Source of the DNA: Marinifilaceae bacterium
GTDB taxonomy: Bacteria > Bacteroidota > Bacteroidia > Bacteroidales > Marinifilaceae
DNA: 48,907 bases
Direction: 5' to 3'
Assembly: GCA_016936255.1 (NCBI GenBank)
Contig: JAFGYE010000118.1
Location: forward strand, 1-48,907
The number at the start of each line of letters is the position of its first letter. Positions within the stretch are counted from its first letter, which is position 1. This document shows positions 1-48,907 of the stretch, piece by piece. Below the pieces are notes generated by a model. The model made no database searches. It was given only the letters and a program-made list of their open reading frames with translations, and was not told the DNA's origin. Made by a program: the position numbers and the translations under genes.

Positions 1-97
1 AAAAAAGCCCACAACTCCCACCACCAAAAGGATTCACACGATTTAACGCAACTTTAATTTTTTGCCCGATTGGTAATACCCCTTATAGCAATCAAAG

Positions 98-868
98 TTG
101 TATTTTCCCGGGTTTGTAGCATTGGTGGTCGCATTTATAGCCTGGTTGCTAATTCGTGACACACCTCAGTCTTGTGGACTTCCAAATATTGAAAAATTTA
201 AAGATGATTATCCTGATTCTTATTCTGAAAAGTACGAGGAGGAGATGACTGCTAAGGAAATCTTTATGAAATACATCTTAAAAAATAGATTGTTGTGGTC
301 AATTGCCTTTGCAAATGCTTTTGTATATCTGGTTCGATATGGTGTGCTTGATTGGGCTCCGTTATATCTTGAAGAAGCCAAGGGATTCTCAATTAAAGAA
401 ACAGGTTGGGCGTATTTTGCTTATGAATGGGCAGGTATTCCTGGTACAATATTATGTGGTTACTTAAGCGATAAGGTGTTTAAAGGAAAACGTGCTCCTG
501 TGAGTATCATTTATATGGTATTGGTTTTCATTTCGGTACTAATGTATTGGTTTAGTGAGTCGATTGTAATGAATTCAATAGCTCTAATTTGTATAGGTTT
601 CTTGATTTATGGTCCTGTGATGCTAATTGGTGTTCATGCACTGGATTTGGTTCCTAAAAAAGCAGCAGGAACCGCGGCAGGCTTAACAGGATTGTTTGGT
701 TACATGGGAGGTGCATTGTTTGCAAATATTGCAATGGGTGCCGTTGTAGATATGTGGGGATGGGATGGTGGATTCATCGTTCTTCTGGCAGCTTGTGTTG
801 CAGCTATTATTTTGATAGGTATTTCTTGGATACAGGAACGCAATGGGCATAATGGTTTGCATGTTTAA
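98..868 (+). CDS. glpT: Glycerol-3-phosphate transporter GlpT, C-terminal part, 5'-truncated
   Basis: Inner-membrane MFS antiporter that takes up glycerol 3-phosphate in exchange for phosphate. The 256 residues match the second half of GlpT closely (about 450 aa in E. coli): the linker RDTPQSCGLP, the segment RYGVLDWAPLYLEEAKG, and the late helix block GFLIYGPVMLIGVHALDLVPKKAAGTAAG (quoted in part: LIYGPVMLIG). Six hydrophobic helices are visible. GlpT-like sequence starts at about position 89 (QSKLYFPG). Upstream the frame has stops at 44, 74 and 86, so the N-terminal half is missing and the TTG at 98 is only the first possible start after the break. Followed at 80 bp by a glycerophosphodiesterase, which would supply its substrate. 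Either interrupted by a mobile element or cut by an assembly edge. Confidence 0.85.
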   Translation: MYFPGFVALVVAFIAWLLIRDTPQSCGLPNIEKFKDDYPDSYSEKYEEEMTAKEIFMKYILKNRLLWSIAFANAFVYLVRYGVLDWAPLYLEEAKGFSIKETGWAYFAYEWAGIPGTILCGYLSDKVFKGKRAPVSIIYMVLVFISVLMYWFSESIVMNSIALICIGFLIYGPVMLIGVHALDLVPKKAAGTAAGLTGLFGYMGGALFANIAMGAVVDMWGWDGGFIVLLAACVAAIILIGISWIQERNGHNGLHV

Positions 869-948
869 GACTTTAATCAGATATACTGCTTGATTGTTAA
901 AATGACTAATTCAAATAAAAATAATTACAAACCTAAATTTTAATACAT

Positions 949-2256
949 ATGAAAAACTTTAATGTGAAAAATTTGCTGGCAGGTGCTTTTATCCTGTCTA
1001 GTATTGGATTTGCAGGTTGTGAAGATGACACTCCTGATTATAATCCTTATAATAATTATAAAACTTATCCTCTTAAAGAGCTAAGCGCTGAAGCAAAAGT
1101 AGTTCGTGATTATGTGAAGGCAGATGCTGTTATTGCTCACCGTGGTTCTACTTTTTGGGCTCCGGAAGAGACTGAAGCTGCTTTTCGTTGGGCTCGTAAT
1201 ATGGGTGCTGATTATTTAGAAATTGATCTTCAGAGAACTAAAGATGGCGTATTGCTTGCTTTACATGATGGAAATCTTCGTCGTACTTCAAATATTGAAA
1301 GTCAATTTCCAGGAAAAGAAGATTACCCAGTAAGTTATTTTACATTGGCAGAGTTACGTAAGCTAGATGCTGGAGCTTGGTTTAATATTGCAGTACCAGA
1401 AAATGCTCGTCAGTCATTTGTAGGACAAAAAATTTCAACTTTGGAAGAAGTTTTGAAAATTTCTGAAGGAATGAGAATTAAGCGTGTAGCTGGTGAACCA
1501 GTAAAAGATATGACTCGTTTAGATGAGGCAGGTTTATGGGCTGGATATTACGAGTTTGAAGTAGATCTGCAGGATAATGGTAACCGTCCGGGAGTTTATG
1601 CTGAGACTAAAGAACCATATTTATTCGGTGGAATGGAAGCTGACTTAGCTGCTTTTTTAACTGATGCAGGTTGGAATATTACAGATTCTCCTAAAGCAAT
1701 TGCAACAATTCCTGGTAAAGTTGATGTAGCAAATACAAATGGTCGTTTTATTTTACAAACTTTCTCTCGTGAGTCTGTTGTGAAATTGGAGAAAGAATTA
1801 CCTGGTGTACCTAAGTGTATGTTGCTTTGGGAAGACGAAAGTGCAGCTTATGTTCGTCCTTCAAATTCTATTGAATCTTTAGCTGAATTCATCAATTTTT
1901 CAGTGGAGTACAATTGTCACATTGCTGGTCCTTCTGTAAAAGGAAAGCCAAATGGTTATCCTGATTTAACAGAGCCTTGGATGTGTGAAATGTATCACCG
2001 TGCAGGCATGATTGTTCATGCTTATTCTTTTGATACTGAAGATCAGTTAAGAAGATACAATGGTGATTATTTTTATGCTGGAGTATCACGTTTTGACGAT
2101 CCTGCTCGTGAAATCAGTGGTGATTATAAGTATGATGTGAACCCTAATATGTTTATCGATGGTGGTTTTACTAATTTGACTGATTTGTCAATGAATTATC
2201 AAAACCGCGAAGTAGTTGGAACGGCTCAGGAAGTAATGGATAATTTAGGCTACTAA
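949..2256 (+). CDS. GlpQ-like glycerophosphodiester phosphodiesterase lipoprotein
   Basis: Predicted to hydrolyse glycerophosphodiesters to glycerol 3-phosphate and an alcohol, outside the cytoplasm. A lipoprotein signal is visible: hydrophobic stretch 9-20 and lipobox FAGC with the lipidated Cys at 24, followed by EDD. GDPD-fold motifs are present: HRG at 64-66, PEE at 72-74, EID at 91-93, LHD at 105-107 (catalytic pair His64/His106), and the metal-binding segment PGVYAETKEP near residue 210. At 435 aa with an insertion between the motifs it resembles the periplasmic GlpQ type more than the short UgpQ type. It lies between glpT and two porins, which fits a set for using extracellular glycerophosphodiesters. 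Start is the ATG just before the signal sequence; no clear Shine-Dalgarno is present. Confidence 0.88.
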   Translation: MKNFNVKNLLAGAFILSSIGFAGCEDDTPDYNPYNNYKTYPLKELSAEAKVVRDYVKADAVIAHRGSTFWAPEETEAAFRWARNMGADYLEIDLQRTKDGVLLALHDGNLRRTSNIESQFPGKEDYPVSYFTLAELRKLDAGAWFNIAVPENARQSFVGQKISTLEEVLKISEGMRIKRVAGEPVKDMTRLDEAGLWAGYYEFEVDLQDNGNRPGVYAETKEPYLFGGMEADLAAFLTDAGWNITDSPKAIATIPGKVDVANTNGRFILQTFSRESVVKLEKELPGVPKCMLLWEDESAAYVRPSNSIESLAEFINFSVEYNCHIAGPSVKGKPNGYPDLTEPWMCEMYHRAGMIVHAYSFDTEDQLRRYNGDYFYAGVSRFDDPAREISGDYKYDVNPNMFIDGGFTNLTDLSMNYQNREVVGTAQEVMDNLGY

Positions 2257-2282
2257 TTGTTAAATCTATAATAGATAAAGAT

Positions 2283-3620
2283 ATGTTAAGAAAATTATAT
2301 ATCGCTACACTAGCTTTAGGAATGGTGGCGACAAGTGCAATAGGTCAGGAGAAACAATTAACTGCTGAATCTAATAAAGGAGGAATCGTTTTGACCTCAG
2401 CCGATAAAGATTATCAAATTAGTCTTAATGGTAGAATTTATATGGATGGTGTTCATTATTTCGATGATGTAACCGATTTAAGTTCTGATGCTTCTATCAG
2501 TGATGTTAGGTTGGGAACAACAGTGAAATGGGGACAGTGGAGTGCTAAAATAAATGTTAGTTTTGGTAATGACGAAGTGAAAATCAAAGATGCGTTTTTG
2601 CGATATAATTATTTGAAAAACAGCATTTTTACAGTTGGTAATTTCTTCGAGCCTTTCGGTATTGAGGGATCTGCGTCAAGCAAAGATCTTCGTTTTATTG
2701 GAGCTTCCAATACTACAGAAGCTATGGGAATCGGTCGAAGCATAGGTTTAGGTTATACTTACTATACCGATAAGTTTTATGGGTCAACTGGTATTTTTGC
2801 GGGCTCAGTAGATAATCATAATAAAGGAGATCAGGGGTTTTCAACAACAACAAAATTGGTTTATACTCCGATTGTTAACGACAAAGTAACTTTTCAATTA
2901 GGAGGTTCATTTACATATCGTATTCCTGAAGCTAATGGTTTTAATAGCCTAAACGATGATGATTATAATCGTGAGGTCGTTTTAGCAGCTGGTCCTGAGC
3001 ATAAATTTTTGAATGCTGATATTGCTCATGCAAGAACAGATATGCGTTACAATTTTCAGTCTTTAGTTCTTAGCGGACCTTTCATGTTACAAGCTGAATA
3101 CACTAAGACTAAAGTAACTCGTGATGACGATTATGTTACGCAGTTAATGAAAGATGGCCCAGCTTATTATGTAACTTATGCTTGGCCAACTGTACCAGGT
3201 GATTACCCAGGATGGTATGGTGAGCTTCGTGATATCGAAACAAAAGCTTATTACGTACAAACAGGATTCCTTTTAGGGGATAACTATTCTTACAATTCTT
3301 CAACAGCATATATCAATCGCCCAAAGGCAGGTTCTTATGAATTTCTATTGCGCTACGATAATACTAATTTGAATGATATCGATGGTACTTATTTTAACGG
3401 AGCCTATGGTCCTGCTGATTTAGGTGCTGCTTTAGGCGGAGCTGGAAACATGAGTATTCAGGGTGGAAAATCAGAGAGCTATAGTGTAGCTGTTAACTAT
3501 TACTTAAACGATAATGTAATGTTTCGTTTAAACTACAGCTACATGGATGTTCAAAACCAAGTGTATCCATTGGATGAAAAAATTGGTATGGTTAAAGCCA
3601 GAGTTCAAGTGAACTTCTAG
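2283..3620 (+). CDS. Outer-membrane porin, phosphate-selective O/P type (paralog 1)
   Basis: Predicted 445-aa outer-membrane beta-barrel. A cleavable signal peptide ends around AIGQ (residues 19-22). The motif SLNGRIYMDGVHYFDD followed by ISDVRLGTTVKWGQWSAKINVSFG is typical of the OprO/OprP-like porin family, with alternating polar and aromatic strands and a C-terminal Phe (VQVNF) for BAM recognition. It starts 26 bp after the phosphodiesterase, so the two are probably co-transcribed, and it is followed by a clear terminator. A role in letting phosphate or glycerophospho-compounds through the outer membrane is inference from family and neighbours. The next gene is a shorter paralog with the same strand pattern. 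Confidence 0.85.
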   Translation: MLRKLYIATLALGMVATSAIGQEKQLTAESNKGGIVLTSADKDYQISLNGRIYMDGVHYFDDVTDLSSDASISDVRLGTTVKWGQWSAKINVSFGNDEVKIKDAFLRYNYLKNSIFTVGNFFEPFGIEGSASSKDLRFIGASNTTEAMGIGRSIGLGYTYYTDKFYGSTGIFAGSVDNHNKGDQGFSTTTKLVYTPIVNDKVTFQLGGSFTYRIPEANGFNSLNDDDYNREVVLAAGPEHKFLNADIAHARTDMRYNFQSLVLSGPFMLQAEYTKTKVTRDDDYVTQLMKDGPAYYVTYAWPTVPGDYPGWYGELRDIETKAYYVQTGFLLGDNYSYNSSTAYINRPKAGSYEFLLRYDNTNLNDIDGTYFNGAYGPADLGAALGGAGNMSIQGGKSESYSVAVNYYLNDNVMFRLNYSYMDVQNQVYPLDEKIGMVKARVQVNF

Positions 3621-3644
3621 TAATAAGAATACTATTTATAATTT

Positions 3645-3678
3645 AGAGTGAGGTAATTTATTTTGCCTCACTCTTTTT
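3645..3678 (+). terminator. Rho-independent terminator after porin 1
   Basis: Stem AGAGTGAGG (3645-3653) pairs perfectly with CCTCACTCT (3666-3674), followed by a T run. It ends the glpT/phosphodiesterase/porin transcription unit. Confidence 0.85.
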
Positions 3679-3840
3679 GTATTTGATATCATCAAAAATT
3701 TTAAATTATTTTATTCTTGAGGAAAAACAAGAGCATGAGCTTGCTTTGTCAAATAAATAATTTATTGTTGATCTAAAAGATCTATTTATTAAATTTATGT
3801 TTCGAAATAAATGATAAGTTATTTTTAAACAAGCTCTAAA

Positions 3841-5058
3841 ATGATAAAATACTACCTCTTAACTTTCTGTTTCTTATTTGTTACAGCAGGTTTGTTTTCA
3901 CAAGACTCTAATGAATTGAAATTAAGAGTCGAAAAAGGATCCATACAAATGGCCACTGATGACGGACAGTTTAAATTTGGAATAGGAGGCCGTATATTTA
4001 TGGATGCCGCAGGCTATTTTGATGATAAGACAGATTTGGGAAGCGGAAGTGAAATTCGGGACGCTCGTTTACTTTTTAAAGCTACTGTTTGGAAAAACTG
4101 GGATGCAAAAATAAACATTGGTTTCGACGGAGGTGTTGTTTCTCTTAAGGATGTGTTTCTGCAATACAATATCAACAAAAATAGCTTTTTTAGAGCAGGA
4201 CATTTTTTAGAACCATTTGGAATCGAACAAACAGAGAGTTCCAAAACAATTAAGTTTATGAATTTTTCAAGTACTGTTGAAGCATTCAGGCCGGGTCGAA
4301 ATTTAGGCGTTTCGTATGACAGATGGGGCAAAAATTATTATTGGGCTCTTGGATTGTTTGGCAGTGATGTAAATAATACTGTAAGCAATCAAGATGAAGA
4401 TTTTGGCATAACATCAAGATTAGTTGTTTCTCCCTTTCATAAAGAAAATATAATGCATTTTGGTTTGTCTGGAACGTATAGATCTGTAAATCCTGTTACT
4501 GTTGAAACGAACAGTGGATATTCATCTACCGCGGCAACCAGGTCAGTAAGGTATCGTTCAAGAGCAGCAACCCATATTGAAAGCCGTCGGTTCATTGATG
4601 TTACAGTGGATAATGCTGAATCTCAATTCAAATTTGGAATCGAAATGATTGCTGCTTCGGGTCCTGTTGCATTTCAGTCCGAATTAATTAATTCTAAGGT
4701 GAATGTAAAAAAGGATTATTCATCTGATAAAGATTACAAAGCCAAAGGTTGGTATATGCAATTTGGTTTCTTGCTTAAAGGTGGTAATTATAGGTATAAT
4801 ATGAAATCTGCCCGTTTGGCTAAGCCTGAGCCCGGATCATTGGAATTACTGGCTAGAATAAATGAAACTGATTTAAATGATGAACATGCTTTTATAAGAG
4901 GTGGTAAGCAAAAGGATATTTCTTTGGGATGCACCTGGTATGTAAATCACAATGTGTTGATGAAATTGAATTTTACGAATGTTGATTTGGATGAAAATGC
5001 ATTGAATGGAGAAGAGAATTTTAATATGATTCAAACCCGTTTGCAGTTTTCTTTTTAA
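3841..5058 (+). CDS. Outer-membrane porin, phosphate-selective O/P type (paralog 2)
   Basis: A 405-aa outer-membrane barrel paralogous to the gene at 2283. It has a signal peptide to about residue 20 (GLFSQ), the same GIGGRIFMDAAGYFDDKTDL opening, EIRDARLLFKATVWKNWDAKINIGF, LEPFGIEQTESSK, and a terminal RLQFSF. It lacks the long loop that paralog 1 carries around residues 280-320. It sits 220 bp downstream behind the paralog-1 terminator, so it probably has its own promoter, although no clean TAnnTTTG box is visible. The tandem pair suggests duplication followed by divergence in substrate loops or regulation. Exact substrate unknown. Confidence 0.82.
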   Translation: MIKYYLLTFCFLFVTAGLFSQDSNELKLRVEKGSIQMATDDGQFKFGIGGRIFMDAAGYFDDKTDLGSGSEIRDARLLFKATVWKNWDAKINIGFDGGVVSLKDVFLQYNINKNSFFRAGHFLEPFGIEQTESSKTIKFMNFSSTVEAFRPGRNLGVSYDRWGKNYYWALGLFGSDVNNTVSNQDEDFGITSRLVVSPFHKENIMHFGLSGTYRSVNPVTVETNSGYSSTAATRSVRYRSRAATHIESRRFIDVTVDNAESQFKFGIEMIAASGPVAFQSELINSKVNVKKDYSSDKDYKAKGWYMQFGFLLKGGNYRYNMKSARLAKPEPGSLELLARINETDLNDEHAFIRGGKQKDISLGCTWYVNHNVLMKLNFTNVDLDENALNGEENFNMIQTRLQFSF

Positions 5059-5086
5059 GAAACATCAGAATAAAAAGAAAACAAGG

Positions 5087-5115
5087 ATGCTGTCTGTAAT
5101 GGGCAGCATTTTTTA
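5087..5115 (+). terminator. Terminator after porin 2
   Basis: ATGCTG (5087-5092) pairs with CAGCAT (5104-5109), followed by a run of T. Confidence 0.75.
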
Positions 5116-5187
5116 CAGGTTAAAATGTTGTGAATAACATGTTTTTGTATGGCAGAGTTTCCAATTACCCACCACTTTTCACGATCC

Positions 5188-5355
5188 TGAAGGATGGGAC
5201 AAAATAGTACTGGAGGGAGCCGTTAAAACGCCGGAGAACTCATAATAAATGCCGGAGAAGTGCTCAATATTGGTGGAGGACTACAATATATTGCCAGAGG
5301 GATACAAAATAACAGCGGAGAAGGGGGCAAATCTTCCGCGGGATAGTAGAATTAG
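5188..5355. repeat. Degenerate tandem array, 8 units of exactly 21 bp
   Basis: The 415-bp gene-free stretch 5059-5473 holds this array after the porin terminator. Units start at 5188, 5209, 5230, 5251, 5272, 5293, 5314 and 5335. Examples: GCCGGAGAACTCATAATAAA(T) at 5230 and GCCGGAGAAGTGCTCAATAT(T) at 5251. Each has a GGAG/GGAT-type purine core near its start and an A/T-rich second half. Units have diverged strongly, but no unit has changed length. There are no spacers, so this is not a CRISPR. It has a 7-codon period, but the frames are broken by stops. Confidence 0.7.
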
Positions 5356-5461
5356 GCCTTTCAGCTGTCTTCTCCTAAAATAGCTGCATAGCTTATCCTT
5401 AATTTCTGCAATACTCACTATTTCCGATAAGATTGTGAAAAGGTAATCGATATTATCTGTT

Positions 5462-5469
5462 TATATTTG
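5462..5469 (+). promoter_or_regulatory. -7 promoter element TATATTTG very close to the start codon
   Basis: Matches the Bacteroidota -7 consensus TAnnTTTG and ends only 4 bases before the ATG at 5474. This would give a leaderless or nearly leaderless mRNA. No TTG is found at the ideal -33 distance (nearest TTG at 5433-5435). Confidence 0.45.
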
Positions 5470-5473
5470 TAGC

Positions 5474-5974
5474 ATGGACAAAGAAAAAGCTGAAGAAGAA
5501 AAGCTATTTATTCGTAAGATTTTTATTGATGAAATTGGCCGTTTGCAAAAGGAAGGATTTTATTTCTTCTCTTTTATAATGATGGGGCAGGCAATAGAGG
5601 CATTGGGTTGTTTCCTAGATAACAAACCTTTAAAAGCCAAAGCTCAATCCTCCAAGCGTTTTTCAAAATCATTGAATATATTGATGGGAAACGATTATCG
5701 TTCTGTAAATAATGATCACTGGCTGTACGATAAGCTGCGCAATCAGTTAACACACTCTTTTGTTCCAAGCAAATCCTTACTGCTTTGTTCCCGTAAAAGT
5801 CAGCCCGAAGGAGTTGAGCACTTAGAGCAATTGAACGACAGATTGGTTTTGGTTGCCGAAGATATGTATGAAGATTTGGTGAAAGGCTGCGAAAAACTGT
5901 TTGGTATGATTGATCGGGGGAAGGTACCTTTAAAACGTATTGCTGCATCTCCCGAGGAATTGGGCATAATATAA
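5474..5974 (+). CDS. Conserved-looking hypothetical protein with Rx4H motif
   Basis: A 166-aa, probably cytosolic, mainly helical protein without signal peptide. I do not recognise a characterised family. The segment LYDKLRNQLTHSFVPS contains Arg-x4-His, and the wording resembles the HEPN-domain motif region (RNxLxH). A charged N-terminus and an early helix (FSFIMMGQAIEALGCFLD) would fit a small helical bundle. The HEPN link is weak inference. It ends 10 bp before the DUF2520 gene, so the two are likely co-transcribed; the rest of the operon is housekeeping-type. A -7 box lies directly in front of the ATG. Confidence 0.65.
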   Translation: MDKEKAEEEKLFIRKIFIDEIGRLQKEGFYFFSFIMMGQAIEALGCFLDNKPLKAKAQSSKRFSKSLNILMGNDYRSVNNDHWLYDKLRNQLTHSFVPSKSLLLCSRKSQPEGVEHLEQLNDRLVLVAEDMYEDLVKGCEKLFGMIDRGKVPLKRIAASPEELGII

Positions 5975-5984
5975 AATCAGAAAA

Positions 5985-6761
5985 ATGATTCAAAAAGTTG
6001 TAATGATTGGTGCAGGTAATTTGGCTACTCAGCTATCTCTTGCTCTTCATGAACATGGAATTGAAATTTTGCAGGTTTACAGTAGAACTGTTGAATCTGC
6101 GAAAGTATTGGCCGGGAAGTTGGACTGTTCGTTTACTATATCAGTAAAGAAAATAGAAAAGAATGCTGACTTGTACATTTTTGCTGTAAGCGATAAGGCA
6201 TTGCAACCAATTCTTGATAAATGGTCGGTTCCAATAGGAAATTCTGTTCATACTGCCGGCAGTATTCCTGCGGATATTTTTGATAACTATGCCGAAGATT
6301 ATGGGGTTTTTTACCCATTGCAAACTTTCTCGAAGGAGCGTAAGGTCGATTTTTCAAATGTCCCTATTTGTATAGAGTCAAATAGTTTGAAATTGCAAGC
6401 AGATTTAATCGAGCTTGCCGGACAGATATCAAACAGTGCTCATCTAGTTAATTCGGAACAGCGGAAACAACTCCATTTGGCAGCGGTTTTCACTTGTAAT
6501 TTCACCAATCACATGTATAGCATTGGTCAAAAATTACTGGCCGAAAAAGATGTTGATTATGAATTGTTGAAACCATTAATTTTAGAGACAGCACAAAAAG
6601 CCTTGCAGTTGGATCCGGTATCTGCACAAACAGGTCCTGCAGTACGTTTCGATGAAGAAATAATGTGTGCGCACGAGAAGGCTCTAAAAGATTCTCCGGT
6701 GTTTCAAAAATTGTATAGATTTGTGAGCGAAAGCATTTATAAAATGCATAAAAGGAAATAA
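5985..6761 (+). CDS. Rossmann-fold protein with DUF2520 domain
   Basis: A 258-aa NAD(P)-binding-type protein. The N-terminal Rossmann nucleotide loop is GAGNLA (residues 9-14) after a hydrophobic strand, as in the F420-dependent NADP oxidoreductase/pyrroline-5-carboxylate reductase superfamily. The C-terminal half (about 130-250, with HLAAVFTCNFTNHMYSIG) is the helical DUF2520 region. Substrate unknown. In Bacteroidota this gene commonly precedes a KdsC-type phosphatase, a UbiA-type transferase and Maf, and the same order is seen here. Confidence 0.8.
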   Translation: MIQKVVMIGAGNLATQLSLALHEHGIEILQVYSRTVESAKVLAGKLDCSFTISVKKIEKNADLYIFAVSDKALQPILDKWSVPIGNSVHTAGSIPADIFDNYAEDYGVFYPLQTFSKERKVDFSNVPICIESNSLKLQADLIELAGQISNSAHLVNSEQRKQLHLAAVFTCNFTNHMYSIGQKLLAEKDVDYELLKPLILETAQKALQLDPVSAQTGPAVRFDEEIMCAHEKALKDSPVFQKLYRFVSESIYKMHKRK

Positions 6762-6768
6762 GAGAATA

Positions 6769-6833
6769 GAGATATTTTTGATCATGGGTTAACAAAGACA
6801 CAGAGTTGGTGTTTGTCTCATTTCTAATATCTC
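6769..6833. repeat. Inverted repeat in the 6762-6853 spacer
   Basis: GAGATATT (6769-6776) and AATATCTC (6826-6833) form an 8-bp inverted repeat. Between them ACAAA..CAC and GTGTTTGT can pair. The element lies between the DUF2520 and KdsC-like genes and has no T run. Confidence 0.4.
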
Positions 6834-6853
6834 AAATTTAACAGATAAGTTGT

Positions 6854-7381
6854 ATGGCGTTTTTTAAGGAAGATTTAATGAAAGTTTCTGCATTCATTTT
6901 TGATGTGGATGGTGTTCTTTCCAATGAGTGTATTGTTATCGATTCATCGGGAGAAATGTTGCGGACTGCAAACACAAAAGATGGATATGCGATTCAGTAT
7001 GCTGTAAAAAAAGGCTATCCGGTTGCAATTATAACCGGTGGTGTTTCCGATGCTGTTGAAAAACGTTACAGAGGTCTTGGTGTTGAAGATATTTATATGG
7101 GATCGAAAAACAAGATTAAAGATTTTGAAGATTTTATTGCGAAATACGATTTAAATCCTGATCAGATTATGTATATGGGAGATGATTTGCCCGATTATGA
7201 GGTGATGAAAAGAATTGGAGTGCCAACCTGTCCGTGTAATGCGGTGGAGCAAATAAAGGCTATTTCCAATTATATATCCGATAAAGAGGGCGGTTACGGT
7301 TGTGTTCGTGATGTAATTGAACAAGTATTGCGCGCACATAGTAAATGGCTCGAAACCGATACGAATATCCAAAGTATATAA
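6854..7381 (+). CDS. kdsC: KdsC-like HAD phosphatase (KDO 8-phosphate phosphatase family)
   Basis: A 175-aa C0-type HAD enzyme without cap domain, the usual KdsC length. Motif I is DVDG with nucleophile Asp17 and acid Asp19. Motif II is the Thr in IITGG (61), the motif III Lys lies in SKNKIKD, and motif IV is GDDLPD (109-114). KdsC removes phosphate from 3-deoxy-D-manno-octulosonate 8-phosphate on the way to lipopolysaccharide core sugar. Specificity is inferred from family. An alternative start at Met9 (6878) would also retain motif I. The stop at 7379-7381 lies 25 bp before the UbiA-type start. Confidence 0.83.
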   Translation: MAFFKEDLMKVSAFIFDVDGVLSNECIVIDSSGEMLRTANTKDGYAIQYAVKKGYPVAIITGGVSDAVEKRYRGLGVEDIYMGSKNKIKDFEDFIAKYDLNPDQIMYMGDDLPDYEVMKRIGVPTCPCNAVEQIKAISNYISDKEGGYGCVRDVIEQVLRAHSKWLETDTNIQSI

Positions 7382-7406
7382 AAACAACATTAACCCAAAC
7401 AGCCCA

Positions 7407-8366
7407 ATGAACAGTTATCTGAAATTGATCCGATTGCCCAATCTGATTATTATTGCACTGACCCAATATGTGATGCGGTATTTTATTATTCAACCTATTT
7501 TGGGAATTAATAGAATTAAGCTTCAATTAGCCGATTTGGATTTTGCAATATTGGTTTTTGCAACTGTTTGTATGGCTGCTGCCGGCTACGTTATTAATGA
7601 TTATTTTGATACGAAAGCAGATCGAATCAATAAAAAAGATGTTATTGTAGGTAGAAAGGTTACGCGCAGAGTGGCTTTGTTTCTGCAGCAAATAATTGCT
7701 GCATTATCGGTTATTCTTGGTGGTTACGTTTCTTATAAGGTAGGGCACTGGCAATTTGTTTTCATTTTTTTTATGGGAGGAGGTTTGCTTTGGTTTTATT
7801 CGACATCTTACAAATATTACTTTTTATTAGGCAGTTTTTTAATTGCTTTTATTGTTGCAGTCATTCCTTTTTTAGTTGTTATTTACGAGATTCCTCCGCT
7901 TATGGAAACTTATTCGGAAGTGTTAGTTGCCTCGAAAACCAATTTTAATTATCTATTGTATTGGGTAGGAGCCTTTTCATTTTTTTCCTTTGTTGGTGTT
8001 TTAATTGCACAATTCATCAGAGATTTACTTTCCATTAAAGGAGACCGGGAAATTAATCGTCAAAGTTTACCGGTTGTAATTGGTTTAAAATGGGCTAAGC
8101 TTGTAATCGTACTCCTTATTTTGTTTTTATCTGTATCGGTTTTTGGAGTTTGGTATCAATTTCTAAATGCTCCAATGGATCAGATTACACCTTGGTATTT
8201 TGGTGTTTTGATCATTTTACCATTATTTTTATTGGCTTATCGGGTTTATCGGTTTTCGGAAGGAGACAAATTTAAGACTGGAATTTTTCTAATACGATTT
8301 GCCATTCTTGCAGGTATTTCCTATGCTTTTGTGGTAAACTATGTTGTCAATCATACAAATTTTTAA
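7407..8366 (+). CDS. UbiA-family prenyltransferase (geranylgeranylglycerol-phosphate type)
   Basis: A 319-aa polytopic membrane enzyme with about 8-9 helices. Both Asp-rich motifs of the UbiA family are present: NDYFDTKADR (first) and RDLLSIKGDREINRQSLP (second). They bind the Mg-diphosphate of the prenyl donor. Bacteroidota homologs are annotated as geranylgeranylglycerol-phosphate geranylgeranyltransferase-like; the acceptor is not shown by sequence. The frame is open from 7317, but the ATG at 7407 is chosen because upstream codons overlap kdsC and encode non-membrane sequence, while MNSYLKLIRLPNLIIIALTQ is a normal UbiA start. The next gene starts 3 bases after the stop. Confidence 0.85.
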   Translation: MNSYLKLIRLPNLIIIALTQYVMRYFIIQPILGINRIKLQLADLDFAILVFATVCMAAAGYVINDYFDTKADRINKKDVIVGRKVTRRVALFLQQIIAALSVILGGYVSYKVGHWQFVFIFFMGGGLLWFYSTSYKYYFLLGSFLIAFIVAVIPFLVVIYEIPPLMETYSEVLVASKTNFNYLLYWVGAFSFFSFVGVLIAQFIRDLLSIKGDREINRQSLPVVIGLKWAKLVIVLLILFLSVSVFGVWYQFLNAPMDQITPWYFGVLIILPLFLLAYRVYRFSEGDKFKTGIFLIRFAILAGISYAFVVNYVVNHTNF

Positions 8367-8368
8367 GA

Positions 8369-8947
8369 ATGCTGAATAATCTCAAAGATTATCAATTAAT
8401 ATTAGCCTCTCAATCGCCTCGAAGACATCAAATGCTGAAGGAATTGGGTTTGATTTTTGAAATAAGAACAAAAGAAGTAGAGGAGATTTATCCTGAAGGA
8501 TTAACACCGGAGCAAATTCCTGTTTATCTGGCCGAATTAAAAGCCAAAGCATTCGGGGCGGATTTTAAATCCAATGAGTTGGTGATCACAGCAGACACGG
8601 TTGTTTGTGTTGATGATTGGATTCTTGGAAAACCTAAAGATAGAGCTGATGCTTTTGAAATGCTAAATGCATTGTCCGGCAGATCGCATCAGGTAATAAG
8701 TGGAGTTTGCTTAATGAGTAAAGAGAAGAAAATAAGCTTTTCTACAACTACAAATGTGCATTTTAAAGCTTTGTCGGAAGAAGAGATTGATTATTACATA
8801 GATAATTACAAACCTTTCGATAAAGCGGGTGCATATGGAATTCAGGAATGGATTGGTTTTATTGGGATTGACGGCATTGAAGGATCTTATTTTAACGTAG
8901 TCGGTTTGCCTATTCAACGGCTTTATCAGGAACTTTCAACTTTTTAA
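8369..8947 (+). CDS. maf: Maf family nucleoside triphosphate pyrophosphatase
   Basis: A 192-aa protein of normal Maf length. It has the signature LASQSPRRHQMLKELGL near residues 12-28, the acidic ITADTVV segment, GKPKD, SGRSHQVISGV, and AGAYGIQ. Maf enzymes hydrolyse non-canonical or bulk NTPs to NMP and diphosphate as house-cleaning enzymes; overexpression blocks septation in Bacillus. The reading frame begins 3 bp after the UbiA-type gene, so coupling is likely. Confidence 0.92.
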   Translation: MLNNLKDYQLILASQSPRRHQMLKELGLIFEIRTKEVEEIYPEGLTPEQIPVYLAELKAKAFGADFKSNELVITADTVVCVDDWILGKPKDRADAFEMLNALSGRSHQVISGVCLMSKEKKISFSTTTNVHFKALSEEEIDYYIDNYKPFDKAGAYGIQEWIGFIGIDGIEGSYFNVVGLPIQRLYQELSTF

Positions 8948-8964
8948 CAGCACATCTATTACGA

Positions 8965-9360
8965 ATTACGAAATTTAAATTACGAATGAAGAAAGATAAT
9001 ATTGTACAACAAAAAAGTTATCAATTTGCAGTTCGAATAGTGAAAATCTGTAAGTATTTACAAGAAGAAAAAAAGGAATATATATTATCCAAACAGTTGT
9101 TACGATCTGGAACTTCAATTGGAGCTAACATTGAAGAAGCAATTGGAGGACAAAGTGAGAAAGATTTTTTTGCCAAGCTAACAATATCGTATAAAGAAGC
9201 AAGAGAAACACATTATTGGATCAGGTTGCTTGGTGATACGGGTTATCTCACAAAAGAAGAAAGTCAAAGTCTTCTAAGTGATACTGATGAATTGCTTAGA
9301 ATAATTGGAAGTATCCAGAAAACGATGAGGGTACGTAATTCGTAATTGAAAATTCGTCAT
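8965..9360. repeat. Inverted-repeat-bounded cassette carrying four-helix-bundle gene 1
   Basis: A 27-nt arm at 8965-8991 matches the reverse complement of 9334-9360 at 22 of 27 positions. In a second register, 13 bases are exact (ATTACGAATTACG at 8958-8970 against CGTAATTCGTAAT at 9334-9346). The arms are built from iterated ATTACGAA words. The start codon (8986) and stop codon (9343-9345) of the gene lie inside the arms. Mobility is inferred. Confidence 0.6.
8986..9345 (+). CDS. Four-helix-bundle protein (S23 / 23S rRNA intervening-sequence protein family)
   Basis: A 119-aa, charged, all-helical protein. The central motif LLRSGTSIGANIEEAIGG followed by KDFFAKLTISYKEARETHYWIRLL is diagnostic of the S23/Avd-like four-helix-bundle family. 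Members occur inside 23S rRNA intervening sequences and as solitary genes; solitary members have no settled function. Here the gene is not in rRNA but between maf and the S46 peptidase, fully enclosed by an imperfect inverted repeat. A second, divergent member with the same arrangement is at 16412. Confidence 0.88.
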   Translation: MKKDNIVQQKSYQFAVRIVKICKYLQEEKKEYILSKQLLRSGTSIGANIEEAIGGQSEKDFFAKLTISYKEARETHYWIRLLGDTGYLTKEESQSLLSDTDELLRIIGSIQKTMRVRNS

Positions 9361-9389
9361 TAATAAACAACAACACAAAATATATTATC

Positions 9390-11573
9390 ATGATTAAAAA
9401 ATTAAGTCTACTTCTCATGGCAGTTTTACTGTTTATGGGAACTCAGGTAAAAGCTGATGAGGGAATGTGGATTCCTATGCTTTTGGAAAAATACAATATC
9501 GAAGACATGCAAAAGGCTGGATTTAAGCTTTCTGCTGCTGATATTTATGATATCAATAAGGCATGTTTGAAGGATGCTGTTATTGGTTTGGGGCGTGAGG
9601 GAAGTCCTTTTCATCACTTCTGCACCGGCGAGCTGATCTCAGATAAGGGATTGATTGTTACGAATCATCACTGTGGATACGGTGCCATTCAGAATCACTC
9701 AACTTTAGAGCACGACTATTTAAAAGATGGTTTTTGGGCCATGAGTCAAGACGAAGAATTAGTTAATGAAGGAATAACAGCTTCATTTTTAATTCGTATG
9801 GAAGATGTTACCGCGCAGGTTTTGGATAGTATTACCGATGATACCAAGGAGGAAGTTCGTCAGAAAATGATTGCCAGGCATATTAAGAAAATTCAGGATG
9901 CAACCGAAAAAGATTCGGACTATCGTGCGAGTGTTAAAGCCTTTTTTAACGGGAATCAATATTTTCTATCGGTATATGAGATATATAAAGATGTACGTTT
10001 GGTAGGTGCTCCTCCATCAGCAATTGGTAAATTTGGTGGTGATACAGATAACTGGATGTGGCCTCGTCATACGGGTGATTTTTCGATGTTTCGGATTTAT
10101 GCCAACAAAGACAATAAGCCTGCTTCTTATTCTAAGGAGAATGTTCCAATGAAACCAAAACAGTCATTCAAAATTTCTCTTAAAGGTGTACATGAAGGTG
10201 ATTTTACGATGGTTTTTGGATATCCGGGAACTACAACAGAATACCTAACATCTGATGCATTGGATTTAATGACAAAGGTTGATAATCCACATAAAATCAA
10301 AATCAGAACAAAGAAATTAGATTTGATGAGAGCGGATATGGATGCTTCACCAATGGTTCGAATTCAATATTCAGCAAAATATGCAGGTGTTGCCAATTCA
10401 TGGAAAAGATGGCAGGGGGAAATTACAGGACTAAAGCGATTGAATGCAATTGCCAAGAAAAAAGAATTGGAAGAAAAATTTGAAATCTGGGCAGATAGCA
10501 GTGACGATTTGAAGAAAAAATATGCTGGAATTGTAGCAGAAATGGGAGCCTTGTACAAAGAGTTGACTCCAATTAGTCTGGCCCGCGATTATGCCATTGA
10601 GGCTGGTATTCGTGGCTCAGAAGCTGTGACTTTTGCTGTTAAATTTAAGAAACTGGCAAACCTAAGCAAAAAAGATCAGGATCAACTTGTCGGTCTTGTT
10701 GCTGAATTGAAAAAGTCGAGCGAAGAGTTTTTCAAGAATTATAACAATCCAACAGATAAAAAGCTTTTGGCTGCTTTGCTGAAAATGTATAGCGGGAAAC
10801 TGACGGATGAATATCTGCCAAAAGAGATTGTAAATATCCGGGAGAAATACAATGGCGATTTCGAAGCTTATGCAGAGAAGGCAATGTCTAAATCGGTATT
10901 TGCTGACGAGAATAAATTGAATAATTTACTGGATAATTATAAATTGTCATTTGGTAAGCGTTTGACTAAAGATCCTATTTTTGTTTTAGCAAACAGCATT
11001 TACTTCTTTTACGAATCGGAAATTTATCCGGTTTACAGCAAAATCATTACAAAAACGACAAAGCTGCAACGCACCTATATGGCAGGTTTAATGGAAATGC
11101 AAAAAGATAGAACTTTTTATCCTGATGCTAACTCCACATTCAGGGTTCATTATGGAAAAGTAGCCGGATACAAAGCCCGAAACGCTGTAACTTACGATTA
11201 TTATACCACATTGGATGGAATTATTGAGAAAGACAATCCTGAGATTTTTGATTATGATGTTCCTCAAAAGCTAAGAGACCTTTATCATGCAAAAGATTTT
11301 GGAAATTACGCAAATGCAAAGGGCGAAATGCCGGTTTGTTTTGCTGCAACTAATCATACTACCGGAGGAAATTCGGGCAGTCCGGTTTTAAATGCCAATG
11401 GTGAGTTAATCGGTTTGAATTTCGACCGCGCTTGGGAAGGCGTAATGTCTGATTTAATGTACGATCCTGAGATTTGCAGAAACGTATCACTGGATATTCG
11501 CTACGTATTATTTCTTGTCGATAAATTTGCCGGAGCAGGATATTTATTGGATGAGATGAATATTGTGGAGTAA
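9390..11573 (+). CDS. S46 family dipeptidyl-peptidase (DPP7/DPP11-like)
   Basis: A secreted 727-aa serine exopeptidase that releases dipeptides from polypeptide N-termini in the periplasm. The signal peptide is residues 1-22 (VKA/DEGMW). The chymotrypsin-fold triad is visible: His in TNHHCGYG (91-98), Asp in DNWMWPRHTGDFSMFRIY, Ser in TTGGNSGSPV. The residue after FD in GLNFDRAWEG is Arg; in Porphyromonas the equivalent Arg marks DPP11 (Asp/Glu at P1) while Gly marks DPP7. A DPP11-like specificity is therefore likely but not certain. Length is normal for the family. It starts 44 bp after the four-helix-bundle gene and is followed by the 23-bp repeat array. Confidence 0.92.
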   Translation: MIKKLSLLLMAVLLFMGTQVKADEGMWIPMLLEKYNIEDMQKAGFKLSAADIYDINKACLKDAVIGLGREGSPFHHFCTGELISDKGLIVTNHHCGYGAIQNHSTLEHDYLKDGFWAMSQDEELVNEGITASFLIRMEDVTAQVLDSITDDTKEEVRQKMIARHIKKIQDATEKDSDYRASVKAFFNGNQYFLSVYEIYKDVRLVGAPPSAIGKFGGDTDNWMWPRHTGDFSMFRIYANKDNKPASYSKENVPMKPKQSFKISLKGVHEGDFTMVFGYPGTTTEYLTSDALDLMTKVDNPHKIKIRTKKLDLMRADMDASPMVRIQYSAKYAGVANSWKRWQGEITGLKRLNAIAKKKELEEKFEIWADSSDDLKKKYAGIVAEMGALYKELTPISLARDYAIEAGIRGSEAVTFAVKFKKLANLSKKDQDQLVGLVAELKKSSEEFFKNYNNPTDKKLLAALLKMYSGKLTDEYLPKEIVNIREKYNGDFEAYAEKAMSKSVFADENKLNNLLDNYKLSFGKRLTKDPIFVLANSIYFFYESEIYPVYSKIITKTTKLQRTYMAGLMEMQKDRTFYPDANSTFRVHYGKVAGYKARNAVTYDYYTTLDGIIEKDNPEIFDYDVPQKLRDLYHAKDFGNYANAKGEMPVCFAATNHTTGGNSGSPVLNANGELIGLNFDRAWEGVMSDLMYDPEICRNVSLDIRYVLFLVDKFAGAGYLLDEMNIVE

Positions 11574-11587
11574 TTATTTCCTGAGGG

Positions 11588-11817
11588 ATACAAGAAAAAT
11601 GTATTTCTCTTGTTATTTTATAAGAATTTCCTTGTACAATACAAAGGGGTTTCCTTGCATTAGGGAGCCCCTTTCCCTTGTACAGGGAAGAGGTTGAGTG
11701 TTGTGCAAGGGAAGTCTTGAGCCTGGTGCAAGGGAGAACTTGAGTCTGGTGCAAGGGAAAACTTGATCGCAGTGCAAGAAAAAAAATAATCGTCGCAGTA
11801 GAAAAATATTTGTGACA
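11588..11817. repeat. Degenerate tandem array, about 10 units of 23 bp
   Basis: It fills most of the 398-bp gap 11574-11971. Unit starts: 11588, 11611, 11634, 11657, 11680, 11703, 11726, 11749, 11772, 11795. The clearest units are GTGCAAGGGAAGTCTTGAGC(CTG), GTGCAAGGGAGAACTTGAGT(CTG) and GTGCAAGGGAAAACTTGATC(GCA). Each of these three contains the small dyad CAAG-N6-CTTG. The period of 23 is kept across strongly diverged units. The period is not a multiple of three, so it is non-coding; there are no spacers, so it is not a CRISPR. Confidence 0.75.
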
Positions 11818-11842
11818 ATACCAGAAGTATAACAAACAAAAT

Positions 11843-11909
11843 AAAAGAGATTGCTTCAACAAAAAGTTCTATTTTATTGTGATACTGTACTTTTAAAATG
11901 GTCTCTTTT
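11843..11909. other. Possible nested hairpin downstream of the stress-protein gene
   Basis: AAAAGAGA (11843-11850) can pair with TCTCTTTT (11902-11909), enclosing a second pair AAAAGT/ACTTTT. It could act as a weak terminator between the convergent peptidase and stress-protein genes. The long loop makes it uncertain. Confidence 0.3.
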
Positions 11910-11971
11910 TTATTAGTCAGAATTCAAGTTTCGGAAATGAAATAAAGGGGGCATATCTGCAATGTATTTTA

Positions 11972-12787
11972 TTAATTACAAGGCAAATAGTAGTCTTTCA
12001 ATGGATTGATAAATAGGATCGGATTATCTTCTTTCTTGAGGATGCTTTTTAGTTGACTGGGGCCGGACCAGGACGCAATCCAGCCAGGATTACGATTCGA
12101 CATGAGTACAATTAAATCTGAATTTAGATTTTTTGAAAATTGAATTGCCTTCCGGTTGATGTTTCTGCTTTTGCACTCCGTTTTAACAATTTTGTATTCG
12201 AACTTAAACTGTTCAAACATTTTTTTAGTGAAGAGCAATGTAGCCTTTATGGTGCGATGATAAGCTTCGGATTTTTCATTGGGAGCAATCAGATGAATGA
12301 TTGCATTGTTGAATCTTCCAAAATAACTGGCCCAGATCATTTTCTCTTTACTTTCTTTTTTGTAATCTATGGGAACGATTATGTTCTCGTATTTACAATC
12401 TGGATTTGTACTTTCTGTCACAATAATCGAAGGGATTTTTGCTTCCAGTATCCATTTGAAAATGGAATTTCGTTTTAGAAAATGATTTAGTGATCCTTTA
12501 GGAAATTGGGTTACAATAAAAATTGCATCCAATTCTTGTATGCTGAGATTAGGTTCCCGTTTGCTGTTTTTTAATTCTATTATTTTGTAAGGAATTGACT
12601 GCAGATTGAATTTTTCAATCTGATTATGACCTATGGAGAGATGTGTTTTACCAATTTTGGGAGGGTAATTTGCAAAGGCTACTCCTGATTTAAAAAGTTT
12701 AGCCAACGTGAAAGCATGTTTGATTGCTACGTTGGAACATTCAGGATCTTGAATTAAAACGAGTATATGTTGCTTCTTAATGCTCAT
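11972..12787 (-). CDS. Universal stress protein (UspA-like, two domains)
   Basis: A 271-aa cytosolic protein with two Usp-like alpha/beta halves: IKKQHILVLIQDPECSNVAIKHAFTLAKLF at the start and YENIIVPIDYKKESKEKMIWAS in the middle, ending in NPILFINP. The usual ATP motif G-x2-G-x9-G-S/T is not clearly present (NRNPGWIASWSGPSQ), so it is probably a non-ATP-binding type. The frame is open to 12910, but the ATG at 12785-12787 is chosen because MSIKKQHILVLIQD is a normal Usp start and the upstream part has no family resemblance. It is divergent from the hydrogenase operon. Confidence 0.75.
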   Translation of the reverse strand: MSIKKQHILVLIQDPECSNVAIKHAFTLAKLFKSGVAFANYPPKIGKTHLSIGHNQIEKFNLQSIPYKIIELKNSKREPNLSIQELDAIFIVTQFPKGSLNHFLKRNSIFKWILEAKIPSIIVTESTNPDCKYENIIVPIDYKKESKEKMIWASYFGRFNNAIIHLIAPNEKSEAYHRTIKATLLFTKKMFEQFKFEYKIVKTECKSRNINRKAIQFSKNLNSDLIVLMSNRNPGWIASWSGPSQLKSILKKEDNPILFINPLKDYYLPCN

Positions 12788-13117
12788 TAAATAGAGAAAA
12801 AAATAAGTAATTGAGTTCTTGTATTCTGCACTTGTATGCGAATATAACCAAAAAAAACTTGTCAGTTTGATTCTAAGACCTACAAGAATTTTGAACAATG
12901 GTATTGACATAAAATGCTTGCTGATCTATGATTGTATTGAAGTGTTGAAATTGCAATTTATCATGATCTGTTTTGTCTTTATTGAGTTATTTAGATTTAA
13001 TATGTATTTTATTTTTTTGTATCTATTCCGTTAGATATCATTTATTAATCCTACTCAAATACTTATCTTAGCGCAATCGGAATAGAATAATTGGTAAACA
13101 TAAGTTGGTGCTGTGAT
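12788..13117. other. Divergent intergenic region upstream of the hydrogenase operon
   Basis: 330 bp, very A/T-rich, between usp (minus) and the first DRTGG gene (plus). I see no perfect TAnnTTTG box. TATCTTAG near 13066 (plus) and a TATATTCG-like box near 12840 (minus) are one mismatch from consensus and could serve as -7 elements. Short open frames here (for example 12819-13034) have no credible protein features. Confidence 0.35.
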
Positions 13118-13465
13118 ATGGTGAAAGTGGCTGATCTAGTTGATAAACTTAATGCAAGTGTTATTTGTGGAAAAGATGATCTGAATCAGGACATAAGTTT
13201 TGGTTTTGCATCAGACTTAATGAGTGATGTACTAACTTTGGATACAGATAACCTGCTGTTAATAACAGGGTTAAATAATCTTCAGACAATTAGGACATCG
13301 GAAATGTCAGACATTTCTTACATTTTATTTGTGAGGGATAAGAAGGTCTCACAGGAAATGAAAGACTTGGCTTGTGAGAACAACATTACACTAATTGAAT
13401 GCAGTTATTCAATGTTTAAAGCATGTTCTATTTTGTGTGAAATGGGTTTAGAACCAGTATATTAA
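13118..13465 (+). CDS. DRTGG-domain protein (first copy)
   Basis: A 115-aa protein starting MVKVADLVDKLNASVICG, in the DRTGG-like fold found beside [FeFe]-hydrogenase and phosphotransacetylase/CBS proteins. It carries the pattern of an N-terminal strand/helix, FGFASDLMSDVLTL, then LLLITGLNNLQTIRTSEM. The second copy at 15263 has the same order (GGYTSDLLSDVMGN, VWVTLQTHKNIMAI). Function unknown; a ligand-sensing or adaptor role is inferred from the company of kinase-like and hydrogenase-like genes. The frame is open from 13091, but the ATG at 13118 aligns with the paralog's start. First gene of the operon; the next gene begins 5 bp after its stop. Confidence 0.75.
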   Translation: MVKVADLVDKLNASVICGKDDLNQDISFGFASDLMSDVLTLDTDNLLLITGLNNLQTIRTSEMSDISYILFVRDKKVSQEMKDLACENNITLIECSYSMFKACSILCEMGLEPVY

Positions 13466-13470
13466 AGGGG

Positions 13471-13884
13471 ATGATATTTACATTTTTTATTGAGGGGGGC
13501 AATTTTTCTAAAGCAGGAACAGCTTCTAGTGAAGTTAAAAAAATATTGAAGCAATTAAATGTTGATTCGAAGATAATTAAACGAACAGTGGTTTCATTGT
13601 ATGAGGCTGAAGTAAACGTGGTCGCACACGCTTTCGAAGGAGATATGAATGTTGAAATTTTTCCGGATAAAATAATTGTCAGGATCGAAGATAAAGGACC
13701 AGGGATACCTGATATTGATAAGGCAATGGAAAAAGGTTTTTCTACAGCCACACCTAAAGTCCGGGAAATGGGTTTTGGTGCCGGTATGGGTTTGCCGAAT
13801 ATAAAAAAGAATTCAGATCAGATGATTATTAGTAGTAAAGTTAATGTTGGAACCAAATTAGAAATCGTTAACTATCTGAAATAA
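13471..13884 (+). CDS. RsbW-like ATP-binding protein (anti-sigma-type GHKL kinase)
   Basis: A 137-aa stand-alone HATPase domain. The N box is EAEVN (45-49), G1 is DKGPGIPD (74-81), and the G2 loop is GFGAGMGLPNIKK (about 100-112). This is the serine-kinase/anti-sigma architecture of RsbW/SpoIIAB rather than a full histidine kinase, since there is no dimerisation His domain. It lies 7 bp before the sensory-type hydrogenase. In established [FeFe]-hydrogenase clusters of anaerobes such ATPases are thought to pass on the redox or H2 signal; the target here is unknown. Confidence 0.8.
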   Translation: MIFTFFIEGGNFSKAGTASSEVKKILKQLNVDSKIIKRTVVSLYEAEVNVVAHAFEGDMNVEIFPDKIIVRIEDKGPGIPDIDKAMEKGFSTATPKVREMGFGAGMGLPNIKKNSDQMIISSKVNVGTKLEIVNYLK

Positions 13885-13891
13885 AAAGAAG

Positions 13892-15259
13892 ATGGAGAAG
13901 GCTCATTTTTATCATGCACTAAAAGTAGTTGAGGAGGTTTGCATTGGTTGTACGCATTGTATGAATGTGTGTCCAACTTCGGCAATTCGTGTGAAAAATG
14001 GAACTGCCGATATTAATAAAAATGCCTGTGTTGATTGTGGTGAGTGTTTGAAATGTTGTCCGGTAAATGCTATTATTGTTGAGCAGGATGATTTCACTCA
14101 GATCTTTCATTTTAAGCAACGGGTTGCTCTGCTTCCAACCGTACTTCTGGGACAATTTCCAGATGATATTTCCGAAAAGCAAATTTATTCTGTTATCCAT
14201 GACTTAGGGTTTACCCATGTATATGAGGTGGATGAAACTTCCGATATTCTTACCGAAGCCACTAAAACTTACATGAGTAAGCGTCATCAGGAACGTCCTT
14301 TTATTTCCAGCTTTTGTCCCGCAATCGTTCGCTTGATTCAGGTGAAGTTTCCTGCTTTGGTAGAACATATCGTTCATTTAAAACCAGTTATTGATATTTC
14401 TGCTTTGTTCTATCGTAAAAAGCTTAAAAATGAAGGGTTTTCCGACGATGATATTGGGATATTTTATGTGACACCTTGTGCGGCCAAAATTGCTGCAGTG
14501 AAGAGTCCTGTTGGTGAAGAAAAATCTTTTATTGATGGGGTTATTAATATGGATTTTATTTACAATAAAGTATTGCTAAGTATCAAACGGAATAAATCAG
14601 AAGGAATTAAGTATGAGCTGAATAAATACATGTCCAGGAGAAGTATTGGTTGGACATTAACAAATGGAGAAGCATCACAGTATTCAGGCAGATGTCTGGC
14701 TATTGATGAAATTCATAATGTGATTGAGGTGCTGGAGAAGTTGGAGAATGAAGAAATTAAGGACGTCGATTTTTTGGAGTTGCGCGCCTGTGATCATTCT
14801 TGTGCAGGAGGTGTTTTAACCACAGAAAATAGATTTTTAGCTATAGAGCGATTACGGAAAAGAGGGGATTGGTACCATCGGAATCGGCCTATTATTCTTG
14901 AAGAGAAAGAAATTGAAAAGTATCGCCCTTATTTATTGGAAAACATTTCAATTAGGAATATTGAACCTCGGTCAATTTTAAGTTTGGATACTGATATGAT
15001 GGAGGCGATGAAAAAAATGGCCAAGATCAATCGCATCTTGAAAGTTTTACCAAGTATAGATTGCGGCGCTTGCGGCGCGCCACGTTGTCAAGCCCTGGCT
15101 GAGGATGTGGTGCAGGGAAAAGCCAAGATGACACAATGCGTTTTCCTTCAAAAGATGTTGACCAAAGAAGGATTAATTACTCCTCAGGAATCGTTTGATA
15201 TCTCAGAGAATACCTGGGGGGTAAAAAGATTTGAAAAGAAAAATATTAACGATCATTAG
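13892..15259 (+). CDS. Putative sensory [FeFe]-hydrogenase with N- and C-terminal Fe-S clusters
   Basis: A 455-aa protein. Residues 17-27 and 46-56 carry two 4Fe-4S motifs (CIGCTHCMNVC, CVDCGECLKCC). The hydrogenase-type H-cluster domain follows with altered motifs: L1 is SSFCP (ligand Cys142 kept, proton-shuttle Cys replaced by Phe141), L2 is TPCAAK (Cys196, Thr instead of Met, no Glu further on), L3 is ACDHSC (Cys300, Cys304, Arg instead of Met). All four H-cluster Cys ligands remain. The C-terminus has CxxCx4Cx16C (391, 394, 399, 416), the extra 4Fe-4S domain. This matches the group C/D sensory [FeFe]-hydrogenase description (for example HydS) and not a catalytic enzyme. It lies between kinase-like, DRTGG and PHP genes, upstream of the catalytic hydABC. 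Confidence 0.85.
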   Translation: MEKAHFYHALKVVEEVCIGCTHCMNVCPTSAIRVKNGTADINKNACVDCGECLKCCPVNAIIVEQDDFTQIFHFKQRVALLPTVLLGQFPDDISEKQIYSVIHDLGFTHVYEVDETSDILTEATKTYMSKRHQERPFISSFCPAIVRLIQVKFPALVEHIVHLKPVIDISALFYRKKLKNEGFSDDDIGIFYVTPCAAKIAAVKSPVGEEKSFIDGVINMDFIYNKVLLSIKRNKSEGIKYELNKYMSRRSIGWTLTNGEASQYSGRCLAIDEIHNVIEVLEKLENEEIKDVDFLELRACDHSCAGGVLTTENRFLAIERLRKRGDWYHRNRPIILEEKEIEKYRPYLLENISIRNIEPRSILSLDTDMMEAMKKMAKINRILKVLPSIDCGACGAPRCQALAEDVVQGKAKMTQCVFLQKMLTKEGLITPQESFDISENTWGVKRFEKKNINDH

Positions 15260-15262
15260 ATA

Positions 15263-15598
15263 ATGAAAGTACAAGACATAGTTGATAAGCTGGGATTAAA
15301 AGTATGCAGTGGATCTGCAGGTTTGGATCGCGAAATTGAAGGAGGGTATACTTCTGACCTTTTGAGTGATGTTATGGGAAATGCAGATGAAAATCAGGTT
15401 TGGGTTACTTTGCAAACTCATAAAAATATTATGGCAATTGCCTCTTTAAAGGAGTTGGCGGCAATAATCCTTGTAAAAGGATACGAACCGGAAACTGATG
15501 CTGCAGAACAAAGTAATTTAGAGGGAATTCCTATTCTGTCTTCAGAGGAGGAAGCTTTTGAATTAACAGGGAAATTGTTCGGGCTATTAAAGAAGTAA
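15263..15598 (+). CDS. DRTGG-domain protein (second copy)
   Basis: A 111-aa paralog of the protein at 13118, beginning MKVQDIVDKLGLKVCSG and containing EGGYTSDLLSDVMG and IPILSSEEEAFELTGKLFG. It starts 3 bp after the sensory hydrogenase stop, so it is translationally close. Having two DRTGG proteins around the sensory hydrogenase suggests either a heterodimer or separate ligand sensors; this is inference. Confidence 0.78.
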   Translation: MKVQDIVDKLGLKVCSGSAGLDREIEGGYTSDLLSDVMGNADENQVWVTLQTHKNIMAIASLKELAAIILVKGYEPETDAAEQSNLEGIPILSSEEEAFELTGKLFGLLKK

Positions 15599-15609
15599 AT
15601 GAAATTGAA

Positions 15610-16356
15610 ATGAAAGTTTTTCGAGCTGATTTGCATACTCATACTGTCCTGTCTCCATGTGGAGATTTGGAAATGAGCCCTGTGAATATTGTTCGGATTG
15701 CAAAAGAACGTGGCGTTGACATTTTGGGAATAACAGATCATAATTCAACTTTGCATGCAGCTTTAATCAAGCAGTTGGCAGAAAAAGAAGGAATTATGGT
15801 GATGATGGGAGCAGAGGTAACTACCAAAGAAGAAGTTCATTGTTTGTGCTTTTTTGAAACAGAACATTTGCTTTCTGATTTTCAAATTTATCTTGATCAG
15901 CATTTGCCTAAGATTCCAAATGACACAAAATACTTTGGATACCAGGTTGTGGTAAACGAAGAAGAGGAGATTGTGCAGGAAATAGATAATTTGTTGATAT
16001 CAGGCTTGAATCAGGGAATCAATGAGGTTGAACAGAAAGTTCATGAACTTCAAGGTTTGTTTATTCCAGCTCATATCAATAAGACGCAAAATAGTATTAT
16101 CAGTCAACTGGGTTTTTTGCCAACAGATTTGAAAGTGGATGCTTTGGAGATTTCAATGCATACCACGAAAGATGAGTTTTTAAGTAAGAATAAATATCTG
16201 AAAGGGTATACTTTTATCCAAAGTTCAGATGCACATTATATTGATAATATAGGCAATGTATGCAGCCAATTTATAATGGAGGATGCAAGTTTTTCTGAAA
16301 TTAGAAAAGCACTTAGAGGAGAAGAAGGAAGAACAGTTGAGTTGGAAAAAAGGTAA
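15610..16356 (+). CDS. PHP-domain phosphoesterase-like protein
   Basis: A 248-aa protein with PHP metal motifs: DLHTHT (His9, His11), ITDHN (Asp43, His44), MGAEV (Glu69), a His in FIPAHI, and the late SSDAHY. These bind three metals in family members (polymerase/histidinol phosphatase superfamily, YciV-like nucleotidases). The substrate is unknown. It is part of the signalling block in front of hydABC, a neighbourhood also known for clostridial and thermophile [FeFe]-hydrogenases. The C-terminus (GEEGRTVELEKR) runs up to the left arm of the second four-helix-bundle cassette. Confidence 0.85.
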   Translation: MKVFRADLHTHTVLSPCGDLEMSPVNIVRIAKERGVDILGITDHNSTLHAALIKQLAEKEGIMVMMGAEVTTKEEVHCLCFFETEHLLSDFQIYLDQHLPKIPNDTKYFGYQVVVNEEEEIVQEIDNLLISGLNQGINEVEQKVHELQGLFIPAHINKTQNSIISQLGFLPTDLKVDALEISMHTTKDEFLSKNKYLKGYTFIQSSDAHYIDNIGNVCSQFIMEDASFSEIRKALRGEEGRTVELEKR

Positions 16357-16366
16357 AAGGTTTAAA

Positions 16367-16778
16367 TCAGCAATTGGCGTTTGGCCTTTAGTTTTTAGCA
16401 AAAAAAAAAGAATGAGAAATTTCAGGAAGTTAAATGTTTGGCAAAATGGAATATCAATAGTTAAAAGGATTTATCGATTGGTGGAGTTGCTTCCTGAGAA
16501 TGAAAAATATGGATTGAGAAGTCAAATATGTAGGGCTGCTATTTCTGTTCCTTCTAATATTGCGGAAGGATGTGGTCGAAATACTGATGCTGACTTTAGA
16601 AGATTTCTTGATATTGCATTGGGCTCTTTGTTTGAATTGGAGACTCAGCTAATTATTATGGTGGAACTTAAATATGTCAATGAAGTAAAAATGAATGATT
16701 TAATTGATCTTATTCATCAGGAAGAGAAGATGATCAATAGTTTAATAACAAAGCTAAAAGCCAATTGCGAACAGCTAA
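16367..16778. repeat. Inverted-repeat-bounded cassette carrying four-helix-bundle gene 2
   Basis: Arms at 16367-16391 and 16754-16778 match as inverted repeats at about 18 of 25 positions, including TTGGCCTTTAG against CTAAAAGCCAA (10 of 11). The 9-mer GCAATTGGC occurs in the left arm and its complement GCCAATTGC in the right, offset by eight bases. The arms are made of iterated GCTAAAAGC/GCCAATTGC words. This repeats the layout of the 8965-9360 cassette with different words. Confidence 0.55.
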
Positions 16779-16786
16779 AATCTTAA
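16412..16786 (+). CDS. Four-helix-bundle protein (S23 family), second copy
   Basis: A 124-aa helical protein with the family core LRSQICRAAISVPSNIAEG and the FRRFLDIALGSLFELETQL segment. It belongs to the S23/intervening-sequence family but to a different subgroup from the gene at 8986. The frame is open from 16283; the ATG at 16412 (MRNFRKLNVWQNG) is the standard start for the family, and upstream codons overlap the PHP gene and the repeat arm. It sits in the middle of the hydrogenase operon in the same direction, so it need not stop read-through. Its stop lies 5 bases before the probable start of the next gene. Confidence 0.88.
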   Translation: MRNFRKLNVWQNGISIVKRIYRLVELLPENEKYGLRSQICRAAISVPSNIAEGCGRNTDADFRRFLDIALGSLFELETQLIIMVELKYVNEVKMNDLIDLIHQEEKMINSLITKLKANCEQLKS

Positions 16787-16791
16787 TTAAA

Positions 16792-17331
16792 TTGAAAGAC
16801 CTGTCTTTACATATAATGGATATTATCCAAAATTCAGTAAGAGCTGAAGCGTCCAATGTTGAATTGGAGATCAGGGAGGATTTGGAAAATGACATTTATT
16901 CAATTTCTATAAAAGATGATGGGTATGGAATGTCGGAAGAAGTTCTGAGCAAAGTATTGGATCCTTTTTTCACCACCAGAACCACTCGTAAAGTAGGACT
17001 GGGTTTATCGCTGTTAAAGCAAAGCGCAGAGCAAACAGGAGGCAAATTGGAAATTCATTCCAAAGAAGGAGTTGGAACAGAACTTCAGGTTTTGTTTTCT
17101 CATAAAAATATTGATAGACCCGTTATTGGTGATATTGCCGGAGTTATTGTGTTGTTAGTAAGTGCAAATCCAAATATGGATTTTGTGTATAAGCATCACA
17201 CAACGAAGGGTGAGTATATTTTTGATACAAAAGAAGTAAAAGAAGTGCTGGAAGATGTTTCGGTAACAGACCCAAATATTATAAAGTATTTAAAGGAATT
17301 AATAAACGAGAACCTAAACACAATAATATAA
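16792..17331 (+). CDS. HATPase-domain signalling protein (histidine-kinase-like ATPase)
   Basis: A 179-aa protein with a GHKL ATPase domain: N box DIIQNSVRAEA, G1 DDGYGM, FFTTR lid, G2 GLGLSLLKQ. The remaining C-terminal part (GDIAGVIVLLVSANPNMDFVYKH...) has no recognised domain. Family members in this cluster start MKDLSLHILDIAQNS. Here the corresponding codon is TTG (16792), preceded by the right arm of the four-helix-bundle cassette; another TTG at 16765 is also in frame. It has no dimerisation/phosphoacceptor His domain, so signalling to a partner is inferred. Confidence 0.78.
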   Translation: MKDLSLHIMDIIQNSVRAEASNVELEIREDLENDIYSISIKDDGYGMSEEVLSKVLDPFFTTRTTRKVGLGLSLLKQSAEQTGGKLEIHSKEGVGTELQVLFSHKNIDRPVIGDIAGVIVLLVSANPNMDFVYKHHTTKGEYIFDTKEVKEVLEDVSVTDPNIIKYLKELINENLNTII

Positions 17332-17357
17332 ATTTTAACCTTTAATAATTTGAGATT

Positions 17358-17750
17358 ATGGCAAAAGTTAAATCCCTTGCAGATCTGAAGAGAATGAAAG
17401 AAGAGCTTCAGTCGAAGATGGATCTTAGGGAGAAAAGCAACGATCCGGAAGGCCTTGTACAGATTAAAGTTGCAATGGCTACATGTGGAATTGCCTCTGG
17501 AGCTAAAGAGGTGATGGAATTCCTTATTGAAGAAACAGCGAAAAGAGGAATTCGGACTGTAGTTACCCAAACCGGATGTATGGGATATTGCTATGCAGAA
17601 CCTACAATTGAGGTTCAGATTCCAGGTAAAGAGCCCATCGTTTTTGGCGATGTAGATATTAAAAAAGCTGACCAAATTGTTGAAAAATACATTAAGAATG
17701 GTGAATTGGTCGATGGAATAATACCTGTAAACTACAAAACTCTAGACTAA
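17358..17750 (+). CDS. (2Fe-2S) ferredoxin-like subunit
   Basis: A 130-aa thioredoxin-fold 2Fe-2S protein. Cluster ligands are visible in ATCGIASGA and TGCMGYCYAEP, the NuoE C-terminal/NuoF N-terminal type pattern. It lies 20 bp before the NuoF-like HydB and belongs to the electron-carrier part of the NADH/ferredoxin hydrogenase. The same small gene precedes hydB in many HydABC-type operons. Confidence 0.83.
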   Translation: MAKVKSLADLKRMKEELQSKMDLREKSNDPEGLVQIKVAMATCGIASGAKEVMEFLIEETAKRGIRTVVTQTGCMGYCYAEPTIEVQIPGKEPIVFGDVDIKKADQIVEKYIKNGELVDGIIPVNYKTLD

Positions 17751-17770
17751 ACCTAAACGAAACAACAATT

Positions 17771-19564
17771 ATGGAAAAGTATAAAATGCATATTCTTATT
17801 TGTGGAGGTACCGGTTGCCGGGCTTCTGCCAGTGAGGCTATTCAAAACAATTTGCAGGATGCAATTAAAGCCAAAGGACTTGAAGATGAAGTACAGGTTG
17901 TAATGACCGGTTGCTTCGGATTTTGTGAAAAAGGTCCTATTGTTAAAATTCTTCCGGATAATACTTTCTATGTGGAAGTGAAACCTGAAGATGCAGAAGA
18001 GCTAATCGAAGAGCATATTGTAAAAGGTCGTAAAGTGATGAGATTGCTTTATGTTGATCCGGAGAACAAAGAGGTGATTAGTGATTCGAAACATATGGGA
18101 TTTTATAAAAAACAAATTCGAATTGCGCTTCGAAATTGCGGTTTTATTAATCCTGAAAATGTTGATGAATACATTGCACGAGATGGTTATGCAGCTTTGG
18201 GTAAGTGTTTGGCTGAAATGACTCCGCAGACGGTAATCGACGAGATTAAAGAATCTGGATTACGAGGACGGGGAGGAGGAGGATTTCCAACAGGTTTAAA
18301 ATGGGAATTTGCTTCTAAAAATGAGGCTGATCAAAAATATGTAGTTTGTAATGCTGATGAGGGAGATCCGGGAGCATTTATGGATCGTTCCATCCTGGAA
18401 GGTGATCCTCACTCAGTTTTGGAGGCTATGGCTATTTGTGGTTACACAATGGGAGCCGATAAAGGTTTGATTTATATTCGTGCTGAGTATCCTTTGGCGA
18501 TTACCCGATTAAAAGTTGCGATTAAACAAGCCCGCGAATACGGTTTGTTGGGCAGCGATATTTTAGGTTCCGGATTTAATTTTGATGTTGAAATGCGTTA
18601 CGGAGCCGGAGCATTTGTTTGTGGTGAAGAAACGGCTCTGATTCACTCGATGGAAGGTCTTCGTGGTGAACCTACCGTTAAACCTCCTTTTCCTGCTGAA
18701 TCAGGGTACAATGGAAAACCAACGAACGTAAATAATGTTGAAACATTTGCGAATATTCCTGTTATCATTAATAAAGGAGCAGGTTGGTTCAATAAAATTG
18801 GAAGTGAAAAATCAAAAGGTACCAAAGTATTCGCATTGGCCGGAAAAATCAACAATGTTGGTTTAATTGAAGTGCCAATGGGAACTACTCTTCGTGAAGT
18901 GATTTACGAAATTGGTGGTGGCATTAAAGATGGTAAAAAATTCAAAGCTGTTCAAACAGGTGGTCCTTCAGGAGGATGTTTAACAGAAAAGCATTTAGAT
19001 ACTCCTATCGATTTTGACAATTTGATTGCTGCAGGTTCTATGATGGGATCGGGTGGTATGATTGTTATGGATGAGGATGATTGTATGGTATCCATGGCTA
19101 AATTCTATTTGGAATTTACTGTTGAAGAATCTTGTGGTAAATGTACACCATGTCGTGTTGGTAACAAGCGTCTTCACGAATTGTTGGATAAAATCACTTT
19201 AGGAAATGGAACTAAAGAAGATCTTGATCTATTAAGAAACTTAAGTACTGTAATTAAGGATACTTCTCTTTGCGGATTGGGACAAACATCTCCAAATCCA
19301 GTTCTTTCAACACTAGAGAATTTCTATGATGAGTATATTTCTCACGTAGAAGATCACAAGTGTGCAGCAGGACAGTGTAAGGCTTTGATGCAATATGTAA
19401 TTGATCCTGAATTGTGTGTAGGATGTACTTTATGCTCACGTAACTGTCCTGTTGATTGTATAGCAGGAGAACGTAAGGAAGCGCATATTATTGATGCATC
19501 AAAATGCATTAAGTGTGGTGCGTGTATGGAGAAGTGTAAGTTTAATGCAATAAGCATACAGTAA
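17771..19564 (+). CDS. hydB: HydB: NuoF-like flavoprotein subunit of the NADH-linked [FeFe]-hydrogenase
   Basis: A 597-aa subunit that binds FMN and NAD(H) and is the site where electrons from NADH and ferredoxin are combined or split. Domains in order: 2Fe-2S thioredoxin-like domain (Cys11, 16, 48, 52), Nuo51 FMN loop GLRGRGGGGFPTGLKW (about 163-178), NADH-site acidic stretch NADEGDPGAF, SLBB region, N3-type cluster ESCGKCTPCR, and two C-terminal 4Fe-4S motifs (CVGCTLCSRNC, CIKCGACMEKC). This matches HydB of trimeric electron-bifurcating enzymes. The stop codon TAA is immediately followed by the hydA Shine-Dalgarno. Confidence 0.93.
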   Translation: MEKYKMHILICGGTGCRASASEAIQNNLQDAIKAKGLEDEVQVVMTGCFGFCEKGPIVKILPDNTFYVEVKPEDAEELIEEHIVKGRKVMRLLYVDPENKEVISDSKHMGFYKKQIRIALRNCGFINPENVDEYIARDGYAALGKCLAEMTPQTVIDEIKESGLRGRGGGGFPTGLKWEFASKNEADQKYVVCNADEGDPGAFMDRSILEGDPHSVLEAMAICGYTMGADKGLIYIRAEYPLAITRLKVAIKQAREYGLLGSDILGSGFNFDVEMRYGAGAFVCGEETALIHSMEGLRGEPTVKPPFPAESGYNGKPTNVNNVETFANIPVIINKGAGWFNKIGSEKSKGTKVFALAGKINNVGLIEVPMGTTLREVIYEIGGGIKDGKKFKAVQTGGPSGGCLTEKHLDTPIDFDNLIAAGSMMGSGGMIVMDEDDCMVSMAKFYLEFTVEESCGKCTPCRVGNKRLHELLDKITLGNGTKEDLDLLRNLSTVIKDTSLCGLGQTSPNPVLSTLENFYDEYISHVEDHKCAAGQCKALMQYVIDPELCVGCTLCSRNCPVDCIAGERKEAHIIDASKCIKCGACMEKCKFNAISIQ

Positions 19565-19569
19565 GGAGG
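19563..19569 (+). promoter_or_regulatory. Strong Shine-Dalgarno AAGGAGG for hydA
   Basis: It overlaps the hydB stop codon (TAA 19562-19564) and sits 9 bases before ATG 19579. It decides the hydA start. Such a perfect site stands out among the neighbours, whose starts lack clear Shine-Dalgarno sequences. Confidence 0.75.
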
Positions 19570-19578
19570 ATCTTGAAT

Positions 19579-21351
19579 ATGGAAAAAATGATCAAATTAA
19601 CCATTGATAAAAAACAAGTAGAAGTACCTCAGGGAACTACTATTTTGGAAGCAGCCAAAGGAATCGGTGTTGATATCCCAACTCTTTGCTATATGCATCT
19701 TGGCGATATGGGAATTGAACACAAACCTGGTGGATGTCGAATTTGTGTTGTTGAGGTGGAAGGCCGTCGTAATTTGGCACCATCTTGTAACTCGAAGTGT
19801 GAGCAGGGTATGGTGATTCATACTCACAACATGAGAGTGTTAAATGCCCGTAAAACTGTAATGGAGCTGATGCTTTCAGATCACCCATTCGATTGTTTGG
19901 TGTGCGCGAAATCAGGAAACTGTGATTTGCAGTCAACAGCACAACAATTAGGCGTTCGGGAATTGCATTATAAAGGTGAGCAATCAACCTATAAAGTTGA
20001 TTATTCCCCATCAATTATTCGCGACATGGACAAATGTATTATGTGTCGCAGATGTGAAACAATGTGTAACGATGTGCAAACAGTAGGAGCTCTTTCTGCT
20101 GTAAACAGAGGTTTTAAGTCTGTTGTTGCTCCGGCATTCGAAATGGATTTAGAGAAATCAACCTGTACTTACTGCGGACAGTGTGTTGCAGTTTGTCCTA
20201 CAGGAGCTCTTACCGAAAAAGACCATACCAATCAACTAATTAGAGATCTTGCAGATCCTAAGAAAACTGTTGTTGTTCAAACGGCTCCCGCTGTGCGTGC
20301 AGCTCTTGGTGAAGAATTTGGAATGGAACCAGGAACTTTGGTTACAGGAAAAATGGTTTCAGCATTGCGTCAGTTAGGATTTAACAGCGTTTTCGATACT
20401 GATTTTGCTGCTGATCTTACCATCATGGAAGAGGGAACAGAACTATTGGATCGCTTAAAAAGACATTTAGATGGAGATAAAGATGTTAAACTACCAATTT
20501 TAACCTCTTGTTGTCCGGGATGGGTGAACTTTTTTGAGCACCATTTCCCAGAGATGAAAGATATTCCATCAACCGCACGTTCTCCTCAGCAAATGTTTGG
20601 CCCTATTGCTAAAAATTATCTGGCGAATGAGATGGGAATTAAACGTGAAGACATGATCGTTGTTTCCATTATGCCTTGTCTGGCTAAAAAATACGAATGT
20701 CAGCGTGATGAGTTTAAAGTTGACGGCGATCCTGATGTTAATTATTCAATATCAACCCGTGAATTGGCAAACTTGATAAAGCAGGCTAATATGGATTTAA
20801 AAACTCTTCCAGATGAAGAATTTGATAATCCACTTGGTGAATCTACTGGTGCCGGTGTAATTTTTGGTGCTACGGGTGGTGTTATCGAGGCGGCTGCTCG
20901 TACTGCTTATGAAGTTTACACGGGAAAAACATTAGAGAATGTGAATTTTGAGGCTTTACGTGGTATGGAAGGCATTCGAAGTGCTACAGTCGATTTTGAC
21001 GGACTGGATGTTAATATTGGTATTGCTCATGGTTTGGGAAATGCCCGTAAACTTCTTGAAGATATCCGTGATGGTAAATCGCAATATCATGCAATTGAGA
21101 TCATGGCTTGTCCTGGAGGTTGTATTGGTGGTGGTGGTCAGCCATTGCACCATGGTGATTCTTCAATCTTGAAAAAACGTGCAGCAGCTCTTTATCGTGA
21201 AGATGAAGGAAAAGCTATTCGTAAGTCACACGAGAATCCATACATCATTAAATTGTATGAAGAGTTCTTGGGTAAGCCATGCGGAGAATTATCTCATAAA
21301 TTATTGCATACTCATTATTTCGATAAGAGTAAGGATATTGAGGTTGAATAG
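19579..21351 (+). CDS. hydA: HydA: catalytic [FeFe]-hydrogenase subunit (NADH/ferredoxin-dependent type)
   Basis: A 590-aa cytosolic H2-producing or -oxidising enzyme. Clusters in order: 2Fe-2S (Cys37, 53, 56, 70), His-Cys3 4Fe-4S (His102, Cys106, 109, 115), two 4Fe-4S (153/156/159/163 and 196/199/202/206), then the H-cluster with L1 TSCCPGW (309-315), L2 MPCLAKKYE (365-373) and L3 EIMACPGGCIGGGGQ (Cys511, Cys515). All catalytic residues, including the proton-shuttle Cys311, are present. ATG 19579 is chosen over TTG 19573 because AAGGAGG at 19563-19569 lies 9 bases upstream of it. Partners are HydB and HydC in the same operon. Confidence 0.95.
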   Translation: MEKMIKLTIDKKQVEVPQGTTILEAAKGIGVDIPTLCYMHLGDMGIEHKPGGCRICVVEVEGRRNLAPSCNSKCEQGMVIHTHNMRVLNARKTVMELMLSDHPFDCLVCAKSGNCDLQSTAQQLGVRELHYKGEQSTYKVDYSPSIIRDMDKCIMCRRCETMCNDVQTVGALSAVNRGFKSVVAPAFEMDLEKSTCTYCGQCVAVCPTGALTEKDHTNQLIRDLADPKKTVVVQTAPAVRAALGEEFGMEPGTLVTGKMVSALRQLGFNSVFDTDFAADLTIMEEGTELLDRLKRHLDGDKDVKLPILTSCCPGWVNFFEHHFPEMKDIPSTARSPQQMFGPIAKNYLANEMGIKREDMIVVSIMPCLAKKYECQRDEFKVDGDPDVNYSISTRELANLIKQANMDLKTLPDEEFDNPLGESTGAGVIFGATGGVIEAAARTAYEVYTGKTLENVNFEALRGMEGIRSATVDFDGLDVNIGIAHGLGNARKLLEDIRDGKSQYHAIEIMACPGGCIGGGGQPLHHGDSSILKKRAAALYREDEGKAIRKSHENPYIIKLYEEFLGKPCGELSHKLLHTHYFDKSKDIEVE

Positions 21352-21375
21352 TTTTAAATAGAAATGAGATTATAG

Positions 21376-21393
21376 TCCCGATAACTATCGGGA
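21376..21393. repeat. Perfect palindrome TCCCGATA-AC-TATCGGGA between hydA and hydC
   Basis: An 8-bp perfect stem with a 2-base loop. To its left are TGAGAT-type words and to its right (21421-21453) iterated ATCTCA/TCTCAC words, so the 113-bp spacer as a whole is an imperfect inverted repeat. No gene is inside it. Confidence 0.6.
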
Positions 21394-21464
21394 TGAGTAA
21401 TGAGAGAAAAGGAAAAACCTGAATCTCAAATCTCAAGTCTCACATCTAAAATCTTTAAAATATT

Positions 21465-21944
21465 ATGGCAAAAATTAAATTAGCAAAATCCAAAGTGGAT
21501 AAACTTGTGGAGATTTGCAAATCATTTGATAATGAAGGAAGCGAGTTGATTAATGTGCTTCATAAAGCTCAGGAGACCTTTGGGTATCTTCCAGCTGAAG
21601 TTCAGGAAATCATTGCCCGCGAATTGAACGTTTCTGTTGCTCATGTGTATGGTGTAGTTACATTCTATTCATTTTTCTCGATGGTACCCAAAGGTGAATT
21701 CCCAATTTCTATTTGTATGGGAACAGCTTGTTATGTTAGAGGTGCTGAGAAGGTGTTGGAAGAATTCAAACGTCAGTTGAGTGTTCCTGTTGGCGAAACT
21801 ACCGAAGATGGTAAATTCTCAATAAGCTGTTTGCGTTGCGTGGGAGCTTGCGGACTAGCTCCGGTTGTTACTATCGGAGAACGTGTCTACGGACGTGTTT
21901 CAGCAGGGGATGTAGCTGATATTATTAAAGAATATCAAAAATAG
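21465..21944 (+). CDS. hydC: HydC: NuoE-like 2Fe-2S subunit of the [FeFe]-hydrogenase
   Basis: A 159-aa homolog of the 24-kDa complex I subunit. The N-terminal helical part (ELINVLHKAQETFGYLP) and the thioredoxin-fold 2Fe-2S domain with CMGTACYVRGA and CLRCVGACGLAP give the four Cys ligands. It completes the HydABC trimer. In many organisms hydC is the first gene; here it is the last, separated from hydA by a 113-bp palindromic spacer and followed by a strong terminator. Confidence 0.92.
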   Translation: MAKIKLAKSKVDKLVEICKSFDNEGSELINVLHKAQETFGYLPAEVQEIIARELNVSVAHVYGVVTFYSFFSMVPKGEFPISICMGTACYVRGAEKVLEEFKRQLSVPVGETTEDGKFSISCLRCVGACGLAPVVTIGERVYGRVSAGDVADIIKEYQK

Positions 21945-21961
21945 AACCGGATTCTAATTTG

Positions 21962-21992
21962 AAGCCTCCGGCCATTGACCGGAGGCTTTTTT
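21962..21992 (+). terminator. Terminator of the hydrogenase operon
   Basis: AAGCCTCCGG (21962-21971) pairs with CCGGAGGCTT (21979-21988), loop of 7, followed by Ts. Confidence 0.92.
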
Positions 21993-21993
21993 A

Positions 21994-22713
21994 TTAATCC
22001 CAAATTAGTTCCTGCTCTTTTAAACTTTTGAAGAAGGAAGAACGGAAAGTATCACCAATAGGAATTCTTTCCTGACCAATAACGACTCTGTTTTTATCTA
22101 TGATGTCGATATGCTCCAATGATACAATATAGGATTTGTGAATTCTTAGAAATCTATCTGCAGGTAGATAAATACTCAGGTTTTTCATGGTTTGCAGAGT
22201 GATAATTTTCTTGTTAATAGTCTGAATCCATATATAGTCCTTCATTCCTTTAAAGAATAATACCTCATTAAATTTCACTTTCTCTATCAACGAGTTATTC
22301 TTAACAAAGAAAAAATCATTCTTCTTAATTTCAGGTTTTGGATGTGCAGTTTTGCCTTGTTTTTGGATGTAAATATTGTTTAAAATCTGAATGAATTTTT
22401 CAAATGAAACAGGTTTCATAATGTATTCAAAAGCATTAAGGTAATGATCCTTATATTTATATGAGGCACATCTCATACTTATAATAACCTCCGGTTTTTG
22501 GATGTTGAATTCACTCCAATCAATTTTTTGTTGTTGAGCAAATTCCAGATCCATAAAAATTAGATCTGTTTTATTCTCGTTGATATAAGTTTTAGCTTGA
22601 TTTAAATCTGAAAAACAAGCTTTGATGTTTAGGTAGGGAATGCTTTCTCCATATTTTTTAAGGGATTCAATATGAGGTAAGTCACGGTCAAGAATAATAC
22701 TTTCTATTATCAT
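21994..22713 (-). CDS. LytTR-family response regulator
   Basis: A 239-aa receiver plus LytTR DNA-binding protein. The receiver has a slightly unusual acidic pocket (Asp9-Arg10-Asp11), phospho-acceptor Asp55 in IFMDLEF, Ser79 and Lys100 (IMKPVSF). The LytTR domain (about 135-235) shows FFVKNNSLIEKVKFNEVLFFKGMKDYIWI and the FLRIHKSYIVSLEHI segment. No partner histidine kinase is adjacent. It converges on the hydrogenase operon with only the terminator between. A perfect 15-bp dyad lies 41-77 bp upstream of its start and may be its own operator. Confidence 0.88.
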   Translation of the reverse strand: MIIESIILDRDLPHIESLKKYGESIPYLNIKACFSDLNQAKTYINENKTDLIFMDLEFAQQQKIDWSEFNIQKPEVIISMRCASYKYKDHYLNAFEYIMKPVSFEKFIQILNNIYIQKQGKTAHPKPEIKKNDFFFVKNNSLIEKVKFNEVLFFKGMKDYIWIQTINKKIITLQTMKNLSIYLPADRFLRIHKSYIVSLEHIDIIDKNRVVIGQERIPIGDTFRSSFFKSLKEQELIWD

Positions 22714-22753
22714 AGCTGCTAATATAGTAGCTTTTGCCGGGAAAGGGATGAAC

Positions 22754-22790
22754 TTAACACTATTTAACCATATACGTTAAATAGTGTTAA
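22754..22790. promoter_or_regulatory. Perfect 15-bp dyad upstream of the LytTR regulator
   Basis: TTAACACTATTTAAC (22754-22768), 7-base centre, GTTAAATAGTGTTAA (22776-22790): no mismatches. It overlaps the stop codon of the DUF4907 gene. On the minus strand no T run follows, so it is more like an operator or processing hairpin than a standard terminator. Confidence 0.65.
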
Positions 22791-23146
22791 TGTATATGGT
22801 CATTCAAAATTAAAGGTTGTTGCAGGGAATCGACTACCATCAAATCCATAAGATCATCAATAGAGATGGATGGCATTTTATTAAGTTGTATTTTTTCGAG
22901 AACCTTTTCACCAACAATTCTTGCTGATTCTTCAGAAGGGAAAGTATGTTTTTCTTGAATTGCAGGAATTCTGTATTGGTTGATGATTGCTTTATTATTC
23001 TTTAAAATACGATACCCCCAGCCTTCTTCAATTTGATAGGTTTGTATGGTATATGCCGGTTTCGTTTTGCCAGTGAAGAGGTAAACAGAAACGAATAAAA
23101 TTCCAATCAATAGGACTATTATAAAAAAGTATTTTTTTTCAATCAT
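22787..23146 (-). CDS. DUF4907 family membrane-anchored protein
   Basis: A 119-aa protein with an N-terminal membrane anchor (FFIIVLLIGILFVSVYLF, about 6-23) and a small soluble domain with WGYRILKNNKAIINQYRIPAI and the ARIVGEKVLEKIQLNKMPSIS end typical of DUF4907. Function unknown. In Bacteroidota it is often next to kelch-repeat and DUF4270 genes, as here. It is separated from the kelch gene by a terminator, so it may depend on read-through or on a promoter I cannot see. Confidence 0.78.
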   Translation of the reverse strand: MIEKKYFFIIVLLIGILFVSVYLFTGKTKPAYTIQTYQIEEGWGYRILKNNKAIINQYRIPAIQEKHTFPSEESARIVGEKVLEKIQLNKMPSISIDDLMDLMVVDSLQQPLILNDHIH

Positions 23147-23161
23147 AAAAAATATCTAAAT

Positions 23162-23195
23162 GAAAAAGGCTGAATCTTAACGAATCAGCCTTTTG
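23162..23195 (-). terminator. Terminator after the kelch lipoprotein gene
   Basis: AAAAGGCTGA (23164-23173) pairs with TCAGCCTTTT (23185-23194). On the minus strand it ends in a run of Ts. Confidence 0.8.
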
Positions 23196-23213
23196 TAAGT
23201 TATTATATAACTA

Positions 23214-24239
23214 TTAATTATCGTCTTCGTCTTCTTCTACATTTGGTTGAAATTCCCAAGTGTCATCAAGATAGCTGGTTCCAGAACTACCCGTTGCAAT
23301 ATATCCTTTTGTTCCTTCAGCGTTAGAAAAAGCAACTGCATTTATTCGTGAATATACTTCAAGTTCTAAATTTTCTTTTTCATCCCATTTGTCAGTTGCA
23401 GGATTGTATTCCCAAACATCTCTTTTTAGACTACTGCCATACATACCAGTTGCAATATATGCTTTGTTGTTAATTACAAAGGTTACAGCGCTTGACCTCA
23501 TAACATCTTCATTGTCGTTATCTTCGTCAAGTTTTTTAATTTGACCTTCATCTGTGGCCCATTCTTCTGATGCAATGTCAAATTTATAAATTTCGTCTTG
23601 TTGAGCGCCGCTGTTTTCGAGTCCCAGACAAATGTAAGCATAGCCACCAATAACAAAAGAACTGGCTTCTTTTACTTTGTTACCATGAGTCCCCATTGAA
23701 GTCCAATTGGTACCATCAAATTTATAATAATCATTTAGGTATTTTTTATCTGCACCATCAAGATCTCCATAACCAGCACCAACAACGCCATACGTTGCAG
23801 TGCTAAAAGCAACAGAACCTTCTCTAACACCACCTGGGAAAGCAGCAATTTCAGTCCAGGTTTCAGTAGCTGGGTCAAATTCCCAAAAATCAGCATAACG
23901 AGTGTAATCACCGTCAAAGCCTGTTCCTACATAACCTTTTCCATTAGCAGAAAAAGCAACTGCATTCTGACGTACTTTGAATAGAGCATCAGGAGTTGGA
24001 ACGCTTGTCCAGGTTTCATTTGTCAGATCAAATTTTTTGAAGCTGTTTAATCTATCTTCACCATCGTATCCGCAACCTACGTATGCATAGTTTCCAATAG
24101 TAAATGTAACGGCGTTACTTCTAGGTACACCAGAGAAATCATCTTTCTTAACCCAGTTTCCCATAAGATCATCTCCACTACTACAACTTGCAAATAGAAA
24201 GAGGGTAGCAATAATCCCTAATGATAGTACTTTTCTCAT
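23214..24239 (-). CDS. Kelch-repeat lipoprotein
   Basis: A 341-aa predicted lipoprotein (lipobox FASC, Cys19) with about six kelch-type blades: repeated GYAYVGxG(Y/F)DG, FDxxTxxW and WEFDPATETWTEIAAFPGG units. It forms a beta-propeller outside the cytoplasm, likely on the outer membrane. The C-terminus is acidic (NVEEDEDDN). Kelch propellers usually bind proteins or sugars; the ligand is unknown. It is divergent from the DUF4270 gene, with which it is commonly associated in Bacteroidota. Confidence 0.88.
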   Translation of the reverse strand: MRKVLSLGIIATLFLFASCSSGDDLMGNWVKKDDFSGVPRSNAVTFTIGNYAYVGCGYDGEDRLNSFKKFDLTNETWTSVPTPDALFKVRQNAVAFSANGKGYVGTGFDGDYTRYADFWEFDPATETWTEIAAFPGGVREGSVAFSTATYGVVGAGYGDLDGADKKYLNDYYKFDGTNWTSMGTHGNKVKEASSFVIGGYAYICLGLENSGAQQDEIYKFDIASEEWATDEGQIKKLDEDNDNEDVMRSSAVTFVINNKAYIATGMYGSSLKRDVWEYNPATDKWDEKENLELEVYSRINAVAFSNAEGTKGYIATGSSGTSYLDDTWEFQPNVEEDEDDN

Positions 24240-24572
24240 TTGTTATTTATTTTTTCAATGTTAATATCTTGAATAGGCATTTAAAAATTCCATTCTAAAA
24301 TATGAATTTGCATAGGATTAATTAAAGTAAATAATCCTTGTTCTAAATTCTACTAAAGGACAAATATAAACAAAAAACAATATTATTAGTTTTGTATGAC
24401 TAAAAACTGATAAATAATTTAGAAAATTTAACTATTGTTTTCAGGGATCGACTTTGTCGATATTTTAATTACATTTGTCAGGAAAATCAATATAAGACAT
24501 CTATAAAAGTTCTTTACTATCTTAATTTTGTTTTTATTTGAGGAACTTTTTTAACCAGAATTTTAAAAAAAT
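24240..24572. promoter_or_regulatory. Divergent promoter region, kelch / DUF4270
   Basis: 333 bp without genes. Minus strand: TATATTTG (complement of 24361-24368) fits the -7 box for the kelch gene. Plus strand: TACATTTG at 24470-24477 fits the -7 box for the DUF4270 gene; a TTTG at 24453-24456 lies closer than the usual -33 distance. No other structure seen. Confidence 0.5.
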
Positions 24573-25943
24573 ATGAATAGATTATTTTCCTTAATTATAA
24601 TTCTTTCGGTTCTTATTATAGGATGTAATTCGGAGGGATTTGAAATACATGAGCTTGGTGAAAATCTAATTGAAAGTTCTACAGTAATCAATATGGTAGA
24701 TACTTTTACAATACAAAGCTCAACAGTTATTATGGATTCAATTCAGACTTCTTCGTTAGGAAGTGTTTCTGTAGGACGTTATGTTGATGAATACTTAGGA
24801 AGCATGAAGGCAACTGCCTATTCAAAAGTTGAATTGGGAACTGTTTTTAGTTTGGATACAACTGACAAGGCTAAATTGGATTCAATTGTTTTAGTAGCTT
24901 ACAGTAAAGGTCTTTTTTGGGGTGATACGACCCAAACCCAAACGATTAATGTGCATAGAGTGACAAATCATATTGAACTAAATTCGGACACATCAGCGTA
25001 TTACAATATTTATAGTTTAAATATTGATCCGGAAGTTTTGGGAACAAGAACATTTAAGGCTCGTCCTAAGCGGAAAATAGAAGTTGGTTCAGCAAATTAT
25101 CATGATTTTAGGATTCGATTGAATGATGAGCTTGGTTATGAGATTCTTGGAGAAGCAATTAAATCTGATGGATTTACTTCAGATGCAACAAAATGGGAAG
25201 AAAGGTTTGAGGGAATTTCTCTGGTTCCCGGGGAAGATGATAATGCTGCAATTTTGAATTTCCAGACAGATAGTATGAATATTCGATTGTATTATAGGGT
25301 TGTTGGAAGTAGTACCGGAGGAGGTGTTGAAAGACATCGGGATTTTACGATAAGTAAAACTTTATCTTTTACAAATTACAAGGCAGATAGAACAAATACG
25401 AACCAGCTAGGTGCAGGCCTAAGTGGTTTGGTCGAGAGTGAGATTGATATACCTTCAGAACAAACAAATAATTTATCCTTTATTCAGGGGGGAACAGGGA
25501 TATATACCAAGTTGAAAATTCCATATTTAGAATTGTTAGGTCAGCAAGGTGATGCTGTTTCTTTATTAAAAGCAGAATTACTTCTATATCCATTAGAGGG
25601 AACAGATCAAAAAGAATTGTACCCGTTATATGGATTGAATTTCGAGATTTATGAAACAGATAAAAAGAATAGATTAGTCTCTGCAATTCTAAATTCGAGA
25701 AATAGTCAATTAACATCTATTTACTATGTGAATTATGAAAATCCTGAAGATACTCCCTTGTCTTTTGATCTAACCAATTATGTGGGGAACGTATTAGCTA
25801 ATGGAATGGAAGATGACGAAGGACTCATGATTAAGTTGACAAGTCAGTTTGATAATGGATTTGTTAATAGAATGGTGATTAATAATGATCCTAATTCACG
25901 TTTCAAAATAAAATTAAGAACAACTTATGCAGTGCAAAAATAA
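24573..25943 (+). CDS. DUF4270 family lipoprotein
   Basis: A 456-aa secreted lipoprotein (hydrophobic 4-16, lipobox IIGC, Cys18). The sequence (ESSTVINMVDTFTIQSSTV, LGSVSVGRYVDEYLGSMKATAYSKV, LDSIVLVAYSKG) is characteristic of DUF4270, a beta-rich Bacteroidota surface or periplasmic family of unknown function. The next gene codes for an outer-membrane barrel starting 19 bp later, suggesting the two work together. Confidence 0.85.
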   Translation: MNRLFSLIIILSVLIIGCNSEGFEIHELGENLIESSTVINMVDTFTIQSSTVIMDSIQTSSLGSVSVGRYVDEYLGSMKATAYSKVELGTVFSLDTTDKAKLDSIVLVAYSKGLFWGDTTQTQTINVHRVTNHIELNSDTSAYYNIYSLNIDPEVLGTRTFKARPKRKIEVGSANYHDFRIRLNDELGYEILGEAIKSDGFTSDATKWEERFEGISLVPGEDDNAAILNFQTDSMNIRLYYRVVGSSTGGGVERHRDFTISKTLSFTNYKADRTNTNQLGAGLSGLVESEIDIPSEQTNNLSFIQGGTGIYTKLKIPYLELLGQQGDAVSLLKAELLLYPLEGTDQKELYPLYGLNFEIYETDKKNRLVSAILNSRNSQLTSIYYVNYENPEDTPLSFDLTNYVGNVLANGMEDDEGLMIKLTSQFDNGFVNRMVINNDPNSRFKIKLRTTYAVQK

Positions 25944-25962
25944 CAAACTATTTAGTGTCAGT

Positions 25963-27204
25963 ATGAAAAACTTATATTTATCGATATTATTGGTGTTAGT
26001 TAGTGGAGTTCATGTTTGTTTTGCTCAAAATAATACCTCATCTCCATATTCTTATTATGGTCTTGGAGAATTGAATCAGGTTGGTTTTGGTCAGGCTTCC
26101 GGATTTGGCGGAACCAGTCTGTCATTTAGAAATCGCAGTTATTTATCTGTTGATAACCCAGCGGCACTAACTGCTATTGATAGTTTGAAGTTTATTTTTA
26201 ATGTTGGTGTTTCTTCAAAAATATCTAATTTAAATCAAAGTGGAAATTCTGATGTTCTTTATGATAATAATCTAAGTGGTGTTTCTTTAGGTTTTCGAGT
26301 TTCACATAAGATTGCATCAGCAGTATCATTGGTTCCTTATACAAGTATGGGATATAATATTTCATCACTTGAAAAGGTAAATGGCAGTTCGGATTATTAT
26401 CAAAGAATACTTTCTGGTTCGGGAGGTTTAAATCAATTCGTTATAAGTAATGGTATTGCATTAACCAAAAAATTATCCTTGGGGGTAAATGCAATATACT
26501 TATTTGGAAATAATTCGGCGAACGAAACAATTACGATTGGTAATACTTATAATATTACTGTTGAGAAATTGATATCAAAGGGCATATATGGTAATATTGG
26601 TATGCAGTATCAGGATTCATTTACTAAGGATTGGGAAATTACTATTGGAGCAAAGTTTCAACCAAAAGTTCAGGTTGCAGCTAAAAAGAAAGAGAATGTT
26701 TCAAATTCTGGTTCTGGAAATGTAATTGATAATGATGTTCTTAATAAAGGTTCTTTTGATGTCCCGATGACTTATGGTTTTGGTCTGGGATTTACTAAAA
26801 ATAAGCAATTGTGGCTTGGTGCCGATTATTTGCATGAAAAATGGAGTGAAACAAAGATATTTAAAAAATCAAGCGCATTAGCTGATCGAAACCGATATAG
26901 TGTAGGTATGAATTACATCGCTAATGATGGTTATGCTACCAAATTTTTGAAGAAACTTACTTATAGATTTGGGGCATTTTATGATACAGGATATATTGTT
27001 AATGATATTGATCGTATTAAATCAAAAGGGGTGAGTTTTGGGCTTGGAATTCCAATGGCACAAAATAAAGGGGCAATAAACCTTTCTTTTGAGTTTGGAC
27101 AAATGGGAACAGCCGATAATAATAACGTAAGAGAAGATTATGGTCGGGTTACGATTGAAATGAGTTTGTTTGAAACTTGGTTCTTAAAGCGGAAGTATCA
27201 ATAA
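25963..27204 (+). CDS. Outer-membrane beta-barrel protein (DUF4270-associated)
   Basis: A 413-aa predicted barrel with signal peptide 1-22 (VCFAQ). It starts with SSPYSYYGLGELNQVGFGQASGFGGTS and NPAALTAIDSLKF, typical of FadL/OmpP1-like or PorV-like Bacteroidota outer-membrane proteins, and has many alternating aromatic strands. The frame is open from 25927, but the ATG at 25963 gives a proper signal peptide and avoids overlap with DUF4270. Function unknown. A clear terminator follows. Confidence 0.82.
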   Translation: MKNLYLSILLVLVSGVHVCFAQNNTSSPYSYYGLGELNQVGFGQASGFGGTSLSFRNRSYLSVDNPAALTAIDSLKFIFNVGVSSKISNLNQSGNSDVLYDNNLSGVSLGFRVSHKIASAVSLVPYTSMGYNISSLEKVNGSSDYYQRILSGSGGLNQFVISNGIALTKKLSLGVNAIYLFGNNSANETITIGNTYNITVEKLISKGIYGNIGMQYQDSFTKDWEITIGAKFQPKVQVAAKKKENVSNSGSGNVIDNDVLNKGSFDVPMTYGFGLGFTKNKQLWLGADYLHEKWSETKIFKKSSALADRNRYSVGMNYIANDGYATKFLKKLTYRFGAFYDTGYIVNDIDRIKSKGVSFGLGIPMAQNKGAINLSFEFGQMGTADNNNVREDYGRVTIEMSLFETWFLKRKYQ

Positions 27205-27228
27205 GAATATTTAGTGTTATTCTATAAC

Positions 27229-27260
27229 AACCCAAGGTATTAACGACCTTGGGTTTTTTT
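27229..27260 (+). terminator. Terminator after the DUF4270/barrel unit
   Basis: CCCAAGGT (27231-27238) pairs with ACCTTGGG (27246-27253), flanked by AA and a T run. Confidence 0.9.
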
Positions 27261-27306
27261 ATGGATTGAGAATAAGAATAGAATAAATCTTAAACTCTAA
27301 ATTATT

Positions 27307-27336
27307 ATTGAATCAAAATAATAATGTTTAATTTTG
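27307..27336 (+). promoter_or_regulatory. hydG: Promoter of hydG
   Basis: ATTG at 27307-27310, 18 bp, TAATTTTG at 27329-27336. It fits the Bacteroidota -33/-7 consensus. It lies downstream of the first ATG of the open frame (27324) and so supports the start at 27414. Confidence 0.6.
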
Positions 27337-27413
27337 CTCTGAAAACTAACAAAATACATGAGAATATTGGGTTGTATGTACTACCCGTTTTTCGTGAATA
27401 TACAGCGCAAAAC

Positions 27414-28847
27414 ATGAAAATGATCTACAAACCTCAGGAGTATCGGGTTAAAGATGAAAGGATGAAACCTTTTATTGATGAATCTGAAATTTGGGAGATT
27501 TTGGAAGAAGCCCAGCCAACCGAAGAAAATGTTCGTCGGATTATTCAAAAATCATTGGATAAGAATCGATTAAGCTTGCAGGAGACTGCCGTTTTGTTAA
27601 AGGTTGAAGATGAAAAATTAATCGAAGAGATTAAAGCTGGAGCAAGAACACTTAAGGAAAAGGTATATGGTGACCGTATCGTTATTTTTGCTCCTTTGTA
27701 TATTGGGAATAAGTGTGTAAACAATTGTACATATTGTGGTTTTAGAGCCTCAAATATCAAACAAAAAAGGACAACCCTTACACACGGGCAAATTAAAGCG
27801 GAAGTTAAGGCTTTGGAGGATTCTGGTCAAAAAAGACTGATTCTTGTTTATGGTGAACACCCAATGTATGATGCTGATTTTATTGCTGATTCAGTAAAAA
27901 CAGTTTATGATGTGAAATCGGGTAATGGTGAGATCCGAAGAGTTAACATCAATGCGGCCCCTCTTGATATTGAAGGATTTAAAGTTGTTAAGGAATCAGG
28001 AATTGGAACCTATCAGATTTTTCAGGAAACATACCACCGTGAGGCATATGCTAAATATCACTTAAGTGGCAAAAAGAGAGATTTTGATTGGCGCTTAACT
28101 GGTCTTGACAGAGCGCAGGAGGCATTAATCGATGATGTTGGTATTGGAGCATTGTTTGGTTTGTATGATTGGAAATATGAAGTGTTGGGTTTGATTCGTC
28201 ATGTGAATCATTTCGAGGCTTGTTATAATGTTGGACCACACACGATCTCTTTCCCACGAATTAAAGCAGCTTCCGATTCTAATATTGATCCTGAATTTGA
28301 AGTTAGCGACAAGGATTTTGTTAGACTTGTTGCGATTCTTAGACTGGCAGTTCCTTATACTGGAATGATTCTTACAGCCAGAGAGTCAAAGGAAATCAGG
28401 GAAGAGGTAATTAAGCTTGGTGTTTCTCAGATTGATGCAGGTACTAATATTCAATTGGGTGGATATTCCGAAGATAATGCAAAAGAGCAAAAATTAGAAC
28501 AGGAACAATTCGAAATTGGAGATCCCCGTAGTTTATCGGAAGTGATTGATGAGCTTCTGGAGAAAAAGTATTTGCCTTCATTCTGTACGGCCTGTTACAG
28601 GAAAGGTAGAACGGGAGAGCATTTTATGGAGTTTTCGGTTCCTGGTTTTATAAAACGGTTTTGTTCTCAAAATGCGATTCTAACTTTAGCTGAGTATTTG
28701 GAGGATTACGCCACACCAGAGATGAAAAAGAAGGGATATGATTTAATCGAAGTGAAGATTAATGAATTAAAAGATTTTCAGAAAACCGAGGATTTACACA
28801 AACGCTTGGAGATGGTAAAGCAGGGTGAGCGTGATCTTTATTATTAG
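27414..28847 (+). CDS. hydG: HydG: radical SAM H-cluster maturase (tyrosine lyase)
   Basis: A 477-aa maturase that cleaves tyrosine to give the CO and CN ligands of the [FeFe]-hydrogenase 2Fe subcluster. The radical SAM motif is CVNNCTYC (Cys101, 105, 108); the C-terminal auxiliary cluster motif CxxCx22C is Cys391, 394 and 417. Both are diagnostic and separate HydG from ThiH, whose auxiliary motif is absent. The open frame begins at 27324, but MKMIYKPQEYRVKDE at 27414 is the usual start and a promoter lies between. Followed by a TM1266-type regulator at 86 bp. Confidence 0.95.
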   Translation: MKMIYKPQEYRVKDERMKPFIDESEIWEILEEAQPTEENVRRIIQKSLDKNRLSLQETAVLLKVEDEKLIEEIKAGARTLKEKVYGDRIVIFAPLYIGNKCVNNCTYCGFRASNIKQKRTTLTHGQIKAEVKALEDSGQKRLILVYGEHPMYDADFIADSVKTVYDVKSGNGEIRRVNINAAPLDIEGFKVVKESGIGTYQIFQETYHREAYAKYHLSGKKRDFDWRLTGLDRAQEALIDDVGIGALFGLYDWKYEVLGLIRHVNHFEACYNVGPHTISFPRIKAASDSNIDPEFEVSDKDFVRLVAILRLAVPYTGMILTARESKEIREEVIKLGVSQIDAGTNIQLGGYSEDNAKEQKLEQEQFEIGDPRSLSEVIDELLEKKYLPSFCTACYRKGRTGEHFMEFSVPGFIKRFCSQNAILTLAEYLEDYATPEMKKKGYDLIEVKINELKDFQKTEDLHKRLEMVKQGERDLYY

Positions 28848-28933
28848 CAATTTAAAGTGAATTTTGATTTTTGGAGATGAGATGTTTTTTGTAACTTACT
28901 ACTAGTCCGTCTGATAACTCTAAATTCGCTCAT

Positions 28934-29197
28934 ATGGAAACATCAGCTATTTGGATATTTGGTATTCTTATCCGCGACAAGGAAAAAGAAGATGGTTGTG
29001 TACAGAAAATTCTTGTTCAATACGCAGATTCTATTAAAACCCGCTTGGGTTTATTCGATGTGGAACATCGGAAGAGTCATCCTCAAGGGTTGCTGTTGAT
29101 TCAGGTGATTGGATCAGAAAAAGAAATGGAACGATTCGAAAAAGAAATTTATATGATTGAAGGAGTGGAAATTCAGCATATGATGTTTGAATCGTAG
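28934..29197 (+). CDS. TM1266-type iron-only hydrogenase system regulator
   Basis: An 87-aa ACT-like/NikR C-terminal-like protein (IWIFGILIRDKE, VQKILVQYADSIKTRLGLFDV, GLLLIQVIGSEKEMERFEKEI). Small proteins of this TIGR/TM1266 family are found with HydE/F/G and are annotated as putative regulators of the [FeFe]-hydrogenase system; the mechanism is unknown. The position right after hydG supports the call. Confidence 0.85.
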   Translation: METSAIWIFGILIRDKEKEDGCVQKILVQYADSIKTRLGLFDVEHRKSHPQGLLLIQVIGSEKEMERFEKEIYMIEGVEIQHMMFES

Positions 29198-29202
29198 AGA
29201 TT

Positions 29203-29236
29203 AAAAAAAAAGTTCGGCATTGCCGAACTTTTTTTT
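29203..29236. terminator. Bidirectional terminator between the TM1266 gene and the sensor kinase
   Basis: A near-perfect A8-AGTTCGGC/GCCGAACT-T8 hairpin serves both convergent genes. It overlaps the last bases of the kinase gene. Confidence 0.92.
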
Positions 29237-32200
29237 ACATTGCTTTTTTAAGTTCTATAAAGAAATGTGCACCTTTTCCGGGTTCACTCTCACACCAAAC
29301 TTTTCCTTTCATAGCTTCAATATATTTTTTCACAATGGATAATCCCAGACCAGTTGATTTCTCTCCTGCAGTTGGTTTTGCACTTAAAATCTGGAATTTT
29401 CCAAATAGTTTTTTCTGATCTTCAATGGGAATTCCCGGTCCTTCATCGCTTATAACTGATCTTACCATTTGTCCCTCTTCCCAAATTCGGATATTTATAT
29501 TTTTATTAGAGGGAGAAAATTTAATCGCATTCGAAATTAAGTTTTCATAAACCTGAGTCATGTAGTTTCGGTCTACCATGGCATAGGCATCATAAACATC
29601 AAGCTTTAGTGTTAACTGTTTTCTTTTAAGATGATCTTTAAAGTTGAAATTTACAGCTTCTATTAATTTTTTAAGATTCGTTTTTTCCAGTTGTAAATTG
29701 ATGTTTTTTGATTCAATCATTCCTATGTCAAGTATTTTAGTAATCATGTTATTCATGCGTTGAAGGGCTTTCAGCATAAAATTAACATTCTCTAAATTTT
29801 CCGGATGATTGTTTTCCTCCATTTGTGATTTTAAATATTCTGTGATTGAAATGGTAGATGTCAAAGGATTTTTTAAATCATGAGCTATGATTCCAATCAA
29901 GTGATTCTTCTCATTATTTAGCTCTGTGAGTTCATTGTTTTTTTGTTCAATTTCCTCTTTTTTGATTTTAACTTCTTTGTTGGCTTCTTGCAATCTTCTG
30001 CTTTGAATTTCGATGTTTCGATACGATTGAGCATTTTCAATTGCGATGCTCGCATATACAGCAATATTTTGCAGCAAGGAAAGATGATATTCCTGAAATG
30101 CATTTTTAGCAAAACTTTGAACAGTAATAACTCCTGTAATTTTGTTTTTTATTTTTAAAGGCAAATAAATAACTGATTGCGGAGTGCCGGTTTTTTCGAT
30201 TGGTATAATTTTAGTAATGTATTTGCTGTATTCCTTTTTAAGATCTGAGATAAATAATTCTTTGTCATTCTTAAAACAATAAACAGCCAGACGGGTGTCA
30301 TCTTCAAGAGCAAATTCAATAGAATTAAGATCTTTGCCTGCTTCTTTAATTCGTGGAAAAATAAGACAGTTGTTGTCTTTTTGATAAATGCCGATACCAA
30401 AAATTGAGGCGTCCATTAATTCATTTACCGACTCGTAAACGGTGTCGATTATTTTCTCAACAGATAAACTTGAGGTAACAGCTTTTCCGATGTCGTTCAA
30501 ATGGATAAGGTTCATGTAGGATTTTTGAAGCTGTTGTGTTTGCTTCAGAATTTCATTTTTCTGTTTTTGTAAAATTTTATTTTGTGACTCAATTTCTGAA
30601 TTCTGAAGGCTGATTTCTTTTGTTTTTTCAGTAACCAATTTTTCAAGCTCTCTCTTTTTTTGCTGAATGTTTTGAATTCTGACTCTAACGATCAGATAAA
30701 AGGATAATCCAATAATTAGCAGAGCAATACTTCTAGCCCACCAGGTGTTCCACCATGGTGGACTTATTGAGAATTTGTATTCGTAGGCTCTTGGAGTCCA
30801 TATGCCATCACTGTTTGATGCCTTGACTTTAAAAGTGTAATCTCCCGGAGGAATTCGAGAATAGACAGCTTCATTTTTTGAGCTGATTGGTGACCATTGC
30901 TGATCCAAACCTTCCAATTTCCATTGATATTTTACTTTTTCAGGAGCTTTGTAGCTGAGGGCTTCAAAATTAAAACTTAGATGATTCATATCGTGAGTAA
31001 GTTTTAAATCCTTTGGTAGAGGGAACCATGGATTCACACCAGAAACGCATTTGCTGTACTTTTCGTCAATCCAATTCACTTTCTTGAAAAACAGTTTGAT
31101 ATCAGTAAGTTGAATGGTAGGTGGAGTTGGGTTGATGTGATCTTTGCTCGGATTAAACATCATTGCTCCGTTAATGGTTCCAAACCATAGATTTTTATTC
31201 GAATCAATGTAGTTGCAGCCACCATTATTTTCAATGCCAATAAATCCATCAAATTTGTTGTAGTTTCTTATCGAAGATATTTCTCCTGATTTACTATACT
31301 TTATTTTATCCACACCGTTTTGAACACCAGCCCAAACAGAGCCCTCTTCATCAGTAAGAATCGAGTAAACAATATTAGAACTTAAACCTTCGTCAGAAGT
31401 AAGGTAAGTCCAGTTTGTACCGTCCCAGATATTGATGCCGCCACTAAATGTGGCAGCCCAAATTCGTCCCAAAGAATCTTCTGTTACCTGCATTACCCAT
31501 TTGTAATTCAGGCCATTGGTTTCATCAAAATTGACTACTTTTTCTCCATCATACATCGATAAGCCCTGAAAATGACAAAACCAGGCCCGCTTTTTGGAAT
31601 CTACATAAACACTGGTGATAAAATCAACCTTTAATCCATGACTCTGATTCGAAATCTGAGTTCTCTTTTTATTTTTATCGATGTGAATAACACCCATTCC
31701 TTGCGTTGTAAGCCATAATTCATCATCAACACTTAAAATGTCAATTACTCCGGTACCAATAGGAAGACCATAGCGTTCTGAAACTTCTTTAAATGAAGAA
31801 CCGTTAAACTCAAATATGCCATTGAAGCCTGCCATTAATAATTTTCCGTTGGGAAGTTCATGAAAATCCCTAATGTTTAGCAGACCGGGATTGTCTTGCG
31901 GAGTAAAAGTTTCTTTGTGGTTGTTTCTGAATTGAACGACTCCTTTGCCGGCAATACTAAACCAGTAATTTTTTTTAGAATCTTGAAAAATTGCTCTGAC
32001 TATATTGCCTCCAACATCATTAACAAAGTCGAGAGAAAGAAATTTGTTATCGCCATACTTTATCAAACCATTTCCATTGGTTGTAAGCCAGATATTTCCT
32101 GAATTATCTTCAACAATAGTATTGATAAATGGATTAATTAAGCCCCGACTGCCATCTATTATTTTTACATTCTCCCCATCAACCAAAACAACGCCGGTTC

Positions 32201-33032
32201 CGCCAACACTCACCCATAATATTTGATTTGAATCAAGCATCATATTTCCAATGTTTAAGGGGAATATTTCATCAGGTAATTTAATTTGGATTGGTTTTTT
32301 ATTTTCAATTCTGTAAATTTTGTTGCCATATCCAGGAATGAAATTTCGAAACCAAATCTGATTACTCGCATCCTGAAGTACAGGAATAATAATTTGATCA
32401 GCAAATTCAGGCAGATTGTTATAGTCAGATCTGGAAAGTTTTTCATCTATATAAGTGTAAAGCCCATTTCTGGTTGTGATGAATAAAGTTTTTTCATTAT
32501 CCATGAAAATGGATAAAACCTGATTGTTTTGATTTAATTCGGGGTGCTTATCTCCAAAATCAGAGAAATGCCCATTGTTGTATTGCATTAAAAATCTGTT
32601 GTTTTGATCGGCTCCAAGGGCCCATATTCTGCCTTTGTTGTCTTCAAGTATTTGAAAGTAAATTGCGTTTGGAAGACTGTCTTTTTGATTGTAGTTACGG
32701 AACGAGATGCCATTAAAAAGGGAAATTCCGATACTGGTTCCTATCCATAAATTGTTTTTTGAGTCTTGTAGCAATGCTCTTATATTGTTGTCGGCAAGAC
32801 CATGAGTTTTGTTGTAGGAGAAAAATTCTTTGCCATTAAACCGGGATATTCCTCCTCCGTTTGTCCCCATCCAAAGGTTTCCTTTTTTATCCTGAATTAA
32901 ACTGAATACCTCAGATTGAGGCAGGCCTTCTTCAAGGGAATAATTCTTAAAACTATATTGTTGAGCTTGACTAGGATTATTAGGGATCAAAGTCAGAAAA
33001 AAGGAAATTAAAATTGTAATAGAGTACCTCAT
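29235..33032 (-). CDS. Reg_prop sensor histidine kinase (propeller + Y_Y_Y + GAF + kinase)
   Basis: A 1265-aa membrane sensor. The signal peptide is 1-23 (SQAQQ). About 14 two-component-regulator propeller repeats (GLPQSEVFSLIQDKKGNLWMG-type, quoted in part) fill residues 25-620. A Y_Y_Y domain follows (YQWKLEGLDQQWSPISS), then one membrane helix near 775-795, a coiled coil, a cytosolic GAF domain (about 870-1000), a second coiled coil, the HisKA box HLIGIIAHDLKNPLTS and a HATPase (NLISNAIKFS, DEGPGIP, STGLGLSIVKK). Unlike full hybrid HTCS proteins it has no receiver or AraC domain. It lies between hydG and hydE; a role in hydrogenase control is possible but unproven. Confidence 0.9.
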   Translation of the reverse strand: MRYSITILISFFLTLIPNNPSQAQQYSFKNYSLEEGLPQSEVFSLIQDKKGNLWMGTNGGGISRFNGKEFFSYNKTHGLADNNIRALLQDSKNNLWIGTSIGISLFNGISFRNYNQKDSLPNAIYFQILEDNKGRIWALGADQNNRFLMQYNNGHFSDFGDKHPELNQNNQVLSIFMDNEKTLFITTRNGLYTYIDEKLSRSDYNNLPEFADQIIIPVLQDASNQIWFRNFIPGYGNKIYRIENKKPIQIKLPDEIFPLNIGNMMLDSNQILWVSVGGTGVVLVDGENVKIIDGSRGLINPFINTIVEDNSGNIWLTTNGNGLIKYGDNKFLSLDFVNDVGGNIVRAIFQDSKKNYWFSIAGKGVVQFRNNHKETFTPQDNPGLLNIRDFHELPNGKLLMAGFNGIFEFNGSSFKEVSERYGLPIGTGVIDILSVDDELWLTTQGMGVIHIDKNKKRTQISNQSHGLKVDFITSVYVDSKKRAWFCHFQGLSMYDGEKVVNFDETNGLNYKWVMQVTEDSLGRIWAATFSGGINIWDGTNWTYLTSDEGLSSNIVYSILTDEEGSVWAGVQNGVDKIKYSKSGEISSIRNYNKFDGFIGIENNGGCNYIDSNKNLWFGTINGAMMFNPSKDHINPTPPTIQLTDIKLFFKKVNWIDEKYSKCVSGVNPWFPLPKDLKLTHDMNHLSFNFEALSYKAPEKVKYQWKLEGLDQQWSPISSKNEAVYSRIPPGDYTFKVKASNSDGIWTPRAYEYKFSISPPWWNTWWARSIALLIIGLSFYLIVRVRIQNIQQKKRELEKLVTEKTKEISLQNSEIESQNKILQKQKNEILKQTQQLQKSYMNLIHLNDIGKAVTSSLSVEKIIDTVYESVNELMDASIFGIGIYQKDNNCLIFPRIKEAGKDLNSIEFALEDDTRLAVYCFKNDKELFISDLKKEYSKYITKIIPIEKTGTPQSVIYLPLKIKNKITGVITVQSFAKNAFQEYHLSLLQNIAVYASIAIENAQSYRNIEIQSRRLQEANKEVKIKKEEIEQKNNELTELNNEKNHLIGIIAHDLKNPLTSTISITEYLKSQMEENNHPENLENVNFMLKALQRMNNMITKILDIGMIESKNINLQLEKTNLKKLIEAVNFNFKDHLKRKQLTLKLDVYDAYAMVDRNYMTQVYENLISNAIKFSPSNKNINIRIWEEGQMVRSVISDEGPGIPIEDQKKLFGKFQILSAKPTAGEKSTGLGLSIVKKYIEAMKGKVWCESEPGKGAHFFIELKKAM

Positions 33033-33142
33033 GTATCCTTATTTTCGATGTGGTGAAACTTAGTTAAGATACAATTTTTTTTTGAGGTAGTAAAGGCTTA
33101 AAATCAGGAACTGAGTATGTAAGTTGTTGGTTTTTCTTGAGC

Positions 33143-33170
33143 AAAAAAAAAAGCGACTTAGGCCGCTTTT
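33143..33170 (-). terminator. Terminator after hydE
   Basis: On the minus strand AAAAGCG pairs with CGCTTTT, followed by about 10 Ts. The stem touches the hydE stop codon (33169-33171). Confidence 0.75.
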
Positions 33171-34257
33171 ATTTGTTTTGTCGCTTTCGAAAATGTTGTG
33201 AATCTCCCCATTCTCCGTAGCCTATAACTCCATCTGCCATATTAATTCTGGCTTCCATGCAGTTGGTGCAATCATCCGCACCTTCATCAATGCAAGGCTT
33301 GTTTTGATAAAGTAAATAGTTTGCTCTTTCGGTGGTTGGTGTAATATTGGGCATAATAATATTGGCTCCAATTCGCAGTGCTTTTTCTCTTCCCAGCGGA
33401 TCAATAGCCTGCAGGGCAGTGGCCGAAGCTATATTAATATCCTTCATCATGATTCTAAGTACAGCAATCATTTTTAGTGTAAGTCTGAATCTATCATTCA
33501 GGCTCATTAATTGATCTTTGTACTGATACATTGGGGTTTGATCGTGTTCAATAAATGGTCCCATGCCAACCATGTCGATATCAAACTTTTGCATAAAAAG
33601 CAGATCGTTGGCTAAATCATCGTAAGTCTGAAAAGGAATTCCAATCATCACTCCGGTTCCGGTTTGATAGCCAATTTCCTGAAGATATTTTAGACATTTC
33701 AACCTTGTTTCGTGCGAATGTTCTTCGTTGTTAGGGTGGATTTTATTGTAGAGCTCTTTATTGCTCGATTCAATGCGCAATAAATAACGGTGAGCACCAG
33801 CATCAAACCATTTTTGATAGGTTTCTTTTGTTTGTTCTCCTATCGAGATGGTAATACCGAGTTCATTATTACTAACTTTTTTAATCTCTTTTAATAAGTT
33901 CTCAATCCGATCAATAAATTTTTGATCCGATCTTTCACCCGATTGTAAGACTAAAGAACCATACTTATTTTCGTAAGCAAATTTTGCTGCTTTTAGGATT
34001 TCTTCATCTGCTATATCATACCTGTTTACTGCACTGTTGCTTGCGCGGATTCCACAATAAAGGCAATCTTTTTTACAGATATTTGAGAATTCAACCAATC
34101 CACGGAAGTGCACATTTCTTCCAACATATTTTAGTTTTGTTTCTGATGATTTCACAAATAATGCTTTTTCATCTTCATTTTTCGACTGTAATAATCGAAT
34201 AATATCGTCTTTTGTGAATTGATCCTGCTGCAAGATCTGCTCAATACTTTTCGTCAT
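33169..34257 (-). CDS. hydE: HydE: radical SAM H-cluster maturase
   Basis: A 362-aa maturase needed with HydF and HydG to build the 2Fe subcluster. The radical SAM motif CKKDCLYC (Cys61, 65, 68) is preceded by NVHFRGLVEFSNI. HydE-type segments include RIESSNKELYNKIHPN and TGTGVMIGIPFQTYDDLANDL, and the C-terminal CTNCMEAR may hold a second cluster. PylB/BioB relatives are less likely given the hydG and hydA context. It is transcribed alone on the minus strand; TAATTTTG (complement of 34286-34293) is a possible -7 box. Confidence 0.93.
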   Translation of the reverse strand: MTKSIEQILQQDQFTKDDIIRLLQSKNEDEKALFVKSSETKLKYVGRNVHFRGLVEFSNICKKDCLYCGIRASNSAVNRYDIADEEILKAAKFAYENKYGSLVLQSGERSDQKFIDRIENLLKEIKKVSNNELGITISIGEQTKETYQKWFDAGAHRYLLRIESSNKELYNKIHPNNEEHSHETRLKCLKYLQEIGYQTGTGVMIGIPFQTYDDLANDLLFMQKFDIDMVGMGPFIEHDQTPMYQYKDQLMSLNDRFRLTLKMIAVLRIMMKDINIASATALQAIDPLGREKALRIGANIIMPNITPTTERANYLLYQNKPCIDEGADDCTNCMEARINMADGVIGYGEWGDSQHFRKRQNK

Positions 34258-34285
34258 TTGGAATTAGTTGCTTTTAATTCAGAAA

Positions 34286-34293
34286 CAAAATTA
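34286..34293 (-). promoter_or_regulatory. -7 element TAATTTTG upstream of hydE
   Basis: It fits TAnnTTTG on the minus strand, about 30 bp before the hydE start. No TTG at the ideal -33 distance. Confidence 0.4.
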
Positions 34294-34470
34294 CAGATAA
34301 AATTTTAGCTTTCTGTACCCTTGGATACAAAATGGATATTTGCATAGTAAACTCCGAATTTACAGATTCGGTAAATCATTGATAAAAAAATGATTGGGGA
34401 AAATTGATGGATTAACAGCATTTTACGTTAACGTTTGTTTTTGCTTACAGTTTGTTGGCTAAATCGCTCT

Positions 34471-34497
34471 TTTGGGAATAGATTATTATTATATTTG
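34471..34497 (+). promoter_or_regulatory. Promoter candidate of the acyl-CoA synthetase gene
   Basis: TTTG at 34471-34474 and TATATTTG at 34490-34497 with a 15-bp spacer, slightly short. The ATG follows 32 bp after. A perfect palindrome ACGTTAACGT lies upstream at 34425-34434. Confidence 0.5.
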
Positions 34498-34529
34498 TCG
34501 AAAAATAGCAAAATACTAAACAACAAAAC

Positions 34530-36587
34530 ATGATAAACGAACAGTTACTTAACCCTAAAAGTATTGTAGTTGTTGGAGGTTCCGATGATGTACAAAAACC
34601 AGGAGGTAAGGTCTTAAAAAATTTAATTGATGGTAATTTTAAAGGTGATCTTTATGTTTCAAATCCTAAAATGGACGAGGTTCAGGGAGTTGCGTCATAC
34701 AAAGATTTGAAAGATTTGCCACAGGCAGATTTAGCAATTATAGCTATTGCTGCTAAATTTTGTCCTTCAACCATTAAATTTCTTGCTGAAGAAAAAAATA
34801 CGAGAGCTTTTATTATTCTTTCAGCCGGATTTAGTGAAGAAAATGAAGAAGGCGAGAAATTGGAAAAGGAAATCGTAGAGATTGTTAATTCGGTAGGTGG
34901 TTCGTTAATAGGCCCAAATTGTGTTGGTGTATTAAATTCTAATTATAACGGTGTTTTTACAACGCCTATTCCAAGTTTAGATTCCAAAGGATGTGACTTT
35001 ATATCAGGTTCTGGCGCAACCGCAGTTTTCATTATGGAATCTGGTGTTCCAAAAGGATTGTCTTTCTCAAGTGTATATTCTGTAGGAAACTCCGCACAAA
35101 TGGGTGTTGAAGAGATTCTTAAATACATGGACGAGAGTTTTAATCCTGAAACCAGCAGTAAGGTTAAATTATTATATATCGAGAACATCGATAAGCCTGC
35201 CATGCTTTTAAAGCATGCTTCTTCTTTAATCCGTAAAGGTTGTAAAATTGCAGCAATTAAATCGGGTAGTTCGGAGGCAGGAAGTCGGGCAGCTTCTTCG
35301 CATACCGGTGCCCTGGCCAGTCCGGATGTTGCGGTTGATGCCTTGTTTAAAAAAGCAGGTATTGTTCGTTGCAAGGGGAGAGATGAGTTGGCAACGGTTG
35401 CCTCAATTTTTATGCACCCTGAGTTAAGAGGGAAAAATATTGCTGTGATAACTCATGCAGGAGGACCGGCAGTGATGTTAACAGACTCACTTTCGAACAA
35501 TGGATTGGATGTTCCTCATATCGATGGGGCAAAAGCTGAAGCTTTGCTTGAAAAACTATATGCTGGATCATCGGTGGCTAATCCTATTGATTTTCTGGCA
35601 ACAGGAACCGCTCAGCAATTAGGAGATATTATTGATGCTTGTGAAAACGACTTTGATAATGTTGATGCAATGGCCGTAATATTTGGCAGCCCTGGGTTAT
35701 TTCCAGTGTATGATGTTTACGATCTTTTGCACGAGAAAATGAAGCAGTGTAAAAAGCCAATCTATCCAATTCTACCTTCGATAGTTAATGTTAAAGATGA
35801 AATTGAGCATTTTCTTGCTAAAGGACGAATTAATTTTCCTGATGAAGTAGTATTTGGTGACGCATTGGCTAAGGTTTATAATACGCCAAAACCTCAGGCA
35901 GAAGAAATTGTAATACCGGAAATTGATAAGCTTGCTATTCGTACGATTATTGATGAAGCTGAAAATGGTTATTTGAGTCCCGAACAGTTGCATAATTTAT
36001 TGGATGCTGCAGGAATTAACAGAGCCAAAGAAGGTGTTGCCGATACTGAAGATGAAATTGCAGCTATGGCAAAAGAAATTGGTTTCCCTTTAGTGATGAA
36101 GGTTGTTGGCCCCGTTCATAAATCGGATGTTGGCGGTGTAACCTTGAATGTGAAAGACGAAGAAACTGTTCGTTCGGAATTCAGAAGAATGATGCAGATT
36201 AAAGATACTTATGCCGTTATGCTGGCACAGATGCTAAAGGGTACCGAAGTGTTTATCGGTGCAAAACGTGAAGAAAAATTCGGACACATGGTGTTGTGTG
36301 GTTTAGGAGGTATCTTTATCGAAGTTTTAAAAGATGTGAAAGCTTCATTGGCACCAATTGCTAAACAAGAAGCTCATGATATGATTCAAGGATTAAAATC
36401 TTATGGAATCATTAAAGGAGTAAGAGGACAGGAACCCGTTAATGAAGATAAATTTGCTGATGCAATTACTAGGGTAGCAGCTTTAATGAAAGTTGCTCCT
36501 GAAATTTTCGAAATGGATTTAAACCCTCTTTTAGGAAATAAAGAGGCCGTAGTTGCGGTTGATGCACGTATTCGAATTGAAAAATAA
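34530..36587 (+). CDS. ADP-forming acyl-CoA synthetase (fused alpha-beta acetate-CoA ligase type)
   Basis: A 685-aa enzyme that turns acyl-CoA plus ADP and phosphate into acid, CoA and ATP. The N-terminal CoA-binding Rossmann domain is NPKSIVVVGGSD. The succinyl-CoA ligase-like region carries the phospho-His in SSHTGALA (His258). The C-terminal ATP-grasp part (from about 460) has FPLVMKVVGPVHKSDVGGV and MDLNPLL. The alpha-beta fusion is the common bacterial form. With the downstream aminotransferase and 2-oxoacid oxidoreductase it would provide ATP in amino-acid fermentation. Confidence 0.9.
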   Translation: MINEQLLNPKSIVVVGGSDDVQKPGGKVLKNLIDGNFKGDLYVSNPKMDEVQGVASYKDLKDLPQADLAIIAIAAKFCPSTIKFLAEEKNTRAFIILSAGFSEENEEGEKLEKEIVEIVNSVGGSLIGPNCVGVLNSNYNGVFTTPIPSLDSKGCDFISGSGATAVFIMESGVPKGLSFSSVYSVGNSAQMGVEEILKYMDESFNPETSSKVKLLYIENIDKPAMLLKHASSLIRKGCKIAAIKSGSSEAGSRAASSHTGALASPDVAVDALFKKAGIVRCKGRDELATVASIFMHPELRGKNIAVITHAGGPAVMLTDSLSNNGLDVPHIDGAKAEALLEKLYAGSSVANPIDFLATGTAQQLGDIIDACENDFDNVDAMAVIFGSPGLFPVYDVYDLLHEKMKQCKKPIYPILPSIVNVKDEIEHFLAKGRINFPDEVVFGDALAKVYNTPKPQAEEIVIPEIDKLAIRTIIDEAENGYLSPEQLHNLLDAAGINRAKEGVADTEDEIAAMAKEIGFPLVMKVVGPVHKSDVGGVTLNVKDEETVRSEFRRMMQIKDTYAVMLAQMLKGTEVFIGAKREEKFGHMVLCGLGGIFIEVLKDVKASLAPIAKQEAHDMIQGLKSYGIIKGVRGQEPVNEDKFADAITRVAALMKVAPEIFEMDLNPLLGNKEAVVAVDARIRIEK

Positions 36588-36625
36588 TCCCGGATTTATT
36601 CGGAATAAAAACTTATAATTTTGTG

Positions 36626-36775
36626 ATGAGAAAGTTGAAAGATCTAAGTTTAAATGAGAAGTTGATGATCAGTTTTGTGATAATCCTGTTATTAGGAATT
36701 GCTGTGAAATGGAATGGAGTAAAGGAAGGTTTTTTCAAAGGATGGAGTAAATACTCAGAACAAACAGATAAATAG
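36626..36775 (+). CDS. Small membrane protein, 49 aa
   Basis: An open frame of 49 codons starting MRKLKDLSLNEKLMISFV, with one membrane helix (about 14-27, ISFVIILLLGIAVKW) and a short basic/aromatic tail (GVKEGFFKGWSKY). I do not recognise a family. A -7-like TAATTTTG lies at 36616-36623, only 2 bases before the ATG, so the mRNA could be leaderless. Coding is supported by the amphipathic/hydrophobic design and by filling a gap between two genes; not proven. Confidence 0.5.
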   Translation: MRKLKDLSLNEKLMISFVIILLLGIAVKWNGVKEGFFKGWSKYSEQTDK

Positions 36776-36826
36776 TATGGATAGCATGGGAATTTCTCAT
36801 GCTATTCGTTTAGAATAAAACGATAC

Positions 36827-37519
36827 ATGAAAAGACAGGATATTATTTTTGCCTTTGGCTTCATTCTTTTGTTTTTGCCGTTTTTTATTTTCCAAAGCGT
36901 TTTTGATTTCTATATCGACTTTAATAAGGCGCATGGAATGATGACCAGTTTTGTGAAATTTGCAGTTTTGGCAACATTAGGTGAACTTATAGGACTTAGA
37001 CTAAGAACAGGGAATTATTATCAAACCGGATTTGGAATATTACCACGAGCAATAGTTTGGGGATTTCTAGGGTTGACCATTAAATTGGCTTTTGTAATTT
37101 TTGCAACAGGAACGCCAATTTTTTTATCCTATTTGGGTGTTCAAGGAGCTGTTGATGCAATGAAAGGCGATTTTTCTCTGGTAAAATTATTGGTGGCATT
37201 TGCAACTTCTGCTTGTCTTAATTTAATCTATGCACCGGTTATGATGACACTTCATAAAATTACCGACACGCATATTCTTGATAATGGAGGAACATTATCA
37301 GGATTTATGAGACCAATTCAGATTTCCAGAATTTTCATCAATCTTAATTGGGATGTTCAGTGGAATTTTGTCTTTAAAAAAACCATTCCTTTTTTTTGGA
37401 TTCCTGCCCATACAATTACCTTTTTATTACCTCCTGATTTTCAGGTTTTGTTTGCGGCCTTATTGGGGATCGTTTTAGGGGTTTTACTTGCCATTGCAAG
37501 TTTGAAAAGTTCCAAATAA
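36827..37519 (+). CDS. Mpv17/PMP22-like membrane protein
   Basis: A 230-aa integral membrane protein with about five helices. The C-terminal part (FINLNWDVQWNFVFKKTIPFFWIPAHTITFLLP, quoted in pieces: NWDVQWNFVFKKTIPFFW) resembles the Mpv17/PMP22 signature, where W/F-rich motifs follow a conserved N..F and a late FWxPxH/xxTFLLP. Function unknown. The distance and lack of a terminator suggest co-transcription with the small protein at 36626. The fldA -33 box lies in its final codons. Confidence 0.65.
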   Translation: MKRQDIIFAFGFILLFLPFFIFQSVFDFYIDFNKAHGMMTSFVKFAVLATLGELIGLRLRTGNYYQTGFGILPRAIVWGFLGLTIKLAFVIFATGTPIFLSYLGVQGAVDAMKGDFSLVKLLVAFATSACLNLIYAPVMMTLHKITDTHILDNGGTLSGFMRPIQISRIFINLNWDVQWNFVFKKTIPFFWIPAHTITFLLPPDFQVLFAALLGIVLGVLLAIASLKSSK

Positions 37520-37530
37520 TTTTAACTTTG
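37501..37530 (+). promoter_or_regulatory. Promoter of the flavodoxin gene
   Basis: TTTG at 37501-37504, 18 bp, TAACTTTG at 37523-37530: a full match to the Bacteroidota consensus, 51 bp before the ATG. Confidence 0.7.
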
Positions 37531-37581
37531 TAAGAACGTTAAACACACAAACAAAATTGATATCACTAAACACTGTATCCT

Positions 37582-38103
37582 ATGAGTAAAATTGGATTGT
37601 TTTATGGCCCGGAAGGTGGAAATGTAGAAAGAGTAGCTAAACTGCTTGCTGAAAAAATAGGTTCTGATAGAATTGTTGTTCATAAGGTTAAGGATTGTGA
37701 GGCTAAAGATGTAGCTCAGTATTCCAATATTATTATGGGGATTTCGACTCTTGGTAAACACAATTGGTCTTCGGATAATTCAGGAAACGATTGGGATATT
37801 TTCTTTCCTAAATTGAATGGATTAGATTTAAAGGGGAAAAAAGTGGCTCTTTTTGGTTTGGGTGATCATATTGCTTATGCAGATTTTTTCGTTGATTCAA
37901 TGGGCGATTTGGCTGACAGTATCATATTAACCGGAGCCGAAATTGTAGGACAGGTAAGCGATGAAGGATATGAATTTGGTGATTCTAGAGCTTTTAGAGA
38001 GGACAAATTTGTTGGTTTACCTTTGGATGAAGATTTTGAAGATGATTTAACCGAAGAAAGAGTAGAGAATTGGGTGAAATTAATTCTTCCTGAATTTAAA
38101 TAA
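37582..38103 (+). CDS. fldA: Flavodoxin
   Basis: A 173-aa FMN protein, long-chain type, that carries single electrons in place of ferredoxin. The phosphate loop is FYGPEGGNVERVAK (7-20), a variant of the usual GSxTGNTE. FMN-flanking loops are STLGKHNWSSDN and FGLGDHIAYADFFVDSMGDL. The C-terminus is acidic (PLDEDFEDDLTEERVENW). It has its own promoter and terminator, so it is monocistronic; induction under iron limitation is common for this family but is not shown here. Confidence 0.92.
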   Translation: MSKIGLFYGPEGGNVERVAKLLAEKIGSDRIVVHKVKDCEAKDVAQYSNIIMGISTLGKHNWSSDNSGNDWDIFFPKLNGLDLKGKKVALFGLGDHIAYADFFVDSMGDLADSIILTGAEIVGQVSDEGYEFGDSRAFREDKFVGLPLDEDFEDDLTEERVENWVKLILPEFK

Positions 38104-38124
38104 TTAAATGGATATAGATATTTG

Positions 38125-38156
38125 GGCTGACGGTTTACCGATCAGCCTTTTTTTTT
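38125..38156 (+). terminator. Terminator after the flavodoxin gene
   Basis: GGCTGA (38125-38130) pairs with TCAGCC (38142-38147), followed by nine Ts. Confidence 0.88.
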
Positions 38157-38306
38157 GTTGGTTGTGACGATTCAGCATTTCGACAACGATTACTTTGTGT
38201 GAATTGTAATTATAACATTGTTATTAGTTTTAAATTGTAATGAATTTTCGTAAAATTGCAATGGTCAAAAATTACACTAATTTTTAATAAAATACTTAAA
38301 CCAAAA

Positions 38307-39626
38307 ATGATGAAAACCCCAATAAACTCTCAAATTGTTGATCAAAAACTTGCTTTGTGTGAGATTCATAAAATGGAGGATGCCACAATTCGTGATGTGG
38401 TTCGTGTTGTTAATATGATTGAAGAAGAAAGTGGCGAGAAGTTCATACGTATGGAGATGGGGGTTCCGGGGCTAAAACCGGCAAAAGTTGGAATCGAAGC
38501 AGAGAAACAAGCTTTGGAAGATGGCGTTGCTTCTGCTTACCCTATGTTGGAAGGAGTAAGAGCTTTAAAAGAGGAAGCATCAAAATTTGTGAAGAATTTC
38601 ATGAATGTTGATATTGCACCTGAAGGTATTGTTCCGACAGTAGGTTCAATGCAAGGTGGTTATGCTGCATTTATGACCATAGGTAATTGTGATGCTAAAA
38701 AAGACACCATATTATTTATTGATCCAGGATTTCCGGTTCAAAAAACTCAGTTAGAGGTAATGAATCAGAAATATGAATCTTTCGATGTATTCAATTATCG
38801 GGGAGATAAGTTGAAAGCAAAACTGGAAGAGTTTTTGGTAAAAGGAAATATCGCGGGTATTATCTATTCGAACCCAAACAATCCGGCATGGATTTGTTTT
38901 AATGAGGATGAGTTGCAAATAATAGGAGAGTTGGCGAACAAGTATGACACAATTGTTATGGAAGATTTGGCCTACTTTGCTATGGATTTCCGAACCGACC
39001 TTAGTCAGCCCGGCGTTGCTCCTTATCAGCCAAGTGTTGCTAATTATACCGACAATTATGTGTTGATGATTTCCAGTTCAAAAGCATTTAGTTATGCCGG
39101 TCAGCGTATTGGATTGCTGTGCATTTCAAATAAATTATTTCACACGCGTTTCGAAAATTTAAAACCACGCTTTGGGGCTGATGAATTTGGTTATACTCTT
39201 ATTTATAGAATTATCTATACTTTATCATCAGGAACTTCTCATTCTGCACAATATGCTTTACGAGCAATGTTAAAAGCAGCTAACGAAGGCAAATTCAATT
39301 TTATTGAAGAGGTTAAGGAGTATGGAGAGAGAGCCAAAATCATGAAAAAGTTATTTTTAGAAAATGGCTTTGAGTTGGTGTATGAGGGGGATATTGATTT
39401 GCCTTTGGCTGATGGATTTTATTTTACCGTTACTTACCCGGGTTTATCCGGGCCTGATTTAAATAAAAAACTATTGTATTATGGTATTTCAGCAATTTGT
39501 TTGAATGAAACAGGTAGTTTAAAAGAAGGACTTAGGGCTTGTGTTTCGCAAGTTTCCCGAAAACAGTTTAAGGTATTGGAGTCTCGGTTAAAAGAGTTTC
39601 ATAAACACCATCAGATATTGGCTTAA
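38307..39626 (+). CDS. PLP-dependent aminotransferase, class I/II
   Basis: A 439-aa fold-type I aminotransferase. It has GSMQGGYAAF near the cofactor phosphate, YSNPNNPAW (substrate/PLP loop), VMEDLAYFAMD (Asp for the pyridine N) and the Schiff-base Lys in SSSKAFSYAGQRIG. The substrate is not evident. The frame is open from 38256; ATG 38307 (MMKTPINSQ) is preferred because TAAAATTG around 38250 could be the -7 box. Placed before the 2-oxoacid oxidoreductase cluster, it could supply branched-chain or aromatic 2-oxoacids. Confidence 0.85.
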   Translation: MMKTPINSQIVDQKLALCEIHKMEDATIRDVVRVVNMIEEESGEKFIRMEMGVPGLKPAKVGIEAEKQALEDGVASAYPMLEGVRALKEEASKFVKNFMNVDIAPEGIVPTVGSMQGGYAAFMTIGNCDAKKDTILFIDPGFPVQKTQLEVMNQKYESFDVFNYRGDKLKAKLEEFLVKGNIAGIIYSNPNNPAWICFNEDELQIIGELANKYDTIVMEDLAYFAMDFRTDLSQPGVAPYQPSVANYTDNYVLMISSSKAFSYAGQRIGLLCISNKLFHTRFENLKPRFGADEFGYTLIYRIIYTLSSGTSHSAQYALRAMLKAANEGKFNFIEEVKEYGERAKIMKKLFLENGFELVYEGDIDLPLADGFYFTVTYPGLSGPDLNKKLLYYGISAICLNETGSLKEGLRACVSQVSRKQFKVLESRLKEFHKHHQILA

Positions 39627-40004
39627 CAAATTGGTGCTAATGATGATAATAAGGAGAATATATTTGTTTGATAGATAGTAATTTGTGCGAAGTACAGATT
39701 AAAACTTCAAAATAACAGCACTTAAAGTTTTATGGATTTGTATTCATGAAACTTTTTTTTTGATGTATATTTAAATGTTAGAGAATTGATTCTTGTAACA
39801 ATAACGTTGCTTATGTCAGGTTTCAATTTGTAAGCTGCGAGTGGCGAAAACATATAAATTGTTACTTCAAATTGCGATATTTATTTAGACTGATTGTAAA
39901 TTTCGCAAAATCCTAATGAATCGAAAGCAAAACAATGAAAAGTACTTTTGATTTGTTACCTTTATCAAGTAAAATAAAATGTAATTCTTAATTCTAAATA
40001 CGCT
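39627..40004. other. Intergenic region upstream of the 2-oxoacid oxidoreductase operon
   Basis: 378 bp without credible genes. TACTTTTG (39943-39950) and TACCTTTA (39957-39964) resemble -7 boxes for the operon, 55 and 41 bp before the ATG; no matching TTG at -33. No terminator for the aminotransferase and no riboswitch-like structure seen. Confidence 0.4.
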
Positions 40005-40232
40005 ATGGCAAAATTCAAAGGCGCTATTGTTGTTGATACCGAAAAATGTAAAGGTTGTGGCTTATGTGTTGTAGCCTGCCCTACAAAGGTTATTGAACTT
40101 GCGCGCGACGTGAATGGCAAAGGTTATCATTATGCACATATGGCCAATGCTGATGCATGTATTGGTTGTTCAAGTTGTGGTTTGGTTTGTCCGGACACTG
40201 TAATTACTGTTTACAGAGTAAAAGCAAGCTAG
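40005..40232 (+). CDS. 2x[4Fe-4S] ferredoxin subunit of 2-oxoacid oxidoreductase (KorD/VorD-type)
   Basis: A 75-aa dicluster ferredoxin with CKGCGLCVVACP (about 15-26) and CIGCSSCGLVCP (about 51-62). It is the delta subunit that accepts electrons from the catalytic subunits. It begins the operon of four genes with short spacers. Confidence 0.9.
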   Translation: MAKFKGAIVVDTEKCKGCGLCVVACPTKVIELARDVNGKGYHYAHMANADACIGCSSCGLVCPDTVITVYRVKAS

Positions 40233-40280
40233 ACTAAGCTAACTTATTCTAAATCTGAAAAATTTATAAAAATATTTGTA

Positions 40281-41366
40281 ATGGGAGACGTTCGTTTAAT
40301 GAAAGGAAATGAGGTTATTGCTGAAGCCGCGATTCGCTGTGGATGTGATGGGTATTTTGGTTACCCGATTACTCCTCAATCCGAAATAATGGAAACCCTA
40401 ATGATCCGCAGACCCCTGGAGGAAACAGGGATGGTGGTTCTACAAGCCGAAAGTGAAGTTGCAGCCATCAATATGGTTTATGGTGGAGCTTCATGCGGAA
40501 AAAAAGTAATGACTTCTTCATCAAGTCCGGGTATTAGTTTAAAAGCAGAAGGAATTACCTATTTGGCAGGTGCCGAATTGCCTGCTTTGATTGTTAATAT
40601 CGTTCGGGGCGGACCAGGTTTAGGTACTATTCAGCCGGCTCAGTCAGATTATTTTCAGGCCGTAAAAGGTGGAGGTCATGGTGATTATAAATTAATTGTA
40701 TTGGCTCCCGCATCTGTGCAGGAAATGAACGATTTTGTAGATCTTTCGTTTAAATTGGCCTTTAAATATTTAAATCCGGCAATGATTTTATCTGATGGTG
40801 TTATTGGTCAGATGATGGAAAAAGTTGAATTGTCAGATTTCAAACCACGATGGACTGCTGAGGAAATAAAAGAAATTTCAGGATCATGGGCTACTGTTGG
40901 TAAACCTGCCGATCGCGAACGTAATATCTCTACTTCTCTTGACTTGGATTCTGCTAAACAGGAAATATTCAATCATAAATTGCAGGCGAAATATCGCGCA
41001 ATGGAAGAAAATGAAGTGAGATTCGAAAAGATTGCATGTGATGATGCAGAATATCTTTTTGTTGCTTATGGATCTAGTGCCCGTATCTGCCAAAAAGCAG
41101 TAGAGCAAGCTCGTGAAAAAGGAATTAAGGTTGGATTGTTACGTCCGATTACCCTCTTCCCGTATCCTACCAAAGCGATTCAGGAAATGTTGAAGGATGT
41201 GAAAGGAATTTTATCCGTTGAGATGAGCGCAGGCCAAATGGTTGAGGATGTTCGTCTTGCCGTTAATGGTAAAGTGCCTGTTGAGCATTTTGGACGTTAT
41301 GGTGGAATCATTCCTACACCAGAGGAAGTAGTTGAAGCATTGGAACAAAAAATTTTAGGAAAATAA
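40281..41366 (+). CDS. vorB: 2-oxoacid:ferredoxin oxidoreductase subunit alpha (VorB/KorA-type)
   Basis: A 361-aa subunit with MKGNEVIAEAAIRCGCDGYFGYPITPQSE, EAINMVYGGAS-type segment (VAAINMVYGGASCGKKVMTS) and RGGPGLGTIQPAQSDYFQA, which identify the VorB/KorA alpha subunit (pyrimidine-binding and CoA-side). Databases call this form the 3-methyl-2-oxobutanoate dehydrogenase subunit VorB. Specificity for branched-chain 2-oxoacids rather than 2-oxoglutarate is family-level inference. Confidence 0.88.
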   Translation: MGDVRLMKGNEVIAEAAIRCGCDGYFGYPITPQSEIMETLMIRRPLEETGMVVLQAESEVAAINMVYGGASCGKKVMTSSSSPGISLKAEGITYLAGAELPALIVNIVRGGPGLGTIQPAQSDYFQAVKGGGHGDYKLIVLAPASVQEMNDFVDLSFKLAFKYLNPAMILSDGVIGQMMEKVELSDFKPRWTAEEIKEISGSWATVGKPADRERNISTSLDLDSAKQEIFNHKLQAKYRAMEENEVRFEKIACDDAEYLFVAYGSSARICQKAVEQAREKGIKVGLLRPITLFPYPTKAIQEMLKDVKGILSVEMSAGQMVEDVRLAVNGKVPVEHFGRYGGIIPTPEEVVEALEQKILGK

Positions 41367-41369
41367 GTT

Positions 41370-42143
41370 ATGACAGCAACGACTGAAATCAACAAAATAA
41401 TTAGCAAAGAGAATCTGGTTTATGGTAAAACCAGTGTTCTTTTGGATAATGAAATGCACTACTGTCCTGGATGTACTCACGGAGTAATTCATAAAGTAAT
41501 TGCAGAGGTTATTGACGAGATGGGGATTCAGGATAAAACAATTGGTGTTTCGCCTGTTGGATGTTCTGTTTTAGCCTACAACTATATTGATATCGATTGG
41601 CAGCAAGCCGCTCATGGCCGTGCTCCTGCATTGGCAACAGCAACTTCCCGTTTGATGCCGGAGAAATATGTTTTCACTTATCAGGGTGACGGTGATCTAG
41701 CTTCCATTGGTTGTGCTGAGATTATTCACGCGTGTAACAGAGGTGAAAATATCGTGGTGTTTTTCGTAAATAATGCGATTTATGGTATGACTGGTGGTCA
41801 AATGGCTCCAACTACATTGGAAGGTCAGGTTACTGCAACGACTCCTTACGGACGTGATTGTAAGGTAACAGGATTTCCAATGAAAATTACTGAAATGATT
41901 GCCATGTTACCAGGTACACGCTTTGTAACCCGTCAATCAGCAGAAACTCCTGGAGCGGTAAGAAAGTTGAAGAAAGCTGCTATGAAGGCTTTTGAAAATA
42001 CAAGAGAAAATAAAGGATTATCTTTCATCGAGATTGTAGGTACTTGTAGTTCCGGATGGAAACTTTCTCCTGCTAAATCTAACGAGTGGATGAAAGAAAA
42101 CATGTTTCCTTACTATCCATTGGGTACATTAAAGGATGAGTAA
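41370..42143 (+). CDS. 2-oxoacid:ferredoxin oxidoreductase subunit beta (TPP-binding)
   Basis: A 257-aa TPP-binding subunit. It has the Fe-S Cys motif HYCPGCTHG, the Mg-TPP motif GDGDLASIGCAEIIHACNRG ending in NN, and GMTGGQMAPTT. It starts 3 bp after the alpha subunit. It performs decarboxylation of the 2-oxoacid and passes electrons to the Fe-S clusters. Confidence 0.9.
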   Translation: MTATTEINKIISKENLVYGKTSVLLDNEMHYCPGCTHGVIHKVIAEVIDEMGIQDKTIGVSPVGCSVLAYNYIDIDWQQAAHGRAPALATATSRLMPEKYVFTYQGDGDLASIGCAEIIHACNRGENIVVFFVNNAIYGMTGGQMAPTTLEGQVTATTPYGRDCKVTGFPMKITEMIAMLPGTRFVTRQSAETPGAVRKLKKAAMKAFENTRENKGLSFIEIVGTCSSGWKLSPAKSNEWMKENMFPYYPLGTLKDE

Positions 42144-42175
42144 AAATCCATTTTAATCAATTAAACTGTAAAAAA

Positions 42176-42727
42176 ATGACAGAAGAAATAATAATTGCAG
42201 GATTTGGTGGTCAAGGTGTACTTTCAATGGGTAAAATTCTCGCTTATTCAGGAATCATGCAAAATCAGGAGGTGTCTTGGATGCCTTCTTACGGACCGGA
42301 AATGCGTGGCGGAACTGCTAATGTAACTGTAATCTTAAGCGACGATAGAATTAGTTCACCTGTTTTGAAAAAGTTTGATACCGCAATCATTCTTAATCAG
42401 CAATCAATGGATAAGTTTGTGGATGAGGTTAAACCAGGAGGAACTTTATTATATGATCCAAATGGTATTACGCATCATCCGGAAAGAAAAGATATTAATA
42501 TTTATAGAATTCCCGGAGCTGCTCTTGCTGCAGAAATGGGCAATCCTCAAACTTTTAACATGATTATTATGGGAGGCTTCCTAAAAGTAAAACCAATTGT
42601 ATTATTGGAAAATGTTAAAAAAGGTTTGGAGAAGTCTTTGCCGGAGCGTCATCATAAATTAATACCTTTAAATATTGAAGCGATTCAAAAGGGTAGCGAT
42701 TCTGTTGAGACAGTTCATACAATATAA
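42176..42727 (+). CDS. 2-oxoacid:ferredoxin oxidoreductase subunit gamma
   Basis: A 183-aa gamma subunit (EEIIIAGFGGQGVLSMGKILAYSG, quoted in part: GFGGQGVLSMGKIL; PSYGPEMRGGTANVTVILSD). It completes the four-subunit enzyme with the genes at 40005, 40281 and 41370. A terminator follows. Confidence 0.9.
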   Translation: MTEEIIIAGFGGQGVLSMGKILAYSGIMQNQEVSWMPSYGPEMRGGTANVTVILSDDRISSPVLKKFDTAIILNQQSMDKFVDEVKPGGTLLYDPNGITHHPERKDINIYRIPGAALAAEMGNPQTFNMIIMGGFLKVKPIVLLENVKKGLEKSLPERHHKLIPLNIEAIQKGSDSVETVHTI

Positions 42728-42762
42728 AAGAAAATACAACAATATTAACATCAGGTATAATC

Positions 42763-42796
42763 AAGGGAGAATTTCAAGCGGGATTCTCCTTTTTTA
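42763..42796 (+). terminator. Terminator of the 2-oxoacid oxidoreductase operon
   Basis: GGAGAAT (42766-42772) pairs with ATTCTCC (42783-42789), followed by T6. Confidence 0.85.
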
Positions 42797-42990
42797 TTTT
42801 TAAAACACTAAGTAGTAGGTTGTAATTAACTGGCATGCAATTATTTATTCGTTGTGTTCTGATGATTTGCTTTCGAAATAAAAAAATCTTTGTTTTGGTT
42901 GAAATATTATTTGATAAAGGGGATGTATGGAAGTGTTATTTTCTTTTATAAAATGAGATAAAAATAACTGAAGTTTTAATTTAAAATCCC

Positions 42991-43020
42991 TTTGTAGTCT
43001 TAAATTAATATTTACCTTTG
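42991..43020 (+). promoter_or_regulatory. Strong promoter in a gene-free region
   Basis: TTTG (42991-42994), 18 bp, TACCTTTG (43013-43020), then CAC. It is the best consensus match in the window and drives no protein gene on the plus strand. Confidence 0.7.
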
Positions 43021-43026
43021 CACTCC

Positions 43027-43162
43027 GATTCGGGAGTGTAGTGGTTAGGCATGATGATCGTATCGGAATTTCCTTATGAATAGTATATGGTTTTAGGGTT
43101 AAAACTTCGTATTGGAAATCATTTTGGGTTAGATAAAAGGCTGGTGGGGACCAGCCTTTTTT
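43027..43162 (+). ncRNA. Candidate small non-coding RNA, about 136 nt
   Basis: The 439-bp gap 42728-43166 contains a consensus promoter (42991-43020) and, 115 bp further, a perfect 10-bp terminator stem. The RNA between can fold: ATTTCC near 43059 pairs with GGAAAT near 43114, enclosing the hairpin GTTTTA-GGGT-TAAAAC. The only open frames are 10 and 31 codons, with no plausible products. The left end resembles a tRNA D-arm (TAGTGGTTAGGC), but no T-arm or acceptor mate follows. The start is placed about 7 bases after the -7 box. Family unknown. Confidence 0.5.
43135..43162. terminator. Terminator between the candidate sRNA and nadD
   Basis: AAAGGCTGGT (43136-43145), GGGG loop, ACCAGCCTTT (43150-43159), with Ts on the plus strand and A4 on the other side, so it can serve both convergent units. 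Confidence 0.9.
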
Positions 43163-43166
43163 CATT

Positions 43167-43745
43167 TTATAGCTTTTCGTAAAAGTGCATCTCTTTCAGG
43201 TAATTGTAAGCCTTTTCGGGCATGAAATAAGGAATGTTTTTTTTCTCTTTTATAGCTTCACGGATAAAACTTGAAGAGATTTCTATTAAGGGAGCATTTA
43301 CAGTGTGAATATTGCCGTTTAAGGTAATATCTTCACTATTGAAATTAGGACGAGGATAGATAAATATATCATGATTCTTTAGAATTAATTCATGATTCTT
43401 CCATTTTGGGAAGTTTTTTAAATTATCCGATCCGATAATCAGGCAAAATTGATGAGATGGATTCTTTTCTTGTAAATAGGTTAGAGTGTCGATGGTAAAA
43501 GAAGGCTGAGGCATTCCAAATTCAATATTTGAAGCCTTTAAATTCGGATACCGTTCAATGGCTCTATTTACCAATTCAAGACGATGGTAGTCGGCTAAAA
43601 GACTGTTTTTACTCTTGAAAGGATTGTGAGGACTAACCACAAACCAAATTTGTTCCATATCGGTGTATTCTGCCATGTAGTTAGCAATAGCAAGATGTCC
43701 AATATGTATTGGATTAAATGATCCGAAAAACAATCCTATTTTCAT
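43167..43745 (-). CDS. nadD: Nicotinate-nucleotide adenylyltransferase NadD
   Basis: A 192-aa NAD-synthesis enzyme that joins nicotinate mononucleotide to AMP. It has the nucleotidyltransferase motif GLFFGSFNPIHIGHLAIA (4-21) and the second motif ISSSFIREAIKE. The frame is open to 43835, but ATG 43745 gives the canonical N-terminus MKIGLFFGSFNP, and the upstream part overlaps gmk. It starts 19 bp after the gmk stop and is probably co-transcribed with it. Confidence 0.93.
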   Translation of the reverse strand: MKIGLFFGSFNPIHIGHLAIANYMAEYTDMEQIWFVVSPHNPFKSKNSLLADYHRLELVNRAIERYPNLKASNIEFGMPQPSFTIDTLTYLQEKNPSHQFCLIIGSDNLKNFPKWKNHELILKNHDIFIYPRPNFNSEDITLNGNIHTVNAPLIEISSSFIREAIKEKKNIPYFMPEKAYNYLKEMHFYEKL

Positions 43746-43764
43746 CCTCTCTGATGTAATATGC

Positions 43765-44331
43765 TTATTTACTAAGAAAATCGTGTATAGCAGCTTCAGC
43801 TTCAGCGAAAGCATCTTCCAGTTTATCGTTAACAATTACTTTATCAAACTGATCGGAAAAAGCTAATTCAAATTTAAACTTTTCAACTCGTTTGGCAATT
43901 ACTTCATCCGAATCAGTATTTCTGTTACGCAATCTGTTCTCCAATTCAGTAATTGACGGAGGTTGAATAAAAATAGCTAATGCTTCATGTTTGTAAAATT
44001 TCTTGATATTTGTTCCACCCACAACATCAACATCAAATATTACGTTTTTACCTTTTTTTCTAATCTTGTCAACCTCACTTTTAAGAGTTCCGTAAAAGCA
44101 ACCTTCATAAACTTCTTCCCATTCAAGAAATTCATCATTTTCGATTCTTGTTTTGAATTCTTCAACAGATAAAAAGTGATAGTCTTTACCGTCTGTTTCA
44201 TTGGCTCTTTTGGCTCTGCTGGTGGCCGATATTGAGAATTCTAATTTGAAATTCTGTTTTAACAGATGTTGAACTATTGTTGTTTTTCCAGATCCACTTG
44301 GAGCGGAAAATATGAATAATTTACCAGACAT
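43765..44331 (-). CDS. gmk: Guanylate kinase
   Basis: A 188-aa GMP kinase of normal length. P-loop is SAPSGSGKTTIV (9-20); GMP-binding segments include SATSRAKRANETDGKDYHF and EWEEVYEGCFYGT; the lid is RNRNTDSDEVIAKR. nadD follows on the same strand, and the YicC-family gene precedes it behind a terminator. Confidence 0.95.
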   Translation of the reverse strand: MSGKLFIFSAPSGSGKTTIVQHLLKQNFKLEFSISATSRAKRANETDGKDYHFLSVEEFKTRIENDEFLEWEEVYEGCFYGTLKSEVDKIRKKGKNVIFDVDVVGGTNIKKFYKHEALAIFIQPPSITELENRLRNRNTDSDEVIAKRVEKFKFELAFSDQFDKVIVNDKLEDAFAEAEAAIHDFLSK

Positions 44332-44361
44332 TTGATATTGCGTTAGAGAGATTAGTATTAT

Positions 44362-44391
44362 AAAAAAGCGCAGAGTGACTAACCCTACGCT
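44362..44391 (-). terminator. Terminator between the YicC-family gene and gmk
   Basis: On the minus strand AGCGTAG pairs with CTGCGCT (one G-T pair), followed by six Ts. Confidence 0.65.
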
Positions 44392-44413
44392 AAAATATGA
44401 TTTATTGTAATAA

Positions 44414-45292
44414 TTACAAGACGTTTAAAAGTTGTTCCTTTATTTTTTCCAATTCATCTTTCATGTCAATTACAATTTTTTGGATGTTGGAATCATTGGC
44501 TTTTGAACCCAGTGTGTTGATCTCACGTCCAATTTCCTGAGCAATAAAACCTAGTTTTTTGCCCTCAGAGTTGCCTGCATTCGATGTTTCTATGAAATAT
44601 TTGCAATGGTTAGCCAAACGAACTTTTTCTTCTGTAATATCTAATTTTTCAAGATAGTAAATGATTTCCTGTTCGAAACGGTTTTTATCTACATTCTGTT
44701 TTTCAACAAAATCTTTAAGATTATCATTAATTCGGGTACGAACCGTTTCAATTCGGTCATTTTCATATTGAGGAACTTGAGTCAAAAGATTCTCGATATT
44801 TGCTATTCTGGCAAAAATATCTTCCTGAAGTGCATTCCCTTCTTGATTACGGAAATCCATAATTCCTGCAAGGGCAGTTTTAAATCCTTCAAAAATCAGG
44901 TTCCATTCTTCTTCGTCAAGCTCTTGATATTCTACTTTAAGAGCATCCGGCAACTTCACTATGGTTTGCAAAATAGGCTCTTTGTCTATTGCGATTCCAA
45001 GATCCTGAGCCAGCTCATTTAATTGCTTGTAGTACGCTTCAACAATAGGTTTGTTGATTTTTGTTTCTTTGTCAGTACCAACACTTTCAATGAAAATGGA
45101 AAGTTCTACTTTTCCTCGTTCCAGCTTATTTTTAATCTCATTCCTTATCACCAAATCCTTTTCTTTGTAAAGGTTTGGTATTCGGGTATTGATATCTAGT
45201 TGTTTACTGTTTAGGGATTTGATTTCGATTGAAACCTTTTTGTTTTCCAGTTCAAGAATGGCTTTACCAAAGCCTGTCATCGATATTAACAT
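44414..45292 (-). CDS. YicC/YloC family endoribonuclease
   Basis: A 292-aa protein with the family N-terminus SMTGFGKA, the internal ISVEIKSLNS-type segment (VSIEIKSLNSKQLD) and the C-terminal DUF1732 part (NHCKYFIETSNAGNSEGKKLGFIAQEIGREINTLGSKA). E. coli YicC is an RNase acting on sRNA. The frame is open to 45343; ATG 45292 (MLISMTGFG) is preferred since a consensus promoter lies at 45313-45343. Confidence 0.92.
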   Translation of the reverse strand: MLISMTGFGKAILELENKKVSIEIKSLNSKQLDINTRIPNLYKEKDLVIRNEIKNKLERGKVELSIFIESVGTDKETKINKPIVEAYYKQLNELAQDLGIAIDKEPILQTIVKLPDALKVEYQELDEEEWNLIFEGFKTALAGIMDFRNQEGNALQEDIFARIANIENLLTQVPQYENDRIETVRTRINDNLKDFVEKQNVDKNRFEQEIIYYLEKLDITEEKVRLANHCKYFIETSNAGNSEGKKLGFIAQEIGREINTLGSKANDSNIQKIVIDMKDELEKIKEQLLNVL

Positions 45293-45312
45293 ATTTGGGC
45301 TATTTATTTCGG

Positions 45313-45343
45313 CAAAGGTAAGGGTTTGAAGTGGATTTACCAA
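45313..45343 (-). promoter_or_regulatory. Promoter of the YicC-family gene
   Basis: On the minus strand TTG (complement of 45341-45343), 20 bp, TACCTTTG (complement of 45313-45320). Confidence 0.65.
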
Positions 45344-45413
45344 TCAAATCCTTTAGAAGCTCGAAGTTGATTAATTATTAATTCTATTTAATTATTCGCA
45401 GATAAGATTCTGT

Positions 45414-46760
45414 TTATGAGTATTCCTGATGTGATACAATTGATTTTTTTTTCCACCGGCCGGTTCGGTAGTAAAGATATGAGAATATTGTTCCCATTGA
45501 CCAACCAAGGGGGATGGACCACCAAATTCCTGTTTCTCCAATTTTTGAAGACAGAAAATAGGCACCGGGAATGCGAATGATCCAAAGGGAAAAGAGTGTA
45601 ATAAACATTGGTATTAGTGTGTCACCTGCACCTCTTAATACTCCATTTGTGGTGAACATTGTAGAGAAAAGAAGATAGAAAGAACTCACTATGATTAAGT
45701 ATTTTTCACCAATGGCAATTACGTTTGTATCGGTAGTAAATAGTTTCATTAAGTGACTTCCAAATAGAATTATGATAGCAGTCATCATTAGGCAAAATAT
45801 ATTCGACATGATGAATGTAACTTTAAATCCTTGTCGAACCCGGTCAATTTTATTGACTCCTAAATTCTGGCCTACAAATGCAGCTACTGCCTGTGAAAAA
45901 TTCATTGCCGGCATCATAGCTAAAGAGTCGATTCTACCAGCGGCAGTATAGGCTGCAATAACATCAGTTCCAAAAGTATTTACAATTCCCAGTAAGGCCA
46001 TCATTCCCAGTGCGACAAACGTGTGTTGAAGACCTGAAGGGATACCAATTTTTAAACTTTTAATAAATATGTCTTTATCAAAAACCAATTTGAAAAGTGA
46101 AAATTTAATGATGCTATGGCTTCGGTTTAAGTAAATGATAGCGGAAATAAATGCACCACTTTGAGCAATAACTGTAGCCCAGGCTGCTCCCGCGATTCCC
46201 CACTTAAATACCATAACAAATAATAAATCGAATATAATATTAAAGATGGAGGCCAGTATTAAAAAGTATAGCGGTGTTTTGGAATCACCAAGTCCGCGAA
46301 GAATAGAACTGGTACCACTAAAACCAAAAAACATGATCATTCCGGCCATGTAGACATTTAAATAGCTTGTTGCCTGAGGTATTAATTCGATAGGCAGTTG
46401 TAGTAAAAGAAAAAGATGTTCACTAAAATAGATTCCAAGTATAGAGATGAAAATACCAGTGCCGAATAAAAAAATATACATGGTATCAATAGCTCTTTTC
46501 ACTTTATTGATGTCTTTTGCACCGTAAAATTGTGATATAACAATAGAAAAGCCGGAACCTATTCCAATTAGTAATGCTATAAGCGTGAATATAATCGGAA
46601 ATGATGCACCTACAGATGCAAGGGCTTCTTTTCCCAAAACCTTTCCAACAATAATGCTGTCTACAATATTATAGAGCTGCTGAAACACATTTCCCAACAA
46701 CATGGGTAAGGTGAAATTCAGTATGAGTCTGGTAATGTTTCCTTGGGTGAAATCTTTCAT
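45414..46760 (-). CDS. MATE family efflux transporter
   Basis: A 448-aa inner-membrane transporter with 12 predicted helices in two MatE halves: TLPMLLGNVFQQLYNIVDSIIVGKVLG at the start and IPSGLQHTFVALGMMALLGIVNTFG at about residue 245. MATE proteins export cationic drugs or metabolites using Na+ or H+ gradients; the substrate is unknown. It begins 52 bp after the ABC-F gene on the same strand, so the two may share a transcript. Confidence 0.92.
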   Translation of the reverse strand: MKDFTQGNITRLILNFTLPMLLGNVFQQLYNIVDSIIVGKVLGKEALASVGASFPIIFTLIALLIGIGSGFSIVISQFYGAKDINKVKRAIDTMYIFLFGTGIFISILGIYFSEHLFLLLQLPIELIPQATSYLNVYMAGMIMFFGFSGTSSILRGLGDSKTPLYFLILASIFNIIFDLLFVMVFKWGIAGAAWATVIAQSGAFISAIIYLNRSHSIIKFSLFKLVFDKDIFIKSLKIGIPSGLQHTFVALGMMALLGIVNTFGTDVIAAYTAAGRIDSLAMMPAMNFSQAVAAFVGQNLGVNKIDRVRQGFKVTFIMSNIFCLMMTAIIILFGSHLMKLFTTDTNVIAIGEKYLIIVSSFYLLFSTMFTTNGVLRGAGDTLIPMFITLFSLWIIRIPGAYFLSSKIGETGIWWSIPLGWSMGTIFSYLYYRTGRWKKKSIVSHQEYS

Positions 46761-46812
46761 TTAATTCAGTCTAGAGCAAAAAAGCTCAGCTATTTAAATT
46801 CAATATTGAAAT

Positions 46813-48675
46813 TTAAGCCCGTTCGCTTAATTCTAACCATCTGAATTCTTTTTCGTCAATTAATTCAATTACTTTTTCAATGCGACCCGCTTTTTCCATC
46901 AATTCATCGTTTGACAGACTTCCGGAACTCATCGCAATTTCAATTTCTTCTTTTTCTGTTGTTAGAGTTTCAATGTCAACTTCCAATTGCTCAAATTCTC
47001 TTTTTTCGTTAAAAGATAATTTTTTTGTTGGTTCCGATTTTGGTTTTTCTTTTTTAGGTGTTGCTAATTTTTCTGTTTTTTTAATTTCCTTTTCTTGCTG
47101 CACTTGAGAATCACGATAAATAGTGTAATTTCCGGGGAAATTTCTGATAATTCCATCGCCTTCAAATACAAATAATTGATCCACAACTTTATCCATAAAG
47201 TATCTGTCGTGAGATACGATGATCAGACATCCGGAAAAGCTAAGTAAATAATCTTCCAAAACATTCAAGGTCATGATGTCCAGATCATTGGTGGGCTCAT
47301 CCAAGATTAAGAAATTCGGGTTTTTCATCAAGACTGTCATCAGATACAATCGTCGTTTTTCACCGCCGCTTAGTTTCGAAACCTGATTGTACTGAGTTTT
47401 AGTTGGAAAAAGAAAGTATTCCAGAAATTGAGAGGCCGACATCACTTTTCCGTTGCCTAAATCAATGGATTCTGCAATTTCTTTTATTACGTCAATGATT
47501 CTTTCATTCTCATTAATTGTAATTCCATCTTGCTTGTAGTAGCCGTAAACTACTGTTTCTCCGATTTCAATAGAACCAGAATCGGCTTTAATATTGCGGG
47601 TAATCATGTTTAGGAATGTTGATTTTCCTGTTCCGTTTTTGCCTACGATTCCTATTTTTTCTCCTCTTTGAAATTTATAGCTGAAATCCTCTAGTATTTT
47701 TAAATCACCATAGCTTTTGTATAGACGATCCAGTTCCAGAATTTTATTTCCCAACCTTGCGGATTTAATATCTAAATCCATTTTTGTTTCTTTAAATCCA
47801 GAACTTGCTTTTTTCTTGATATCCTCAAAGGCATCAACTCTGTATTTGGCTTTTGTTCCCCTCGCTTGTGGCATTCTTCGTATCCATTCCTGCTCAGTTT
47901 TCATCAGTTTTTGAGCTTTGCCAACCTCGGCGTTTAGATTTTCGATTCGCTCTGCTCTTTTTTCCAAATAGTAAGAATAGTTGCCTTTATAGGTGAAGAG
48001 ACTATTAGACTCCATTTCGATAATTTCATTACAAACGCGATCCAGAAAATATCTATCGTGAGTAACCATTAATAATGTACCTTTCGATTTGTTAAGGTAT
48101 TCTTCAAGCCATTCTATCATTTCCAGATCCAAGTGGTTGGTCGGTTCATCAAGAATCAAGAAGTCAGGATCAGTAATTAGAACTTTAGCCAATCCAACTC
48201 TTTTTTTCTGTCCCCCGGAAAGCTCACCAATAATTTGATCGAAATTGGTGATTTTTAGTTTGGATAAGATTTGTTTTACCTTGTTTTCGTAATCCCAGGC
48301 CTTGAATTGATCCATTTTTTCAATGATATCTGTCATTGCTTCCTGATCATTTTCATTGATTATCCGTTCGTAGTCACGAATTACAGAAAGTACAGAGTCT
48401 GTGGAATTAAAAACTTCATTAAGGACAGTATTGCTGTTGTTCAGGTCAGGATTTTGTTCCAGATATGCTGTTTTTAAATCACTGCGAAAGCTGATGTCTC
48501 CACTATCCTGACTGTCCAGTCCTGAGATAATATTTAAAAGAGTAGTTTTTCCGGTACCGTTTTTTGCAATCAGTGCAATTTTATGTCCTTGTCCAATTCC
48601 GAAACTAATATTTTCAAATAGAGTAAGATCTCCGTAACTTTTGCTAAGGTTTTCAACCTGTAAATATGATATCAT
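46813..48675 (-). CDS. ABC-F family ATPase (Uup-like)
   Basis: A 620-aa cytosolic protein with two ATPase domains and no membrane part. Walker A loops are IAKNGTGKTTLL (about 36-47) and IVGKNGTGKSTFL; signatures are LSGGQKKRVGLAKVL and LSGGEKRRLYLMTVL; Walker B is LILDEPTNHLDLE and LILDEPTNDLDIM. The C-terminal coiled coil (about 545-620) is characteristic of Uup/ABC_tran_CTD members, which act at the ribosome or on DNA. TAAATTTG (complement of 48702-48709) is a possible -7 box. Confidence 0.93.
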   Translation of the reverse strand: MISYLQVENLSKSYGDLTLFENISFGIGQGHKIALIAKNGTGKTTLLNIISGLDSQDSGDISFRSDLKTAYLEQNPDLNNSNTVLNEVFNSTDSVLSVIRDYERIINENDQEAMTDIIEKMDQFKAWDYENKVKQILSKLKITNFDQIIGELSGGQKKRVGLAKVLITDPDFLILDEPTNHLDLEMIEWLEEYLNKSKGTLLMVTHDRYFLDRVCNEIIEMESNSLFTYKGNYSYYLEKRAERIENLNAEVGKAQKLMKTEQEWIRRMPQARGTKAKYRVDAFEDIKKKASSGFKETKMDLDIKSARLGNKILELDRLYKSYGDLKILEDFSYKFQRGEKIGIVGKNGTGKSTFLNMITRNIKADSGSIEIGETVVYGYYKQDGITINENERIIDVIKEIAESIDLGNGKVMSASQFLEYFLFPTKTQYNQVSKLSGGEKRRLYLMTVLMKNPNFLILDEPTNDLDIMTLNVLEDYLLSFSGCLIIVSHDRYFMDKVVDQLFVFEGDGIIRNFPGNYTIYRDSQVQQEKEIKKTEKLATPKKEKPKSEPTKKLSFNEKREFEQLEVDIETLTTEKEEIEIAMSSGSLSNDELMEKAGRIEKVIELIDEKEFRWLELSERA

Positions 48676-48755
48676 TTAATCTGTTCTTAATTTTTGGAGT
48701 TCAAATTTACAAATAAGTACTGACACATTACTAATCTGTTATTGAATTAGAATTA

Positions 48756-48798
48756 ACTTGTACAGGAGCTTGTTGACTATACAAGCTCCTGTGCAAGT
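48756..48798. repeat. 18-bp inverted repeat upstream of the ABC-F gene
   Basis: The arm at 48756-48773 (ACTTGTACAGGAGCTTGT) and its mate at 48781-48798 differ at one position (a G-U pair in RNA); loop TGACTAT. No T run follows. Part of the arm (CTTGTACAGG) also occurs in the 23-bp array at 11678-11687. Confidence 0.6.
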
Positions 48799-48810
48799 GA
48801 ATTGGGCATA

Positions 48811-48853
48811 AAAAAAAGAAGATGTCTCATAACAAAGTAGACATCCTCTTTTT
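48811..48853 (-). terminator. Large terminator hairpin at the window end
   Basis: AAAAAGAAGATGTCT (48813-48827) pairs with AGACATCCTCTTTTT (48839-48853) with one G-U pair. On the minus strand it is followed by 7-8 Ts, so it would end a gene entering from the right. Confidence 0.8.
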
Positions 48854-48876
48854 CATGATCTTTTGTTTTTTTGAGA

Positions 48877-48907
48877 TTAAACTGCCTTATACTGCTTATT
48901 TGTTTTT
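48877..48907 (-). CDS. Last codons of a gene cut by the window end (possible transposase)
   Basis: On the minus strand an open frame enters from the window edge and ends KTNKQYKAV then TAA (48877-48879), 24 bp before the strong terminator at 48811-48853. Ten codons cannot be identified. A basic/aromatic tail plus a terminal hairpin is the layout of many insertion-sequence transposase ends, and contigs often break at such repeats. Weak inference. Confidence 0.3.
   Translation of the reverse strand, partial: KTNKQYKAV

Follow-up and report, generated by a model that had tools for sequence, protein, structure and literature searches.

Gene content of the locus

The window, that is, the whole 48,907-nucleotide stretch of Marinifilaceae DNA that was analysed, carries a block of genes in the order DRTGG, ATPase, HydS, DRTGG, PHP and GHKL, with hydBAC directly downstream. 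The following genes were called:

13118..13465, + strand: DRTGG protein a (DRa; PF07085, 28.4 bits, cut-off 25.2); alternative start, TTG 13091
13471..13884, + strand: SpoIIAB/RsbW-like GHKL ATPase, candidate Ser/Thr kinase (HATPase_c_2, 35.5 bits)
13892..15259, + strand: HydS, 455 aa, group D [FeFe]-hydrogenase-like putative sensor (PF02906, 82.5 bits)
15263..15598, + strand: DRTGG protein b (DRb; PF07085, 23.1 bits, under the cut-off of 25.2; structure model)
15610..16356, + strand: PHP-domain putative phosphoesterase (PF02811, 34.8 bits)
16406..16786, + strand: four-helix 23S_rRNA_IVP ORF at the PHP/GHKL junction (PF05635, 130.6 bits)
16792..17331, + strand: second GHKL ATPase (HATPase_c, 64.3 bits; start in the ORF list, 16765)
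17358..17750, + strand: thioredoxin-like [2Fe-2S] protein of the hyd unit (PF01257, 21.8 bits, under the cut-off of 24.8; precedes hydB in synteny lists)
17771..19564, + strand: HydB, NuoF-like subunit (ORF; named by eye and synteny)
19573..21351, + strand: HydA, catalytic group A [FeFe]-hydrogenase (NF040763, 902.9 bits, cut-off 765)
21465..21944, + strand: HydC, NuoE/HoxE-like subunit (nuoE_fam, 122.1 bits, cut-off 142.4; HoxE, 163.6 bits, cut-off 224)

An earlier note on this DNA had proposed the gene set at 13118-17331, and every ORF was found where it had been placed, with domains matched by profile search. The neighbours it listed for HydS (two DRTGG proteins, an RsbW-like ATPase, a PHP protein and a GHKL ATPase) are all present, but the four-helix ORF at 16406-16786 had been overlooked. 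That ORF is missing from a locus of the same genus (L051) and is therefore not a fixed member of the block. Comparison with the same locus makes TTG 16792 the likely start of the GHKL gene.

Residues and class membership of HydS

HydS consists of two N-terminal 4Fe-4S (Fer4) motifs, the H-domain and a C-terminal FeS domain (PF04060, 46.8 bits). A profile search for a PAS domain gave no match at E 0.05. The following residues were located by alignment, with CpI positions in parentheses:

14312..14317, + strand: Phe141 (at C299) and Cys142 (C300 ligand), in L1 SSFCPA
14471..14488, + strand: Thr194 (M353), Cys196 (C355) and Lys199 (K358), in L2 TPCAAKIAA
14669..14671, + strand: Glu260, putative equivalent of TamHydS E252 in the group D proton path (from an alignment without the TamHydS sequence)
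14783..14803, + strand: Arg298 (at M497), Cys300 (C499) and Cys304 (C503), in L3 LELRACDHSC
15062..15139, + strand: C-terminal 4Fe-4S motif, Cys391, 394, 399 and 416 (PF04060; conserved in 106/106)

The alignment agrees with the earlier description of HydS as a protein with all four H-cluster Cys, Phe for the shuttle Cys, Thr and Arg for the two Met and no L2 Glu (Ala202 stands at CpI E361), and the PF04060 match bears out the added C-terminal 4Fe-4S domain. This residue pattern is the conserved state across relatives. Among 106 distinct HydS sequences, the window's included, the four H-cluster Cys, Thr194, Arg298 and Glu260 were each found in all 106, Lys199 was Lys in 104, and position 141 was Phe in 99, Ser in 4 and Tyr in 3. 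These counts exclude duplicates, of which loci L037-L150 contain five between collections. Glu260, Asp272 and Glu296 occupy aligned positions of the proposed group D proton path, so that such a path is not simply missing from HydS.

The PF02906 score, the four H-cluster Cys and the hydrogenase fold place HydS in the [FeFe]-hydrogenase superfamily. The structure model was only moderate (pLDDT 74), and the matches that it drew in a fold search were hydrogenases. In a 34-row tree, 13 D rows including HydS formed one side of a 100/100 branch, apart from groups A, B and C; the rows x_Butyriv and x_Subdo2 carry no group label. Phylogeny and fold search therefore agree that HydS is no unrelated Fe-S protein, the outcome that would have undone the earlier reading. 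The spacing of Cys391/394/399/416 fits the Cx2Cx4Cx16C C-terminal motif which, with the lack of PAS, is the group D hallmark in the available sections of PMC8163306. The proton-path Glu E252 of TamHydS has been reported, in the source excerpts at hand, to be exclusive to group D; in our residue table, 11 of the 13 D rows had this Glu and all 21 other rows lacked it, the two D rows without it being the distant L167 and L168. HydS has neither the C-terminal PAS nor the tree position of group C. Its domain plan and residues suggest that HydS is a group D (M2e) protein, the tree having held no characterised group D sequence.

According to the available parts of three papers (PMC8163306, PMC10407848, PMC13104023), TamHydS of Thermoanaerobacter mathranii (group D, M2e) is like HydS in its PAS-free domain plan, its Cx2Cx4Cx16C motif, the loss of the shuttle Cys, a Glu at the group D proton path and a gene upstream of a bifurcating hydrogenase. 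The two differ at CpI positions 299, 353 and 497, which are Phe, Thr and Arg in the window HydS and, in the same excerpts, Ala, Ser and Leu in TamHydS. The group C sensors (TmHydS, R. albus HydS and HfsB) are also of the sensory [FeFe] type, have lost prototypical second-sphere residues and share an operon with hydrogenase genes. Unlike HydS, they bear PAS in the descriptions available, and the tree separates C from D; moreover, a SpoIIE-type PP2C comes directly after the HydS of R. albus and Monoglobus, which is not the case for the window HydS. The accessible part of a 2022 paper places hydS in Marinifilaceae under group C1 (PMC9765461), and this may concern the window hydS or group C genes.

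Conservation and distribution of the block

HydS orthologues were found in 57 of 96 sampled genomes, which are related and so not independent. The RsbW-like gene and HydS occurred together in 56 of the 96, HydS alone in one (at a contig end), the RsbW-like gene alone in one and neither in 38; this co-occurrence, in 56 of the 57 genomes with HydS, is new. In loci that were fetched for holding HydS, and with duplicates removed, its neighbours were RsbW in 103/104 loci with room, DRa in 99/100, DRb in 100/104 and PHP in 97/99. Exceptions were seen in both directions. G086 keeps DRa-RsbW-DRb-PHP-GHKL with no HydS among them, and G055 and L141 keep DRa-RsbW-HydS with no DRb or PHP adjoining.

A scan of named genomes gave at least 587 pattern matches, at least 559 of them encoding HydS relatives at E 1e-3, and the titles among the matches listed (80 of the 559) were nearly all Bacteroidales or Bacteroidetes. 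A phylum-wide sample had only 4 matching genomes in 296, including the window's own and one that the tree placed in group C, which suggests that the HydS family is concentrated near the window's order. The block is thus common in Bacteroidales-type genomes, and its presence in Bacteroidota, called little described in the earlier note, is nothing unusual. For Clostridia, occurrence is drawn from one record and one published table. The record, L158, keeps the core order; a 240-aa ORF separates RsbW from HydS there, and the hyd unit is divergent. The table, in the part available, numbers an M2e gene five before the first gene of the bifurcating cluster (Athe_1292, Csac_1857, TTE0887, Cphy_3798, Cthe_0335; PMC3561251 Table 6), a likeness to the window in gene numbering. 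Scanning viral contigs found no Clostridia relatives.

Proteins encoded beside HydS

The best NCBIfam model for the RsbW-like ATPase was spIIAB (52.1 bits, cut-off 135), RsbW scored 23.4 bits (cut-off 145), and the top match in a PDB profile search was SpoIIAB 1til (45.4 bits). The ATPase is thus like the SpoIIAB/RsbW kinases in its best sequence and PDB profile matches and in its N-box Glu and Asn, but its scores lie under the curated family cut-offs and the block has DRTGG proteins in the place of STAS. Its GHKL motifs, with an ExxxN N-box, are intact: Glu45, Asn49, DxGPGI and GFGAGMGL were each at least 97% conserved (109 rows, duplicates included). RsbT-like may be another reading of this protein. 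The ATPase would phosphorylate DRTGG or another partner. No STAS antagonist or sigma factor was found among the block ORFs; the genome's two short STAS frames lie on contigs C84 and C32.

DRb was assigned by fold and DRa by Pfam only. The DRb model (pLDDT 93.7) matched the DRTGG structure 2ioj (TM 0.84/0.78), and DRb shares its fold with the DRTGG domains found in HPr kinase and in CBS-DRTGG pyrophosphatase. The block proteins differ from those in standing alone, in their length of 111-115 aa and in a (S)DL[LM]SDV[ML] motif, which as DLMSDVL in DRa was at least 97% conserved (109 rows, duplicates included). The PHP protein has the conserved His/Asp/Glu set of PHP phosphoesterases: H9, H11, D43, H44, E69, H77, H155, D207 and H209, which we take to be the metal-ligand set, were each at least 97% conserved (105 rows, duplicates included).

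Membership of the second GHKL protein in the block is ambiguous. Among loci in which the two units lie apart, it accompanies Trx-HydB in L043, L045, L063 and L158; in L070, L117, L145 and P. distasonis L160 it stays beside the sensor genes. With this ambiguity, and with no antagonist or transcription factor fixed in the block, the earlier picture of a complete relay goes further than the genes show. A search for gene fusions as a sign of contact found no real case; its one candidate, a HydB in L087 with a C-terminal Fer4 stretch that HydS matches too, was rejected as a fusion.

Linked hydrogenases

The window HydA has the score of an NADH-dependent group A6 HydABC enzyme, with HydB and HydC adjoining. 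From this subunit make-up, HydABC would be electron-bifurcating, coupling ferredoxin and NADH; according to the available part of PMC8924675, NADH is also used by some HydAB(C) enzymes that do not bifurcate. Of the 57 HydS genomes, 54 have a window-type HydA (68% identity or more), and HydS is absent from 5 of the 59 genomes with such a HydA. In P. distasonis, the 8 kb displayed to each side of the block contained no hydABC. A new observation is that in two distant Bacteroidota genomes the block lies inside a HydBC-HdrA-[NiFe] hydrogenase operon; both of these HydS proteins are without the group D Glu. The adjoining hydABC genes would be the target of the block.

A Rex gene lies just upstream of the block, on the same strand, in eight fetched loci (duplicates not removed) and L192, family membership having been checked in L192 and L112 only. 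Rex control of the window operon was rejected: an operator scan of the window gave three matches where 6.7 were expected, and none of the three was close to the block, with a consensus that we take to be that of the Rex operator.

A phosphatase pair near the block

The earlier note had proposed a search for a PP2C or an anti-sigma antagonist elsewhere. Contig C16 of the same genome has two genes for group C-like proteins, with a SpoIIE-type PP2C gene after each, and in some relatives such a pair is near the block. Of 89 loci in which 4.5 kb or more precedes the block (duplicates not removed), 10 have a SpoIIE-type phosphatase paired with a degenerate group C hydrogenase upstream, in the same orientation as the block, which is new. 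The distance to DRa was within 0.5 kb in eight of the ten, about 1 kb in L040 and about 2.5 kb in L128. In five more loci the pair is convergent downstream. The adjacent group C partner lacked the H-cluster Lys in all 13 rows covering the site; the residue table omits the group C neighbours of L137 and L140, which are too short. PP2C was present in 47 of 57 HydS genomes versus 4 of 39 without HydS. Five of the ten HydS genomes without PP2C were under 90% complete, and the others (G010, G021, G031, G055 and G094) were 96-99% complete. An obligate phosphatase partner as a general rule was therefore rejected.

Proposed mechanism and alternatives

We give about an even chance to the reading that HydS senses H2 and thereby gates a kinase/DRTGG relay, similar to a partner switch, through which HydABC-type hydrogenases are regulated. 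HydS would be a group D [FeFe]-hydrogenase turned sensor of H2 (or H2/H+ redox). H2 binding or reduction at its H-cluster would change the shape of HydS, and this change would be read by the two DRTGG proteins and the SpoIIAB/RsbW-like ATPase, acting as Ser/Thr kinase and switch. The switch would then set the amount or activity of the adjoining HydABC-type hydrogenase, and PHP and GHKL may be accessory enzymes of the route. We infer the relay chemistry and the output from these genes. An H-cluster would be inserted into HydS in vivo, and H2 would be the signal sensed.

One alternative is that HydS has no working H-cluster and is merely an Fe-S redox sensor on a hydrogenase fold. The replacement of two Met and the shuttle Cys would fit this, as would proteins of group C descent that are encoded close to the block in relatives and lost H-cluster residues but retained the domain. 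The four Cys and Lys199 are nonetheless conserved as given above, and TamHydS accepts a synthetic cofactor and is active, according to the available sections of PMC8163306. In addition, G055 (99% complete) has HydS as its sole PF02906 match, with no HydA match, and keeps HydF (474.7 bits). This retention of HydF with HydS as its only detected client is new and indirectly opposes a HydS that cannot be matured. HydF alone is no proof of maturation, since in G058 HydF exceeds its cut-off while PF02906 matches nothing. We consider the Fe-S-only reading unlikely. The block could also be a nucleotide-signal module in which DRTGG binds a nucleotide that PHP breaks down, HydS being one input among several possible ones. 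The likeness of the DRb fold to DRTGG domains of regulated pyrophosphatase and HPr kinase, the conserved PHP metal-ligand positions and G086 speak for it; G055 and L141, with no DRb or PHP adjoining, speak against it, and no gene for signal-nucleotide synthesis was seen in the conserved block, making this improbable too.

Another possible explanation is a two-armed switch, in which the block is the kinase arm, the PP2C/PAS-bearing group C pair is the opposing phosphatase arm and both share one phosphoprotein. The two pairs on C16, their position in relatives and the enrichment of PP2C in HydS genomes are consistent with this. It is rather doubtful given the near-complete HydS genomes without PP2C, the lost H-cluster Lys of the group C partner and other candidates in the genome, namely, on C84, a STAS gene near a PP2C and, on C82, an RsbW-like protein with a better score. 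Finally, the close linkage of the block to HydABC, and to HydBC in the [NiFe] version, might reflect a helper in HydABC assembly or quality control without a signalling role. This is highly improbable in view of the P. distasonis block without hydABC in the stretch seen, G055 without a HydA match and the five genomes with window-type HydA and no HydS.

For the H2 sensor reading speak the tree, the group D Glu, the co-occurrence of HydS with the RsbW-like gene and with window-type HydA, the neighbour counts, G055 and the two [NiFe]-linked blocks. The facts counted against it were the fusion search without a real case, G058, G086, the C-terminal cluster of TamHydS, which does not respond to H2 in the available part of PMC13104023, the Glu-less [NiFe]-linked HydS, P. 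distasonis, the five HydA genomes and the HydAB(C) enzymes that use NADH without bifurcation.

A broader form of the sensor reading is tentative and falls clearly short of even. The block might be a transferable H2-sensing partner switch with no histidine-kinase phosphorelay, in which an [FeFe] sensor controls a SpoIIAB/RsbW-like kinase that acts on DRTGG and not STAS. It would serve electron-bifurcating [FeFe] or [NiFe] enzymes. In many lineages a PP2C would act against it, under the drive of a protein that descends from a hydrogenase and has lost the H-cluster.

In its marine anaerobic host, HydS probably senses hydrogen gas and does not make it. In the literature searched, no known signalling partner was found for the PAS-free group D hydrogenases, and the conserved neighbours of HydS provide a short list of candidate partners for signal transfer. 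The [NiFe]-linked block and the genome in which HydS is the only detected [FeFe]-type protein offer natural tests. How such hydrogenases are controlled matters for the release of H2 by anaerobes in sediments and guts.

Gene content of the block

The block ORFs with Pfam matches in the window encode two DRTGG-type proteins (DRTGG-a and DRTGG-b), a SpoIIAB/RsbW-like ATPase (RsbW), the 455-aa putative sensor HydS, a PHP protein and a GHKL ATPase. The genes 3′ of GHKL were annotated as a thioredoxin-like protein (Trx), HydB, HydA and HydC. The gene set that the earlier note had placed before hydABC was thus found as described, but its listing was not complete, since it missed the following ORF:

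16406-16786, 23S_rRNA_IVP (four-helix) ORF, between PHP and GHKL

All the block and hyd genes lie on the same strand and the intergenic gaps are short, so they likely form one operon. HydA scored above the cut-off of the group A6 model. The Pfam score of DRTGG-b was below the cut-off, yet its AlphaFold model matches the DRTGG structure 2ioj. Pfam places two N-terminal and one C-terminal Fe-S domains around the [FeFe]-hydrogenase-like part of HydS.

In an alignment of relatives, the RsbW-like ATPase has both N-box residues (Glu and Asn) and its ATP-binding motifs conserved to at least 97%, suggesting that the enzyme is probably active. Both DRTGG proteins retain the Ser within a (S)DL[LM]SDV[ML] motif. 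This Ser is a possible phosphosite, and it may have a structural role instead. The PHP protein retains its metal-ligand set; its closest PDB sequence, EndoQ (58.8 bits), names no substrate. Also, a LytTR response regulator gene (21994-22713) is convergent with HydC and adjoins the operon in the related loci L051, L071 and L072 as well.

The element carrying the IVP ORF spans 16357-16791, at the PHP stop and GHKL start, and has a 19-nt inverted repeat (84%) near its ends, at 16370-16388 and 16750-16768. Folding of its RNA was no stronger than that of shuffled sequences (z −1.13). Copies are present in L052, L055, L071 and L077. The same-genus locus L051 has no copy, and there PHP and GHKL overlap as ATGA. 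An IVP match sits between HydB and HydA in L114, and another ORF resembling a four-helix bundle/IVP protein was recognized by eye at 8986-9345 of the window.

HydS is a group D protein with unusual residues

A phylogeny against the [FeFe]-hydrogenase groups, as the earlier note had proposed, was run with 34 rows. HydS fell in its own group D clade, which forms one side of a 100/100 branch, and the other groups were likewise separated (A 100/100, C 98/97 and B 99/97). The group D Glu was found in 11 of 13 group D rows vs 0 of 21 rows of other groups. HydS therefore almost certainly belongs to group D. The closest named relative among the matches listed is from Labilibaculum filiforme, of a Marinifilaceae genus (92% identity).

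The alignment bore out the claim that Phe replaces the proton-shuttle Cys and Thr and Arg replace the two Met: these residues of HydS align at CpI C299, M353 and M497. In contrast, the group D protein of Thermoanaerobacter mathranii, TamHydS, carries Ala, Ser and Leu at these positions (PMC8163306, PMC10407848). We then surveyed 106 distinct HydS sequences including that of the window, nearly all of them from same-order genomes or from records whose titles name Bacteroidales or Bacteroidetes (those of L137 and L148 do not). Arg298, Thr194, Glu260, Asp272, Glu296 and the eight counted cysteines were invariant in 106/106. Position 141 was Phe in 99, Ser in 4 and Tyr in 3, and position 199 was Lys in 104, with Gln in the other 2. 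The position of Arg298 holds Asp in the Clostridia row, and His and Arg in two distant Bacteroidota rows. It is unusual for an invariant Arg to stand where a Met would frame the diiron site.

The 4.71-Mb genome of the window (120 contigs) has six PF02906 matches: two group A-type proteins (contigs C65 and C74), one on C63 scoring above the cut-off of the monomeric group B1 model, two group C-like proteins on C16, and HydS. In G055, a related genome that is 99% complete, the sole PF02906 match is its HydS, and HydF is kept above cut-off (474.7 bits). This suggests that HydS is matured with an H-cluster. Our confidence is only moderate because HydF was also above cut-off in G058, 1 of 19 genomes with no PF02906 match.

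Distribution and linkage

HydS orthologues, assigned at at least 44% identity, were found in 57 of 96 relatives; those of G001 and G059 are interrupted by contig ends. The RsbW-like gene also occurs in 57, of which 56 have HydS too. The HydS of G001, which lacks RsbW, lies at a contig end. G086 has RsbW without HydS, in a block that is otherwise intact, with 15 bases between the flanking genes. Window-type HydA (at least 68% identity) occurs in 59 relatives, 54 of them with HydS and 5 with HydA only, while G047 and G051 (64% complete) and G055 (99% complete) have HydS without it.

Linkage was counted in loci selected for holding HydS, with duplicates removed and only loci with room considered. 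On this basis, HydS is adjoined by RsbW in 103/104, DRTGG-a in 99/100, DRTGG-b in 100/104 and PHP in 97/99. GHKL lies within 5 kb in 79/88, and in 63/72 a window-type HydA is no farther than 9 kb away. L141 and G055 have DRTGG-a, RsbW and HydS with no adjoining DRTGG-b or PHP, the gene order is permuted in L146, and neither DRTGG-a nor RsbW is upstream of HydS in L134. The gut commensal Parabacteroides distasonis (L160) has the block and GHKL without hydABC within the stretch seen; its record is labelled plasmid, yet contains gyrA. A Subdoligranulum record has the core at 34-42% identity, with RsbW and HydS separated by an additional ORF; its hyd unit, HydC-GHKL-Trx-HydB-HydA, is divergent from the core. 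L192 (7570-10784) has the order Rex-DRTGG-a-RsbW-DRTGG-b-PHP-GHKL, with HydS absent. Rex also directly precedes DRTGG-a in L104, L105, L107, L108, L112, L113, L125 and L149.

A phosphatase paired with group C-like proteins

The search for a PP2C elsewhere in the genome, which had been suggested earlier, found SpoIIE-type PP2C genes on C16, where one follows each of the two group C-like proteins (gC1 and gC2), which have PAS matches. The same arrangement, with SpoIIE 3′ and next in order, is seen for the group C HydS of R. albus and Monoglobus. Of the 89 loci with room, 10 have a group C/PP2C pair upstream of the block and on its strand (at most 0.5 kb from DRTGG-a in 8); in 5 further loci the pair is downstream and convergent. 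PP2C is present in 47 of the 57 HydS genomes and is thus frequent, not obligatory.

In the gC1-type set (14 rows, including that of the window's genome), the H-cluster Lys is absent in 13 of 13 rows covering L2. In 12 rows L3 is shortened by one residue, and in L128 and L130 it has no cysteines; those of L1 and L2 are missing from L128 as well. The gC2-type protein of the window's genome keeps the residues missing from the gC1-type. Judged from these residues, this group C-derived, PP2C-paired clade possibly consists of hydrogenase-fold sensors without an H-cluster. Proteins of the gC1-type were noted in L048 (5547-7427), L040, L082, L085, L098, L101, L103, L109, L116, L120, L121, L127, L128 and L130.

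The block and H2-linked HydBC complexes

Two Bacteroidota genomes, G267 and G275 (L167, L168, L193 and L194), which by their labels are of a different class from the window, have the block, and after it come HydC, Trx, HydB and a frame of 592 or 595 aa. In these frames an HdrA-like part is fused to the N-terminal Fe-S region of HydA; they have no PF02906, and scored 428.6 and 429.9 bits against NF040770, below its cut-off of 1100. Further on, G267 has FlpD/MvhD, the [NiFe] small and large subunits and HypB- and HypF-like genes. Upstream, it has a FAD/Fer4 protein that by eye resembles the N-terminal part of HdrA, together with genes for malate dehydrogenase and for HdrB- and HdrC-like proteins, the last two scoring below their cut-offs. 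MvhD and the small subunit were recognized by eye in G275, and the [NiFe] large subunit by Pfam. HydS of both genomes retains the Cys ligands and the Lys and lacks the group D Glu. Since the block stands inside HydBC-HdrA-MvhD-[NiFe] operons of these two distant genomes, it accompanies H2-linked HydBC complexes even where the hydrogenase is [NiFe].

That group D/M2e genes precede bifurcating hydrogenase genes is already known from two papers: one notes that all Thermoanaerobacter have genes for a histidine kinase and a group D-like hydrogenase ahead of their bifurcating genes (PMC3608648), and the other tabulates D M2e genes ahead of bifurcating clusters (PMC3561251). A literature search covering few subscription papers returned no account of the DRTGG/RsbW/PHP block; PMC10102598 mentions "DRTGG" and "hydrogenase". 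We propose that HydS would gate a kinase/DRTGG switch, and that this switch would regulate the neighbouring HydABC-type hydrogenase, a reading that, taken as a whole, we hold to be evenly poised between right and wrong.
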